From Rhododendron vialii (Eukaryota; Streptophyta; Magnoliopsida; Ericales; Ericaceae): a stretch of 64,000 bases of DNA. Both the position numbers and the translations under genes were made by a program. Below the pieces are notes generated by a model. It made no database searches. It was not told the DNA's origin and saw nothing but the letters and a program-made list of their open reading frames with translations. This document shows, in pieces, positions 1 to 64,000 of this stretch (positions within the stretch are counted from its first letter, which is position 1; the number at the start of each line of letters is the position of its first letter). The stretch is from assembly GCF_030253575.1 (NCBI RefSeq), contig NC_080558.1:40750611-40814610 (forward strand), in the 5' to 3' direction.

Positions 1-300
1 GGCACCTCGCAGCACAATCGAATCATCCAAATATGCAATCAATGGCTTGGATTGAAAAGTACCGAACAGATTTAAAAAAATAAAAGAAAGAGTGTTTTAA
101 TCCGAACTATAAATTACATTATTTAAACAGTTCGAAGGTGCTGCACGAATATCACAGGATACCCAATTGCCACCAAAAATTTCTCATGGAATAGAGTTGG
201 TAGCCATTCAAATTTTCAAAACAAAGAATTCAAGTGGTGCATTTATTAGGAGAGTGAGTCAAAAGTGGTGGGCATATGAGTTCTCCAAAACTTAAAAAAA

Positions 301-402
301 TTTTGTTTTGTTTTTATTTAAATTTTTTTTTATGTTAATTTTGCATCCAACATTTATATATTATTGATTCGTGTCAATGAGTGAGAGTAATCGAAAAAGT
401 AA
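301..402. repeat. Fragment of MITE family A
   Basis: AT-rich stretch carrying the signature of a MITE repeated through this window: a TTTTTATTTAAATTTTTTT run, a TTAATTTTGC-like stretch, then TTATTGATTCGTGTCAATGAG and a short AAAAAGTAA. Fuller copies lie near 3541, 4144, 18868 and 63880. Only one arm is visible, so it is a solo arm or a truncated copy. The rest of 1-490 shows no gene. Confidence 0.5.
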
Positions 403-490
403 TTTTTTTTATTGTACACCTAAAAAGACAGGAGCTGAAAATTGTACTACTAGTTATAGTACAATTATACATAGACAAAGGAGAAAAACT

Positions 491-687
491 TTTTTACGGA
501 GGTTCCGTAAAGAACGTTTTTACGGAGGTGAACAATCTCACTTGTTTAAAAGTGTTTTGGACGGTTCGAATTTTAAATAAACTATTTGCGTGAATAATTT
601 ATTTAAAATCCAGACCGTCAATTATCGTGACGAACGGTGAGATGAGGCTACGTAGAAACCTCTTCTACGAAACCTCCGTGAAAAAGG
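491..687. repeat. Hairpin (fold-back) repeat upstream of the receptor kinase
   Basis: Outer arms TTTTTACGGAGGTT (from 491) and AACCTCCGTGAAAAA (near 671-685) are inverted copies. An inner pair, GGACGGTTCGAATTTTAAAT near 559 and ATTTAAAATCCAGACCGTC near 601, is also inverted. This is the shape of a small non-autonomous DNA transposon. It lies about 120 bp before the kinase start codon, so it may contribute to that promoter; this is inference. Confidence 0.55.
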
Positions 688-809
688 CAACCGCAAGACA
701 AATTATCACTTCTTTTTTTTTGGTCACACAGACTAGAGGTCCATGTAGTTAAATAACATAAAGATATGAAAGACCTCCCATGATCAATGTATAATCAACA
801 CCGAACAAA

Positions 810-3155
810 ATGGCGATCTTCCTGATCTTGCTCTTATTCTTCTTGTTGCCCGCAGGGATCGGAGCCGGAGCACGCGAACGAGATCGCGATCGCGACGATG
901 AGTGCATGCCGAAGAGGTGCGGAGTTGAGGGCCCGGAGATCCGGTTCCCGTTCTGGCTAAAGGATCATCAACCGGAACGTTGTGGCTACGGGCCTGGCTT
1001 TGCCCTAACCTGCTCTCACAATAAGAAAACAATGGTTGATGTCGCTTTTTCTGCCAGGGCAGTGGTCGAACTTATAGATTACTACCAGCAGTACATATCA
1101 TACGAGTTCTCCGGTTGTGTTCCGCCACATGAAAAAAACCAGAGCTCAATAACAAACACCTCTCCCTTTACCCAAACCAGCAGCGGGGATGGGTACCACG
1201 TATTCAGTTGTCCCAACCAACTAGCGGTACCAATTTCCTCCATCCTACTGGAGGATTATTATTATTATTATCAACAAAGCTATGTTCCACTCCCATGCGT
1301 TAGCCGTCCAGGTCACAATCTCTACTTGCTGTATTCGGATTTTAGGATCAGTCAAACACTGCTGAATTGCACAAAGATGTATGGCCTTCAATCAGATCCA
1401 ATGCCGTACAGGACATCCTGGTCCCAGCCACACTGTTGGATCTGTGAAGTAAGAGGCAAGTATTGCAGATTGATCAGTAGTAGCAATAACAGCAACAAGC
1501 ATGAAACTGAGTGCTTTGACATCCCGAAGCAGCCACCTAGAGGTACTTACTTCTCATCATCTCATCCTTGAGAAGAAAAGGAAGAATGTTTAGCTAGTTC
1601 ACTTTTGCTCTCTCGATCGCTTTCATTTTATTTGCCTGCTGGGTTTTAGATCGATGCTTGTTAAACGCTGCTAGTATATTATTTATTAATTCCTACAACG
1701 ACAAATTTAATTAACCACCTTCTTCAAGCGAAAAGAAGTGGGCTGTACGTATGTGAGTATCAGCCTCTATTGACCTGAGAGATCGAGCTTGGGTCTTGGC
1801 AACTTGCTGGAAAAATAATGAAGTTGTTTTGATTTTGTGTATTCCCATGTACGGTAAAATTGACTAGTGTTTTCTATATGATCTTTATATATACAGGTGA
1901 AGCACCAAAAAAAGAAACGAAAAACCCACTTGCTAAAGGTGAATTGTCTGAGATTGGATAAGTTATTCTCTTTCCCTATATTCCCTTTGTACTACGAGTA
2001 ATTTGGTTGTTTATACTTGCAGGTCTGATCCCACCTGGCCTTTTTCTTCTTGGTGTACTTGTCATAGCTACATACTTCATCCGCAGATCAAAAAATAGGA
2101 GTATCAAGAAAGAGGATCAAGTAAAGGTTGAAAGATTCTTAGAAAACTACAGGGTTCTCAAGCCTACAAGATACACATATGCTGAGATTAAGAAAATTAC
2201 TCGTAATTTCAAGGACAAATTAGGCCAAGGAGGTTATGGAACGGTTTACAAGGGGGAGTTTTCCGATGGTGTTCCCATTGCAGCCAAGATCCTCAACAAC
2301 TTCACAGGAAATGGCGACGACTTCATCAACGAAGTGGGAACGATCGGTACGATCCACCACATCAATGTGGTTCGATTGGTCGGATATTGTGCTGATGGGT
2401 ATGAAAAAGCTCTTGTTTACGAGTACTTGCCGAATGATTCTCTCGAGAAGTACATATCATCTCATCGTTACAGATGTTTACTTGGTTGGGAGAAGCTTCA
2501 AGATATTGCTATTGGAATAGCCAAAGGAATTGAATATCTTCACCAGGGGTGTGATCAAACAATCCTCCACTTTGATATTAAGCCTCATAACATCTTGTTG
2601 GACAAAAAATTAATTCCAAAAATCTCTGATTTTGGGCTAGCCAAGTTATGCTCAAAAGAACAAAGCTTTGTGTCCATGACAGCTACTAGGGGGACCGTGG
2701 GTTATATTGCTCCAGAAGTGTTCTCCAGGAATTTCGGCCGTGTGTCTCACAAATCAGATGTCTACAGCTTTGGAATGTTGTTGCTTGAAATAGTGGGAGG
2801 TAGGAACAAGAATGTCGATGATCATACAGAAGAAAATAGCGATGAAGCTTACTTTCCTGAATGGATTTACAAACGTTTAAATCACGAAGCAGCAAAGGAC
2901 AATGGAGTTGAGGTTGGAAGAGATGCCAAGATTATTAAGAAGCTGACAATTGTAGGACTTTGGTGCATTCAATGGTGCCCAGGGGGCAGGCCCTCAATGG
3001 AAGCTGTAGTTCAAATGCTTGAAGGTAATGGAAAGGCTTTGGCCATGCCCCCTAATCCCTTTTCCACCACCAATCCATCAGTTACAAGGGGGAGCGTCGA
3101 TGGAAGGCCTTTCAGTAGCGTGTTAGATATCATTTCTGAATCTGAATCCGATTGA
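810..3155 (+). CDS. LRK10-like (rust resistance kinase Lr10 type) receptor kinase, three exons
   Basis: Plasma-membrane receptor-like kinase of 635 residues, which phosphorylates Ser/Thr after sensing an extracellular, possibly wall-derived, signal; the ligand is unknown. Exons by splice signals and phase: 810-1542, a 42 bp mini-exon 1897-1938 (starts EAPKKETK after the split Gly codon) and 2023-3155; the reading frame stays open throughout. Residues 1-21 form a signal peptide. A cysteine-rich GUB_WAK_bind-type domain follows (CGVEGPEIRFPFW, CGYGPGFALTC), then a second Cys cluster (CWICEVRGKYC) like WAK_assoc. Exon 3 opens with a transmembrane helix (LIPPGLFLLGVLVIATYF) and a kinase domain: glycine loop GQGGYGTVYKG, Lys in IAAKIL, catalytic loop HFDIKPHNILLD, DFGLAK and GTVGYIAPEV. 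HFD in place of HRD makes it non-RD, as is usual in this family and in many immune receptors. ATG 810 is chosen because the signal peptide follows directly. The family is certain; the biological role is inferred. Confidence 0.93.
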
Positions 3156-3540
3156 GAGAAACAAAATCGGGTGTTGCTTAAATTGTATGGAGTTTTTAGG
3201 AGAGTCACCAACCCAATAAGTTTCATCATAAAATAGAAGTTTGTTGTCATCTATATATATTATTACAGCCTTGTAACTATGCTATTTACGAGAGCGATTG
3301 AATAAACTAGGAGTTGCTTGTTTGAGTTTCTAGGAGAGTCTAACCATTCTCAATGGTGTATGTATAGCTTCGCTCTGTTGTTTATTTGTGCATCGCTTTG
3401 TTTTGTTTTTGCAAGTTACTTAATAAAGTGTACGTCATAGGACGAACCTGCAATTTACAGCTCTCTAAATAAAGCAATTGCAAATAAAGCGCCTCAACCA
3501 TGATTAGTGTTCCAGTACTTAAACTTTTTCTACACTGTTA
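3156..3540 (+). other. 3' flank of the receptor kinase gene
   Basis: AT-rich DNA after the kinase TGA stop with no open frame of note. Several AATAAA-like signals occur (AATAAACTAG near 3300, TTAATAAAGTG near 3420, AATAAAGC near 3466), any of which could set the poly(A) site. Confidence 0.4.
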
Positions 3541-3880
3541 TGGTTTTGTTTTTATTTAAATTTTTTTCGCGTTTATGAATTATGTGCTAAACTTTTGTGA
3601 CTTATTGATTCGTCTTAACCAGACGAATCGGAAAAGTAAATTTTTTTTTTTACTTTGACTCAAATATTTTAAAAAATAACCACTTTTAAGTAAAAAAAAA
3701 AGAGGTCAAAAAAGTTAAAATTCTTTTGCTAGAAAGTGGTTATTTTTCAAAATATTTGGCCAAAAGTATTTTTTTTAAAACTTTTCCGATTCGTTTTCTC
3801 AAGACGAGTTAATAAGTCACAAAAGTTTAGCGCAAAACTAACAAATGCGAAAAAAATTCAAATAAGGACAAAACCAAAAA
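3541..3880. repeat. Family A hairpin MITE
   Basis: Two long inverted arms. The left arm reads GTTTTTATTTAAATTTTTTTCGCG, TTTTGTGACTTATTGATTCGTC and GAATCGGAAAAGT; the right arm carries the complement (ACTTTTCCGATTCGTTTTCTC and AATAAGTCACAAAAGTTTAG, then AAATGCGAAAAAAATTCAAA). The centre is a second palindrome of AAATATTTTAAAAAATAACC type. It has no coding capacity, as expected of a non-autonomous DNA element. Stretch 3881-4143 between this copy and the next shows nothing else. Confidence 0.7.
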
Positions 3881-4143
3881 AAATGAAAAAAATTGTTGGA
3901 ATATATACTCGATTAGAATACACTTGTAAATTTAATTACCGAAAATTGAATGTACAAACGAAATCTAAAAAATGTACAGCTCAGTATTTTTTTTGATGAT
4001 AAGTAATGTACAGCTCAGTATATGCATTAGTAAAACAAACTTACACCTGAATGACATCCGGTTTGCATAAAATTATTGCAACCTAGCCGAAAAGATTTGG
4101 CCATGGCACAAACCTTCCTAGACAACTTCATAGCAACAATTTA

Positions 4144-4452
4144 GCTTTGTTTTGGATTAAAAAAAAAAGTCAACTTTTTTATTTGTCTTTATTCAAATTT
4201 TTTTCCGCATTTGCTAGTTTTGCGTCAAATTTTTGGGGCTTATCAAAAAAGTAAGAAAAATTTGAGCGAAACTCATAATTTTTTTATAAAGACAAAAATT
4301 TGATCAATTTTTATTTTATTTTTTCGATTCTTCTCGTCAAGACTAATCAATAAGTCACAAAAATTTTAATGCAAAACTAACAAATACAAAATTTTTTTGA
4401 TTAAAGACAATCAAAAAATCATTTTGACTTTTTTTTTTATCCAAAATAAGCC
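4144..4452. repeat. Family A hairpin MITE with TTA target duplication (Tourist-like)
   Basis: Starts GCTTTGTTTTGGATTAAAA and ends with the inverted TTTTATCCAAAATAAGCC. The arms carry the family marks (CTTTATTCAAATTTTTTTCC, GCATTTGCTAGTTTTGCG and their complements near 4345-4395). The trinucleotide TTA flanks both ends (4141-4143 and 4453-4455), the target-site length of PIF/Harbinger Tourist MITEs. This copy gives the best boundaries for family A. Confidence 0.7.
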
Positions 4453-4692
4453 TTAGCAAAGGCGGCGGGAGGGGGGCTTTCCTTTCTTCTCCTCTCCTCT
4501 TGGGCTTTCTCTCTATCGGATTGATTGGAGATCTATCTCCTCCTTTCATTGTCCTCCACCCTCGCCCTACCCTTAGGCCTCCGTCCGCCTAGACCCTCTC
4601 GTCTTCTCCACCGTCATCTCCATCACATAGTCGTCGGTGTTCGCCACTAAGGTGTGTCTCCGGTTCATGAATTAGCTTGCAGATGTGGTTGC
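4453..4692 (+). repeat. Left part of an older retroposon-like sequence split by the copia insertion
   Basis: GC-richer, C/T-rich sequence (TCTCCTCTTGGGC, CCTCCGTCCGCCTAGACC) unlike the surrounding AT-rich DNA. It runs into GTTGC at 4688-4692 and resumes after the copia element at 9975, where it ends in AATAAAATCTCC and an A-rich tail near 10335. The joined piece is about 600 bp without a long open frame, so it could be a LINE untranslated region, a SINE-like retroposon or a processed transcript copy. Confidence 0.35.
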
Positions 4693-4912
4693 TAAAGAAG
4701 TTCTGAAAACCCTAGTCAGATATCAAGAGAAGAGAGAGAGAGAAGAGAAATGTTATTTCTGAAATCTGTTTTTCTTCACTAATTACAACGCTGGTCCACG
4801 ACCACTTTTATATCAAGTCAATACATCACAAAGACAGCTCAGCATTTACTAAACAAAATGAATAACAAACTAACCACTTAACTAAACAGCCCACTAATGA
4901 CCTTTCTGTACA
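4693..4912 (-). repeat. 3' LTR of the copia element
   Basis: 220 bp. Read on the minus strand it opens TGTACAGAAAGG and closes AACTTCTTTA. The left border is fixed by the target duplication GTTGC just outside it, the inner border by the purine tract and by where identity with the other LTR ends. The last codons and stop of gag-pol (to 4878) lie inside this LTR. Confidence 0.93.
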
Positions 4913-7900
4913 GCCCCTGCAAACTCATGGGTGTGTCAACAACCATGAGTTTGTCTTTTAGAAAAAGAAAACGAGCTACAGACAAAGGTTTAGTAAAGAT
5001 GTCAGCAACTTGATCCATGGAACCAACATGATGAACCACAATCTGTTTGGACAAAACCTTCTCTCTGATAAAATGATAGTCAATCTCTACATGCTTTGTG
5101 CGGGCATGGAAAACAGGATTAGAAGCTAAAGCTATTGCGGAAAGATTGTCACACCAGATAGTGGAGGGCAAAGCAGAAGAAACAAAAAGTTCCAAAAGCA
5201 GCTGTTGAACCCAGGTTACATCTGCAGCTATTTGAGCTAAAGATCGATACTCAGCTTCTGTAGAGGATCTAGCCACGGTATGTTGCTTCTTGGCACACTA
5301 AGAGACCAAGTTGGAACCAAGAAACAAACAAAAACCAGATGTTGATCTTCTTTCTAGAGAATTCCCTGCCCAATCAGCATCTGAGTATGCAGTTAATTGC
5401 AATGAACTGGGGGTGAAAATCAGACCTTGATGTAGAGTACCACGTATGTACCTGAGGATACGTTTAACAGCCACAAAATGGCTATGTTTTGGATTATGCA
5501 TATGCTGACAAGCAAGGTTTACGGCAAAAGCAATTTCTGGTTTGGTAAGAGTGAGATATTGAAGTGAACCCACCACTGTTCTGAACCAATGTGGATCAGA
5601 AAATTCAGGATCAGGATCAAAAAGGGCAAGCTTAGAAGAGATAGGAGATGGACTGGGTTTGCACTCAAGCATCCCTGCTTTTATTAGAAGATCATGGGCA
5701 TACTTGGTTTATGAAAGAATAATGGAGGATCCATGGTATAAGACTTCAATCCCAAGAAAGTAACTTAGACAACCAAGGTCTTTCATCACAAATTTTGAAC
5801 TCAGCACAGAAATTAACTCAGAAATATAGGCAGTATTTCCCCCAATAATCAAAATATCGTCCACATACACTAATACCAAAGTAATGTCAGAATCTGATTT
5901 CTTAAGAAACAGAGAAGAATCAGCTTTGCTTTGCATGAAACCTTGTTGGAGAAGAAAGCCAGAGAAAACTGCAAACCAAGCCCTAGGAGCTTATTTTAAT
6001 CCATAAAGAGCCTTGGTTAATTTGCATACAAAGTTGGGATGAGCAGGATCCTTATAACCAATAGGTTATTTCATGAAAACTTCTTCATCAATAACACCAT
6101 GCAGAAAAGCATTGGACACATCCAATTGCTTAATTGGCCATGCATTATGAACAGCAAGACTCAGCACTACCCTTACAGTGGGTTGTTTGATCATAGGACT
6201 AAATGTCTCAGCAAAATCAAGACCTTCAGTTTGTTGATTACCATTAGCAACCAAACGAGCCTTGTATCTTGCCACACTACCATCAGAATGACGTTTGATT
6301 TTGTATATCCATTGGCAACCTATTATGTTGGCCCCTAAAGGAGGAGGGACTAAAGTCTAGGTACCTTGTTTGACCAAAGCTTGATATTCCTCATGCATGG
6401 CTTGTTGCCAAACAGGATGTTTAACTGCCTCAGAAAAATGAGTAGGTTCTTTTGTTAGCAAAGGAAGATCAGTTCCAATAGTATTCAGATTAAAGGAAAT
6501 TTTAGGTTTAACAATACCATGTTTAGACCTTGTAGTCATGGGATGAAGATTAGTACTTGTAGGGACTAACTGAATAGAATTGTCTGAAGCAGAAGGAACA
6601 GGAGAGGAAGGAACAAAAAGTACATGTGAAAAGGACTCATTGGGTAGATGAGGAGAACTAGAAGAAGAAGGTGGCACAGAAGAATTTGAAAAAGATGGAG
6701 ACTGATTAGGAGTACATAAAGGATTTAACCTAGACAAAAAAGAGGAAGAAGTAAAAGGAGCAGAAGTTAGAGTAGTATTATCTGAAACAGAAGAAGTAGG
6801 ACATGGAACTTGAATAAGAATGTCCTCAAATGTGGTCAAAGGAACATTAAAAGAGACAGGTGAGGTAGAAGAAGAATTAACATCAATGTGAACAAGTTCA
6901 GGATAAGGAAATTATGTTTCTACAAATTTAACATGTCTAGAAACATAGACCTTATTTGCCTTTGGGTCATAACACTTGTAACCCTTAGTATGAGGGCAAT
7001 AACCTAGAAAAATACGAGTAGAGTTAGGAGAAAGTTTATTGGAAACATAAGGTTTTAACCATGGAAAGCAACAACATCCAAAAGGTTTGAGAAACATATA
7101 ATCTGGAGGATTATGAAACAATATGGTATATGGAACTTGAAACTGAAGACTACTATGAGGCATCCTATTAACAAGATACATTGCTGTAGTTAGAGCCTCA
7201 CGCCAAAAGGAAGTAGGTAAATGGGACTACAAAATAAGAGTTATTGTGGTCTCTATTAGGTGTCTATGCTTTCTTTCAGCAAGACCATTCTGTTATGGAG
7301 TATGAGGATAGGAAGTCTGATGAATTATGCCACTAGAGAGAAAAAGATGTAAAAGAAAGTGATTTATGAACTCACCTCCATTATCACTCCTAAAAGTTTG
7401 AACAGTTGTATGAAATTGAGTTGAAACATAAGCTTGAAATTGAGCAATGACTTGTTTAACCTCAGATTTATAGTGAAGAGGAAATAACCAAGTAAATCTA
7501 GTGAAATCATCAACAAGTAACAAATAAAATCTGAAACCCTTATGAGAAGGAATGGGAGATGGTCCCCATACATCCATATGAATCAATTGAAAAGGTGAGC
7601 TAGTAGTAGAAATAGAAACAGGAAATTGAAGTTTATGACTTTTAGCCATATTACAACATCTGCAGTTTACCAAATGAGGTTTAGAAATAGGTAAACTATG
7701 TTGCTTTGTTATGGCTTGAAACATAGAAAGACTACGGTGACCAAGCTTCTGGTGCCAAAGCATAGCAGAAGGAGAAGGGGTGCTTACAAAAGCTGTTGAA
7801 GAGGGACAAGAAGAATGCTCAGAGAAGGTCAGAAGAGGATATAGACCCTTGTGACAGGGTCCCTTGTACAGAGTTTGGTGAGAAATCTTGTCCTGAATTT

Positions 7901-9647
7901 CAAGACCAGAAGAATCAAAGATTAGTGAGCAATGATTATCCCTAGCAAATTGATAGACAGAAATTAAGTTGTGAGTAATATGAAGAGAATGAAGCACATG
8001 AGACAAATGAAGAGGACCTGAAGGTGTTGGAAGCAGTCCTTTGCCAGTGTGTAAAACTTGAAGCTGTGAGCCATTACCCACCATAATGCCTTCCTGAGGA
8101 TTGGCAGGTTGAGGAAGAGTCAAGTTCTGAAGGTTGTTAGTAATGTGATTGGTAGCTCCACTGTCAAAGTACCAGGGGTTACCACCAGAAGTAGAGGAAC
8201 CAGCAACTGAAGCATGAGATAAAGGAGAAGCAGCAGCAAAAAACTGATTTCCATTAAAATGTTGGCCTGTGTGGTATCTAGAAAAAGGAGGCAAACTGGA
8301 AACAGAACATGTCTCAGTAAATCCAGCAAATGATTGTGATGGGGCAACAGATGGAGAAGAAGATGTAGCATGATGTCCATGTTGCTGTTGGATTTGCATA
8401 GGAGGAGGTTGAAACATAGGAATTCCATTGGGATAATTGGTCATCCATGGTGCAGAGTTATACATCCAGGAAGTTGGTGACATCCAGGAAGTTATACATC
8501 CAGGTGATCTCCACTTATAAGAAGGAGGAAAAGAAGGATACTAAGATCGGTAGTGGCAGTAATTGGTAGAATGATTGGTACGGCCACAAATCTCACAAGG
8601 CATTCGTGGACCTCTTCCTCTATAAAATCCTCTCAACTGATTTGGAAAAACTTGAAAAGGCTGCTGTGACACAGTCTGTACTGGCAGAAAAGAAGTAGTA
8701 GGTGGACTAAATTGTGGAGAAGGTCCATATGAAGAAGAGCCTACATTGGATTGACCATGTCCAGTGACAGAACCACTATGTTGAAGACCATACTATAAAG
8801 GAGGGACAAACTGTGAAGTAAAACCAAGCTGTCCACCAAGTGAATTCAAACTAGATGAAGTCATAGAGGAACCAGGAACAGATGTGGCCTCAACAGGCAA
8901 CTTTCCATGTCCTGATTGATGAGTATGAGTAGCAACAAGAACAGAACTAGTGTCTACTCTTGTATGAGAATCCTGAAGAAGTTGAATATCTTCTCCTTTG
9001 AGCATATTGACCACGTCATTAAACGTAATATTCTATCCACTGGTTTGTAAAGCTTGTACAGTAGTCTTCAGTCCATTGAAAACACCAGGTAAACCTCTAA
9101 GAGTATGGAAGATAAGGTCATCATCATCAACACAACTGCCTGCCGCAACAAGTTTTTGGGCATACTCTTTGATGGTATCAACATAACACTCAATAGTAGA
9201 GGTCTTGGTGAGATTGTACAACTTATTCTTGAGATCTTGTACATTACTTTTAGACAGCGAATTGTATCTACTGGACAGAGAGTCCCATACTTCATGTGTA
9301 TGATGTAACCCTAGAATATAGGGTAAAGTCGTAGGAGAAAGAGAAGTAGTTAAATAGGAAAATAACTGAGTATCTATGAGTGTCCATAGAGCATACGCAG
9401 AATTAGGAACCATATTTCCCTCATCATTGCGAGTTTGAGAAGCCGGACACACAGCCGATCCATCAAGATACGCATAGAATCCATTAGCACGCACAATATT
9501 CTCAACTTGAATACGCCACAACAAGTAATTTGTACTGTCGAGTTTAATTGTGACGAAATTATGAAAATTTGTCATGAGAAACATGAGTGCAGGAGGAATT
9601 GTTACCATCTCTGTCGATGCCATTACGAGCAATTGAAAGAACACCAA
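4878..9647 (-). pseudogene. Copia gag-pol polyprotein, one frame with 11 premature stops
   Basis: One frame of 1590 codons. The start is ATG 9647 or, more likely, the MASTEM start at 9623. Domains in order: gag with the copia N-terminal fold (NFVTIKLDSTNYLLWR) and a CCHC knuckle CEICGRTNHSTNYC near 8600; protease WYFDSGATNHIT; GAG-pre-integrase (LWHQKLGHRSL, CRCCNMAKSHK); integrase (HMDVWGPSP, RSDNGGEF); reverse transcriptase (DVSNAFLHG, YVDDILI); RNase H (SDADWAG, SSTEAEYRSL, IWCDNLSAI). Stops lie at 9033, 8793, 8541, 7293, 7227, 6912, 6357, 6066, 5991, 5709 and 5298 (lowest base of each codon). Every one is TAA or TAG where the copia context suggests Gln (CAA/CAG) or Trp (TGG). No frameshift was found over 4.77 kb. 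Confidence 0.92.
4913..4920 (-). other. Candidate polypurine tract
   Basis: Minus strand GCAGGGGC directly precedes the 3' LTR start TGTACAG. It is short for a polypurine tract, and it is inside the coding frame. Confidence 0.5.
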
Positions 9648-9734
9648 GATCTTGAAGACGACAGTTTGAATTTGACAAAGGAAATCACTGGAATCACCAG
9701 AATCTCAGGATCGAAGATCGACTTCCGTCAAAAA

Positions 9735-9747
9735 GGCTCTGATACCA
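9735..9747 (-). other. Primer-binding site (initiator Met tRNA)
   Basis: Minus strand TGGTATCAGAGCC abuts the 5' LTR with no spacer. This is the usual copia and gypsy primer site in plants. Confidence 0.9.
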
Positions 9748-9969
9748 TAAAGAAGTTCTGAAAACCCTAGTCAGATATCAAAAGAAGAGAGAGAGAGAGA
9801 AGAGAAATGTTATTTCTGAAATCTGTTTTTCTTCACTAATTACAACGCTGGTCCACGACCACTTTTATATCAAGTCAATACATCACAAAGACAGCTCCGC
9901 ATTTACTAAACAAAATGAATAACAAACTAACCACTTAACTAAACAACCCACGAATGACCTTTTTGTACA
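9748..9969 (-). repeat. 5' LTR of the copia element
   Basis: 222 bp partner of the LTR at 4693-4912. Differences: one base near the GA run, one extra GA unit, A/C in the GCTCAGC/GCTCCGC stretch, and three substitutions near the outer end. It should carry the promoter; minus-strand transcription would start here. Confidence 0.93.
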
Positions 9970-9974
9970 GTTGC

Positions 9975-10345
9975 CAGAGTCCATTCTTGTGCGCGCTTGG
10001 TTTGCCGGAGTAGGAGTGCCTGATTGGTTGGGTGTTGTTTGTGAGGTTTTATTTCTTTTACTTTTCGATTTGTTTTTGTGTTTTTTTCTACGGTTTCTTG
10101 CTGTGAGTCTTTCTCCCAGTTCGGTGTTTTGTTGGGGTTTTATTCGTTGGCTTTGGGATCCGGTTGTCAGAAGCTAGCTGATGATCAAGGGATCGTCATG
10201 TTGGTTTGTGAGGTTCTGGAGTTATAAGCTTGCGCATCTAGGCCTCTTTGTTATTATCTTTGTTTGGGATAGTTAACGTCCTTTGATTGTATATTTATCT
10301 CGTATCAATAAAATCTCCTCCCATTTTAGAAAAAAGAAAAAATAG
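9975..10345 (+). repeat. Right part of the retroposon-like sequence, with A-rich tail
   Basis: Continuation of 4453-4692 beyond the copia insertion. T/G-rich sequence ends GTATCAATAAAATCTCC, then ATTTTAGAAAAAAGAAAAAAT, which looks like a poly(A) signal and decayed tail. A short open frame (9971-10177, rich in Leu and Phe) has no recognisable domain and is probably chance. Confidence 0.35.
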
Positions 10346-10354
10346 CACGCCAGT

Positions 10355-10475
10355 CTTGACCATTTTCGAATAGAATTCTAGACCACGACTCTTGCCATGG
10401 CAGTCACGCCACGTTCACTCCAGTCTAACTTATTTGCTCCAAAAAAAAGTACTACTATGTAGAAAAATCAAAGAA
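10355..10475 (+). repeat. First copy of a 120 bp duplicated segment
   Basis: CCATTTTCGAATAGAATTCT, GACCACGACTCTTGCCATGG and CACGCCACGTTCACTCCAG recur with few changes at 12062-12180. Part of the larger duplicated block covering 10.35-15.7 kb. Confidence 0.75.
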
Positions 10476-10478
10476 ATA

Positions 10479-10765
10479 GGGGAAAGTCTTCAATACACAC
10501 CCCTTTAAGGTGTGTACCATATGCACCTATTGTGTGGTTCATATTGTGCCACCTCATAAAAAATTACTTGTAGGACCGGTCATTCATAACATTTTATTTC
10601 GTATCGTAACTTTTATACTAAAAATTCGTAACTTTTCAACAATGTGATTCGTAACTTTTTAGCAATAGATTCGTAACATTTTGAGATTCATAACATTTTG
10701 GTGTATTTTAATAAGGGTGCATATGATACACACCCAAATAAAGGGTGTGTATTGTAGCACTTCCC
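10479..10765. repeat. MITE with TACACACCC inverted ends
   Basis: Ends GGGGAAAGTCTTCAATACAC and GTGTATTGTAGCACTTCCC are inverted, with inner arms GTGTGTACCATATGCACC and GGTGCATATGATACACACCC. TA lies on both sides. The interior holds five repeats of ATTCGTAACTTTT type. The sister segment near 12175 lacks the element, so this is an insertion in one duplicate. Confidence 0.65.
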
Positions 10766-11543
10766 TACGTCGGCGGTGGACATTAATTTCTTGATAGGAC
10801 CGGGGGTGCTGTAGTGCCGAGATGAACGGTTAGATTGGCCACACTACAGCCCCTTCCATTCCTTCTTGATAAATGCGGTGGACATTTCGATCATGTTCAT
10901 TTTGAAATTTGAATTTGGGATTCTCTTTTCGCACATAGTCTTCAATAAATTTTTTTCTAATTATTATTCTCATTTCTCTATCTGTCCCTATTTATTCATT
11001 ACCCAAAATCTCAAATCGAACATTGTTTTCAAGCCTGCAGTCGTTTAAGATAGGGAATTTTGTGTGCTGTTTCCAACCAATATACAGGTTGGCTTCAATT
11101 AAAAAAGCCACATCCTCTCTCCCCTTTTCTTTTGAATGTTTATTAGGTTTGTATTTAATTTTATAAACTAAATTTATAAACAAAAATTGATAATAAAAAA
11201 GGGCAAAAAAGTCATAGCCGTACTGTAGCAAAGTAGCAAGCCAGTCTTATCCATTTTGATAACTATCAGTAGTGTAGATTGTTTACCACCAAGTCATCTA
11301 AAAAATTTGAGCTGTTAGAAAAATGAGTAATTTTTTATTATTTATGTTCTCAACAGCTATCCTCGAGAAGAGAGTTAAATACGTGTAAATTTCAATAATT
11401 AGGTACGCAATAATGTTCAAACACATGATCTATTGCCTAAGTTAACACCGTATTAGATTGATTGTTTATCATCTAAAAACTTAAGCGGTTTGAAAGAAGG
11501 ATAATTTTACTAATGCAAACCATAAATTGAATTCATTATAGTA

Positions 11544-11779
11544 CTCCGTCTGTCCCAATTTGCTTGTCCCACTTTTATTCTAATTGGATAAAAAAACTAG
11601 TTATATCTTTAAATTGGTAATAAATTTTATATTCAATATGGATCTTGTTTGATAGATCTCGATTTGTTCTATAATACAATGTTTTCAAAATCACCTAAAA
11701 CATTATAAATTACAAGATATAATCATTTGAAAAGTGACACAAACTCCCAAAAGTGACAAGTAAATTGAGACGGAGGTAG
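11544..11779. repeat. Stowaway-type MITE with an empty site in the sister copy
   Basis: Left end CTCCGTCTGTCCCAATTTGC and right end AAATTGAGACGGAGGTAG are the CTCCCTCCGTCCC-type ends of Stowaway. TA flanks both sides. The duplicated block at 14650-15680 reads CATTATAGTATGATTT at the matching place, the uninterrupted target. Confidence 0.85.
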
Positions 11780-11814
11780 TATGATTTATTTATATTCTCA
11801 CCAATAACAGTCTA

Positions 11815-12062
11815 TAAAAAAATTAGGTCATGTCCATGATATGATCTACTCATATGTCCGTGTTCGTTCAGGTAGACTTGTAACGTGGGGGCCTTGACTT
11901 CTATGGAAAAATCAGGTCATGCCCTTGATATGATCTACTCATATGTTTGTGTCCGTTCCGATAGACTTGTAATGTCGGGGCCTTGCTTCTATAGAAAAAT
12001 CAGGTCATGTTCATGATCTACTCATATGTCCGTGTCGGTAGACTTGTATTGTGGGGGTCTTG
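11815..12062 (+). repeat. Tandem array, unit about 89 bp, array 1
   Basis: About 2.7 units, each carrying ATCAGGTCATG, GATCTACTCATATGTCCGTG, GGTAGACTTGTAA and GGGGGCCTTGACTTCTATGG. The third unit has lost about 20 bp. Function unknown. Confidence 0.85.
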
Positions 12063-12207
12063 TCCATTTTCGAGTAGAATTCTAGACCACGACTCTTGCC
12101 ATTGCCGTCACGCCACGTTCACTGCAGTCTAACTTATTTCTCCCAAAAAAGTACTATGTAGAAAAATCAAAGAAAGAGACGTCAGGGGTGGACATTTCTT
12201 AATAGTA

Positions 12208-12443
12208 CTCCCTCCGTCCCAAAATATTTGATATTTTTCGATATTCGCGCCGTTTTTTAAACTTTTATATCTCCCAATTTATGATATTTTTTATAATTTT
12301 GAAAACTTTGTATTATAGATCTAATCGAGAACTATCAAACAAGATCCATATTGCATATTGTTGGAGATTCATATTGGAAGATACAAACGATTGAAAACTG
12401 ACACAAATATCGAAAAAGTCCAAATAATATGGGACGGAGGGAG
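12208..12443. repeat. Stowaway-type MITE
   Basis: Classic ends CTCCCTCCGTCCCAAAATAT and ATATGGGACGGAGGGAG with TA target duplication at 12206-12207 and 12444-12445. It is 236 bp and non-coding. Confidence 0.85.
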
Positions 12444-12685
12444 TAAATTGCTTTTCCCACCCTTGACACCACACCCCTCCCGGTCCCACACCTTTTTTCC
12501 GCTTTTACCCTCCCTCGGTCCTTTTAATTACCTCCCTCCGCCATTTTAATTGGCCCTGGGCTGCACACAGTGGCCCCTAAACGGCAACGTTTGGGTTAAA
12601 AAAAATCCTCACCATCAATTTGCAATCCTATGGAGCAGAAACATAAATATGAGAGCCCTAAAGACAAAATTTGATTATGTCTCTT

Positions 12686-13014
12686 TAGAATAATATGATC
12701 AAAATAAAAAGATCTTCACACCCGTTCAAACGCATTAAAAATTGAATTACTTAATTTTTTAACCATATTTTTTAATATATAAACGGTCTAAAAAAATTAA
12801 GTGCTCAAATTTTCACTCCGTTTGAATCGGTGCAAAGATATTGTTATTCTGATTATATTGACAAGATCTTTGCACTGATTCAAACGGAGTGAAAATTTAA
12901 GCACTTAATTTTTTGAGACCGTTTATATATATTAAAAAATATGGTTAAAAAATTAAGTGTTTTAATTTTTAATGCGTTTGAACAGGTGTGAAGATTTTTT
13001 TATTCTGATCATGT
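12686..13014. repeat. Near-perfect hairpin MITE
   Basis: Arm AGATCTTCACACCCGTTCAA, ACGCATTAAAAATTGAATTA, TCACTCCGTTTGAATCGGTG is mirrored by CACTGATTCAAACGGAGTGA and AATGCGTTTGAACAGGTGTG. Arms are about 150 bp. Partial relatives (GCACCGGTTCAAACGGATTG) follow at 13190 and 13545. Confidence 0.8.
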
Positions 13015-13139
13015 CATTTTAATTTATTTCTTTATTTAATTACTCATATCTTTTTAAGGTCTTTCAACAAAACACCCTAAGACTTATTATTTAGTTCCAA
13101 GACTCTCTTAGGATGTCTATTGAAAGGTCTTGGAGCCAA

Positions 13140-13640
13140 AAATTTATTACGACCATTTAAGATGAAATGATCAGAAAAATAACAACTTTGCACCGGTTCA
13201 AACGGATTGAAAATTGGAACACTTATTTTTGTAACTATATTTTTTAATCTATAAAGGAAGAAAAAAAGGAGAAAAAAAATAGTTGGATAAACATGATCAA
13301 TTGAAACACTTTTTTTTTTCTCTCAATTACTTTACAAAATTTAGAATTAGACTTGAACCTATTGTGTAAGAAAGAAAGAACAAATTTTTTAAATGTAAAA
13401 AATAACAGTTTGATTCGTAACATGGATTGAAAAATGAAACACTTATTTTTTACATGGTTCATATATTAAAAAATAGTTAAAAAATAGTGTATTAAAAAAT
13501 TTACTACGACGATTTAGGATGAAATGTTTGAAAAAATAACATTTTTGTACCGGTTCAAACGGATTGAAAATTGAAACATTTATTTTTTAAACTATATTTT
13601 TTAATATATATATACATATATATAAGAAAAAAAAGGAAAA
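13140..13640. repeat. Degenerate copies of the preceding MITE family
   Basis: Two or three partial copies with ACCGGTTCAAACGGATTGAA, GAAACACTTATTTTT and ATATTTTTTAATATATA. AT-rich, no coding potential. Confidence 0.6.
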
Positions 13641-14649
13641 AAAACAATCGGAAGGAAAGAACGGGAGGGGGTAATCGAGAAAAAAAAAAGGAAAGAAAAA
13701 AAGAAGAATAAAAATTGGAAAGAAGAAGTTGGGGGGGGGGGGGTTGTGTGTGTGTGTGTGTGTCTCAGAGGGGGGAGGGATGTGTCTCAGAGGGGGGAGG
13801 GAAAAGCAGGGAAAAGCAGCTCTCTTCTTAGTAGGACCGCGGGTGTTGTAATGCCGAGAAGGATAGTCAGATTGGCCACACTACAGTCTGGGACAGAGCT
13901 AGAAATTTCATCACACAAGGGTGACCGTACATATATGCGAGAAAAAAATATAAATACACATGCATAATAACGTAAATACATTAAAACTCAAAATAACGTA
14001 AATACATAAATCGGTTTAACTAATGTGATCGATCTTGATGTATGTGTCTTGTTTTTCTTTATTGTTCATCTTTTTTTTTCATTCATCACAACTAGACGAA
14101 TTCGGTACATGGGCTTTCATGTTACTTGATTTTACCAGTCAAAAAATAAAGAATTAAAAGTCTAGAACAACAATTGGAGATCCGAAAAACATACCTACAA
14201 CTTAGATTTCACCAAAATTACTTAGAGTTTCCAAAATCTTTTCTTCTCCGTTACTATTTTCTTGAAATTGCCTTTGAAGTCTTAACAATTGGAGATGTTT
14301 GTGCCAAGAGATAGAGAGAAAGAGGGGGTTTGGTATGCCATTGAGATTTTAGGATAAAAAGAAATAAAAACTGTAAATCACTAAACTCATCTAAGGTGGA
14401 AGTTTATTATTTGAATATTCACAATATTAACCCTTTAGTTTTATGTTTTGTTATTTTTTAGCCATTAGCATTTAATAATTAATGTTGGTATTCTCGTATT
14501 TCAAATGTTACTATTATAATTTTTTTTCAAAATTCTACACAGGGGCGAACCCATATACTTTCATAGGAATTATTATTTTTTACATATAATATAGTTTTTT
14601 ATTTCTTCTTGCAGGGGCGACCGTCCCTACTGGCTCTTCCCTGGCTCCA
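13641..14649. other. Gene-free spacer with low-complexity DNA
   Basis: Contains purine-rich runs, an uninterrupted G tract followed by (GT)n near 13730-13763, and a direct repeat TGTGTCTCAGAGGGGGGAGG. At 13826-13890 a fragment resembling 10795-10855 (GATTGGCCACACTACAG) marks the start of the second duplicated block. No credible gene. Confidence 0.6.
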
Positions 14650-15680
14650 TCCCCAACTACAGTCCCTTCCATTCCTTCTTGATAAATGCGGTGGACATTT
14701 CGATCATGTTCATTCTGAAATTTGGATTTGGGATTCTTTTTTCGCACATAGTCTTCAATAATTTTTTTTAATTATTATTCTCATTTCTCTATCTCTATAT
14801 ATTCACACATTATCCAAAATCTCAAATTGAACATTGTTTTCAAGCCTGCTGTCGTTTATGATAGGAAATTTTGTGTGCTGTTTCCAACCAATATACTGGT
14901 TGGCTTCAATTAAAAAAGCCACATCCTCTCTCCCCTTTTTCTTTTGAATTTTTATTAGGTTTGTATTTAAATTTATAAACAAAATTTGATAATAAAAAAG
15001 GGCTAAAAAAGTCATAGCTGTACTGTAGCAAAGTAGCGCGCCAGTTTATCCATTTTGATAACTATCAGTAGTAGATTGTTTACCTCCAAGTCATTTAAAA
15101 AATAAAATTTGAGCTATTAGAAAAATAAGCAACTTTATTATTTATGTTGTCAACATCTATCCTCGAGAAGAGAGTTAAATACGTGTAAATTTCAATAATT
15201 AGATAGGCGGTGATGTTCAAACACATGATCTATTGCATAAGCTAATACCGTATTAGATTGATTGTTTATCATCTAAAAACTTAAGCGATTTGAAAAAGGG
15301 ATAACTTTACTAATGCAAACCATAAATTGAATTCATTATAGTATGATTTATTCATATTCACCAATAACAGTCTTTAAAAAAATCAGGTCATGTCTATGAT
15401 ATGATCTATTTATATGTCCGTGTCCGTTCCGGTAGACTTGTAATGTGGGGGCCTTGACTTCTATAGAAAAATCAGGTCATGTTCATGATATGATCTACTC
15501 ATATGTCCGTGTCCGTTTCGGTAGACTTGTAATGTGAATGCCTTGACTTCTATGGAAAAATCAGGTCATGTCCATAATATGATCTACTCATATGTCCGTG
15601 TCCGTTCCGGTAGACTTGTAACGTGGGGGCCTTGACTTCTATGGAAAAATCAGGTCATGCTCTTATTGTTAGTCCATAAA
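14650..15680 (+). repeat. Block 2 of the diverged 1 kb duplication
   Basis: Sister of 10845-12062, with many substitutions and small indels, lacking the Stowaway element and carrying an expanded tandem array from 15370 to 15665. Confidence 0.8.
15370..15665 (+). repeat. Tandem array, unit about 89-90 bp, array 2
   Basis: Three complete units and part of a fourth of the same repeat as at 11815. Units share GGTCATG, GATCTACTCATATGTCCGTG and CCGGTAGACTTGTAA, so copy number differs between the two loci. Confidence 0.85.
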
Positions 15681-15808
15681 GCAACAAAAACTTGTGGAAG
15701 AAGACTCTTTCCTCGTCTTCCCGTCTCCGGTCTTTCTGCATAACTATGTGGGCCAGACTTGATCCTTCAAAAAAACTCTTGCCGGCCATGTTTCTAGGAT
15801 GAGCCTTG

Positions 15809-16160
15809 CTATGGATACACTCTTTCGTGTACACCGCTTATGGGTTTCATTTAGAGATTCCACGCAAATGGTCGGATCTATTCAATTTTCTTAAAACATT
15901 GCTTTAAGTATTTCTGTAAAAAATCAGTTCTATTAAATATCGGTAAAAGCTTGATCGATTCTACGCCCAATTTTCTTTCAGTAAATCGAGCGTAGAATCG
16001 ATCATACATTTACCAATATCCGAAAGAGCGGATTTTTTAAAGAGATGCATAAAAAATATTTTTAAAAAATTGAGTGGCTCCGATCATTCATGTGAGATCC
16101 CTAAGTGAGTCCCATCGTAGGCGGTGTATATTTACTATACACCAAATGGTGTACTCATAG
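15809..16160. repeat. Hairpin MITE
   Basis: Ends CTATGGATACACTC and GGTGTACTCATAG are inverted. Inner arms AGCTTGATCGATTCTACGCC and GAGCGTAGAATCGATCATAC form a long stem. Between this and the next hairpin (16161-16505) lies another partial copy of family B (GGTATTGGATTGAGCTG at 16337). Confidence 0.7.
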
Positions 16161-16505
16161 TTTTATTGTTCTACGACTCTATACTCCATAAAGCAACAAA
16201 TTAAGACTTAGCAAACTCATGTGTCATTGTATCATAATCACATACACTCAATGACTCATATCATAATCACATAGACTCGATCAGCAAAGTCAGTTATTAA
16301 CGTGGAACTTGAGTCATTAAAATGAGAGTTATTATAGGTATTGGATTGAGCTGCGTTTTTTAGAGAGCATTTGAAAAAATATTTTACATTTAATAAACGG
16401 CTTAGATCGTTTTGTATGAGACCTATAATGGGTCCCACATCATAATTTGTGCACAGTCTCTATGCAGTTAAGCTCTTTCACAAGTAGAAGTAGAAAGCCC
16501 AACTA

Positions 16506-16852
16506 CATAGATATTGTGTACATATTTTGTGAAGAGATCATGTTGTGAGGCTCACTACAGATATCACAGAAAGGATCCGAGTCATTCATTAAATTTTAAA
16601 AAAACTTAAAGGGCCTTTACAAAAAATCAGCTCAATCTAGTACCTATTGGTGATCAATCTAATCATTTAACTTTTTATTCAGATTTCAAGATCCTATAAT
16701 CAGAATATGATTGGATCTAGCACCTATGGGTATTGGATTGAATTGAGTTTTCACGAGAGCCCTTAAAAAAATATTTACATTTAATGAACGATTTAGATCG
16801 TTTCTGTGGGCCTTGCATCATAATCTGTGCACAGTATCTGTGTACTTGTGTG
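16506..16852. repeat. Family B hairpin MITE
   Basis: Shares the family B core: AAAAATCAGCTCAATCTAG, TACCTATTGGTG and its complement CACCTATGGGTATTGGATTG, then TTAATGAACGATTTAGATCG and outer arms ending in CACAG...CTGTG. Neighbouring relatives lie at 16320, 16899 and 62814. Confidence 0.65.
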
Positions 16853-16898
16853 GGCAAATCTTGGTAGTCTCATCACTGACCCCAAACAATTCTGCTAT

Positions 16899-17213
16899 AG
16901 GTACTGACGGTCACGCGGAGCCCACTACGGGTTCCGCAAGCGAAATCCAAGCTGTTCAATAATTTTAAAACAAAAAACCGAGTGGACTTTGCAAAAAATC
17001 AACTCAATCCAATATGTATAGGTGCTCGATCCAATTTTTCCATTTTTTTTGATTTTTCAAAAATGGGGAAGATTGAATTGAGCATCTACACATATCAGAT
17101 TGAACTGATTTTTCGCGATGCATGTCCACTCGATTTTTATTTTAAAATTATTGAATGGCTCAAATTTTCCTTGCGGGACCCGTAACGGATCCCGTGTGAC
17201 CGTCGGTCCCTTT
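16899..17213. repeat. Family B-related hairpin MITE
   Basis: Outer arms ACTGACGGTCACGCGGAG and CCGTGTGACCGTCGGTCCC; inner arms TCAATAATTTTAAAACAAAA and TTTTATTTTAAAATTATTGA; a core of AAAAATCAACTCAATCC with its inverted partner. Arms are about 150 bp. Confidence 0.8.
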
Positions 17214-17400
17214 AGCTTTTCTAGAATTTGTCACTGCTCACCTCAATCGACTTCGAAGTTCGAACAGTGAACTCATCACTGCTTACCCCAATCGACTTTT
17301 AACAGTAGGAAAAGAATTCATTACACATTCCCTTTGGATTTCAATGTGTGCTCGTGGATTTGAGTATTTATTTCGTTTGGATTAGTATGCAATTAATCTC
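17214..17400. other. Short spacer
   Basis: Contains a small duplication (CACTGCTCACCTCAATCGACT near 17231 and CACTGCTTACCCCAATCGACT near 17277). No gene. Confidence 0.4.
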
Positions 17401-18310
17401 TTCGTGAATTCCGCTGCGTCATCTTAGGAGGAACCTGTTTACCCTAACCTTATCCGAGCAGTATTGTACAAAGCTACAAAAAATGTGGTGGGCATGGCTC
17501 GGCGTAGCGACCCGGGTGATGGCCGCGTCACGTTGACGACTAGTGTTCATGCCTCTACCGGACCTGTCTCGCCGGGCCAAGATTGCTCACCAGCCGAGGA
17601 ACCATGGACCTGGATACGGGTTAGTTGGTTATATCTTTTTGTTCGGCGGCATCCCGCCGGACCAATTGGTAACTTTGCAGAAGCCCGAACACCGAACACG
17701 GTCGGGCTATATCGATCGATAGTATCGTCAACTGCCGAGCCACCCCTGCTCCCTGACTTGGAGAGGAAGTCAGTTGGAGACAGGTAGGTGTGGCAGGTGG
17801 CGTGGCACCGTATCCCATATTGCACGAACAGATCGCAGAGATCGTGACAAGCCTTAGATTGCGGGCCTAATTTAGCGCCACAATTGACGAACCAATCACC
17901 AAGCGCGTGGTGCATACGCGTGGGTTGGTCTCCAAGGCCTAAAAAAGGAGCAATCGACCTTCAGAAGAAGGTAATTCTGACTCTCTCTCCGAAACCCTAG
18001 ATACGACCTAAAAAGGTTCTCTTCCCTCCTTCTAACTTGACCGTCGGAGTACCAATCCCGGACCCCCTATGATCCCGGTTTGAACACTAACACGGGTGCT
18101 AAGTGTGCAGGTCTCAATCATGCTCAAGATACACCAACCTAGCCACCATTCAAGAGGGTTCAACCGGAGAAAGCTAAGCACCACAAAAAACTCCAACGAA
18201 CTGTTACGCATTCGAAACTACTCGGAAGCTCGCTCACAAGGAAGAATACCACTGCATTTCGATTACGAGGCATTCTATTAGTATCAGAGGCTCGAGTTCC
18301 CGTTCAAAGA
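17400..18310 (+). repeat. Decayed gypsy-type LTR-like sequence with primer-site relic
   Basis: GC-richer than its surroundings. CTAACTTGACCGTCGGAGT, CTAACACGGGTGCTAAG and CTCTCTCTCCGAAACCCTAG are of the type found in Tat/Athila gypsy LTRs. It ends TTAGTATCAGAGGCTCGAG, close to the plant primer site TGGTATCAGAGCC. No internal coding region follows and no second LTR is in the window, so this is a fragment. Short frames here show no domain. Confidence 0.4.
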
Positions 18311-18867
18311 GCTTTGCCAATGGTTTTTATCGTATAACCGGTAGCTCCGACGGAGCGTTGTGTACTCACTGACTATCAGTTCGCTTATACTAATTTGACT
18401 CCCAAATCCATTAGCATAGATCACGCTGCAGTGGTGGAACCACGATTCTTACCTAGGGTGCTCACTGCCCAAATCGAGAGATATAAATTTCTACCTTTGT
18501 TGTTACTGGTATACGGCTAGAGATTTTACTACCCAATTTTTGGTTCAACTGTAACAGAAACAATTGCATGCACTGTTAAAATTTCCAGATAAGTAAACCT
18601 AATGTATATCGAAACACACAAATACGAACAACATCGAGGTATTTTTTTTGTTATTTCCATCGTATGCCAAAATCATTCACAAAGCCCCAAAAACCGGCTG
18701 TTGGCCAAACGATGCGCTACCCAGCTACCCATCAAAACTTTATTCTTCAAAAAGTTTTGAATAAAGTGATCGGGCTAGGCTATTTGCAGTTACTTGAACA
18801 ATTCAAAATTTTACCTGTAGAACCACACAAAACTTTATTCAATCGTTTCGGGATATCCATTTGGCTT
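18311..18867. other. Gene-free spacer
   Basis: No gene recognised. A local palindrome around 18730-18775 (AAAACTTTATTC then TTTTGAATAAAGTG) is the only structure noted. Confidence 0.4.
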
Positions 18868-19182
18868 ACTATTTTTTTGTCTTTATGTTCAAAATTTTTT
18901 TCATATTTGTTAGTTTTTCGTCAATTTTTTGAGGATTATTGCATCGTCGTAACAAGTGGAATCTAAAAAGTAAAAAATTATGATCGAAACCCAATTTTTT
19001 TAAATGAAGACAAAAATAAGCCAATTTTTTTTTTTTTGTCTTTATTAAAAAAAATTAGGTTTCAATCTTAATTTTTTACTTTTTAGATTCCTTTTTTCAC
19101 GACGAAGCAATAGTTCTCAAAAAAATGACGAAAAATTAACAAATGGAAAAAAATTTCAATAAGGACAAAAAAATAAGCCAAA
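18868..19182. repeat. Family A hairpin MITE
   Basis: Left end GGCTTACTATTTTTTTGTC, right end GGACAAAAAAATAAGCC. Arms carry ATTTGTTAGTTTTTCGTCAA with its complement near 19125, and AATCTAAAAAGTAAAAAATT with its complement near 19070. Non-coding. Confidence 0.75.
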
Positions 19183-20126
19183 AAACTTATTAAGGCGAAC
19201 AAGCCCTTATTGCATGACTTTCATATTTTTTAGTACAGTGGGATCACCAACGTTCGAATACTTCCATCCTCAACTTTTATATCAGTCCAAGTTGCCTAGG
19301 TTTTACTGGTGGTTTCACTTCTGCATCAGGCTGCTGACAAAGGGTACTTAAAATTTAAAAGTTTCATAAGGGATTGACAAGAGTAGAATCTTGGTATTTT
19401 CCAGATAGTACTACAATACGTGTGGGCGGATTTGGGCGGGTTCAAAAATGTGGACGGATTTGGGTGCAGGTTCGAAAATGTAGTAGTACTACTACATGTG
19501 CCTTTCAACTGGAACTGTACCAGCATTAGCCAGCTGACCAATACACACATCCAGAAATCTCACCTTCATATAGCATGACAGCTCCATCGCTACCAACACA
19601 ATAAGCAATGTGAACAGGTATTTCCATTGGCCCCTCCTCAGTGGGAATTGTACAACGACTACATGACCGCTTGTGCGAAAGTCGCCATTAAGTAAAAGCC
19701 AGAAGGGTTTGCCAATTCCCAAATCAATGACGACATAAATTGGCGAGTCATTCGGTAATATAGAACCTTCTGTATCGGGGAGATATGGCGAGGAATATTA
19801 TGAATTCGATAACATATGCGTAGTTTACACTCCCAGAAGATTAGGGTGATAGTTCGTCTTCAGAAGATCAACTTTCTCAATAATGAAGGGAACAATGAAG
19901 AAAAAGGAAGCCACACAAAAGTAGTTATGCCTTCTCCAAGATACCTGAAGCCTATTAAGCTTGAAGTGAATGTCCTTGTTAACCAAGATAATACACCACC
20001 CCAATGAACAAACTACCCATGAAAGATTCTCAAAAGAGGTTTTTTAAAAGGAGATGACTGGCCGGGGATTTCTTCTTTCTTATTTGATATCCGAACGGCA
20101 TCACGGTTGGTTCGTGAATACTCTTA
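19183..20126. other. Spacer with an unidentified minus-strand frame
   Basis: A minus-strand frame around 19492-19795 can be read through as ILPNDSPIYVVIDLGIGKPF... ending VPVERHM. It looks protein-like but I recognise no family and see no splice context, so it may be a gene relic. Nothing else stands out. Confidence 0.25.
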
Positions 20127-20365
20127 CAGCCCCTTTGGATATGGAGGGGTTTCGTGAGAAAAGAAAAGAAAGGGTTATGATTTCTTGTGAAATTTCTCAT
20201 TTGGATTGAACATTTTGGTGATAAATGGAGATAAAAGTACAAAGAAGAAATGTTTTGATTGGCCATTTCCTTTTCTCACCCAATCTCACCAAAAATTGGT
20301 GAGATTTGGTGAGAAAGAACTCCCTTTTCTTATATCTCAATTTTTCACCATCCAAACGAGCTTTT
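20127..20365. repeat. Tourist-like MITE
   Basis: Ends CAGCCCCTTTGGATATGGAG and CCATCCAAACGAGCTTTTA are imperfectly inverted, matching the GGGCTYGTTTGGAT-type ends of PIF/Harbinger elements. The body is rich in GGTGAGA repeats and self-complementary. Confidence 0.6.
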
Positions 20366-20435
20366 AAAAGGGTCTATGAAAATCCACAAATTCGGAATTA
20401 GTCTTGAGGAAATAGGAGTTCAAAAATATAGTTCA

Positions 20436-20775
20436 CAGTCCGGATCCCATAAGGGATCCCTTACGGTGCGGAACTCCCCTTTCCCGATTGAATTGCGACG
20501 ATCCGAGCCGCTCAAAATGTGCAGAATGTGATTTTAAAGGTACTCGCGAGAAATCAGCAAAAAAAATGATCGGAAAGGGCTTGATTCGAGCAGTTTTTTA
20601 CTGAACCGTTCAATAAAAAACTGTTCGGATCAAGCCCTTCCCGATCATTTTTTTTTTCTGATTTCTCGTGGGTGCCCTTAAAATCATGTTATGATCACTT
20701 TGAGCGGCTCGGATTGTCGCAATTCGATCGGGAAAGGGGAGTCCCGCATGGTAGCACCGTGCGGGATCCCTCAAG
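20436..20775. repeat. Long-arm hairpin MITE
   Basis: Arms of about 160 bp: CGATTGAATTGCGACGATCC, GAGCCGCTCAAAATG, GAGAAATCAGC, TGATCGGAAAGGGCTTGATT mirrored by AATCAAGCCC-type GGATCAAGCCCTTCCCGATC, TGATTTCTCG, TTTGAGCGGCTCGG and TTGTCGCAATTCGATCG. The loop is under 30 bp. Confidence 0.85.
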
Positions 20776-21424
20776 GTCCAGTAGTAGCTCTTGATAACAG
20801 TTCTCGTAATAGAACTTCAATAACGGACAATTACACACCTACTCAAACACATAACTATCTCCTTTCTGTACGAATGACTAGTTTAAACAACCAGCATGAC
20901 TCCGTGGGACACATGAACAAGAGAGATCCATCAAGACAGCTGAACACATTGAATGGCAAACAGGACATAATTATAAACGTAAAGTATCACCGGTTCACAA
21001 AGGAATGAACAGCCATTAAACTTGCATCCTGGTTATGAACAAGCATTAGCCTTAGCTCAATTGCATACGACTGATTGATGACTCAGCCGCGTGCCTAGCT
21101 AAATAAGCTGCCAATGTAACTGTATGATTGATTAATCATTTTTACAAATAATTTTTTGTTTCCTATTAATTTCTGTTTAAACAAATTGGAAACTCACTGA
21201 AACCATTGATCAATATACCCAACTGACAAAACATGGAAATTTTAGCAACATCCAAAAACCAAGTACTTGCTTATAGGGAGATAAAATACAAAGGAATCGT
21301 TGATTTTATGAAAATAGAGTAAAAGAATATAGGATGGAGTTACAATGTCTGACAACTATCATAAAACTAATCTACACACATTTGAACATCATGAACGATA
21401 CCTACAAATCATCATCTAACTGGC
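20776..21424. other. Spacer downstream of the patatin pseudogene
   Basis: No convincing gene. The stretch 21288-21424 would be the 3' flank of the minus-strand pseudogene and resembles the corresponding flank of copy B near 28660-28800 (AAAAGAATA, GGAGTTACAATG against GAGTTATTATGG). Confidence 0.4.
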
Positions 21425-23551
21425 CTATACACGTCGTGCTTGTAATGATCTAGCATCGCGAAGCCTCTTTTCCTTGGAGAGTATTTTTGCCAACCTACAC
21501 AGATCACAAAAACATGTATCAAATAAGCGCATACACCATGAAGGATGGGATTTCACAAGAACTGTTAACTTTATACCTTATGAGGGCCTCTTCGTTAGTG
21601 CCCTAGTTAGAAGGTTCATATATACCGGTCTCTAAGTTCACCCTCGAAACTGGCTTCTTCGATAATCCCTCTCCAACTTTCACAAGATCCCTTAAGTTCT
21701 TTGTAGTTACAATATCAACTAAAGATACTTGACCACTTAGCGTGTCATCCTACAAGTTTTTGCATATATATAGCCCAATGAATCAATACAACTAAGTTGC
21801 AAGGAAAGCCAAAGAAAATAGTACATAGAAAAGAACTACTAAACATTTTTCTTGCATATTGTCCCATGATATTTGTACTTTGTGTATGAGCGTATGTCTG
21901 AATCCGAAGGTAATTATTTTCCGAGTGAAGGGCTTGAAAAACTGTGAAAGGTGAATATCAATCATATCACCACTAGCTCTCATGAATGTATCCACTAAAG
22001 GCGATGAACCACCATTAACAAGCCATCCCAAACTTCCCCATTTAGCCACCTTTTTCGCATCATATTTCTCTTCTATTTTTTTGCAGAACCAATACCTATG
22101 GATAAGACAATAAAGCAATCATATTCCGTCGGCTTTACTGGAAAAACGTCACTACTCCCGCTGTATCTCCTTTGTAACTTCACCAATTGCTACTAAAGTT
22201 TGGAAAAAGTAAAAGAAAGAAATAATTAGGAGATAACTCTTAGCAAGAAACAAAAAATGTTTAAGTTTTAGTTCAAGAAAGCATATATGTACCGGATTAT
22301 TAGCAGCTACTCTACCGTCAATGGGATTGAATTCCCTTGATCTCCCCAAGTAGTCTTTGGTTTCAAAATAATGTGTCGGGAGATATGTTGGTGCGGAAGA
22401 GGTTGCGAGCATATATCTGATAGTAAGGCACTAAGGCATCATCTAGGCCTAGGTTTTTCTCCACCTAAAATAACCAAAATATGGTAAGCTAAATGCATAG
22501 AATTCAAGAGTGCATATAGTACTATTAGTTTAAACATCAAAGGCATAGATAGAAACCTCGTAGCTAGAGAAGATGGTCGTCTGGAGTCACTTGATGTCAA
22601 AAGTTGGCACCACAATCTTAGTCAATGTATGGTGCAACCATATGTTTTCCAACTTTTCCTTAACAATTCGATGGAGATACTTGCCATCGTATTTCGGTCC
22701 TGAGAGAGCTCTCAGGACATTTGTAACATATGCAAATAGAGATTAGTTGTTCAAAAGAAGCCAGCACATCATCACATTACAGGGATTATAGACAAATTAA
22801 TTTAATCACCGGATTTATGAGGTATTGAATATTGTGTACATCAAACTAATCACCTTTTTTGAGGGAATATTTTAGGGCAGTGATCAAGATAGAAGACCTT
22901 GATATCTTTAGTAGCAAACAAATTAAGGCCGGTTCATTTCATTAGGGGCAGTCAACATGGCAGTCACGAGACCACCTGTGCTCGTCCCCGCAACCATGTC
23001 GAAATGATCTACAATTCTTGCATCCTTGCCATCTAGTTTCTGCATGAGGGAAAGCACAACTTCAATAAGAACTTATTAAATACTAGCAATTAAGCACAAA
23101 ACAGAGCATATTTTCTGAGGCTTAATTTGAAAAGTGGACTGAAAATATGATACAGAAAGAGAACATTGTACAACGGTACAACGAATCCTTGAATGCCCCA
23201 AAATACAGGTTTCATAAGCTGACCTACGAGTGCACCAAAACACAGTTTGCTCCAGCCTCCAAACAGACCCCCACATTAATGTCTAACGGTACAATAAGCC
23301 ATCTACATATAGATAGATAGATACATACATGCATACATACATAGTTCATTCAGTCGATTCCTGTCAAGTTTTACAAAATAAAATTGAATAAATTGATCAA
23401 GCTCTTATCGATATCCAAATTAGTTTTTTTTTTTTTTACGAAAATCTTTAAAACCATGTTTTGAACAAATTGAACGGCTCCTATTATTAATGTGAGGCTC
23501 TAATTTATTGGGTGTCATTTTAGATATCGAAAAAGGTGTGAGTGGAACTGG

Positions 23552-23611
<60 letters not shown>
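23552..23611. repeat. (TA)n microsatellite
   Basis: Sixty bases of uninterrupted TA dinucleotide, followed by a short (GT)n near 23621. It lies in intron 1 of the patatin pseudogene. Confidence 0.95.
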
Positions 23612-23614
<3 letters not shown>

Positions 23615-23739
23615 TATCAGTGTGTGTGTGTGTTTCGGTTTGATTTCCTATTTCCAGTAGACATATTTACACTCTGCTCAACACTACCTGTGTTTCGGTT
23701 TAATTAAAAAAACGTTTTTAATTCGAAAAAAACGTTTGT

Positions 23740-24275
23740 CTTCCCATTTCCGGCGATAAGTGGCTGTCGGCGAGGTAATAATGGTGTGTTGGGGTTAGGG
23801 TTAGATGGGTTAGGTTTTTTTTCCTGTTTCTTTTCTGTTTTTCTTCTTCTGCCGGTTTGTCTGGCTTACCGGCTAGATCCTCCAGTCGGGGTCTGTATCG
23901 GTCTCGTTTCCCTAGAACCGATGGGTGTTGGTGGTGGGAAAATAAGTCTCCATGGTTTGGAGTTTGGTTCGTTGGGTTTCTCGGTTGTGGTTCTCAATTG
24001 CTGTGGTTGCTTCGGCTGTCGTGGTGCTGGTCCACGGCCGTGATGCCGTCCAGATTCCATTTGCACCTCATCGGGTTTGAGCTGGGGTCTGTTGGAATTC
24101 TCTACTACCTTGACCTAGATTGGTTCCTAATCTAGGCGTTTCGTCGGTCTTGCGCTTTTGCAAGGGGTGCTTGTGTCGAAGTCTTGGTAGTTTTGGTTCA
24201 TTCTTGTATCTTTAATGGAGTCTGTATTGCCTTCGGGCTTGTTATGAAATGAATTTGACATTTTAAAAAAAGAAT
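23740..24275 (+). repeat. Retroposon-like insert in the patatin pseudogene intron
   Basis: G/T-rich, GC-richer island ending ATGAAATGAATTTGACATTTT plus an A run at 24262-24271, reading on the strand opposite to the pseudogene. It resembles in style the sequence at 9975-10345: no domain, then a 3' tail. Probably the untranslated part of a LINE or a SINE-like copy. Confidence 0.4.
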
Positions 24276-24975
24276 CAGGGTTCAGAGTCTCTCCCAAACA
24301 CCCCACTCAATTATCAAAAAAAAAAAAAACCGATCATAATTCAAATAAAAATTCAAAACTTTGGTATGACGGACGGCGACTAGAATTTGGAGTAATTGAT
24401 TTTGTATTCGGAAAAATCATTGGATTCGCAGAAGAGACGGCGGGGGAGGGTGGACTGAATTTGGGCCTTTTTCTCATTCATAGATAGAATGGGCTTGAGC
24501 GGCCCATGGTTTTGAATAATGGGCTAAATAAATTTGGGCCCGTACTCTTTCTACTACACTTTTTTGGAAAATTATTAGTTCGAAAAAAAAAATTGAATAA
24601 AGACAACCAAAAAAAAGTCGTACGTACTAATCTAGTTTATTCAAAACCCACCCTAAACTAGTCTATTGCACAACAAATTTTCACTTAAATGTAAATCTGA
24701 AACTAAAACCAAAACGAATTTCCATTTGACCAAAAAAAAGAAACTAAAACCAAAACAAAAACAATACTAAAGAAGAGGAGAACTTGAAGATTGATAAGTA
24801 TAAAAGTGAATTCATAAATACATTTATTTAGCTATACCTGAAGTTGAGCTTCAAGAAAGTTGAGAATGACGCTTGGAATGATTCCTCTAACACCGCCACC
24901 GTCAATCGAGAGGATTGAGATTAGCTCCCCGTGAGCCGAAGGCGTTATTTGCAACAAGTTGTTAGATTTCTTCAT

Positions 24976-25689
24976 GCAAAATAGTATCAGCTCTTGTAAA
25001 ATCTCACTTCAAAACAACACTCAAGAAAATGTAATGTGACTGATCCACACAACTTCGATCCATTCCTATTTATAGCCCCTTCAACTTACAAATATTAGGA
25101 AAGTTTATTATCTTAGCGGATAAAATTTGCATAAAGCCTGGCATTAGGTTTTTAGAAAGTTTCTTAATTCTCTGTACAATTAGATTTAGCAACTCAGTTC
25201 CCAAAAAAAAAAAGGGTTTAGCAATTAATTTAAAGAAACTGATTTTCGCGCTCCACTTTTTATTGATGACGCTCCAATTTTAACTTCATGAACAAAGTGG
25301 AGCGCCATCAGTAAAAAGTGAAGCACGGATATCAATTTCCTTAATTTAACTGCCAACATGTACCTACACTATCTGGAAACAAAGTAATTAGATTTAGCAA
25401 ATTTCTAATTTTAACTTTGTAGGGGGGATACTTGTAAATCACACAATCACTTTTAGAAACTAAATTTCCAAGCACACAGCTGGAGTAATTAGTCACAGGT
25501 AATTAATGTTATAGCTGGACCAAAAAGTTAAATTTAGAAGATCGTTTGGTTGCATGCATGGAAACGTGGAGTGCAAGTTTGCCCGTTGATGTGTTTCCAA
25601 TTCCATACTATGGATTCAACGCGAAGATATTTTTTTTAACTATGTACGTACGTTCTATATTACATACAAATTAACCAAACCAACTCCAA
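24976..25689. other. Promoter-side flank of patatin copy A
   Basis: AT-rich, no gene. A short hairpin of CGCTCCACTTTTTATTGATGACGCTCC against GGAGCGCCATCAGTAAAAAGTGAAGC occurs at 25249-25325. The string CTATTTATAGCC near 25069 is a possible TATA box for the minus-strand gene only in its complement and was not assigned. Confidence 0.35.
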
Positions 25690-26550
25690 TAATTAGAGTC
25701 GGCTGCACGAATCTTTTTTGATCATTCCTACGTACTCTGTCAAAAGCTACTTGTTCTCCTCGGCATGGAATACCCTCAGAACTCGTCAACCAGAGGTGCC
25801 TTGGTTCAATTTGGTTTGGTATCCTAAGTACATTCCCAGGTAGGCTATTATATATCCAATGGCTGGCTTTTAAAGGGAGGTTAGCAACAAAAGACAGATT
25901 AATTACTAGGGGTGTAATCTCTTCAAACCAATGTATTCTCTGTATATAACTCAGGTGGGGAATCACATTTACACTTGTTTTTTTGAGTGTCTTGTTTCTT
26001 GCTGGATCTGGATGAATCTTTTGGCTAAATGGGGTTTTAGAAGACGACCAAGGGGTTTGGATTAAGAGAGAGCATGGGCTGTAGATCATGTGAAGGGGAC
26101 GGCTAGAGCAGAGTTTTTATATATTACAATGGCTGCCTCAATCTACCATATATGGAGGGCCAGAAATTTCAAAATTTTCCAGAATGTCTCTCAGTCCAAG
26201 GAAGCGTTTGTTGAGCAGAATTATACAAGAGGTTAGGTACTGTATTGCCTCTTGGAGAAGATTTCCGAAGACTGCTGTGAATCAGAAAATCGTCCATCGC
26301 TGAGTGGGGCTGTTCCGAGCTCATCTTTGCGCCATGAAAATTGTGGATGTTGTTAAGCTAGGGAAGCTTGGTTTATTTGTTCTTTGTATATAGTTTTTTT
26401 TGTTCTCTTTTCATGGGTAGTCTGTTTTGCTTTGAGGCTGTTGTCTTTCCTTGTCGTATTTGTGGATTCTCAAGGTTATACCCTTGATCCTTTGTTTTGG
26501 TTTGGGTTTCTTTGAATCTACCCTTTACAAAAAAAAAAGAAAAAAAAGAA
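25690..26550 (+). pseudogene. 5'-truncated L1-type LINE, ORF2 C-terminal end
   Basis: Plus-strand reading with interruptions gives the zinc-finger region after plant LINE reverse transcriptase: SAWNTLRTRQPEVPWFNLVW near 25775, WLAFKGRLATKDRLITRG near 25860, then HIYTCFFECLVSCW-like and MAASIYHIWRARNFKIFQN near 26130-26180, followed by RFPKTAVNQKIV. It ends in 3' UTR-like sequence and an A-rich tail at 26527-26550. A 144-residue minus-strand frame over the same DNA is the shadow of this element. Truncation at the 5' end is typical of LINE insertion. Confidence 0.8.
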
Positions 26551-26725
26551 GCTATTTGTTTGCGCAAATGATATGGAATATTTGTATACATAGATGGAGG
26601 TACGTACCAAGGGGCTTGCGGGGGCCCACGAAAACTAAGTTCATATCATTTACATTTTTGTCACACCGACTAACATACTCAGACAAAAGTACATCCTTTT
26701 GCACAAAATATTATATATATATATA

Positions 26726-26833
26726 GGGAATTGATTTTTTAGTGTTGAAAGTGTGTTTTTTTTTCTAAAAGACAAAAAAAGAAAAGAAAAAAGAGTGTGG
26801 ATATAAAAAAATTGAATGTGAAAATCAATTCCC
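26726..26833. repeat. Family C mini-MITE (GGGAATTGAT ends)
   Basis: GGGAATTGATTTTTTAGTG and GAAAATCAATTCCC are inverted, with inner GTGTG and TAAAAGAC elements. TA-rich flanks on both sides. Related copies occur at 53513, 61473 and possibly 62275. Confidence 0.75.
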
Positions 26834-27739
26834 TATATATATATACGAAGGCCCCCAAAATTTTTGTCGTATTCCTTAAAGAGGACTACAAAATTGAATT
26901 AAGTCCATTAAATAGGAGGGCCCAATCGGATGAAAATCCAGATGATAAAAGTAAATTGGATTAAGATCCAAAAGAGCTAGTGACTTTTAAGTGACATTTT
27001 TAAATTCTTGTAGTTTATGAGTAATTTGCAATTTTACCTTATTGAAAGCTAGTAACATTCCTTTCCAAAAAAAAAAAAAAAAGAAAGAAAGAAAGAAAGA
27101 AAGAACGCTATTAACATTTCTTACTGGGATTGATTTAATTATTCTATTTTGTTAGTTAAAATGCATTAACAAAAAAAAAAACCATCTTTAAAGTTCACTT
27201 GTCAGTGTCACACACTTTCAAAAATAATAAGTTCGCTGTGTCTCATAAAGAAAAAAATAACTAGGATTCACTTTACGGTATGAGAAACTGAACAAATACC
27301 GGTAGTCTTTGTATGTAGTTATGTATGGAATTGTATTTTAGAATTGTGTTTCTATCATTGCTCCTTTCAATACTACCTCAATCCAACTCATTAGTTTCTT
27401 TTCGACAGTCGTCGTGCCTTCCATTTTTTATTGTTTCTCGGAAATTCATCTTGCCTTTTAACCTGGATCAAAGAACCTAGGTAGGAAGTAAAATTCAAAA
27501 TTTTTCACCAAGGAAAAGAGCTTAATTACTTCTTGTAGGCAAAGTTTTCACGATCAATATATATCTACGAAGAAACCTTAGGACGTTTCAAATAGGGAGT
27601 TGGATCGTTAAAATTGGGACGAAAAGAGTATTATGATTCTCAAATAGTGAATGAATTGGTGTGCATGCCTTTTCATTTTCTGCGCGTGTAATTTATTTCA
27701 TACTACTAATTGGAAAGGTATTAGGAATTAATTAGCATC
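26834..27739. other. Gene-free AT-rich spacer
   Basis: Contains an A run followed by (AAAG)n at 27066-27105. No gene recognised. Confidence 0.5.
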
Positions 27740-28560
27740 GATCTCACACTCGCACCTGCATGAACGTAAGAAACCCTCACTCAATTTTTACAATGTTGAA
27801 AAATTGCTGGAGAACTACAAGAACTGAGAGCAGAGAGAACGAAAGTCGTATATGGTGGGCGCGTGCTGGCAGGAAAATGAGTTTTTGTGGGTTAAGGGTC
27901 TTCAGATGCGTACACATACTTACGGCCGGGAGGGACGGAACATCCAGGAAACACTCGCTAGTTGCTGCTAATGTGTCTCATTGGTGGAGATGTGTCGAGA
28001 TAAGGCAGGAGCTACTTGAAGAGGTACCCATTCGCGAGTGGGTGATGGCACTTCTACTAAATTCTGACCATAAGTAACACCTGCTTATTGAGGAGGCAAT
28101 GATGCAAGGGATCGAGAAAGCTATTAATTAAGGGGGTACTGGAGTAAGTATGATGCCTGGAATAGGTCTGGCCTTCAACCTTTCCTCCTCCTCCCCAAGT
28201 CCCTGCCACCCTTGACCACCATCGGGTGAAAATGTTGACGGCCAAGTCTGGGCTCCTTGCTCCCATGGGCATTAATTCACGGTGCACTCTCCTTATAAAA
28301 TATTGGAGAGAACACACAATGGATGTGAGTACGCAAAGTCAGTGGTGAAGATTGTGGAAGGCGAAGGGCATTTGTCAAGGTTTATTTTGATTCCTAACTA
28401 GAGCCCCTTGAAGTTCTATAGAAGACTAGTGAGGATGCAACTTGTTTGCTTTGCCCTATTGGTCCGGAAACTACACTTCATTTTTTACTCACTGATCGTA
28501 GTTTATCTAAAAAGAATTGGAAGTAGTTCATATAGCTTCTCTTCGAACCACATTAACAAT
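27740..28560 (+). pseudogene. Decayed LINE or gene fragment with a zf-RVT-like motif
   Basis: A 105-residue frame at 27760-28077 has no domain I recognise. Further on, near 28430-28500, the plus strand reads DATCLLCPIGPETTLHFF, the cysteine-rich zf-RVT motif found after reverse transcriptase in plant LINEs. The stretch between is full of stops. Most likely an old LINE ORF2 remnant. Confidence 0.4.
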
Positions 28561-28800
28561 GGAGAAGGAAGAAAATCCAACTAGAGAGTTTAACTCTTTT
28601 AAAAGTCATGAGGAGGTATTTGAAAGTATGTTTGTCAAATCTACTCCTAAACACAGCTGCCAATGACTGAAAGTATAATTTGATTTCATTGAAATGGTGT
28701 AAAAGAATACAGGGTTGAGTTATTATGGCCTGTCACATCTATGACTGAATCAAACTATCATCTAACTAGTCTACGAACATTTGAACACCATTAGAAAATA

Positions 28801-29797
28801 GAATTCATGAATTTGAAACAATTCATCTGTATGAGGATCTAGCAACACAAAGCCTCTTTTGCTGGGAGAGAATTCTTGCCAACCTATACTGAGATTACGA
28901 AAACATGGATTAGAATATGCTTATTGATTAAGATGCGATCTTAAACTCGACTAGACTAAATTTCACAAGAATAGTTAGCTGTATACAGGACCGATTCTGA
29001 GTTTTTGGAGGCGATAATAAAGATGATGCCTTTTACAAATTTCAAGACAAGCATAAATAAATAAATCACTTTTTCCAAAACAAAAGAGCACTGATCAATA
29101 AAAAAAAAATCTCAACTGCAAATGGAACAAGTGATCTATCACTTGGTGTATTGGCACCATTCATACACAGATTTTTAATGGCTTTCAAGTTCAAAACTCT
29201 AGTGCTACGAAAATGAAAAATTAGATTTCTTATGTTAAGCACTCCTACTACACGTTTGCACCTAAAAAAGTAAGAGAATTAGATTCCAATGAAGCGAGAA
29301 TTCATGAATTTGAAACAATTCGTCTGTATGAGGATCTAGCAACACGAAGCCTCTTTTGCTGGGAGAGAATTCTTGCCAACCTATACTGAGATTACGAAAA
29401 CATAGATTAGAATATGCTTATTGATTAAGATGCAATCTTAAAACTCGACTAGACTAAATTTCACAAGAATAGTTAGCTGTATACAGGACCGACTCCGAGT
29501 TTTTTAAGGCGATAATAAAGATGATGCCTTTTACAAATTTCACGACAAGCATAAATAAATAAATAACTTTTTCCAAAGCAAAAGAGCACTGATCAGTAAG
29601 AAAAAAATCTCAACTGCAAATGGAACAAGTGATCTATCATTTGGTGTATTGGCACCATTCATACACAGATTTTTAATGGCTTTCAAGTTCAAAACTCTAG
29701 TGCTACGAAAATGAAAAATTAGATTTCTTATGTTAAGCACTCCTACTACACGTTTGCACCTAAAAAAGGAAGAGAATTAGATTCCAATGAAGCGAGA
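28801..29797. repeat. Tandem duplication, unit 497 bp
   Basis: GAATTCATGAATTTGAAACA starts at 28801 and again at 29298; both copies end AGATTCCAATGAAGCGAGA. The unit holds the last patatin exon of copy B and the left end of the hAT-like element, so both are present twice. The copies differ by only a few bases, hence a recent event. Confidence 0.92.
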
Positions 29798-31650
29798 TTA
29801 AGGTGTTTGGTTGGGGCAACAACTTAAACAAATCCTCTTTCTCTACACCCTTCTCTCTATATGTATGAATATATTCTTTCCGAACCAAGTTAATCAAGTC
29901 AGTGAAGAAGCCGTGTCACCAATCACTCTAGGCGGGTATGGTTGATGTGTTGTTTTGGAAAATGTGGCACGAGCATGGCAAGGGCACGAAAAAAGCACGG
30001 GCACGAAAAAAGCACGAGCACGGAACGATATGAGTAAATATAATAGAACAAGCTATTATATTTATTTTCTAATATTTTGTGTAAATTACTTTGAACGATT
30101 AATAATTTTATTTTGCCGAGCAAAACAAAAACCTCATTGGTCAATGGTCTTTATTGTGGAAAACCTGATTCTAATTAGTAAGATGACTTTTATTAAAAAA
30201 AAAAAAAATAGACCCTTTAGTTCTCCAATTTAGTACAATTATGCCACGAGTATTTTTGGGCCTTGCTTTGATTGGATACATGTCAAGTCTTTATTTTATC
30301 TTTGGATGGGCCTTTTTTTTTTTTTTTTGGTATATACTACATAGGACTACTACATATTTTGGGACCCTAAAATAAGCCATTTTGGGGCCTAAAGCTATGA
30401 CACCTTGGGTTTTAGCCCAAAGCTTGCCCTGACTATATACCTATATACCTATGAGGGCCTCTTCGTTAGTGCCTTTGTTAGAAGGTTCATATATACTGGT
30501 CTCTAAGTTCACCCTCAAAACTAGCTTCTTCAACCATCTCTCACCAACTTTGACAAGATTCCCTAAGCTCTTTGTAGTTGCAATATCGACAGAAGATACT
30601 TAACTACTTAGCATGTCATCCTGCATGTTTTTAACACATCAATCAATACAACTAAGTTGCAAGGCAAGCCAGAGAGATAAAAAAGAAAAAAAAAAAGAAA
30701 AGAATCATTGAGAACTATGTCATCATTTTTATTGAGTATTTTCCCATAGTATTTAAGAATTGTGTAAGGTTGTATACCTGAATTCAAAGGTAATTGTTTT
30801 CAGAGCGATAGGCTTGAAGTGCTGTAGAAAGGTGAATATCAACCATATCACCGCTAGCTCGAGTAAACGTATCCACTAATGGACTTGAAACACCATTAAT
30901 TAGCCATCCCAAAATTCCCCATTTAGAAGCTTTTTTAGCATTATATTTCTCTCCCGTTTTGCAGAACCAGTTCCTATTGATAAAACCAGAAAACGACCAT
31001 GGCTTTACTGGGAAAAAGTCACTATTCCCATGGTATATCTCCTTTGTAACTTCTCCGATGGAAACTAAAGTCTAGAACCAATAAAAGCAAAGGAAGAATT
31101 AGAAGAGAATTTTTAGGAAGAAATCAAAACTACTAAAGTTTTACTAAACGAAGGATATAAGTACCGGATTATTGGCGGCTACTCCACCATCAATAAGGTT
31201 GAATTTGCTTGATTTCTAAGTCAGCGCCATAATCTTAGTCAATATCTGGAGCAACCGTACGTTTCCCAGCTTTACCTTAACCATTTGATGGAGATTCTTG
31301 TCATTGTATTTTGGTCCTATAGAGCTGTTAGGACTTTTGTAACATATGCAAATAAAGATTCGTTGTTCATATCAGGGAGTATATAAAATTAAATTAATGG
31401 GATGTCTTAGAGATGGTATACTATACAATTCAAACTAATCACCTTTTCTGAGGGAAGATTTTAGGGCTGTGATCAAGATAGAAGGCTTTGATATCTTTAG
31501 CAGCAAACAAAGGCCGGTTCTTTTCACTAGAGGCGGTTAGCATGACAGTTACAAGACCACCTATGCTCGTCCCCTCAACAACGTCGAAATAGTCTGCAAT
31601 TCTTGCATCCTCGCCGTCTATATAGTTTTTGTACACACACATGTATGTAT
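28820..31650 (-). pseudogene. Patatin-like lipid acyl hydrolase, copy B (pseudogene)
   Basis: Exon 2 is open at 31439-31630 with [13 protein letters not shown], so the GxSxG serine is kept, and ends at a good donor after FPQKR. The exon 1 DGGG segment is missing and the exon 2 acceptor is lost (ACAAAAACTATATAGACGG where copy A has TGCAGAAACTAGATGG). Near 31165-31330, exon 3 (GPKYNDKNLHQMVK) runs directly into the exon 4 end (FNLIDGGVAANNP) after an internal deletion that removed the APTYLP part. Later exons near 31010-31075 (EVTKEIYHGNSDFFPVKP), 30780-30980 (KWGILGWL) and 30440-30620 remain. The last exon lies across a hAT-like insert at 28820-28900 and is duplicated at 29317-29390. Confidence 0.85.
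29483..30433. mobile_element. hAT-like non-autonomous element inside patatin copy B
   Basis: Ends CAGGACCGACTCCGAG and, inverted, AAAGCTTGCCCTG fit the CAGGGCCGG-type ends of plant hAT elements. The flanks CTGTATA and CTATATA look like a diverged 8 bp target duplication. The interior holds a (GCACGAAAAAA)-type repeat near 29979-30015 and no transposase. The left end is present a second time at 28986 because of the 497 bp tandem duplication. Confidence 0.55.
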
Positions 31651-32223
31651 ACTTACAAGTTCTTCAACCAATTGAAGATCAGTGTTGTGGGTTATAGCTA
31701 ATTTGAATATGCAATATGTGATTTGGGTGTAGGTTTCGGTTTAATTTCCTAATCACCCTACTTACCAATTTTTTGATGAAAAGACAATTATTAGTCTAAT
31801 AAAAATTCAAAACCTGGGTATGATGACGGCGACTTGAAAGATGAAATGGAAGCATGAAAAAATTACTCGTTTGTCAATATGAGAGATTTTGGGTTTGGAG
31901 GAGAACGAAATATTTAAGACAAGAATGGAGAAGCAACTAAACCTTTTGGCTTAATACAAAATGGTTACAACTCTTCCTATTTTTGCTACCCAATGGAAGG
32001 CACTAGTCTAAAGATATTTAGTAATCTTTAAATAGATTCTAGATTTATACTTGTGACTTTTTCTCACAAAAAATATCAAGATATATATCCTAGAGTTTCT
32101 AGAAACTAGTAATTAATATTAATACATATTTAATATAATGGAGCTTGTAATATAATTGAGATAAGGACAAGAGTGCAATTATAATTCTGTAGTGGGGTGA
32201 ATTATAATTAGTGAAATAAGAAA
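31651..32223. other. Spacer between copy B and the fold-back element
   Basis: Sequence near 31800 (AAATTCAAAACCTGGGTATG) resembles 24345-24370 upstream of copy A exon 2, so this is probably the eroded intron 1 or promoter of copy B. No intact exon 1 was found. Confidence 0.4.
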
Positions 32224-33638
32224 GGCTTGTTTACTTATTTGGTCCTTATAAAATAGTCTCAGTTTCAATTTCATCCTTGCATACTTTTTGGTTTCAATTT
32301 TACTATACCCTTGTAATTTATGACCCACTTCAATGTTACCATTTCCGTCAACAAGTGGATGGAAATATGCTACATGTCTAACGGAAGGCTGATGTGGAAC
32401 ATTTTTTGACAAGATGGCACCAATACAAGACACTTACAACAATCCCACTATGCCACATCACCACCTCCTCCACAAATCTCACCCAACCCAATTTCAGGGT
32501 TTTTTTTTATCGAACACAACTGCCCAAAGGCCTACAAAACAAATGACATTATATCAAAACAAAGCAAGCTAACTACACAAAAAAGGGGGATTAGACATTT
32601 AGTTTTGAGCAAGCTTTCCTTTTCCTGCCAAAGAAGCCACATGGTGGGCTACCTTGTTAGGCGATCTTTCTGACCCATTACGAACCACCCAAGTTCTTCA
32701 CATGATTTTGGTGAGGGAATATGATTGGAGCTCGTCTTTGGTTCGTTTTTCATCAGATTCAAGAACAAGTTTGGATCAAAGCTTTATTAAGAGGTGTTAT
32801 AAAAAAAAAAAAAGAGCTTGATTTGAGAGGAACAAGTCTAATGGAGGTTTTGTTTTCGTTTCATTAAGCTTGAACCCACTCAATAATACCAGATCCGGAG
32901 GTTTGAAACTTTTTGATGGGGGTGTGGTAGCGGGGCAGCTTAGGGCCAAGTTGAGGTGGTTTTGGTGGAGATCGAAAAAGGGCCAGATTTTGGTGGTTTC
33001 GGTGGTGATTTTGATGGGGTCAAGGTACGGTGGCGTGGATGCAGTGTGGCGGTTGATAAAAGGTTTTCGCATGTTCGGATATGGGTTCAGTTTTGGGGAA
33101 GTATCTTGGGTGGTAATAGGGATAGGGGGTTATTTGGAGTTTTAAATTTGGGTGTTGTTTTTTAGAGTTACCAGGAATTCATTTTGGGTTTCCACTAGTA
33201 CTCTGTCGCCGCAAAGGTTGATTTGGGGGTTTTGATATGGGGCTTGATTTTGGGGCCGGGTGACTATTGAGGTTAACAGGTTTTGATCGGTTCCTGGAGA
33301 TTTTGAAGAGGAAGACGAGAAGATGGTGTTGGGTGATCAGTGGTTAGATGCAGGAAGGGTTGGACTTGTTTTTATATTTTTCGTAATAAGAGTTGGACCC
33401 ACTAGCTGACTTGGCGTAGTGGGATTGTCATAACTATCCTATATTGGTGCCACCTTGTCAAAAAAGATTCCACATCAGCCTTCCGTTAGCCACATTAACT
33501 ATTTCCGTCCACTTGATGACAGAAAGGGTAACATTGAAGTGGGTCATAAACTACAAGGGTAAAATGGAAACCAAAAATTTTGCATGGACGAAATTGAAAC
33601 GGAGAATATTTTGTAAGGACCAAATAAGTAGATAAGCC
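32224..33638. mobile_element. Long-TIR fold-back (MULE-like) element
   Basis: Inverted arms of about 230 bp: 32224-32454 (GGCTTGTTTACTTATTTGG, ATGACCCACTTCAATGTTAC, CGGAAGGCTGATGTGGAA, ATGGCACCAATA, AATCCCACTATGCC) and 33412-33638 (the complement in reverse order). The 950 bp interior has no transposase; it holds a LINE RNase H tail on the minus strand and a GGTGG-rich segment at 32900-33300. Arm length suits Mutator-like elements, but I could not fix a target duplication. Confidence 0.65.
32500..32760 (-). pseudogene. RNase H-type C-terminal fragment inside the fold-back element
   Basis: Minus-strand reading gives RTWVVRNGSERSPNKVAHHV then ASLAGKGKLAQN and a stop, the ending of the RNase H domain that closes many plant LINE ORF2 proteins (N-x-AH-x-AS pattern). 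It is flanked by interrupted sequence and is not a gene in itself. Confidence 0.5.
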
Positions 33639-34256
33639 AATAAGAATCATGGTGGGATTAGAGTTTCTTATTTACACTGGGAGTCCGAACTTATTACTCC
33701 TTAGATCCTTATAGTAGCCCTATATATACACGTTACACTCTCTAGGTCAGATATACATTTTCTATTATTCACGAAATAGAGGCAGGCTTAGAGAGAGCAA
33801 ACAGATCACGAAAGAGTCAACACTCGGTTCGTGTTCTAGATGTGTTGGGAATACAATATACATGGAATACAATATACATGGCTTATAGCAAGACATGTTA
33901 TAACAAGTTCAACCAGCATTCGTGTCGAAGGGAGTTGAAGTGAAACCTTAATTCTGCCTTATAGGATGTTACGGTTTTCTTGTTGTCTAATCTGTACGTA
34001 TCATTACTGAGATTTTGGAATCATTTTCCAACAACAATATCTTTCAACGTTGGGCTTGCCAACTGAGCTTGGCTTGGGCTTTAATTTTTTCTGGGCCAAA
34101 AAAGCAAATCAAGTTTATACTCCAATTGCATTATATTAGACAATAAGGCATTTTGGCTTGGGTTTTCTTCACGTAAACTAATCAAATACAACATAAGCAA
34201 AATGCACAAAATCCAACGTTGGTTTGTAGAGTTTTACTTCTGATATCAAAAACATA
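33639..34256. other. Spacer, possible LTR relic
   Basis: CTATATATACACGTTACACTC followed by CTCTCTAGGTC and a direct repeat of TGGAATACAATATACA near 33856-33880 looks like promoter-bearing LTR sequence, but no partner LTR or target duplication was found. Confidence 0.25.
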
Positions 34257-34425
34257 TACTCAAACCTTGTAGCTAGAGAAGATGGTTGGCTAGAGTTGCT
34301 TGATGTCAAATGTCGGCACCACAATCTTAGTCAATGTTTGGTGCAACCGTATGCTTCCTACCTTTTTCATAATTATTTGATGGAAATACTTACCATCATA
34401 TTTTGGTCTTGTAAATAAAAGCTTA
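34257..34425 (-). pseudogene. Isolated patatin exon 3 relic (copy C)
   Basis: Minus-strand reading gives RPKYDGKYFHQIIMKKVGSI and HQTLTKIVVPTFDIKQL followed by TAG, matching exon 3 of copy A (near 22560-22720). Upstream and downstream exons are absent, so a third copy was largely deleted. Confidence 0.8.
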
Positions 34426-35216
34426 CTAGGTGCAGGGCCATGTCGAATACATAACCTTATCTTGAAAAAGATTTTTAAAATTTTTGTGTGTCTGTTATCT
34501 TCAATTCCATGGCTTGATCAAATAGTTTCATTGCCTGTGGGATTTTTAATAGAGGCATGATTGGTGGCCTTCTTTCTTGGAAGTCCATGTAGTCAATGTA
34601 AGGCATTCAGCTAAACCACTACTCTATTGTAAATTCGTATGCAATCGGGCAAATGCTCATACTTCTTCATAGCTAGGATGCAAGTGCTTTTGATTCCTAT
34701 TTGAACCTTTGCAAGTCGACGCTTATTATTACGTCTTATTTGCCATTAAATGTGTTAGATGACTCAGATGTCTTTAAGGATCTCTGTTGTTCATGTGTAA
34801 CATACAAGCATGTTGGTCATTGTTGTTTTTGGCCAAATGATGGAGTCAACGGGAACAAGTGGCTGCGGTTACCTCTATAACGATTTTAAAAAATGCTATG
34901 ATATATAAAATTAAAAAATTATTTTCAAATTATATAGGCTCGTCACTACTAGATTTTTTTCATTACTCCTTTTATGTAGAAAGTCATTAGTTTTCTAAGT
35001 TTTGCTTTAATAAAGGAGGACAAAAAGAAATAGTTCAAGGCCCAATTTGATGGGCCAAGTGAAATTTTTTGAAATATGAAGACTGAAGTCTAAAAATGCA
35101 AATAAACAAACATTAAACTTTGCCTTTTATGCAAACTTTATTGGTATTAAGATGTTAGATGAACTTTTCAAAAAGATGTTAGATCAACACAAAAGGGAAG
35201 AAACCTAACACCAAAT
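34426..35216. other. Gene-free spacer
   Basis: AT-rich. No gene or clear repeat recognised apart from short A/T runs. Confidence 0.4.
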
Positions 35217-36033
35217 TAGGGCCGTAAACGAACCGAATCGAGCCGAACCCTGTTAAGTTCGACGCGGGTTCATTGAGGTACTAGTCTGACTTGAGTTCGA
35301 TTAGAGCCTAAACAACTTGGCTCGAGTTCGGTTCGTTAAAATTTTTCAAGGCTCGGGTTCGGCTCGGTTGAGTTCATTAAGGTACTAGTCTGGCTCGAGT
35401 TCAATTTGAACCTAAACATCTTGGCCGAGCTGAATCTAAGCTCGAATTGAGCTCGTCAATACTCGGATTTGGTTCGGCTCGGCTTATTAAACTCAAGCGA
35501 ACCCAAACTCTCTCATTGATCGTATAGAATTTGGGAGAAAAATAAGAGATCGGATCCTCTGTCTGACTCCCCCTGTTCGACCCGCCTGTCCCACCCCTCT
35601 CGGTCGTTGATCTCGCAAATCAATAACTGAGATGGGCCGAACACTTTTTTTCTCAAAACGATGTCGTTTTGGAGCAAAACATGCTCAACCCATCTCAATC
35701 GTTGATTTGCGAGATCAACGGCCGAGAGGAGTGGGACAGGCGGGTTGGACGGGGGATCTCAGTCGGAAAAATAAGTATTGAATTATATATACAACCTTAA
35801 ATTTTTTTATATTTACAAATAGACCCTTACTGAATTATTAATTAAATTTAAGTATAGGTTCGCGAGCCTAACCGAGCCGAATACCGTTAGGCTCAGGTTC
35901 GGCTCATTTACGGAACGAGCCTAGAATTGAAGTTCAGGTTCAGTTCGTTTAGCAGACGAATCGAATTCGAACGAACTCTTGCCGAACCGAGCCTCGAACA
36001 GTTCACAAACGGCTTAGTTCATTTACAGCCTTA
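35217..36033. mobile_element. hAT-like non-autonomous element
   Basis: Begins TAGGGCCGTAAACGAACCG and ends, inverted, GGCTTAGTTCATTTACAGCCTTA. The 8 bp flanks CACCAAAT (35209-35216) and CACCAAAC (36034-36041) are a near-perfect hAT-length target duplication. The body is built of repeats of GGCTCGAGTTCGGTTCG type on both strands. It is 817 bp with no transposase, and carries another hairpin within it. Confidence 0.75.
35557..35768. repeat. Hairpin nested in the hAT-like element
   Basis: Arms CCCGCCTGTCCCACCCCTCT, CGGTCGTTGATCTCGCAAAT, GAGATGGGCCGAAC mirrored by CATGCTCAACCCATCTC, ATTTGCGAGATCAACGG, CCGAGAGGAGTGGGACAGG. The loop holds the palindrome AAAACGATGTCGTTTT. GC-richer than its host. 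Confidence 0.8.
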
Positions 36034-37087
36034 CACCAAACCAAAGAAAGAAAAAGTGTTTTGACTGCGAGTTGTTATAGATTGTATTTGTCTATACTTC
36101 GTTTGCCAATTTCCATAATTTATGCTAATGTTACACAAGTTTATGATCTTATACGATCCATAACAATTCTCAGTCAAACACCTCTTTGCATAGGAAATTG
36201 AGTACTAGCGTTGTGCTCGTTTGATTCATCGTACACTGGTCAAAAAAATATTATATTGATATTTTTTTTTAGCCCCGTGTATCAAATGGTCACAACAGTA
36301 CTAGTTAAAAAAAATTAGTTTTTCCACGGCCCCATACTTGATGCGCGTTAGCGGTTTCCATTCTAGGAATTTAAGATTGGAGAATTGGAGGCCTCTAGCA
36401 CATTAAAATTAGGTTGTGTTCTTATAAACTTGTAAGTCTAAAACTTCTTTTGTTATTTTTTACTTATCATTTTTTTTATAAGATTTTTTACTTATCATAA
36501 CTTTTTGTTTTTACTTTTCATGGTAATATTTTAGGTTAATCTTTCATTTCGACGAGAAGAACTGGAAAAGTATAAAAATATGAACCGATGTTGAAAAAAT
36601 TCAAATAAGACGACACTTTAGACAAATAAAACAGCTATTTGATACTTTTTTCGTCTTTTTTTTTTTGTCATTCATTACTCTTAATCTACTCTATCTCAAG
36701 GGACTTCGGGAGAGGATGTGTGCAAGATGTGTGCAAATGTAGTTGAGTGCAGTTAGTGCCTCCTTTATACTCTCATGCACATGGACATGGTACTTTTTTC
36801 GTCTTTAGTGATTTTTTTTTTTGCTTTTGGTCATAATTTTATACTTTTTAAACTCCCCTAGTCGAGGCGGATGATTAATCCCAAAAAAATCACTCCAATC
36901 TAATAACTTTTTTAAAAAGATGAACAAAACACGTAAAACGAAGAAAATAATTAAATTTACAAGAATGAAGCCTTAAGTACTTAGTATTTTTTAAATTAAA
37001 GAAGTATTATGAGAGAATAACATGTCTCGTAAAAATGAGAAATAAGTACTTAAAAAATAAAAACAAATTGAGCATTTAGCACATACT
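36034..37087. other. Spacer with family A MITE fragments
   Basis: Fragments of family A are seen near 36480-36610 (TTCATTTCGACGAGAAGAAC, TTCAAATAAGACGACA) and 36790-36945 (GTCGAGGCGGATGATTAATC). No gene. Confidence 0.4.
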
Positions 37088-37506
37088 CCTTTCGTCTCAT
37101 TTTAAATTCTCCCTGCGTAAAATCGTGTCATTTTGACTTTAAAAAAACTTGTAGTTTTTTATAATTTTCTTGGAACTTTTTTGTACCGTTTTAAAGTACT
37201 CATCAAAAACTTTTAAATGCACAATAAAGTTAAAAATTAATTATTTTTTGAGACTAAAGTTACACTTGCGGAAAACATTTAAATTGGGAGGAGGGGTCTC
37301 ATTTTAAATTCTCTCTGCGTAAAATCATGTCATTTTGACTTTAAAAAAACTTGTAGTTTTTTATAATTTTTTTGGAACTTTTTTGTACCGTTTTAAAGTA
37401 CTCATCAAAAACTTTTAAATGCACAATAAAGTTAAAAATTAATTATTTTTTGAGACTAAAGTTACACCGTCGCTTGCGGAAAACATTTAAATTGGGAGGA
37501 GGGAGG
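37088..37506. repeat. Tandem duplication of 200 bp, MITE-derived, upstream of ALF4
   Basis: CTCATTTTAAATTCTC at 37098 and 37299 starts two almost identical units (GACTTTAAAAAAACTTGTAG, TGTACCGTTTTAAAGTACTC, ACTAAAGTTACAC, TTTAAATTGGGAGGAGG). The outer ends ACTCCTTTCGTCTCATTTTAA and TTAAATTGGGAGGAGGGAGGAGT resemble Stowaway ends, so an internal part of one MITE seems to have duplicated. It lies 220 bp before the ALF4 start codon. Confidence 0.85.
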
Positions 37507-37644
37507 AGTAATTCGTTGATATTGGTGGGATGATCCATTAGCTCTTCTCTGCTTTTCCTTACCAAAGTGGGAGCCCTCTCGCGTAGGCGAGAACTCGCTC
37601 GAAAATCCAAACTGACGAACAGTAAACGTACACACACAAAGCTG

Positions 37645-37645
37645 T

Positions 37646-37676
<31 letters not shown>

Positions 37677-37687
37677 CAGTGGCGTTA

Positions 37688-37722
<35 letters not shown>
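37645..37722. repeat. (GA)n microsatellites in the ALF4 leader
   Basis: Two GA runs, 37645-37671 and 37691-37722, the second ending three bases before the start codon. GA/CT repeats near starts are common in plant leaders and can bind BPC/GAF proteins; that role is inference here. Confidence 0.85.
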
Positions 37723-37725
<3 letters not shown>

Positions 37726-37846
37726 ATGTCAATAGATTGTCTCCACACTCTCAATCTCTCCGATCCAAACCTTCTCCAGTCCTCTTCTCACCATCCTCTC
37801 CTCCTCCGCCTCCGACAAGCCCTAATCTCATGCTCCTCCGTAAGCC

Positions 37847-37892
<46 letters not shown>

Positions 37893-40800
37893 TTATATCT
37901 ATAGATATGTGTGTGTGTGTTGTAAGCTAGGGTTTATAACCTTTCGTGGTGAAAGCAACTCACATTACGACTACCCTTGCAGTCAATCGAATCGGGAGAT
38001 TTCCAGCGATCAGACAAATCAATTGGCGAGCTCGTCGACTTCCTCAATTCAGTCAGCGACGCCGTCGTTTCCGAACCAGACGAGGACTCTCCTGAGCACG
38101 ACGCGTTCCGAGTTGTTTCGGAGATTGATCGATACGTTGCTTCGCCTTCGTTGGACCAGGTAGAGGTTTCATAACCAAGGCTACGTTTTGAATAGTTGTT
38201 TATTTGAAATGAACGAAATTGACATTATTCTTTTGGGTCAAAGAATATATCAAATTCAGTTTTGATAGTTTAGGTAATGGATTGGGACTTGGGAGGTTTG
38301 CCCCGGTACTATTAACTCTTACTGGGCCAGATATTAATTGGGCCCACTCTAGTGGACGGTGGGATTGGTTCTCTAGGGATTAGTCGAGGTGCTCGTAAGT
38401 TGGCCTGGATACTTAAGATATGAGAAAAATTGAGTTTTGGTACGGCTTTTATTATTGTGATGGATTTTAAATCAGTAGTTTTTTTAGGGTCGTGTTAAGC
38501 TCAAATTCAAGTTCAATAGTTGATGAGGTGGATTTCAAGACTGAGTTTGGTAGAGTTTCCTTGTGATGGTTTTGAAATCAGTATTTCATGGAGGTGGTTT
38601 GAAACAATTACATGTAAGGAATTGAGTGACAAGGGTTGCTGCTATGCCGTAGATTGTAGAAAGTGTGGAAAAGTATCTGATCAAAGTACTTAGTAGCTAG
38701 AACTCCTCAGTCCTATCCTATGGGCCTTGATGCTGAGATTAATTGGAAAGTGCAAAATTGGCCAAACCAACACACACACAACACTTTGATTCTTGTGGGG
38801 AAAAAAGGAAAAAACACACCACGCGTGAAGAAATATCAAGAAAAGCAACAGAGAGAACGCAAGAAACAGAGTTTTTTACATGGTTCCCTAGAGTTTTATA
38901 ACCTAGGGTTTGCATCATCAATTACCGTAACCCTTGCCCTCCGAGATCCCGGCGTGGGCACATGCCATGGACCCGTGCGACCTGACTGGGCAGGTTGAAC
39001 CTGAATAGTCAGCGAAGCGCCAACCAAACTGATCAGGCTTCACAAAACCCAACAAAAACAAAGCCTGCAAAGCATTTTGTAATGTGGTCTATAAGCTTTA
39101 ATCAGCTGCAGCCATTTATTTTCTTTGGGGGGAGCGGAACAAACGTAATTTGTAATATGGCTATGGATCCCAACCACCTGGTTTGCCGCATTGTGAGGGA
39201 CATTAGAGCTAAGCTTTCCTAGGTGTTTAATCTGGAGAAGACTACGTATTAATGACGAGTTTTCAAGCATGAGGTATTCCTCTTTTGTGCTTAGTGTTGG
39301 TTTGTAGCTTATACTTTTAGTGACTTGTTTGGTTTTCCCCCTAGGTGTGGGGTGCTGGTTGTTTTTCTCGATGTTTTGTGTTCTTTGTCTTGTTTCTGGT
39401 GTATGTCCCTGTGCCTTTGTAGTGTTTGTGTTGTTCTATTACCCAAAAAAATGTATCTCCATGTTTTAATCTAGGCTACCTATTGCTTAGTCGCCTTTTT
39501 TCTTGTTAAGTGAGTGTTCCTTCAATTGAACCATATCTATCTAAATGGAGCATGAGTCTTGTCATCTGATATCTCATGTTCATTAATATCTGCATTTGAA
39601 TTTGATTTTGGATTGTTTGTTGGGGGCTGAAGGCGGTCATCGATGCCCTCTCTTTTGAGTTGCCTAAGGCAGTTGCAAGATTTGCATGCGTGTCTCGGAG
39701 ATGCTTGGAGATTGCTGAAAGGGTCATTGATCGGTTTATTGAGATTTGCAGTCCCCGTGACATGATTTCGATCCTCTGTGAGGTATACTACTCTTTTTGT
39801 GTTGGCCAATTGGATTAGAGAAATGTTAGGGATATTGCATTTGAATACTGCATAGTGTAGCCCGACTAGCAAGTGGAAAATTACTGAATCTTTCCTTAGA
39901 AGAAGAGTTAGCTCTCTCTTTTTAACTGTAAGATTTACTGGGTTCCCTAGAATTTACAGTAAATTAGTCTGTTATATCTCAGGCTCATATGCTTGTAAGT
40001 ATTTCCTTCTTACAGTTGGTAAAAAAAATTGTGGCAGAATAATTAATCTTGGTACTTATTTTCCTAAGATTCTTTAGCAGCGTGACTCTTTTGTTCCAAT
40101 TCGACATGTATATGTTTCATGTGCTTAGATTCTATGCTGATAATTTTAATCTACCTTTATAACAAGCCATAACATCCATCAGTAAGTGGACTTTCATTTG
40201 CTTGACAAACATCCCTTTACTCATCAACGTGATTGCATTACCTTGTATGATCTGAGTCTTTCCAGTAATCTTGTGCATGTTGTTTTTCACCCCAAGTTTT
40301 CCACTGGTGGCTTCTTGTTACCAATTTATAAGCTTGGTTTCATGGATAAGTGCTTCATAGACATCTGTCTGCAATTTTACCAGGCATTGGATTCTCCAAG
40401 CACGATGTTCAAGGTTCCTGGTTATTTTGTTCCTCTTCTGAGTGGGTTGTCAAAAGGTAGCATAAATACGGTTGGATAAACAACATAGAAGAATAACTAT
40501 ATCAACTAACTAATTGTCATTGCTGTTTTAAATACCTTCTGAATGTTCATGTACTTTGTGGGAAACACTAAGTTTGATTAACTGCTGACTTTTTGGGCGG
40601 AAAAAAAAAATTAACTGCTGGGATTTTGTCACATAACTAAAATCGTCACTCTTCGTATTTAGGTCTTAAGGTATTTTCTTTCTCCACATGTTTTAATGCA
40701 CATCTTGTCCGTCGCAGCTTTGTTTTGTTCCCAAGCTAAAATTACCAAACGAAACCAAACCAAGCTTTGTACCCCAATCAATTGGGGTTGGTTATTCAAA

Positions 40801-41891
40801 TCCTTTTTCCATCACTCGGCTTTATCATTTGCTCTAAACTTTGTTCCAACACAAATTTTCTGAAAATTTGGTGATTACACGTTTTTGCCTTTGCCTACAG
40901 CATCATTACATCGACAAATTTGAAGATATCTTGAAATGTGATGTTTTTCTTGATTTATGTGTTGAGAATAAACGTTGTTGGTAGTAATCTTTGTAAGCAT
41001 TACTTTTGAAGCTAGTCTTATCAGAGAGAAAAAAAATTGGTATGCCATGTACATGATCGCAGTGCCTTTTCTGGCCGTTTTCTTCATTTGTCTGCTCACC
41101 TATCAGCCCCATAAAGATGCTAATTTCTAGATTTTTTATTTTCTTAGGTTAGTGTACGTTACAACAATCTTTCTTTTTGCCTTTTAAGGCTTACCTTTAT
41201 CTGTGCCAAGCCAAAAAAAATTTGGTGTTTGCACAATGTTAATGTCATCATCATTGTAGCTTGAAGCATATCATCATTGTGCAAACACCAAATTTTTGTA
41301 GCTTAAAGCATATCATCATTGTAGGTTAGACCTATTAACCTTAAGCAAACTCTAATACAACTAAAACACCACGCTGCCCTTGCACTAACCAATAAAAGAC
41401 AATAAGTACTAAATAGTGCTATCACAGTTGTGCGCCTTTTTTCCATTAGAGCATCCCCAATGGGGATGTAAAACCAGGTGCTATAGTTATAACAGCACCC
41501 AGATGTAAAAAAAATTGCTACAATGGGGATGTAAAATAGAAATTTCAGGGATGTAAAATAGCACAAATGGAAAGGGAGATGTATATTTGCATCCCCTTTT
41601 GGCTGCAGCTATAAATGGACATGTCATCACCAACTGATTGTACCAGATTTTTAGAGAGCCGGAGTTACCTAATCTCGTCGGAAAGTCAGTCGGAATTTGC
41701 AAGAACACGCCGGAAGCTCGAAAACTGATTCCAGGTCTTGAGATCACCGTCTCCGACCCCGATTCTTGACGATCCATGGACGATGCAGGTCCGGAGATCA
41801 CCATCTCCGCCTGCTGTGCTCCTTCGGAAACCCTCGTCGATTTCCCCAGCCAAGATTACCCCAATCTTTGGAGAGAGAGAGAACCAATCTT

Positions 41892-41933
<42 letters not shown>

Positions 41934-44900
41934 GGTCGTCTGGTTCAGGAGGGGCGGGGGTGGGTCTGGTTGTGTTCGTAGAAGGAGAGAGAGAGAATAG
42001 ATGAAAGGTAAAGTTGAGTTGGGTTTATCCCAGCCATTTCATCCGACCGTTGGTTTTTTTTTTTTTTTTTGTTATTAGGATCCGACCGTTGTTTTGATGA
42101 AAAAAATTTGCAACAGTAATTTTTTTGTTCATGCCTATAAATGTGTGTTTCAAATAGGATTTTACACAAAAAAAAAAATCGGAATAAATGGATGGGAGTA
42201 AATGAATGAAGTAAATGGTGTAATTGAAGTGGATGAGAAGTTAAAAAAAAAAATATTTGGGATGGAAGTAATTTTTTTTTTCGGAATAATTTTTTTATAA
42301 GGTCCTCGATTAAGCGGATACCAAAATTATTTTTCAACGAAAGTAGTACTTGAATTAGGGATAAGAAAGTTGAGGAAAATTAAGGAGAAGAGAAAATTAG
42401 TTAATTATCCATCCTTTTTTTACATCTCACCATTGGATAGGGGAAAGTTCTATTTTACATCCAACTAACTTTTAACCACTTTTTACATCTAAAATAACTA
42501 TCCATCCCCTTCTAAAATACATCCCCATTGGGGATGCTCTTATGTTTTCATCATAGAGAGCAACATTTTGATGAAAGCAACTTGAAATGATAAATGGCTG
42601 AGACTGGATCTTTTTATACTGGTTCGAGCACAGAGGACTGTAAATGCTGAGAATTTCTATAAAAAGCTTTCGAACAAAGGAGATTCGTTTCATACTAATT
42701 TTGTATCCTAAGAAAGTCAAGCTTAAATTTTATCATTTTCTTTTTGAGGATATGTTTTGGCATGGAACAAGATTCAGGAATTTCACAACTTTTTGTTTGC
42801 GGACACCTGAGAAAGTTGCAGGAATTCACATTTTCTGGTTTTGCAGTTTTCGTGTCCATTCAAAGACGCCAATTTGAGCAAGTTAAAGCAGCTGTTCCTG
42901 TTATCGTCAATGTTTTGAAGGCTGTATCTTCAGAGTTGGACGATGGAGATACAGATTATGAGGATTTGTTAACCAGATCAATAGACATTGCCAAGTCAGT
43001 ACAAGCAGTTTGTTTAAAGTTGGTCTGTGACACGACACAAACTTTTTCTTCTATGTTGGGTTTGAGGACTTTCTTTCAAATCCTTCTAACCTGATTTCAC
43101 TCTGTGCAACAGGAAGACGAAGGAAAGGAAAAACTTCAGGCTCTTCTTGGTCTATATGTCTTGGAAATCATGGTTGGCACTCATCGCTGACCTGGAGTTT
43201 TATTTGCTTGATTAATTTTCCTTCAATCTAGCTGCTTACCTTCTATTTTTGATTGTTGGTATGATTTTATGTTGATTTGATATTTTATTTTGTTTGTGTG
43301 CCTTGTGTCATTTTTGAAGTTATTCCTTCTTTATTTTTCTTAGTACCGATATTCTTGTTGTGCAGGCGTTTGTTTCAATTGGCCTCGGATATAAAGTTTC
43401 AAGCTGTCTTAGTTTGATGTCACAGCTGGCTTACTCCCTCCGATTTTGTAATTTGTCATATCTCGGGTTAATAACAGGCTGTGATGTTGACATAATTATT
43501 GCCCGTTGTTGGAGGTAAATTCACACTGGTTCCCAATTTTGGAATGCTGTCTGTTGCTTCATATAATTCATTTATAATGTATTGTAAACACAATAGGCAA
43601 TTTGCTAGTTTTTTTATTTAAATTTATTTTTTGTATCTTTGTTCTGATAAGTGCCTTTCTAGTCTCTTATGTTACTTCCTTGAAAGAACATATTAACGAT
43701 AGGAACGATAATAGCCATGTGGTATACGATGGACAGTTATTGCCTTGGGGTTATTTATAGTGGCTGAACGAGCTGTTCCAGCTTGGGGTTAGATGGTCTG
43801 AGAAAAAATTTTAATCAACATTTTTTGTTTAGTTCACCTTTTTTCTAGTTTAAAAACTAGGGAAATTACTGTTACTGGTATAGAAAGAGCATTGGCTTAA
43901 GCTGTTAAAAATGGTGATTTTGCTACTTGAAATTCCTTATCTGGGCTTTTGGTAGGACGTTGCGTCTTCTTCAATCACCCCATCAAGGGATAGACAGCAA
44001 TGAGCAATCCATCTCAGCTTTGTTTAGTTGCACACTTGAACTTATGATTTCATGGCAACAGTAACCGTGAAAGTTGGTCAAAGACTTTCATCACAGACAA
44101 TGTATCCTTACAAAGTTGATTCAAAAGTGTTGCACAGCTAATACCTAGAAATTCTGTTTTGATGTGAATAATTTTTAGAGCTTCATTAATAGCACCATTA
44201 AAGGGCAAATGAAAAACTTGAACACAAATTTTTACAAGAAAACTCACTGATTTTGAGAAAAACTTGTAGCCTTGATTCATAACCACGGCCAGTTATACAA
44301 AAATTATTGCAAGTTAGAATCAAAATGCAAAGTATCGTTCATTTTTCTGCATGCGAAGGTTGAGCTAACCTGAATGTTTGTGCAATTTGTTGATGATTCA
44401 TTCCCAAAAGGACAGAGGATGGAGATGATCATGTGGGTTGTTTTGCTCATGTCAAGCATGGAGCATGTCTTGCAGGTTTGTAGTTTACAGTCTTTCTTCC
44501 TGTTGTTCCATGTTTTACTTGCTTTGCATTCCCTGGTATTGTTGATTGCCTCATATATATTTGTTCCCTTACGCAGAGCTTTTCTGTTTGATGTAGTAAT
44601 TTGGGGTTTCATATCGAATGAGGTTGCTCAGGCTGCTGATGAGGATCTGGCTGCTGTCAAGGCTAAACTTTCCAGTGACCAGACTAAAAGGTGGCAAGCA
44701 ATAGGCATGTTACGGAACATATTTTCATGTGTGAATTTGCCATGGGAATTGAAGAAGCAGGCCATCAATTTCCTTCTTAGCATTGTCGATGGAAACGTCT
44801 CGCGTCAATATGACAACGAACATATGGAATGCTCGTTTGATATGCCTAGCATTTTTGCAACTTTGCAGGTAGTTCTCATGCCATTTATTTGCATGTTCCA

Positions 44901-47900
44901 CTTCCATGTTTAATTGTTCTCTTAACAGTTGAGAAAAATAGTTCAGGCTATTCAGATGGTCATTATCTATGCACCAGAAGCAGAGATAAGGAGGAATGCT
45001 TTTCATGCATTGAAAAAGGTATGTTTGTAAGTCTGCGTGGTGAAATTGTGTATAGTTTCCTGCATCCTAGCTGTTAGGCGGCTTTCATGAAGTAAAGCAC
45101 TGTGTAAAATGATAGATCAGCAATTCAGCATATTGCTGTTCAATTCTTTATGGCATCTTTTTGCCTAGCCCTATGTGGATTTGAAAAGGTTGGCTGTTTG
45201 GCAGAATTTTTGATGATGTTTTTGTTCTAGAGAAGATTGATAGATGTTACCTATATTCATCCACGTGACCTTTCTAAACTGTTTTTGGATTTGGTTTACG
45301 GTTTCTTTTGGTGGCCCTTTGATGTCTTCCTTTCTGCTGAATTCATTAAGTTGTTATCAACAATATGCGATGAAAGATTCTTTCTGATGTTGCGCTAGAA
45401 CTGTGTAGACTGATGGAAGATGTGTTATACTGTAAGTTTTCATCTGTTGTGACTCGTTCATTGCTCTGGTTGTGTACTTGGGTAGATTGGTTCAAGGTGC
45501 TGCTTATAAATTATCACATACACGTCACAAGTTGAAAGTTTGAAGGCTGCAGCATATTGTTTCACTGGCATTCAAATTTAAGCTTGAATTTTTTATGAGG
45601 AAGTATTTTGAAAGAACTAACTGAAAAGTAGCCCATAGTGTGTGGATTTTATTTACTTTGTTTGGGGTTCAACCACATGACTACTCTTTTACTGGAGATC
45701 AAGTCTACCAACCTCGTCCTTTATTCCTAAATCTGGCCATTTGGTTTTCGTCAGACGGAAAAATTCAAGCTACCTTAAAAGGCAGGCTTTTCTCCATAAC
45801 ATGTGCCAAAAGAGGAAGTGGGAAGTAACAAAAAGAACAAACTTTGTTTATTTCAGCTTGAATTTTCTGGAGTGTGTGGCCACATGGCCTAATGCAGTGA
45901 CAATCAATTTTGTTGTTAACTCTTCAAGGATGTGAGTGGTAGACTTGTCCCACATCGTTCATCTAAGTCACCTAAGCTTGGTTAATATATTCTAGAGGTT
46001 ACTCCACCTATTGCCAATTGGTTTTAGGTTGGAAACCTCCAAGAAATCTAACAATGAGAAGTGTGACTCTTGACACTGTTTTATTAACGTCAATAATCAT
46101 TATCCTAACCGCACCGGGTGGATCAGCTGGTCAACACCTAAGGTAGTGGAGGTCCTGTGTTCAACACCTCTCAGCCCTATCGATAACCATGGTTCTTATT
46201 GGTCTTGGCTTTGCCCTGTCTATGTGTGTGGTGGAGCATAAATGGACCCAGGATTTCTGTGCAAGGGTCCTCGTCATAAAGAAGAAGAAAACAATATGAT
46301 CTCAATCCTAGATCACCTACTACTAACTGTTTGAGTTTAGCCTGTTCTAGTATTTTCATTTATGGAGTTCTTTGTAGGCTTTTGGGCCTAAGGTATTGAC
46401 ATTTCCGTTCTTTGTTTTCCCTCATAACCAGGTTCTTGCTGATATTCCAACTTCTATGAGATTTGACACTTTAACTGCTCTGATTAAAAATACTGATTCA
46501 TCTTCCATGGTAAGCCATTATGGTCACTTAACATGGTGAATGAGCAGGAGGGTTGAGGTTATCTGATTACGATTACGCCTTTTGAGTGTTGTTTATATCT
46601 TGTACAGATGGCAATACTCATTGATTGTGTGAGGGAGGAGATGCGCATGGAAAATTGCCAAAGGATTTCAAGAGGAAATCAAGTCATCCAGGCACAGAAT
46701 AACTCATGTCACAGTACAGCATTTTGGAATGATGGTCCGCTGGAATTGGTGGGGCTGGTATTGAGGCCTCCCCAGGGAGGACCTCCGTCCCTCCCTGAGT
46801 ATGGTGATGCGGTAATTCTCTCTTTGTAGTTGATTTGATTTGATGAGAGTTCGGAACATATTCTTTATTTTGTCTCCACTCTGATTGATGATGCACATCC
46901 AAATCTAAGTATTTTATTGAATCTGAAAATATCAGTAATCCTGAAAATCTGAACCCTTGTCTCAACTGAGATAATTATGGGACTGGATTACGATGCTGAT
47001 GAGATATTTGCTTGATTATGAACTTAGCTTATCATGTGTAAAACTCTAGGTTGCTTACTTTTTCTAGTACTTCAATCCCTTAATTCAAATTATTTGAAGT
47101 TTTGAAGCTTCCAATTCCAATCACGTTTCTAGATGATTAACCCGTGTTGGTTATGAAGTAATTGTTGTTGGTTCTTATGTTTTTCCTGGAGTTTTTGAGA
47201 TAGCTGTAGTTGGTATGAGCTCATTGGGAATAAAGCTGCAGGTTAATTCATCTTGCTCTCATTCAATCAGTGCCACAGCAATTTGATTAATATTGCTTAA
47301 AATTTATTCCTCACTGAGTGATTCTAGCTAAGGTTTTGAATACCATACCCATAATGGTAATGTTTTTCTTATTGGTACGGTACGTACCGGTATCGGTGTA
47401 ATTTCGGGTACCATTTCAGATTTTGCGTTGTAAATATATTGATATGTATGCTTTATATATGTATGCTTAAAAAGCTCAAAGCATTCAACCAACATGAAAA
47501 TATGAGCTAGAAAATAGTAATAATAACGATTATGAGGCTCATATTAAGACATAAAGAAAACTGAGAATCTTTTAGTACAAAAGAATTAATATGGATTTAT
47601 CTACACAAAAACAAAAATATATAGCATGCCGGTATTTCTCGGTAGGGCCTGTAACGACCAGTATTTGAATCGGAACGAAACTAGAGGGGTAAGGTGCCGG
47701 TTTTATGAAAAAATGCTACGTACCTGCTGGTCCTAGCCAGTACGAAATGATATTCACATCCTTGGATGCTAGTATTCCGCATGTTACTTGCGAGTGTCAT
47801 CTGCGTAACAAAAAAAGGAGGTTGTCTCAGGATAGACTTTGCCTTTGTAGATGAAATTTGGAATCTTTATTTTTTTGAAAAGCAAATTCAGAAAGTGTTT

Positions 47901-49241
47901 TAATTTGAAAAAGGAGGCAAACCAAATATCAGAACTGACCGATGCTTTCCTTAAAGCTGGTTGTCACGTAGATGATGTAATTGCTGGGTAAAATATCCAA
48001 TTACATTGAATTCTCCTGTATACGGGCATGTTGTAGCAGCATTCTCCATTCTTGGCTTGTTGCTAAGTACAATCAATGGAGGACCTAGCTATGGTGTGGC
48101 TTAGGTCGTTTTGTAACGGCTATTTTAGCTTGTTCTTTGACAGTGAGCCTGAATGAAACCGATTTATTCTAGCTTGAAACTGGAGCATGAATGACACTTA
48201 TTTATTTGCTCATATCAATATCGTTTACAGGACTTTTTAATAGATGTAAATCCTTGTCAGGGAGTACGTAAATATTATACCTCATAATGATTAATGACTA
48301 ATGTTTTATGTAATGCTTGTTTTCTTGGATGACATGTACGTGATCAAATTCTGCAGGTTCTCTCTGCCCTGAACTTGTACAGATTTGTATTGATAACAGA
48401 GTCAACAGGTATGGGAACTTCATTTAGAACGTTTTTTAGTTAGTCAAGAAAGGGTTATAACCATGCGATTCTTGTTCATAGATGTGCTTATTTATTGGAT
48501 GGCATGTGTGTGCCTGTCTATGGTATGGTTCTCTGATTCTCTCCACCGTAGGTACTGTAATCGGATCTTTATGGATGAGTACATATAAATGCTTATGCGA
48601 GTACTTTCAGCAGATTTGTCATAATTTGGTAGATGTAATTTCAAAGCCCTGAGTATGAACAAAACTGACCAAGACATCAGGAATCGTAGCCCCGTTTGTT
48701 TGTCCGGATTAAAGCATCTGTTGGATTGGACTATGAATCCAAGGGGACAAGATGTCTTGCGTTTGATGGGAACTTGTCATCCGTAAATGTCATCTGATAT
48801 ACTGCAAAAAACACAAGATATGCAATACTACTAGGGTAGTCCTAAGAGATTATGTATCCCTTCTCTATTAGTCTGGTGACTGTGGGCAAACAAACACGGT
48901 CCTAAAGAATTACTTCTGTAGTTTTTGTAGCCTGACCCAAACTAACTTTTATTTAAAACGGTTTTGAAAGAATCTATTTAGTGCCAGAATTATTTCTGAG
49001 CATTGGTCAAAATAACGCAGGGAATACCAACTACACCGGGGTGCTGTCTGAGAAAAACTTACAGAAGGCCTACAATGAATGGCTCCTACCTCTCCGAACT
49101 CTGGTGACAGGTATTGTGGCAGCAAACCAAGAGGATTACGACCAACTTGCATTGGAAACTCTATGTGCCTTAAACCCCCTTGAGTTAGTTTTGTACCGCT
49201 GTATTGAGCTTGTCGAAGAAAAACTGAAACATGTTGCGTAA
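37726..49241 (+). CDS. ALF4: Aberrant lateral root formation 4 (ALF4) homologue, 14 exons, frameshift in exon 7
   Basis: In Arabidopsis ALF4 is needed for lateral root initiation and, like animal glomulin, binds RBX1 to restrain SCF ubiquitin ligases. Exons: 37726-37839, 37983-38159, 39633-39782, 40384-40456, 42847-43022, 43113-43172, 43366-43514, 44416-44475, 44579-44868, 44947-45018, 46432-46509, 46608-46811, 48357-48408, 49021-49241, all with GT-AG ends. Recognisable pieces: IGELVDFLNSVSDAVV, CSPRDMISILCE, APGYF-like VPGYFVPLLSGLSK, QRRQFEQVKAAVPVI, FCNLSYLGLITGCDVD, QTKRWQAIGML, CVNLPWELKKQAINFLLSI, NTDSSSM, RPPQGGPPSLPEYGDA, AYNEWLLPLRTLVTG, LVLYRCIELVEEKL. The protein would be about 624 residues, close to the family length. 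Exon 7 is 149 bp where phase requires 148: an extra base near 43502-43510, probably in GCCCGTT, shifts the frame and gives a stop early in exon 8. Either a real mutation or an assembly error. Confidence 0.9.
37851..37890. repeat. (CT)n microsatellite at the start of ALF4 intron 1
   Basis: Begins 11 bases after the GT donor and lengthens a 143 bp intron. Followed by (GT)n near 37908-37921. Confidence 0.85.
39040..39455 (+). pseudogene. LINE 3' fragment in ALF4 intron 2
   Basis: Plus-strand reading around 39100-39220 gives NMAMDPNHLVCRIVRDIRAK and a TAG, the end of a plant LINE ORF2 (pattern ERN..., IxxDIRAxLS). GGAGCGGAAC just before it matches the WRERN motif after a frame slip. T/G-rich 3' UTR-like sequence follows to an A run at 39446. 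Same orientation as the gene; intronic, so probably tolerated. Confidence 0.6.
41213..41297. repeat. Perfect short hairpin in ALF4 intron 4
   Basis: AATTTGGTGTTTGCACAATG and CATTGTGCAAACACCAAATT are exact inverted 20 bp arms around a 35-45 bp loop. A direct repeat of GAAGCATATCATCATTGT type overlaps the loop and right flank. Confidence 0.8.
41449..42539. mobile_element. Harbinger-type non-autonomous element in ALF4 intron 4
   Basis: Ends GAGCATCCCCAATGGGGATG and CATCCCCATTGGGGATGCTC are perfectly inverted and flanked by TTA at 41446-41448 and 42540-42542, the PIF/Harbinger target. 1091 bp, no transposase. The middle, 41640-42000, is GC-richer (TCGTCGGAAAGTCAGTCGG, CCGGAGATCACCATCTCCGC) and contains a (GA)n run at about 41894-41931, unlike the AT-rich ends, so it may hold captured sequence. 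Confidence 0.85.
45945..46075. repeat. Possible small LTR or TRIM relic in ALF4 intron 10
   Basis: TTGTCCCACATCGTTCATC, TTGGTTAATATATTCTAGAG and CCAATTGGTTTTAGGTTGGA are phrases common to short plant LTR-type repeats. No paired LTR or target duplication was found. Confidence 0.3.
46105..46297 (+). repeat. tRNA-derived SINE in ALF4 intron 10
   Basis: CGGGTGGATCAGCTGGTCAA resembles a Pol III A box and GTCCTGTGTTCAACACCTC a B box about 35 bp later, as in tRNA-like heads. The body ends in CATAAAGAAGAAGAAAACAA, an A-rich tail. Length about 190 bp fits a SINE. No cloverleaf anticodon stem was seen, so it is not a tRNA gene. Confidence 0.55.
47328..47764. repeat. hAT-like MITE in ALF4 intron 12
   Basis: Ends CTAAGGTTTTGAATACCA and TGATATTCACATCCTTG are imperfectly inverted. 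Flanks GATTCTAG and GATGCTAG are a near-identical 8 bp pair. The body holds GGTACGGTACGTACCGG and related palindromes. 437 bp, non-coding. Confidence 0.65.
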
Positions 49242-49930
49242 GTTTGTCATGTTTTTGCCTCAATGGGGGAATCCCATATACGTATAAGTTTCAAGTGTAA
49301 GATGTAAATTCACTTTGAGAACTTGTTCATCCATGTTTTTTGCCTATGATTTTGGCTTGCGGTGATTCATGTGTTTTCAATGATCTACTCTTCAAAGAAT
49401 CCAGATGAAGTTTTCCATAGACAAACTTTCACAAGTTGGATTGTCATATAATCATATATGAAGGCAATTTTTATTCGCCTCGGGTTGTTTTATCAATGTG
49501 ACTGTATGCATGAATGTATAACCGTTTCTATGTAAGCTTGACCTAATGCAAGTTTTGATGGTTTTGAATAGGACTCGTAGTATTTGTCAAATGTTTAATC
49601 CACATGAAACAAGAAGTTTATTGCATCTTGTTCATGTCATTGGAAACTGGTGGATTCATTTGTTTGCTATCGGAAACTGGTGATTACGTAATGTATAAAC
49701 CGGAGTTGGCCCTTTTATTTGGTATTGAAGTTTGTGTTCTGGGAATGGTATTTGTAGTTTTAACCCTTGTCTTTGAGTGATGGGTTCAAGACAGGATTCA
49801 TTCTACAGGTTTTGGTCGAATGGCTAGTCCCATGTGTTATCTGACTATTGTATTTACAAGTAACGAAATTCCAGATGTAAATAATCTCGGAAATACTGGG
49901 ATCTATAACTGGTTACATCTCCAGAGCAGA
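49242..49930 (+). other. 3' flank of ALF4
   Basis: Follows the TAA stop. Holds the 3' UTR, whose end I cannot fix. No further gene recognised. Confidence 0.4.
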
Positions 49931-49931
49931 A

Positions 49932-49933
<2 letters not shown>

Positions 49934-49995
<62 letters not shown>

Positions 49996-50016
49996 TACAC
50001 ACACACACACACACTC
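49934..50016. repeat. Compound (CT)n(CA)n microsatellite
   Basis: CT run from 49934 to about 49992, then ACA repeats to 50016. Downstream of ALF4. Confidence 0.95.
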
Positions 50017-50065
50017 AAATACACAATTGATAACTACTTGTGACTATCTTCCACACAAAAAAACT

Positions 50066-50335
50066 TTTTGTGACTAAATCAATTGGTTAAGACTCTTGTA
50101 TCTTATTAAGAGGTCAAGAGTTGGAATCTCTTCTTACATGTGGGAGTTCTTCCCGTTATAATTGTTGGGATTATTTCCTCTCCTAACGGGGGTTAGTAGT
50201 TGGGTAGGACTTATATTGGTTGTAGAATTGTTTGGAATTATTTCTTTTCCTAATGGAGCTAACAATCGTGAGATCTACCGCGTCCTCTTCCATCTTGGAT
50301 TTTCGCTTCATGATCCTTAATTTCACAAGAATACA
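50066..50335 (+). repeat. tRNA-derived SINE-like sequence
   Basis: ACTAAATCAATTGGTTAAGA fits an A box and GGTCAAGAGTTGGAATCTC a B box about 35 bp later, as in a tRNA head. The body has an internal partial repeat (GGATTATTTCCTCTCCTAA, then GGAATTATTTCTTTTCCTAA). The end is uncertain. Not a functional tRNA by eye. Confidence 0.45.
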
Positions 50336-50499
50336 AGCATATACGAATTACATGAAACTTGGAAACAATGCCCGGCAATAACTTTGACCCTTACTTCCTA
50401 ACTGATTCCCCTAGGAACATACATCTATTATAGTCTGGCTACGAGGGTTGGTTAGTGGGGAAAAACGGGTCTGGATTCAAAAGAAATGGGCATTAGAAA

Positions 50500-51009
50500 G
50501 GGAAAATTATAGTTATCCCCCTCCAACTAACCCTCGCGTACACTTACCTCCCTCTAACTTTTTTTTTTGGCACTTAACCCCCTCAAACTAACTGAAATTC
50601 AAACGGTCGTAACTTCAAACGGTCATAACTTCTTCGTCCAAAATCGAAAATATGCAAATTATATATCGATTTCGAGGTCTTGAAGTCAGCTTTCTAGTGA
50701 CACCAAAATCACATCATGATTCAAAGCACACAGAAAGTTATGATCAAAAGAGTACGAGCTGGTAGACAGAAAGACCGTTTTGATCATAACTTTCTGTGTG
50801 CTTTGAATCGTGATGTGATTTTGGTGTCATTAGAAAGCTGACTTCAAGACCTCAAAATCGATATATAATTTGCATATTTTCGATTTTGGACGAAGAAGTT
50901 ATGACCGTTTGAATTTCAGTTAGTTTGAGGGGATTAAGTGCCAAAAAAAAAGTTAGAAGGGAGTAAGTGTACGCGAGGGTTAGTTAGAGGGGGTAACTAT
51001 AATTTGCCC
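50500..51009. mobile_element. 510 bp fold-back transposon
   Basis: Nearly the whole element is a hairpin: left arm GGGAAAATTATAGTTATCCC, AACTAACCCTCGCGTACACT, TTCAAACGGTCATAACTTCT, GAGGTCTTGAAGTCAGCTTT; right arm the same in inverse, ending GTAACTATAATTTGCCC. Arms are about 235 bp and the loop about 40 bp. TAGAAA flanks both sides (50494-50499 and 51010-51015). A six-base duplication is unusual for the common plant superfamilies. Confidence 0.85.
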
Positions 51010-52071
51010 TAGAAAATACACATTTGATTTTGAACCCAGGCCTTCACAACATAGGCATCAAAATTATTATACTTGGAGCACTGTCGAGTCACGTGATGAT
51101 CCAAGATCTTCCACCATTACACATTCATGTGGGGTTCAGGCAAAGTGTATAGACTCAATTTGAATTTGTGGTGGTAAAGACTCTGAAGTATCACCTGGCG
51201 GTACTCTAGGAGCACCAAATAATCACTTCCTTGTGTATTAGTTGCCCCCTTTTCTTTTCTTTTCTTTTTTTTTTTTGGGGGGGGGGGAGGGAAATTGATA
51301 ATGTCAGAACTCTTTTTGTTTCTGTCAAAAATTTTTTTTGTTCCTACCAAAACTCAAAGTGTATCTGTTATTGCATCTCTTAATTGTCCTCCACTACGTC
51401 AATTACTTTACGGAAATGCCCCTTGATGACACGCAGGTCAGGGGAAAGAAACTTGATCGATAAAGCTATAAAAAGAAACCGGGCAAAGATATGGGTCTTC
51501 GAATCTGAGCTCCCAAATGCTCTCTCTTTCTACACCTTTTTGAGGCAAACGAAATGGCCGCCGATATCTGGCACTTCATCAAGGTATTTTTGGTTTATTT
51601 TATTCCTTTTCCCCCCTTTTGATCTTAATTAATGAATAATATGCCATGCGTATAATCAAATGTGAAGTATTTCGGCGACTTATTATTTTGATTTCCTTTT
51701 CGCTGTTACTTTTGACTGGTTTTTTATATCGTGCGTGTGATTTCTGATATGGATTCAGAATATAATCGAGCAATTTTCGCCTAAACTGTTCGATATCAGC
51801 AAACCCATATTCTTTTTAGTTATTATATGATTTCGTGTTTTCGCCCTTTGCTCTGGATTCGATTTCACATGTTTCAGCATATGAACACTTATTTCTTGTC
51901 TGTAATCGTAATGTTCATTGTTTTTTCCCCATTTTGTAGCTTTATTGCAGATGGGTATGTGAGTGACGACATTTAGGGCCACCGCCATCAGAGCAACTAG
52001 AGAGGCACTGGTGTTTGAAACCGCCATTGGGAATGAGAGAGGTGGAGAGAGAGAGAGAGAGAGGGAATTGC

Positions 52072-52110
<39 letters not shown>

Positions 52111-52435
52111 TGAATACGCATAATGGAGTGAACTATTAGTACCCAACAGAAAAGGGATTTCGTGATTTCTCCGTGCCTCCGGCGAACCTCCAACGGGTCT
52201 TGGGGTTTTGTTGGAGATGAGAACAGCCATATGAAGGAAAAGGAATTTCGAGGGGCATCTTTGTAAAGCAAGTGGTGTAAGAGAGGGCAATTAAGTCATG
52301 TAATGAAATGAACACTTTGGCAAGAACGTTTTGGCATTATCAGAAAACTTCATATGGTAAAAACGCATTTGTCTGTGGTCGTTTTGGGTCTCTAGATGCA
52401 AGCCCTCTTTGGCACCGTCCCCAATAAGTTCTCTT
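51010..52435. other. Intergenic stretch with weak first-exon candidate
   Basis: ATGGCCGCCGATATCTGG at 51554 starts a ten-codon frame ending at AAGGTATTT, a good donor, after a leader-like stretch; no continuing exon could be joined with confidence. Also holds T/G runs near 51268-51290 and (GA)n runs at 52040-52110. No assigned gene. Confidence 0.25.
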
Positions 52436-52695
52436 CCACAATCAGAATTCACATGCTTATTTGACAGAATTCACCCCCTATTTAATAGAATTCACACCCA
52501 ATTCATGCCATATTTAATAGTATTCACATGCTCTATTTTGACAAAATTCACACCCGGTCAAAACAGAATTCACATGCTCTATATGACAGAATTCACACCC
52601 CTAAAAACATAATTCTATCCCCTATTTCACAGAATTCATATGCTCTAAAAACAAAATTCACATGCCCTATTTGATAGAATTGACACTCCTTAATC
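52436..52695 (+). repeat. Degenerate tandem repeat built on AGAATTCACA
   Basis: About ten copies of a 20-40 bp unit, alternating GAATTCACATGCTCTATTTG and GAATTCACACCCCT with variants. No coding frame. Unit boundaries vary by A/T insertions. Confidence 0.85.
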
Positions 52696-52719
52696 ACACC
52701 CAGACTTCAAACTTAGACT

Positions 52720-52880
52720 TGAGATGGCGTTTTGTGAGATCCACCAGGACTTCGAACTTGAGATCCATGAGCACTTCCAACTTCCAACCGAGAGATCCAC
52801 CAAGTGATCCACCAGAACTTCCAACTTGATCCACTAGGACTTCCAACATGAGATACAACACCATCGTCAACAGAGATTGA
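52720..52880 (+). repeat. Degenerate tandem repeat built on GATCCACCAGGACTTCCAAC
   Basis: Five or six imperfect copies of a roughly 25-30 bp unit (GAGATCCACCAGGACTTCG, GATCCATGAGCACTTCC, GATCCACCAGAACTTCC, GATCCACTAGGACTTCC). It begins within 30 bp of the previous array, with an unrelated unit. Confidence 0.85.
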
Positions 52881-53512
52881 GCAACTGTAATGATTTGAAT
52901 CACAACTCGATGAGTATAATTTGCTCACAATTGCTTACAACTGTAAAATGTTTTGTTGGATCACTGTTTCAATTGCCGTTGATTAACCCCTCTCGCTATA
53001 ATCCTCGCCGCAATCATAAATGAAGTGATGTAGTACTTGTTAGCCATTAACAAGTGATGGAGCGGAAGAAAAATATTAAAACGAGGGCAGAATTGTAAAA
53101 GCACCTTTAAAAAGGGGCCGAACGGGATAGGGTTACAAAACAGGATCCGCATGGAACGACAACAAGAAAATAGGACCGGCCAGTAATTTTATGAAAACTC
53201 AAATAAAAAAAGCTCTCACTAGAATCTACGTGAATGGAGCCCACTCACTTAAAATGGTGGACCCAATGAAACAAACAAAATGCTTATCAGCTTTGATGAA
53301 CGGTGGGTGGAGTTTAATTGCACTCCTGAAATCTAGATATGGGTTTTGCACTAGTTGTTCAGTGGCTAAAATCCAAAGAACTATTAACAAATCACTTAAG
53401 AGAGTTGAGATGGTTCTTTGATTTTTTGCCCTGCTTTCCTGTACTTGGTGTTTTCGGACAAGACTTGCAAGCAAAAGTGATGATACTGGTGTTTACGGTT
53501 AACCTTTAAGCC

Positions 53513-53637
53513 GGGAATTGATATTCACACTCTTTTTTTTGTTTTTGTTATCTACACCTTTTTTGTTTTTCAGTGTAGAAAGTGTGCGTAATTTTTTTGC
53601 TAAAAGACCAAAAAAAAAAGAGTGAACATCAATTCCC
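53513..53637. repeat. Family C mini-MITE
   Basis: GGGAATTGATATTCACACTC and GAGTGAACATCAATTCCC are inverted; inner GTGTAGAAAGTGTG is close to the copy at 26726. The rest of 52881-54779 shows no gene. Confidence 0.8.
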
Positions 53638-54779
53638 TTTAAAATCCTCTTAGAAGTCATTTGTTTGACTGGATATGAACATCAGAGTGGACTACATTTT
53701 TAAATCAACCAAATATCTTGTGTTCGGTTGAAATATTTGCTACCACCCAAATTAAACACGACTTGAATATATAATGCCACAAAATATGTGATATGCAATA
53801 TACCATGGGAGGTTGTGGTACTATGAATTCGATCACTATTAACCCGACGGGATTGTATATCCCTTCACTATTAGTCTTGTCCAACGAACTCTTAATGCAC
53901 TTATCCTTTTAATTCCCCTTGAACCCGTCCGAATGTGTTCTTAACTCTTAAGTAATGGAATATTAGTTGATAAAAGGTTGATTACTAGGATTCAAGGAAG
54001 ATTTAAAAGACTTGCAATGAGGCATGGAGTCACACAGATTCTGAACCATTTGAAAGCCTTCCTAAATTAGGGCTTAGATGTTTTTTAGGTCAACCTAAAC
54101 CTTCAATCCATTTAAAAATACCAAAACCTAGAGTTATTCCAAAATCAACAAAAACTAGAAAGCCTAATGCAGCCAACTTACAATTGGAAACGACCGGAGA
54201 AAATATAGAGGCCAAAAAACAATCTGTAAGCATGGGTTTGGCAAAATAGAACAGGCACAACAGAGAGATTTCAAATAAGATGATCTATGTATTTTGAATC
54301 TGATCATTTCATCTTCGCAAGACTAACCCTACTTACTCCGGATTGTCCAGGTAAGTGAAAACAAACAAAACTTGCGAAAATCAAGATTTTATGATGTACA
54401 AAAAGGTACTAACGTTGAACAATATATGTTAGCACGAACAACAAAAAGACACTTTTATGTCTTCGATATATTCCCGGAATGAAGTAATGAGCACTTACCC
54501 CGAAAGAATTTTCAAGAACAAAGAAACCATCAAAATTTTCTACATTGTCTAACTTGCTAGGGTCTTTCTACACTACCCTGAAATTTCTCCAACCCTTCCC
54601 AGCTTCTTTTGCCTCTCAAGAATTGGCAATTGGAGCATTTTATCTGCAGCTTGCTTACAGGAGAAGAAAAGATTTACTCTTACTAGGAGTTCCTATATGC
54701 ATATTCAGGAATCGAGAAGCCTTTGTGAATCACAGCTACTTGCTTCAGAGTGTGGCGAAAGAAGGCATTGTGTTTTTCA
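53638..54779. other. Intergenic stretch
   Basis: AT-rich DNA between the MITE and the 3' end of the minus-strand gene, part of which must be that gene's 3' UTR. No other feature. Confidence 0.4.
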
Positions 54780-57700
54780 TCAGCTCAATCCGTAAATAGT
54801 TTCACAGCCAGAATCCTCTTCGGATGGCATCATATTTAGATCAGGTAAAACGAAACATCTTGCTGTGGTCTCGACTTCCTTTTCTGCTTTACATGAATCC
54901 ATAGGTGGAAAATCTTGATGCATTATTGTCGGCGAGACTGGAACTTGATGAGCAAAAGTACAAGCTTCTGAGAAAGTTGGTTGGCCGGAATTTGCAGCCA
55001 TTTTCATTGCTGAATCTAAGTGTGGATCAAGCTGCAAAAATAATGTTTACATCACGATTTTGCATTTTCTGGCATCCTAATTGTCATTATACAAGAAAAT
55101 AACTGATAAAGCAAATGTAGAAAGCGTAAAAGTAAGAGAAAACAACAGGTACTATACTTGAAGCCAGAAGTAGAAAAAGGATAAAATAGATGGAAAGATT
55201 TGATCACTGGAACCGCTTCTTTACTTATAGGACACCAACATTAACATTGTGGAGGATACTCAACAAAAATATCTTTGTAGGCTAAAAGAAAAGGGAAAAT
55301 GATGGCCAAGGACGTGTTTTTGATAATTAATACCCGTCAAGAACATTTTCAGCATTAATAAATGTTCTCAGCACGTTCTTGACGGGTATTAATTATCAAA
55401 ACACGTCCTGGGCCGTCATTTTCCCAAAAGAAAACTGTGAATGCCATCTTCGTTTACACAAACGTAGTATGGCTTACCAAAGAAAAAGGCAGGGAGGAGT
55501 CGGAATCTATTACCTCTTCTTCCTTAGGTTTGAATCTCTCCCCCTCTCTCCCTCTCTTCTTTCTCTCAAGGGAGTTGAGTTTGTTCACCCTCCACTTAAG
55601 AGGGTGAACATTACCCTCCTTCCCATTGGTTGAAATGGTGTGAATCTCACCACAAAGTAATGTCATGCTTACCAAAAAGTGTATTGCACGGGTAGGACCT
55701 ACACCATTTCAACCACCAATAAGAAGGAAGGTAATGTTCACCCTCTTTTAAGGAAGGTGAACAAAATTGTACTCCTCTCAAGGGGATTCACACTAAACTA
55801 TCACAGGTAGTTACAATTAAATAAGTGAGAGATTTCGTGTGGATTACAGATCTAATTTTACCAATTCTTATATATTCATCTGGACACACCATACCAACTT
55901 GGCATTAGTTCGTGAAAAACAAGTTTTCGGCTGAAGACTGTATTAGAACACATTCCATTCCCTAAATGAGGAATACCAGCAGCAAATGCAACAGATTCAG
56001 ATCAGGACATAGATTAGAGGGGAAAAGAGTAACTTGGTTACCTTGATTTTCTTAAAATTCTCGCTTCTGGCTTTCTGTTCGTTAAGTGTGACACGTACAG
56101 TTGATATCTCCTGTGAGACAAATATAAGTAAAACCAAAAAAATTAGGATCAACCCCATCAAACACATATAAACTTGAGTTCTAGAAGATGCTTTATGTTG
56201 CTTACTTTCTTCAAATGTATCCTTTCCTTCAGCAGCAAATTCTCTTCCTCTCTAAGTTCAGCAAACGTCTAACATGAAAAATCAAGAAAAGAACGTCAAA
56301 TCACACAAAGCAATAGTTAGAGAATTATGAACTTAGGTTTACAGTGCAGTTGGTAGGATGGGTTCCAGATTACAATGGGGAATAAAAATTAGAATATTGC
56401 AAACGTCGCAAATGAAGACCAGTGAATTACAAACTTAGGATATTGCATATGTTGCATTTCGATGTGATGAAAGCAAGAAAAATTAGGAAGGAGATCTCCG
56501 TCCAAAGAACTATAAAAGATACCTTTTTCTTTCTTGATCGCTTGTTGATGGCGGTAGAGCCTATGGTGTCATTATTAAAATCACCCTGAAAGCAGAAACG
56601 GATCGAATTACAAACAGGGAATAACAACTGAGGAAAGAAAGATCTCAGAAAAAGGTCATGCACTTCATTATTATTCAAAAATCTAATCTCAATTGTGAAG
56701 TGGCTTGATAAGATAACTGTTAACAGGGTATGGAAAGCGATAGATGAGATGGAATAAATTTGGCTACACACATACATCATCACCTCATTATTGTCAACCC
56801 TAAATTTTTTTCAGAGAGAGAGAAGAGATCCACTCTAAATGGATAAGCTCAAGCCCACCCAAAACGACATCAAACCAGCTCTTGGGCCATTAACCCAGAA
56901 AAACAAGAAATATCAGAGTGGGGCAATTCTAAAAACTACATGAGTCACCCTCCAACAGATGATCTAATCAGCCAGCAAGGAAGCAACAGAGCAAAATTTA
57001 CGGCGTTATATGAAAATTAAAAATAAAAATAAGCCAAAAAATAAAAATCCATTCCAGGAACAGAAAGAAAAACCCTAGTAAGGTTTCTTCAAGGGAAGAG
57101 CTCCTAAACTGCTACACAGAAGTCCACTGATAGGAAAATCGTCGGGGGGCCGCGGGGCCACCTCGCTTTCTCCTTGGCCATTTCTACCATTCATTGGCTC
57201 GACAATTCAACTCATATACTGTTGAAAAAGAACGTGATCACATAGTGTAATCACCCACATATCCAATCAAACTACTAAAATTTCCAAGAATAATCACTTC
57301 ACCAATTACTAGTATCATCCAACATCAACTGAGGTCCCATCTAGAGTGGACCCATCCCGTCAGTTCGGCATTAAAGTTCTAATCTTTGCACTGGAGCCTG
57401 ATAACTTTTTCTTCGCATAAAGTAAATATAACTTCTGGAATAAATAAAGGGGACCCAAGATAAACGAACCAGAGAGACTCGCATTCAATCTCTCTCAAAT
57501 TTTGGTCAAGATCACTCTCTCTCTCTCTCTCTCCGAAAAAGTTGTCGGCTCCGCATTTACACACACAGTGACGCGGAATCGTTTCTCGGTACCGTGACTT
57601 CAAAACTTGTCAAGATCCGATACCTATCAACGCCTCCCCTTCTCATATGCGCCGTTAATTCCACTGCACTTTTTGACTCATCTTAATCCAACGGCACACA

Positions 57701-59781
57701 ATCATCCCATATAGGAGTATTTTTTTTTTTTTTTAATCATCATCATCCCATATACTCCATTTCAACATTAAAGGGGCCCACATTACCACCAACCAAATTT
57801 AAAAATAAAAATAAAAAATCGCAAGGTCAGAGGATCGACCCACCCGCTGATTGCGTGGTCGCGCCCACATCTGATGCCATCTATCTTTAATTCCTTCCCA
57901 TAAACGCCTTAAATACAAACAAAAGCATCCACCACTAAAACCACTACCCCGAATTACAACCCCTAAACAAGCAACAAAATAAATTAATTAATTAATTTTA
58001 CTCCAGACTTTTTCTTTTATTCAAATATCCTTTTATCTCATTTTACTTTTATTCATGTAAAAGTACAAAAAGAGAATAAATTCACAATTTCACTTTGAGT
58101 AAGATAACAGAAGGACAATTACATGAAGAAAAAGAGCGAAAAAATCAATTCCGAATAAAAACAGAATGGGAAACACGAGAGGCTGAGGCCCCAAGTGCAG
58201 AAACCCCACGAGAGTGGGGGTCCACGGCGACTAACTCCCAAGTTATCATAATGACCAAAAAGCCCTTGCTCAGGCTCCTAATTTTGACCCCACTGTCAAA
58301 GGGCACTTTTTTGTCAAAAACCAAAAAGGGGTCTCCCTCCAAGTGGAGGGGATTTTGGGGAAGCTTCGTCGTTGTCAACTCCTCAACACCCCCCCCCCCC
58401 CCCCCAAACTCAGGTAGCTGAGAAGTGGGATGGGGATGCTGCCAAACAGCTTCTCGCCGAGCAACTAATCCAGACATTCATCTCGAAACAGATAGCTCAG
58501 ATCGAATTTGAACCGTCCGTGTCAAGATGAATGACCTGATCAGCTGCCTCCCGGGCCCTGGGAAGTTACAAGCTAAAACAGTAATCTCTTCATTTCACAA
58601 AATACATGTCCCTCCCCCCACCCCCGATAAGAATGCCAAACACAAAATAAAATGGACAGGTTAACGAAAAAGAGGCGAAAGAGAATAAAAACTCCCAACT
58701 CCGATTAAAAACAAACAAACAAATTAATTAAATTAAATTAAAAATCCCAAACAACTTTCCGTTTCGACTGGCCTCACGTGACGCGAAAATACATTTCCAC
58801 ACCACAATGACCAAGGGCAATTTCGTCCAACAACAAGAGAGAGAAGATGGGATAGAGATGACACCGTATCTAAGCAGTAGATCGAAGATCGAGCGTGCTG
58901 TTCCCCTGACTCCGCTGGATCTGTCCAATTACGAAAATGCCCTTCCCCATCGACGTACCAGGAGAATCATATGGACCATTTTACCGACGTAATAAAGACT
59001 GAAGAATAGACAAACGAGGACCTGACAACGACGCAGCCACCGCTCTCTCACAGTTCACACGTCGTGAACGAGAAAAAGAATCGACTGCCGAGGGCATAAT
59101 CGTCATTTAACCAGAGAAAAAGCCATTCGATGACAAGAAAGAAACTCCTCGTCGTTGTCGTCGATTGAAAAATTCTTCAACGATGGGGCTCGTGGCGGTA
59201 ATTTTACTCATCTTCCGGGGGTAGTCCGGTCAACGTAAAAACTCGACAGCATGACAGATCAATTGGCCGGGAAATGATCATCATCGAAGAAGATGAGGAA
59301 GACGTGAATAACAGGAGAAACAGAGGGCAAGATTGTAAAAGTGACTCAACACAGCAATTTGCATAAATAAAACGCCACGACGAATAGAGACTCTGAAACC
59401 GTTGCGGAAACCGAGAAACAGAGAGAGAGAGAGAGAGTCTGAGGCGTAATTAGCTCACCGGCCAGTGGTATTTCACGTAATTTTTTTTGGGTATTTCACG
59501 TAGCTCAGTCGCCAGTGGTATTTCAGTCATTCGACAGAAGAAGAAAAAATCTGACACCATCGCCGCCGTAGACGGCGGAAGAGAAGGTCAGAGAGTCAGA
59601 GACATAAGATGATCCAGAGGTGAAGAACGTGAGAAATAGAGGGTAAACTTGTCATAACAAACCCAACACAGCGATTTGCAGCGGTTAAAAAAAAAACACC
59701 ACAACGAATAGAGTTGAAAACCATTATGGAAAAAGTTTCGGAAAAAACCAGCGAGTCACTAAGACGTAATTAGCTCACTCG

Positions 59782-59832
<51 letters not shown>

Positions 59833-60168
59833 CAAGATATGAACCTTATCAGATCTGCTGGCGGAGGAACGATCGGAGGGACGGGACGACTCGTCAGATC
59901 CGTCGACGGCGGGGGAGAAGTCGGCGCTGCCGCCGCCGTAGCTCCAGGAGAGGGGTGTGGTGGGGCTGCATCTGCTAGGCTCCTTCTTTGAGGCGTTGGC
60001 GGCGGCTGGGGGTGGTTTGGAGCGCGGCTGGCGGTGGCCCCACCTCAGCGGCGGCGGCGGCGATGATGATGATGATGGTGACGACGACTGCTTGAGGCGG
60101 AACAAGAGCTCGACCACTACGGCGTCGTCGGTTAAGGCGGCCGTTACCCACTCGTCCGTTGTGGTCAT
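54780..60168 (-). CDS. Basic leucine-zipper-like protein with C-terminal DLNxxP (EAR) motif, five exons
   Basis: Complete 256-residue protein. Exons on the minus strand: 59845-60168, 56523-56585, 56206-56268, 56042-56110, 54780-55031; all junctions are GT-AG, phase 0, and the frame is open. N-terminus: TDEWVTAALTDDAVVVELLF then a Ser/Pro-rich part with LRWGHRQPRSK and SPTTPLSWSYGGG. Residues 123-129 are basic (KRSRKKK), followed by a zipper-like helix with Leu, Leu, Leu, Val at seven-residue spacing (ELREEENLLLKERIHLKKE). The C-terminus has LPDLNMMPSEEDSG; DLNxxP is a recognised EAR motif that recruits TOPLESS co-repressors. It lacks the N-x7-R/K pattern of true bZIP DNA-binding regions. I recall a plant family of unknown function with this layout but cannot name it. 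Likely a nuclear repressor or adaptor; that is inference. Intron 1 is 3.26 kb. Confidence 0.85.
55293..55425. repeat. Near-perfect 133 bp hairpin MITE with 9 bp target duplication, intron 4
   Basis: GGGAAAATGATGGCCAAGGA, CGTGTTTTTGATAATTAATA and CCCGTCAAGAAC are mirrored by GTTCTTGACGGG, TATTAATTATCAAAACACG and TGGGCCGTCATTTTCCC. AAAAGAAAA occurs on both sides (55284-55292 and 55426-55434); nine bases suits Mutator-like elements. Confidence 0.9.
55560..55795. repeat. Second hairpin MITE in intron 4
   Basis: TTGTTCACCCTCCACTTAAG, AGGGTGAACATTACCCTCC and GGTTGAAATGGTGTG mirrored by CACCATTTCAACC, GGAAGGTAATGTTCACCC and GGAAGGTGAACAAAA. Each arm also contains its own small palindrome (TTCACCC...GGGTGAA). 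Confidence 0.75.
58389..58405. repeat. Poly(C) tract in intron 1
   Basis: Seventeen consecutive C on the plus strand (G on the gene strand), preceded by CCTCAACA. Sequencing of such runs is error-prone, so the length may be unreliable. Confidence 0.9.
59295..59783. repeat. Diverged 300 bp tandem duplication in intron 1
   Basis: GAGAAACAGAGGGCAAGATTG, AACACAGCAATTTGCA, CCACGACGAATAGAG and GACGTAATTAGCTCAC-type phrases at 59310-59470 recur at 59630-59780 (GAGAAATAGAGGGTAAACTTG, AACACAGCGATTTGCAG, CCACAACGAATAGAG, GACGTAATTAGCTCACTCG). A smaller repeat CCAGTGGTATTTCA occurs within (59463 and 59512). Confidence 0.75.
59784..59830. repeat. (GA)n microsatellite just inside intron 1
   Basis: Forty-seven bases of GA; on the gene strand it is a CT run starting 14 bases after the splice donor of exon 1. 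Confidence 0.95.
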
Positions 60169-60182
60169 CTAGCACAGCAAAG

Positions 60183-60220
<38 letters not shown>

Positions 60221-60300
60221 GGGGATGTGGAAATGTGGGGTGGCGGAGAGAGAGAAAACGTGTATATATATATAGTATGGATATATATTAGTATTATATA
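60169..60300 (-). promoter_or_regulatory. Leader and core promoter region of the DLNxxP gene
   Basis: On the gene strand a CT microsatellite (60185-60214) lies just upstream of the start codon. Farther upstream is a TATATATATA run at 60262-60273, a plausible TATA box about 95-105 bp before the ATG. Assignment is by position only. Confidence 0.4.
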
Positions 60301-61472
60301 ATTCGGAAATTAAAAGGAAAATGGGCAAGTGAACGCATTCATCTACGTACGGTACGTATGGAGTGGAGGAGTATATTTTTCGGGGGTTTTGTTTGTCTGC
60401 GGTCTAGTTTTTAGATTTTACTGTGTACCCGATGGGGTGTGGGCCCAATGTGAATCTCCAATTCGATTATCTAAAGCACAGATTTTGTAGTAGTACAACT
60501 CTTCAATAAGATGGAGTACTTCATTAACGTCGATAAGTTTGAGAATTTATTTTTTGGCTTTTTATTTTTTATTTTTTAATTTTTTAGCTTTTTGGGTTAT
60601 GTCAAAATGTATTTTTAAATTTAGTAGAGTATTTGGATGATAAGTTCATAATGTATTTTGAAACATGATTAGTGTTTAGAAGATACGTGCAGAATGTATT
60701 CTATAGGTCTTTTTGTTAACCAAAATGAAAAAAAGTAAAAAATGAGAAGTGAAAAAGCTCCTCTCCTCCCACTTTTTACTTATCTTCTTTAAACCAAAGA
60801 ACCGATAACTCATTTTTCTGAAAATGCATTCTCCCGACAGCCAGCCAAACATGCAAATGCTGAAAATGGAAATGTGAGAAGTGGAAAAATTGGGCGGCCA
60901 AATAGGCACTTAGCCTTTTAGAGCATGTACACAAAAGTAGCCAAATGAACACTTTTAGGTATTTTACCTAATTTAGGACACGAAAACAGGTTGCACTAGC
61001 TTCGGCAAACTGGTAGCCATTTTTCCTTCACAAAAAATGCTCGGTGTATATAACGAGCCACTGTTCACAATGTATCTATTATAATATTACTTGTTTCTCT
61101 CGCCTCCCTCCCACTCTCTTATTCACACTGGTGTCCTTTCTCTATTATAATATTATAATATTATTTGTATCTATTATAATATTTTTTGCCGGTTTGGGAT
61201 GGAGTAAAATAGAAAGGCTGTTGTAAGTGGGATGGAATTTTCGATAAGAATGGGTAGGTAAAATGTACTATTCATAGTCATTTTTTCTCACAACTGATGT
61301 ACATGCTCTTAGGGACAGATTATTCATCAGTGTCAAGCCTCTTTCCATCAAACATTACGCTAGAGTCCACATATTTAATCTCGGGTCTCGCAAAATTTTG
61401 AGTGTGGTTGAGGAGAATTCTGAGGCACCACGTGACGGTGCCCCATAAGCAATGAATAACTTTTCGGTTTTA
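60301..61472. other. Intergenic stretch
   Basis: AT-rich. A MITE-like pair of ends AGAGCATGTACACAAAAGTA (60921) and TGATGTACATGCTCTTA (61294-61310) encloses about 390 bp: TAGAGCATGTACA against TGTACATGCTCTTA, a further likely Harbinger-type element with TTA-like flanks. No gene. Confidence 0.5.
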
Positions 61473-61683
61473 GGGGAGTGATTTCCACACCCTTTTTTAC
61501 TAACCACGCCATTTTTTTTTTTTTTTTGTGTCTTTTTAGTATGTGTAGTTACCAAAACACTTTCACTTTTTCGTTGTTATCCAATTGAAATAATTTTTCT
61601 ACAAAGTTTTAAAACATTTTAATACACGAAAAACATAAATGGGAATACGATTAGTAAAAAGGAGAGTGTGAAAATCATCCCCT
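61473..61683. repeat. Family C-like MITE
   Basis: GGGGAGTGATTTCCACACCC and GGAGAGTGTGAAAATCATCCCC are inverted ends; the inner sequence is A/T homopolymer-rich. Confidence 0.65.
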
Positions 61684-62813
61684 TAGTTTTGATCTTTTTA
61701 CAATGTAGGAGCAGTGTATGATCATGTGATGTGCATGCATTATGGGACCCACTTTCACAAAAAAAAAAAAAATTGAACAACAAAAAATCGATCATATTAT
61801 TAATAAACCAAAACAAAGAGTTATAGAGTAACGTACAACGATGATAGACTATAGTGTACGTCATCACAACGAAAAATTAGCATTCCAAGAGACTAGACCC
61901 ACTTCAAATTCCGTTATTTGTTTTGAACCGTCTATTTTGTTTGTATTGTCAAGTAGGTAGTTCATATGAAAATTAAGATTGATCGGACATCGAAATCTAT
62001 ACTTCCAAAAAGGCATCTTTTTAAAAAAAAGAAAAAGCCATAGATAATCGAACACAACAAAAGTGTTTTCCGGGAAAAAAAAAAAGTGATTAGACCATAT
62101 GCCTTCCTGTACGCGATTAGTTTGAATTTTTTTTAGAACAGTGATTTTTGCATATATATTTGCACTATTTAAGTCCTTTTTTGTACTTTAATCTGTTTTT
62201 TTTTAAAATACATTGGGAGTATTATTATAAATGCACATAATTTATGATGAAAAAAGTGGAAATGGACAAAAAAAAATTGCAAAAACTCAATTGCAATGAT
62301 TTTAACATTCCTTTTTTTAATGGATTTTCACACTCTCTTTTTTCTAGAAATGCACTTTCTTTTTTTGGCCCTTGCAATGTGAATTTATAAAGTTGTCCTC
62401 TCAAATGCGGTAGATTATACAAATGAAAGGTTAATCTTATAAATTAACATACAAATGAACCAAAAAAAAGTGTGGTTATAAAAACGGAGAGGGTAAAAAT
62501 CATTACTTTTTTTTTTTTTTTTTTATAAATGGATTTCTTTTGTGTTGTTTCAGATTAGAAATGTGACATGAAAGTGTATCTGTATTTTTGTCTCGACTAC
62601 TTTTTAAGGAACTTATTTTATACCACCTTTTTATGTTGTGTTTGTGAAGCCTAACTCGGTTCGGCTTGTATTTCGCTAACCCTTTGGAGTTCGACGTGTC
62701 CTATCAAGTCACAAGGTCCAGGGTTATACTGTAAATAATTGATATACGCCACTTCCGAGTTCCAATGGAATATGTAATTGAACTGTGTTATTCGAACAGA
62801 TAATTGCACACAG
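61684..62813. other. Intergenic stretch with a possible family C relative
   Basis: Near 62318-62510 GGATTTTCACACTCTC and GGAGAGGGTAAAAATCATTA are weakly inverted, like family C. Otherwise AT-rich DNA with T runs (62508-62524). No gene. Confidence 0.4.
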
Positions 62814-63153
62814 ATCGCGCACAGATTTTTGTGTGGGTCAACTTTGGGTCCCACACAAATAATTCGAGTTCTTCATTAAATGTAAAATATTTTTTTCAAG
62901 GGTCTCCGCTAAAAATTAGCTCAATCCGATACCTATAGGTGCTCGATCCAATCATCTAATTTTTAATTTTTCATTCGGATTTTAGGATAATGAAAAGTTA
63001 GATGATTGGATTAAGCACCGATAGGTATTGGATTGAGCTGATTTTTCGCGAAAGGCCTTTGAAAAAATGCTGTACATTTAATGAACGGTTCGAATTGTTG
63101 TGTGGGACCCAAAATGGGCCCCATACAAAAGTCTGCGCGTTATCTGTGTGCAA
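62814..63153. repeat. Family B hairpin MITE with TAA flanks
   Basis: Ends TTGCACACAGATCGCGCACA and TGCGCGTTATCTGTGTGCAA are inverted; inner arms TTCATTAAATGTAAAATATT, AAAAATTAGCTCAATCCG, ATACCTATAGGTGCTCGATC with complements. TAA lies on both sides (62811-62813, 63154-63156). Relatives at 16506 and 16899. Confidence 0.8.
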
Positions 63154-63627
63154 TAAGTCAGTGTCAACAGACTTATTGCATGTAATTTTCTGTTTTCTTT
63201 CACCCTATACGTAGGGAAGACTGGTATGCGCTATGGATGTAGTCGTAGGAATACACAAAGCATAACTATTACAAAGAGAGATAGTAATAAAGACTACAAT
63301 GCATGTGGGCTTACACCCAAGCCCATTCTATTTAACTGTTGGGGAGTAAAAAGTTTAGGGCAGTACACAAATTCACCAGCGCCAATCCAAGCCCCGCACA
63401 CAGACCACGGCCCTAGTCATGGTCCAGGCAGTGATGCGTGCGTGCGCGTGTGGTAAATGGGTCGAAACCCATTTTATCCATACTCTCTCTCCCTATAAAA
63501 CCGAGGTGTGCCCCAAAGGCCCTAGATTTTATGTCTAATTTGAGTTAAATATACCCACCAGAGTTTGAAACTTCGAGCAACGTGAGATTAAATACAAATG
63601 ATGACTTTTCAGTTTTCACTAACGGTG
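63154..63627. other. Intergenic stretch
   Basis: A 76-residue plus frame (63226-63456) shows no domain. Slightly GC-richer near 63380-63450, ending (GCGT)n-like GCGTGCGTGCGCGTG. No gene called. Confidence 0.35.
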
Positions 63628-63782
63628 TCAAATGGGCGGGTTTGGACTAAATTGGATAAATTGTAAGTGGTTTGGATCTTTAATGGGTCATTGACTCATT
63701 TAGACCCATTAATTATGAGTTCAACTACACATACATAACCTGACCCATTTATTTAAAATCAAATCCGCCCCGCCCATTAACC
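63628..63782. repeat. Short MITE with AATGGGCGGG ends
   Basis: TCAAATGGGCGGGTTTGG and CAAATCCGCCCCGCCCATT are inverted, with inner AATGGGTCATTGACTCATTT and GACCCATT motifs. A related phrase, GTGGGCGGATTTGGGCGGG, occurs at 19422. This type of repeat is common in plant genomes. Confidence 0.65.
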
Positions 63783-63879
63783 CAATTACAGTTTTACTTC
63801 TTTTTTTTTTGTTCTTCTTCTTCTTTTATTTTTTTAGTCTTAGATAAAAATGTAAAATTCAGATATACCATTAATAATT

Positions 63880-64000
63880 TTATAAAACACATGAAAAAAT
63901 TGAGTGACTTATTTTTTGTCCTTATTCTTTTTTCTTTTTTTTTGCATTTGTTTGTTTTGCGTTAAACTTTTGTGACTTATTGATTCGTCTCAACTAGAGG
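63880..64000. repeat. Family A MITE cut by the window end
   Basis: TTTTTTGTCCTTATTC, GCATTTGTTTGTTTTGCG, TTAAACTTTTGTGACTTATTG and ATTCGTCTCAAC are the left arm of family A. Confidence 0.7.

Follow-up and report, generated by a model that had tools for sequence, protein, structure and literature searches.

The window, a stretch of 64,000 nucleotides of Rhododendron vialii DNA, carries a decayed Copia LTR retrotransposon on its minus strand at 4693-9969 (Table 1). A single frame runs from gag through the presumed RNase H region, and integrase precedes reverse transcriptase (rve, 7296-8540, is upstream of RVT_2, 6356-5712, in the minus-strand sense), which is the Ty1/copia order. The copia-type gag (PF14223), the LTR pair and the 5-bp target duplication likewise agree with Ty1/copia. 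With plant Ty1/copia elements (RVT_2, rve, Retrotran_gag_2) the copy shares the one-frame arrangement of gag, integrase before reverse transcriptase and C-terminal region, the LTRs and target-site duplication, and a primer-binding site that we take to be tRNA-iMet-like; it differs from them by its 11 internal stops and its TG...TA LTR ends. The canonical TG...CA ends are absent from both window LTRs and present in two related copies, L043 and L045. TGTA is among the motifs listed for LTR_retriever (PMC8220671), so that a TG...CA end is not needed for Ty1/copia membership. The tested features of the element all lie within known Copia biology.

Solved-structure matches of the 7296-8540 piece are Ty- and retrovirus-type integrases, and a comparison of this piece with viral contigs gave no match. 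One motif within it is presumably protease-side, and another, before internal stop 3, is taken to be zinc-knuckle-like. The C-terminal part, by its position presumably the RNase H region, has no Pfam match at 0.001, yet shows about 40% identity to the same region in eight other Copia loci. A reading made earlier from the sequence only had placed the gag-pol frame at 4878-9647. Its lower limit coincides with the terminal stop, but 9647 lies about eight codons upstream of the gag ATG, which by counting from the translation is at 9621-9623.

Table 1. Features of the Copia element in the window
Feature	Position	Strand	Evidence or remark
Whole decayed Copia LTR retrotransposon copy	4693..9969	-	LTR pair, TSD, PBS, domain order
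5' LTR, 222 bp	9748..9969	-	LTR-LTR local alignment; TG...TA termini in element sense
3' LTR, 220 bp	4693..4912	-	LTR-LTR local alignment; TG...TA termini
Left target-site duplication, GTTGC, 5 bp	4688..4692	.	Flanking sequence
Right target-site duplication, GTTGC, 5 bp	9970..9974	.	Flanking sequence
Primer-binding site adjoining 5' LTR	9735..9747	-	Read from sequence
gag (Retrotran_gag_2), ATG to first stop	9036..9623	-	PF14223 E 2.8e-12, piece 9036-9704
Pol_BBD, gag_pre-integrs, integrase core (rve), presumed protease-side motif	7296..8540	-	Pfam
Integrase SH3-like domain	6915..7226	-	PF25597 E 2.9e-23
Reverse transcriptase, part 1 (RVT_2 6-99)	6069..6356	-	PF07727 E 3.9e-26
Reverse transcriptase, part 2 (RVT_2 126-215)	5712..5990	-	PF07727 E 2.7e-18
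C-terminal part, two pieces around stop at 5298	4881..5708	-	Position in polyprotein
Internal stop 1, TAG	9033..9035	-	gag
Internal stop 2, TAG	8793..8795	-	gag linker
Internal stop 3, TAG	8541..8543	-	Past presumed zinc-knuckle-like motif
Internal stop 4, TAA	7293..7295	-	Integrase
Internal stop 5, TAG	7227..7229	-	Integrase
Internal stop 6, TAA	6912..6914	-	Past SH3-like domain
Internal stop 7, TAG	6357..6359	-	RT start
Internal stop 8, TAA	6066..6068	-	RT
Internal stop 9, TAA	5991..5993	-	RT
Internal stop 10, TAA	5709..5711	-	RT end; stop in L045 too
Internal stop 11, TAG	5298..5300	-	C-terminal part
Terminal polyprotein stop, TAA	4878..4880	-

Internal stops and related copies

One close copy was found in the host genome, L043 (96.8% identical; the sister hereafter); the other relatives used are 80-86% identical. 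The target-site duplications of the window copy and the sister differ and their flanks are without similarity, and the two are thus separate insertions. A further copy, L050 (70% identical where aligned), was left out of the main alignments because it spans the element incompletely, and entered only the stop check anchored on protein pieces. The distant loci L009-L012 were dropped from further comparison.

The frame is interrupted by six TAG and five TAA codons, and by no TGA, ahead of the terminal stop. The sequence-only reading was right that all 11 interrupting codons are TAA or TAG and that one frame is kept; its nine open segments are in fact 12 (ten with 79 aa or more, the remaining two with 21 and 24 aa). 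No frameshift was found in the window copy, where coding length differences from the sister, with a compound site that nets to 9 bp, are multiples of three. The exception is a 1-bp difference from the sister near 4918, about 13 codons from the end, where L045 matches the window copy and the six remaining relatives can be read either way. A private in-frame 3-bp deletion lies near 7016, where all eight relatives have three more bases, and further in-frame differences in the gag linker are unpolarised. Linker gaps against the 80-82% identical copies were treated as alignment noise and not as indels.

The sister has sense codons at all of the window stop sites. Judged by near relatives, nine of the 11 stops derive from Gln or Trp codons via C>T or G>A, and two derive from Glu via a G>T transversion. 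The claim that every stop replaced Gln or Trp by a single transition is correct at nine sites and wrong at two, and relatives with other codons at these positions, which that reading had named as evidence against itself, were encountered at the two Glu sites. The check anchored on protein pieces, which covered five to nine of nine relatives at each site, revealed a stop in another copy at one of the 11 sites, in L045; as the sister lacks it, this shared stop 10 is probably parallel. The comparison with the distant Copia loci L001-L008 reached eight of the stop sites, all with sense codons: Gln or Trp at six (at one of these in five of six loci) and other residues at two. At one site the distant loci have Gln where nearer copies have Glu, and at another they have Ser or Asp where nearer copies have Gln; because of this disagreement the nearer copies were preferred.

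In gapped register, stop letters appear at 8793 (L044, L046), 8541 (L044, L046, L048) and 5298 (L051); the anchored check found no stop at these three sites in the relatives reached. The flanks disagree on register at 8541 (L044, L046), 7293 (L047) and 5991 (L049). In-register stops are common to L044 and L046 at 9645 and 8394, and to L048 and L051 at 6717. Position 9645 precedes the gag ATG, and 8394 and 6717 fall in poorly aligned linkers; the three were therefore not taken as evidence of inherited stops. L045 has 15 in-register stops, for three of which no relative has a codon only one base away, making its stop count a rough one.

Mutation spectrum and sequence context

The window LTRs are identical at 216 of 221 aligned bases, which bears out the earlier figure of 97.7%. 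They differ by three transitions, two transversions and one 2-bp GA-repeat indel (K2P = 0.023), and with assumed rates the insertion probably dates to about 0.9-1.6 million years ago. In the body of the element, 54 of the 166 differences from the sister are unpolarised and were excluded from the context counts; 60 changes at 4006 polarisable sites (1.5%, against 1.3% in the sister) were assigned to the window copy. These comprise 31 GC>AT changes, 12 AT>GC changes and 17 transversions, with per-site rates of 31/1549 for GC>AT and 12/2457 for AT>GC, and the GC>AT share is not much above that of the sister (20/52). The transversions and the private 3-bp deletion contradict the earlier implication that such marks of random decay are lacking. 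Synonymous, nonsynonymous and stop changes number 15, 33 and 8 against a neutral expectation of 13.9, 39.0 and 3.2, and these counts do not point to selection on the protein.

By context, C>T changes in the window copy affect 15/261 CHG, 14/1232 CHH and 2/56 CG sites (CHG against CHH, odds ratio 5.3, p = 2.2e-5). In the sister the counts are 12/246, 7/1242 and 1/51 (p = 5.5e-6), and pooling both gives an odds ratio of 6.6 (p = 5.8e-10), so that the CHG rate is about five to nine times the CHH rate in two independent lineages; CG sites are few in both. The excess persists with the stop codons removed (12/252 against 11/1227, p = 1e-4), and the changes, 18 C>T and 13 G>A, have no significant strand bias (p = 0.47). 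By trinucleotide, the window counts are 9/132 for CAG, 6/203 for CAA, 5/117 for CTG and 1/268 for CAC and CAT together. Transversions, too, are somewhat more frequent at CHG (5/507 against 8/2474, p = 0.055). A second pair, L047 and L049, has raised CHG rates (8/138 and 9/142, with CHH at 6/686 and 14/700), and a significant CHG excess is missing in two of seven lineages (L048, 14/260 against 60/1116; L044, 2/248 against 6/1109). The count of changes by context that had been proposed earlier for this copy thus yields a CHG excess over CHH, but not a scarcity of transversions.

Chance stops were simulated from the window copy's own mutation spectrum. For the 60 polarised changes 3.0 stops are expected and 8 seen (p = 0.008), for an estimated 89 changes 4.6 are expected and 11 seen (p = 0.004), and with every difference from the sister assigned to the window copy the expectation rises to 8.5 (p = 0.23). 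Since the element was picked for its stops, the p-values make the result look more surprising than it is; in the sister, 3 stops stand against 2.5 expected. The reading frame holds 55 CAA, 24 CAG, 21 TGG, 3 CGA and no CGG codons, 24 of 124 GC>AT stop routes yield TGA, and the chance of no TGA in 11 is about 9%. This codon make-up largely accounts for the Gln or Trp origin and for the missing TGA, which leaves stop types alone as weak evidence.

Origin of the stops

The sequence pattern makes it likely, in our judgement with good confidence, that a Copia element was inserted within the interval given by its LTRs, silenced, and then left to the ordinary germ-line mutation of its host, among which C>T at CHG cytosines (CAG/CTG) is prominent. 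The CHG excess is the signature expected of CHG methylation followed by deamination, and it supports such a history; methylation of the chromomethylase 3 kind with spontaneous deamination of 5-methylcytosine would produce it. Such sites occur in Gln codons (CAG, CAA) and in some Trp codons, and most of the stops would therefore have arisen there, presumably after insertion; two of the stops and more than one quarter of the polarised changes are transversions. CMT3 is described as needed for CAG/CTG methylation, with CCG less methylated (PMC5221884), and in Arabidopsis mutation-accumulation lines mutated CHG sites are reported as strongly enriched for methylation (PMC8145854). Against this account stand the two G>T stops, the 17 transversions, the sister-like GC>AT share, the CG count of only 2/56 at sites that are few but should likewise be methylated, the lineages L048 and L044, the somewhat higher transversion rate at CHG, and the 11 stops where 4.6 were modelled. 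Deamination of methylated cytosines in a young, silenced element had been proposed earlier from the stop types; the proposal gains from the strand-balanced CHG excess in the window copy and its sister, but the stop-type argument itself does not stand. Stop-codon types alone mislead, with 'all transitions' wrong at two of 11 sites, and context counts support deamination better.

Several other histories were weighed. It is unlikely that the template already carried the stops, in part or in full, and that the copy was mobilised in trans with proteins supplied by other elements. The LTR age leads one to expect about 3 stops (for 56 coding changes), fewer than the 11 present; the TA ends of the window LTRs, set beside the CA ends of L043 and L045, suggest a template probably already unlike the sister's, and with the sister as the sole close copy, stops could have been gained between their split and the insertion. 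But among the relatives compared none has more than one stop in common with the window copy (L043 0/11; L045 1/11, probably in parallel), and the body change of 60/4006 is near the LTR estimate (half of the K2P distance), so that no additional phase before insertion need be assumed. Quite improbable, too, is context-free neutral decay seen through the choice of a stop-rich copy, with no effect of methylation. It would fit the numerous transversions and AT>GC changes, the modest stop excess in a copy chosen for its stops, the near-expected stop number of the sister, and L044 and L048; it leaves unexplained the CHG rates of the two independent lineages and those of L047 and L049.

Editing and recoding fare worse; each, like trans-mobilised inherited stops, was compared against the copies and rated low. 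Hypermutation of single-stranded cDNA at insertion by an APOBEC-like enzyme would yield a C>T excess, but it is very improbable given the absence of one-strand bias and a change load near that of the sister. Plants are not known to have an APOBEC. RIP, a fungal process, acts at CpA, a dinucleotide present in CAG and in CAA, each of which was hit here; a preference for CpA whatever follows fails on CAC, CAT and CTG, and the host genome (532 Mb, plant-type genes) is not fungal, which makes a RIP-like origin scarcely credible. The copy thus resembles fungal RIP and animal APOBEC editing in its C>T excess and departs from both in its CHG rather than CpA context and its strand balance. Finally, TAA and TAG might be decoded as an amino acid or bypassed by readthrough, with the polyprotein still produced, a view in keeping with the continuous frame, the use of TAA and TAG without TGA, and Gln or Trp at nine sites in near relatives. 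The replaced residues are, however, of three kinds (Gln, Trp and Glu), the sister lacks the stops, the eight distant loci have sense codons wherever reached, the polyprotein itself terminates at TAA, and synonymous and nonsynonymous counts are near the no-selection expectation; we regard recoding or readthrough as almost certainly wrong.

Decay linked to CHG methylation would align the copy with silenced plant transposons undergoing methylation-linked C>T decay, with which it shares a CHG-centred, strand-balanced excess; here the comparison concerns two sister copies from a single small group and DNA sequence alone, and 56 CG sites are too few to judge. Older work on maize LTR elements reportedly describes transition-rich decay, and a limited literature search turned up no study of exactly this design. 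The 11-stop copy is an ordinary case of decay, the usual fate of silenced elements. With two sister insertions and outgroups to compare, the contexts in which a plant transposon was likely methylated can be read from DNA sequence.

A more speculative idea, on balance doubtful, is that in silenced elements non-CG methylation converts Gln codons to stops at a higher rate than expected from context-averaged decay, in that CAG may be the preferred target of CMT3 and CAA that of CMT2. Silencing itself would then hasten the death of the element's protein, and the excess of stops over the modelled number would be a trace of it. The CAA rate is not raised in the sister (1/205) and is raised in the window copy (6/203, against 8/1029 at other CHH sites).

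A full-length Copia copy and its relatives

The Copia element lies in a host genome of 532.6 Mb in 13 contigs (the window is C2:40750611-40814610), and its LTRs of 220 and 222 bp are identical at 216 of 221 aligned bases, one of which belongs to the TSD. They differ by 3 transitions, 2 transversions and one 2-bp GA-repeat indel. The TSD, GTTGC, is present at both flanks, and the primer site, which we take to be tRNA-iMet-like, directly adjoins the 5´ LTR. Pfam matched five of the ten inter-stop pieces submitted, and the domains follow the order copia-type gag, Pol_BBD, gag_pre-integrs, integrase core, SH3-like and RVT_2. The frame ends at a TAA (4878-4880) and is interrupted by 11 stops, 6 TAG and 5 TAA. 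The sequence-only reading of one frame with TAA/TAG stops between similar LTRs was right in outline. On the sense strand both LTRs end in TA (4693-4696, 9748-9751), where L043 and L045, two related copies, have CA. The change was probably already in the template, and the copy integrated nonetheless with a perfect 5-bp TSD.

A DNA search of the host genome with 6066-7226 gave at least 64 matches, with 40 of 179 candidates scored; among the matches listed, a single further copy (C4) is close, at 97%, and the remainder reach at most 83%. Nine regions were taken (L043-L051) and eight aligned to the element, leaving out L050. Identity over the aligned part is 0.968 for the sister copy L043, 0.860 for L045 and 0.805-0.822 for the other six, among which L047 and L049 span only part of the element. 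Longer open frames than in the window copy occur within the group. L043 is a separate insertion, since it has its own TSD (GGATC, from its flanks) and its flanks do not resemble those in the window; its LTR K2P is 0.0217. L045 has the TSD TTGCC and an LTR K2P of 0.039. At the commonly used LTR rates of 1.3e-8 and 7e-9 per site per year, the window K2P of 0.023 places the insertion about 0.9-1.6 million years ago. The integrase region of L043 carries an in-frame tandem duplication of 117 bp (~3800-4030), which matches window 7444-7561.

Features of the window
Feature	Position	Strand	Description
Copia element, full-length	4693-9969	minus	LTR pair, TSD, primer site, domain order
Element coding region	4878-9704		CpG observed/expected 0.19 (whole window 0.68)
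Unit of ~600 bp around the Copia element	4440-4692 and 9975-10345		GC-rich start, AATAAA and A-rich end
Direct-repeat blocks	10843-11985 and 14656-15723		four families 89-96% alike between blocks; 89-bp tandem arrays in both; spacing ~3.6-3.8 kb
498-bp unit	28800-29797		twice, head-to-tail, 96% matching
Two open frames	795-3155

Origin and number of the stops

At all 11 stop sites L043 has sense codons, and pooled clean-register relatives give seven Gln, two Trp and two Glu (at one of the Gln sites L043 itself has Lys). The proposal that every stop arose from Gln or Trp by transition thus holds for nine, as single C>T/G>A changes; the two from Glu are G>T transversions. A check anchored on flanking protein pieces, which reached 5-9 of nine relatives per site, found a relative's stop at one site only (5709), in L045; as L043 lacks this stop, it most simply arose in parallel. 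In eight more distant Copia loci from the host genome, eight of the sites were reachable, and six of these hold Gln or Trp. The lack of TGA is partly explained by the coding region being strikingly CpG-poor, with only 3 CGA codons.

The window copy and L043 differ by 166 substitutions, 60 polarised to the window, 52 to L043 and 54 unassigned. The window changes comprise 31 GC>AT, 12 AT>GC and 17 transversions, which contradicts the idea of decay free of transversions; those of L043 comprise 20, 17 and 15. Changed polarisable sites (window 60/4006, 1.5%; L043 52/3998, 1.3%) agree roughly with the LTR divergence. The one clear private indel of the window is a 3-bp in-frame deletion near 7016; near 4918 the window copy and L043 differ in length by 1 bp, a change of uncertain assignment for which L045 has the window state. 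The scarcity of coding frameshifts is less surprising given the Arabidopsis mutation-accumulation lines of PMC8145854, which reports indels to SNVs of 8 to 31 (controls 10 to 60), with nearly all indels at or near repeats.

Window coding changes number 15 synonymous, 33 nonsynonymous and 8 stop, where 13.9, 39.0 and 3.2 are expected without selection. Under the mutation spectrum of the element itself, 3.0 stops are expected among the 60 polarised changes (8 observed) and 4.6 among an estimated 89 changes (11 observed, p = 0.004); were all 166 differences the window's own, 8.5 would be expected (p = 0.23). The copy was picked because of its stops. L043 has 3 against 2.5 expected, and L045, whose LTR divergence is 1.7 times that of the window copy, has 15 in register, counted roughly; among these three full-length copies the window is therefore no outlier. 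Overall, the element is a normal decayed Copia copy.

Sequence context of C>T changes

Counted on either strand, C>T changes in the window lineage fall at 15/261 CHG, 14/1232 CHH and 2/56 CG sites (CHG vs CHH, odds ratio 5.3, p = 2.2e-5), and in L043 at 12/246, 7/1242 and 1/51 (odds ratio 9.0, p = 5.5e-6). With stop codons removed the window retains 12/252 against 11/1227 (p = 1e-4); of its stops comparable with L043, five are transitions at CHG and three at CHH. CAG (9/132) and CTG (5/117) are similar, CAC and CAT nearly unchanged (1/268), and the strands balanced at 18 to 13. CHG is raised over CHH in L045 (28/213 vs 62/1113) and L046 (9/256 vs 13/1121), mildly in L051 (26/254 vs 67/1104), and by counts alone in L047 (8/138 vs 6/686) and L049 (9/142 vs 14/700). 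The excess is not significant in L044 (2/248 vs 6/1109) and absent in L048 (14/260 vs 60/1116). Transversions at CHG are somewhat raised too (5/507 vs 8/2474, p = 0.055).

Deamination at CHG-methylated cytosines would predict such a pattern of contexts and strands, and we infer it as the likely cause. CAG/CTG methylation relies on CMT3, CCG being methylated less, and deamination of mCAG/mCTG is raised in the same source (PMC5221884). Methylation is strongly enriched at mutated CHG bases in the Arabidopsis lines (PMC8145854), and the low GC of Welwitschia elements has been put down to long-term deamination (PMC8275611). The mechanism first proposed from the stop types is thus probably right and better grounded by context, although the reason originally given is weaker. 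CAA sites are raised in the window (6/203) and not in L043 (1/205), and CAA+CTA exceeds other CHH significantly in L045 (p = 0.016) and not in the window (p = 0.06) or L043 (p = 1.0), so that a CMT2 contribution is no more than hinted at.

Other features of the window

The unit around the Copia element looks like a candidate LINE or retro-copy. The two direct-repeat blocks are arranged as if they were two LTRs or a duplicated unit. The two open frames read, we presume, like two parts of a plant kinase gene, a cysteine-rich ectodomain and a receptor-like kinase domain.
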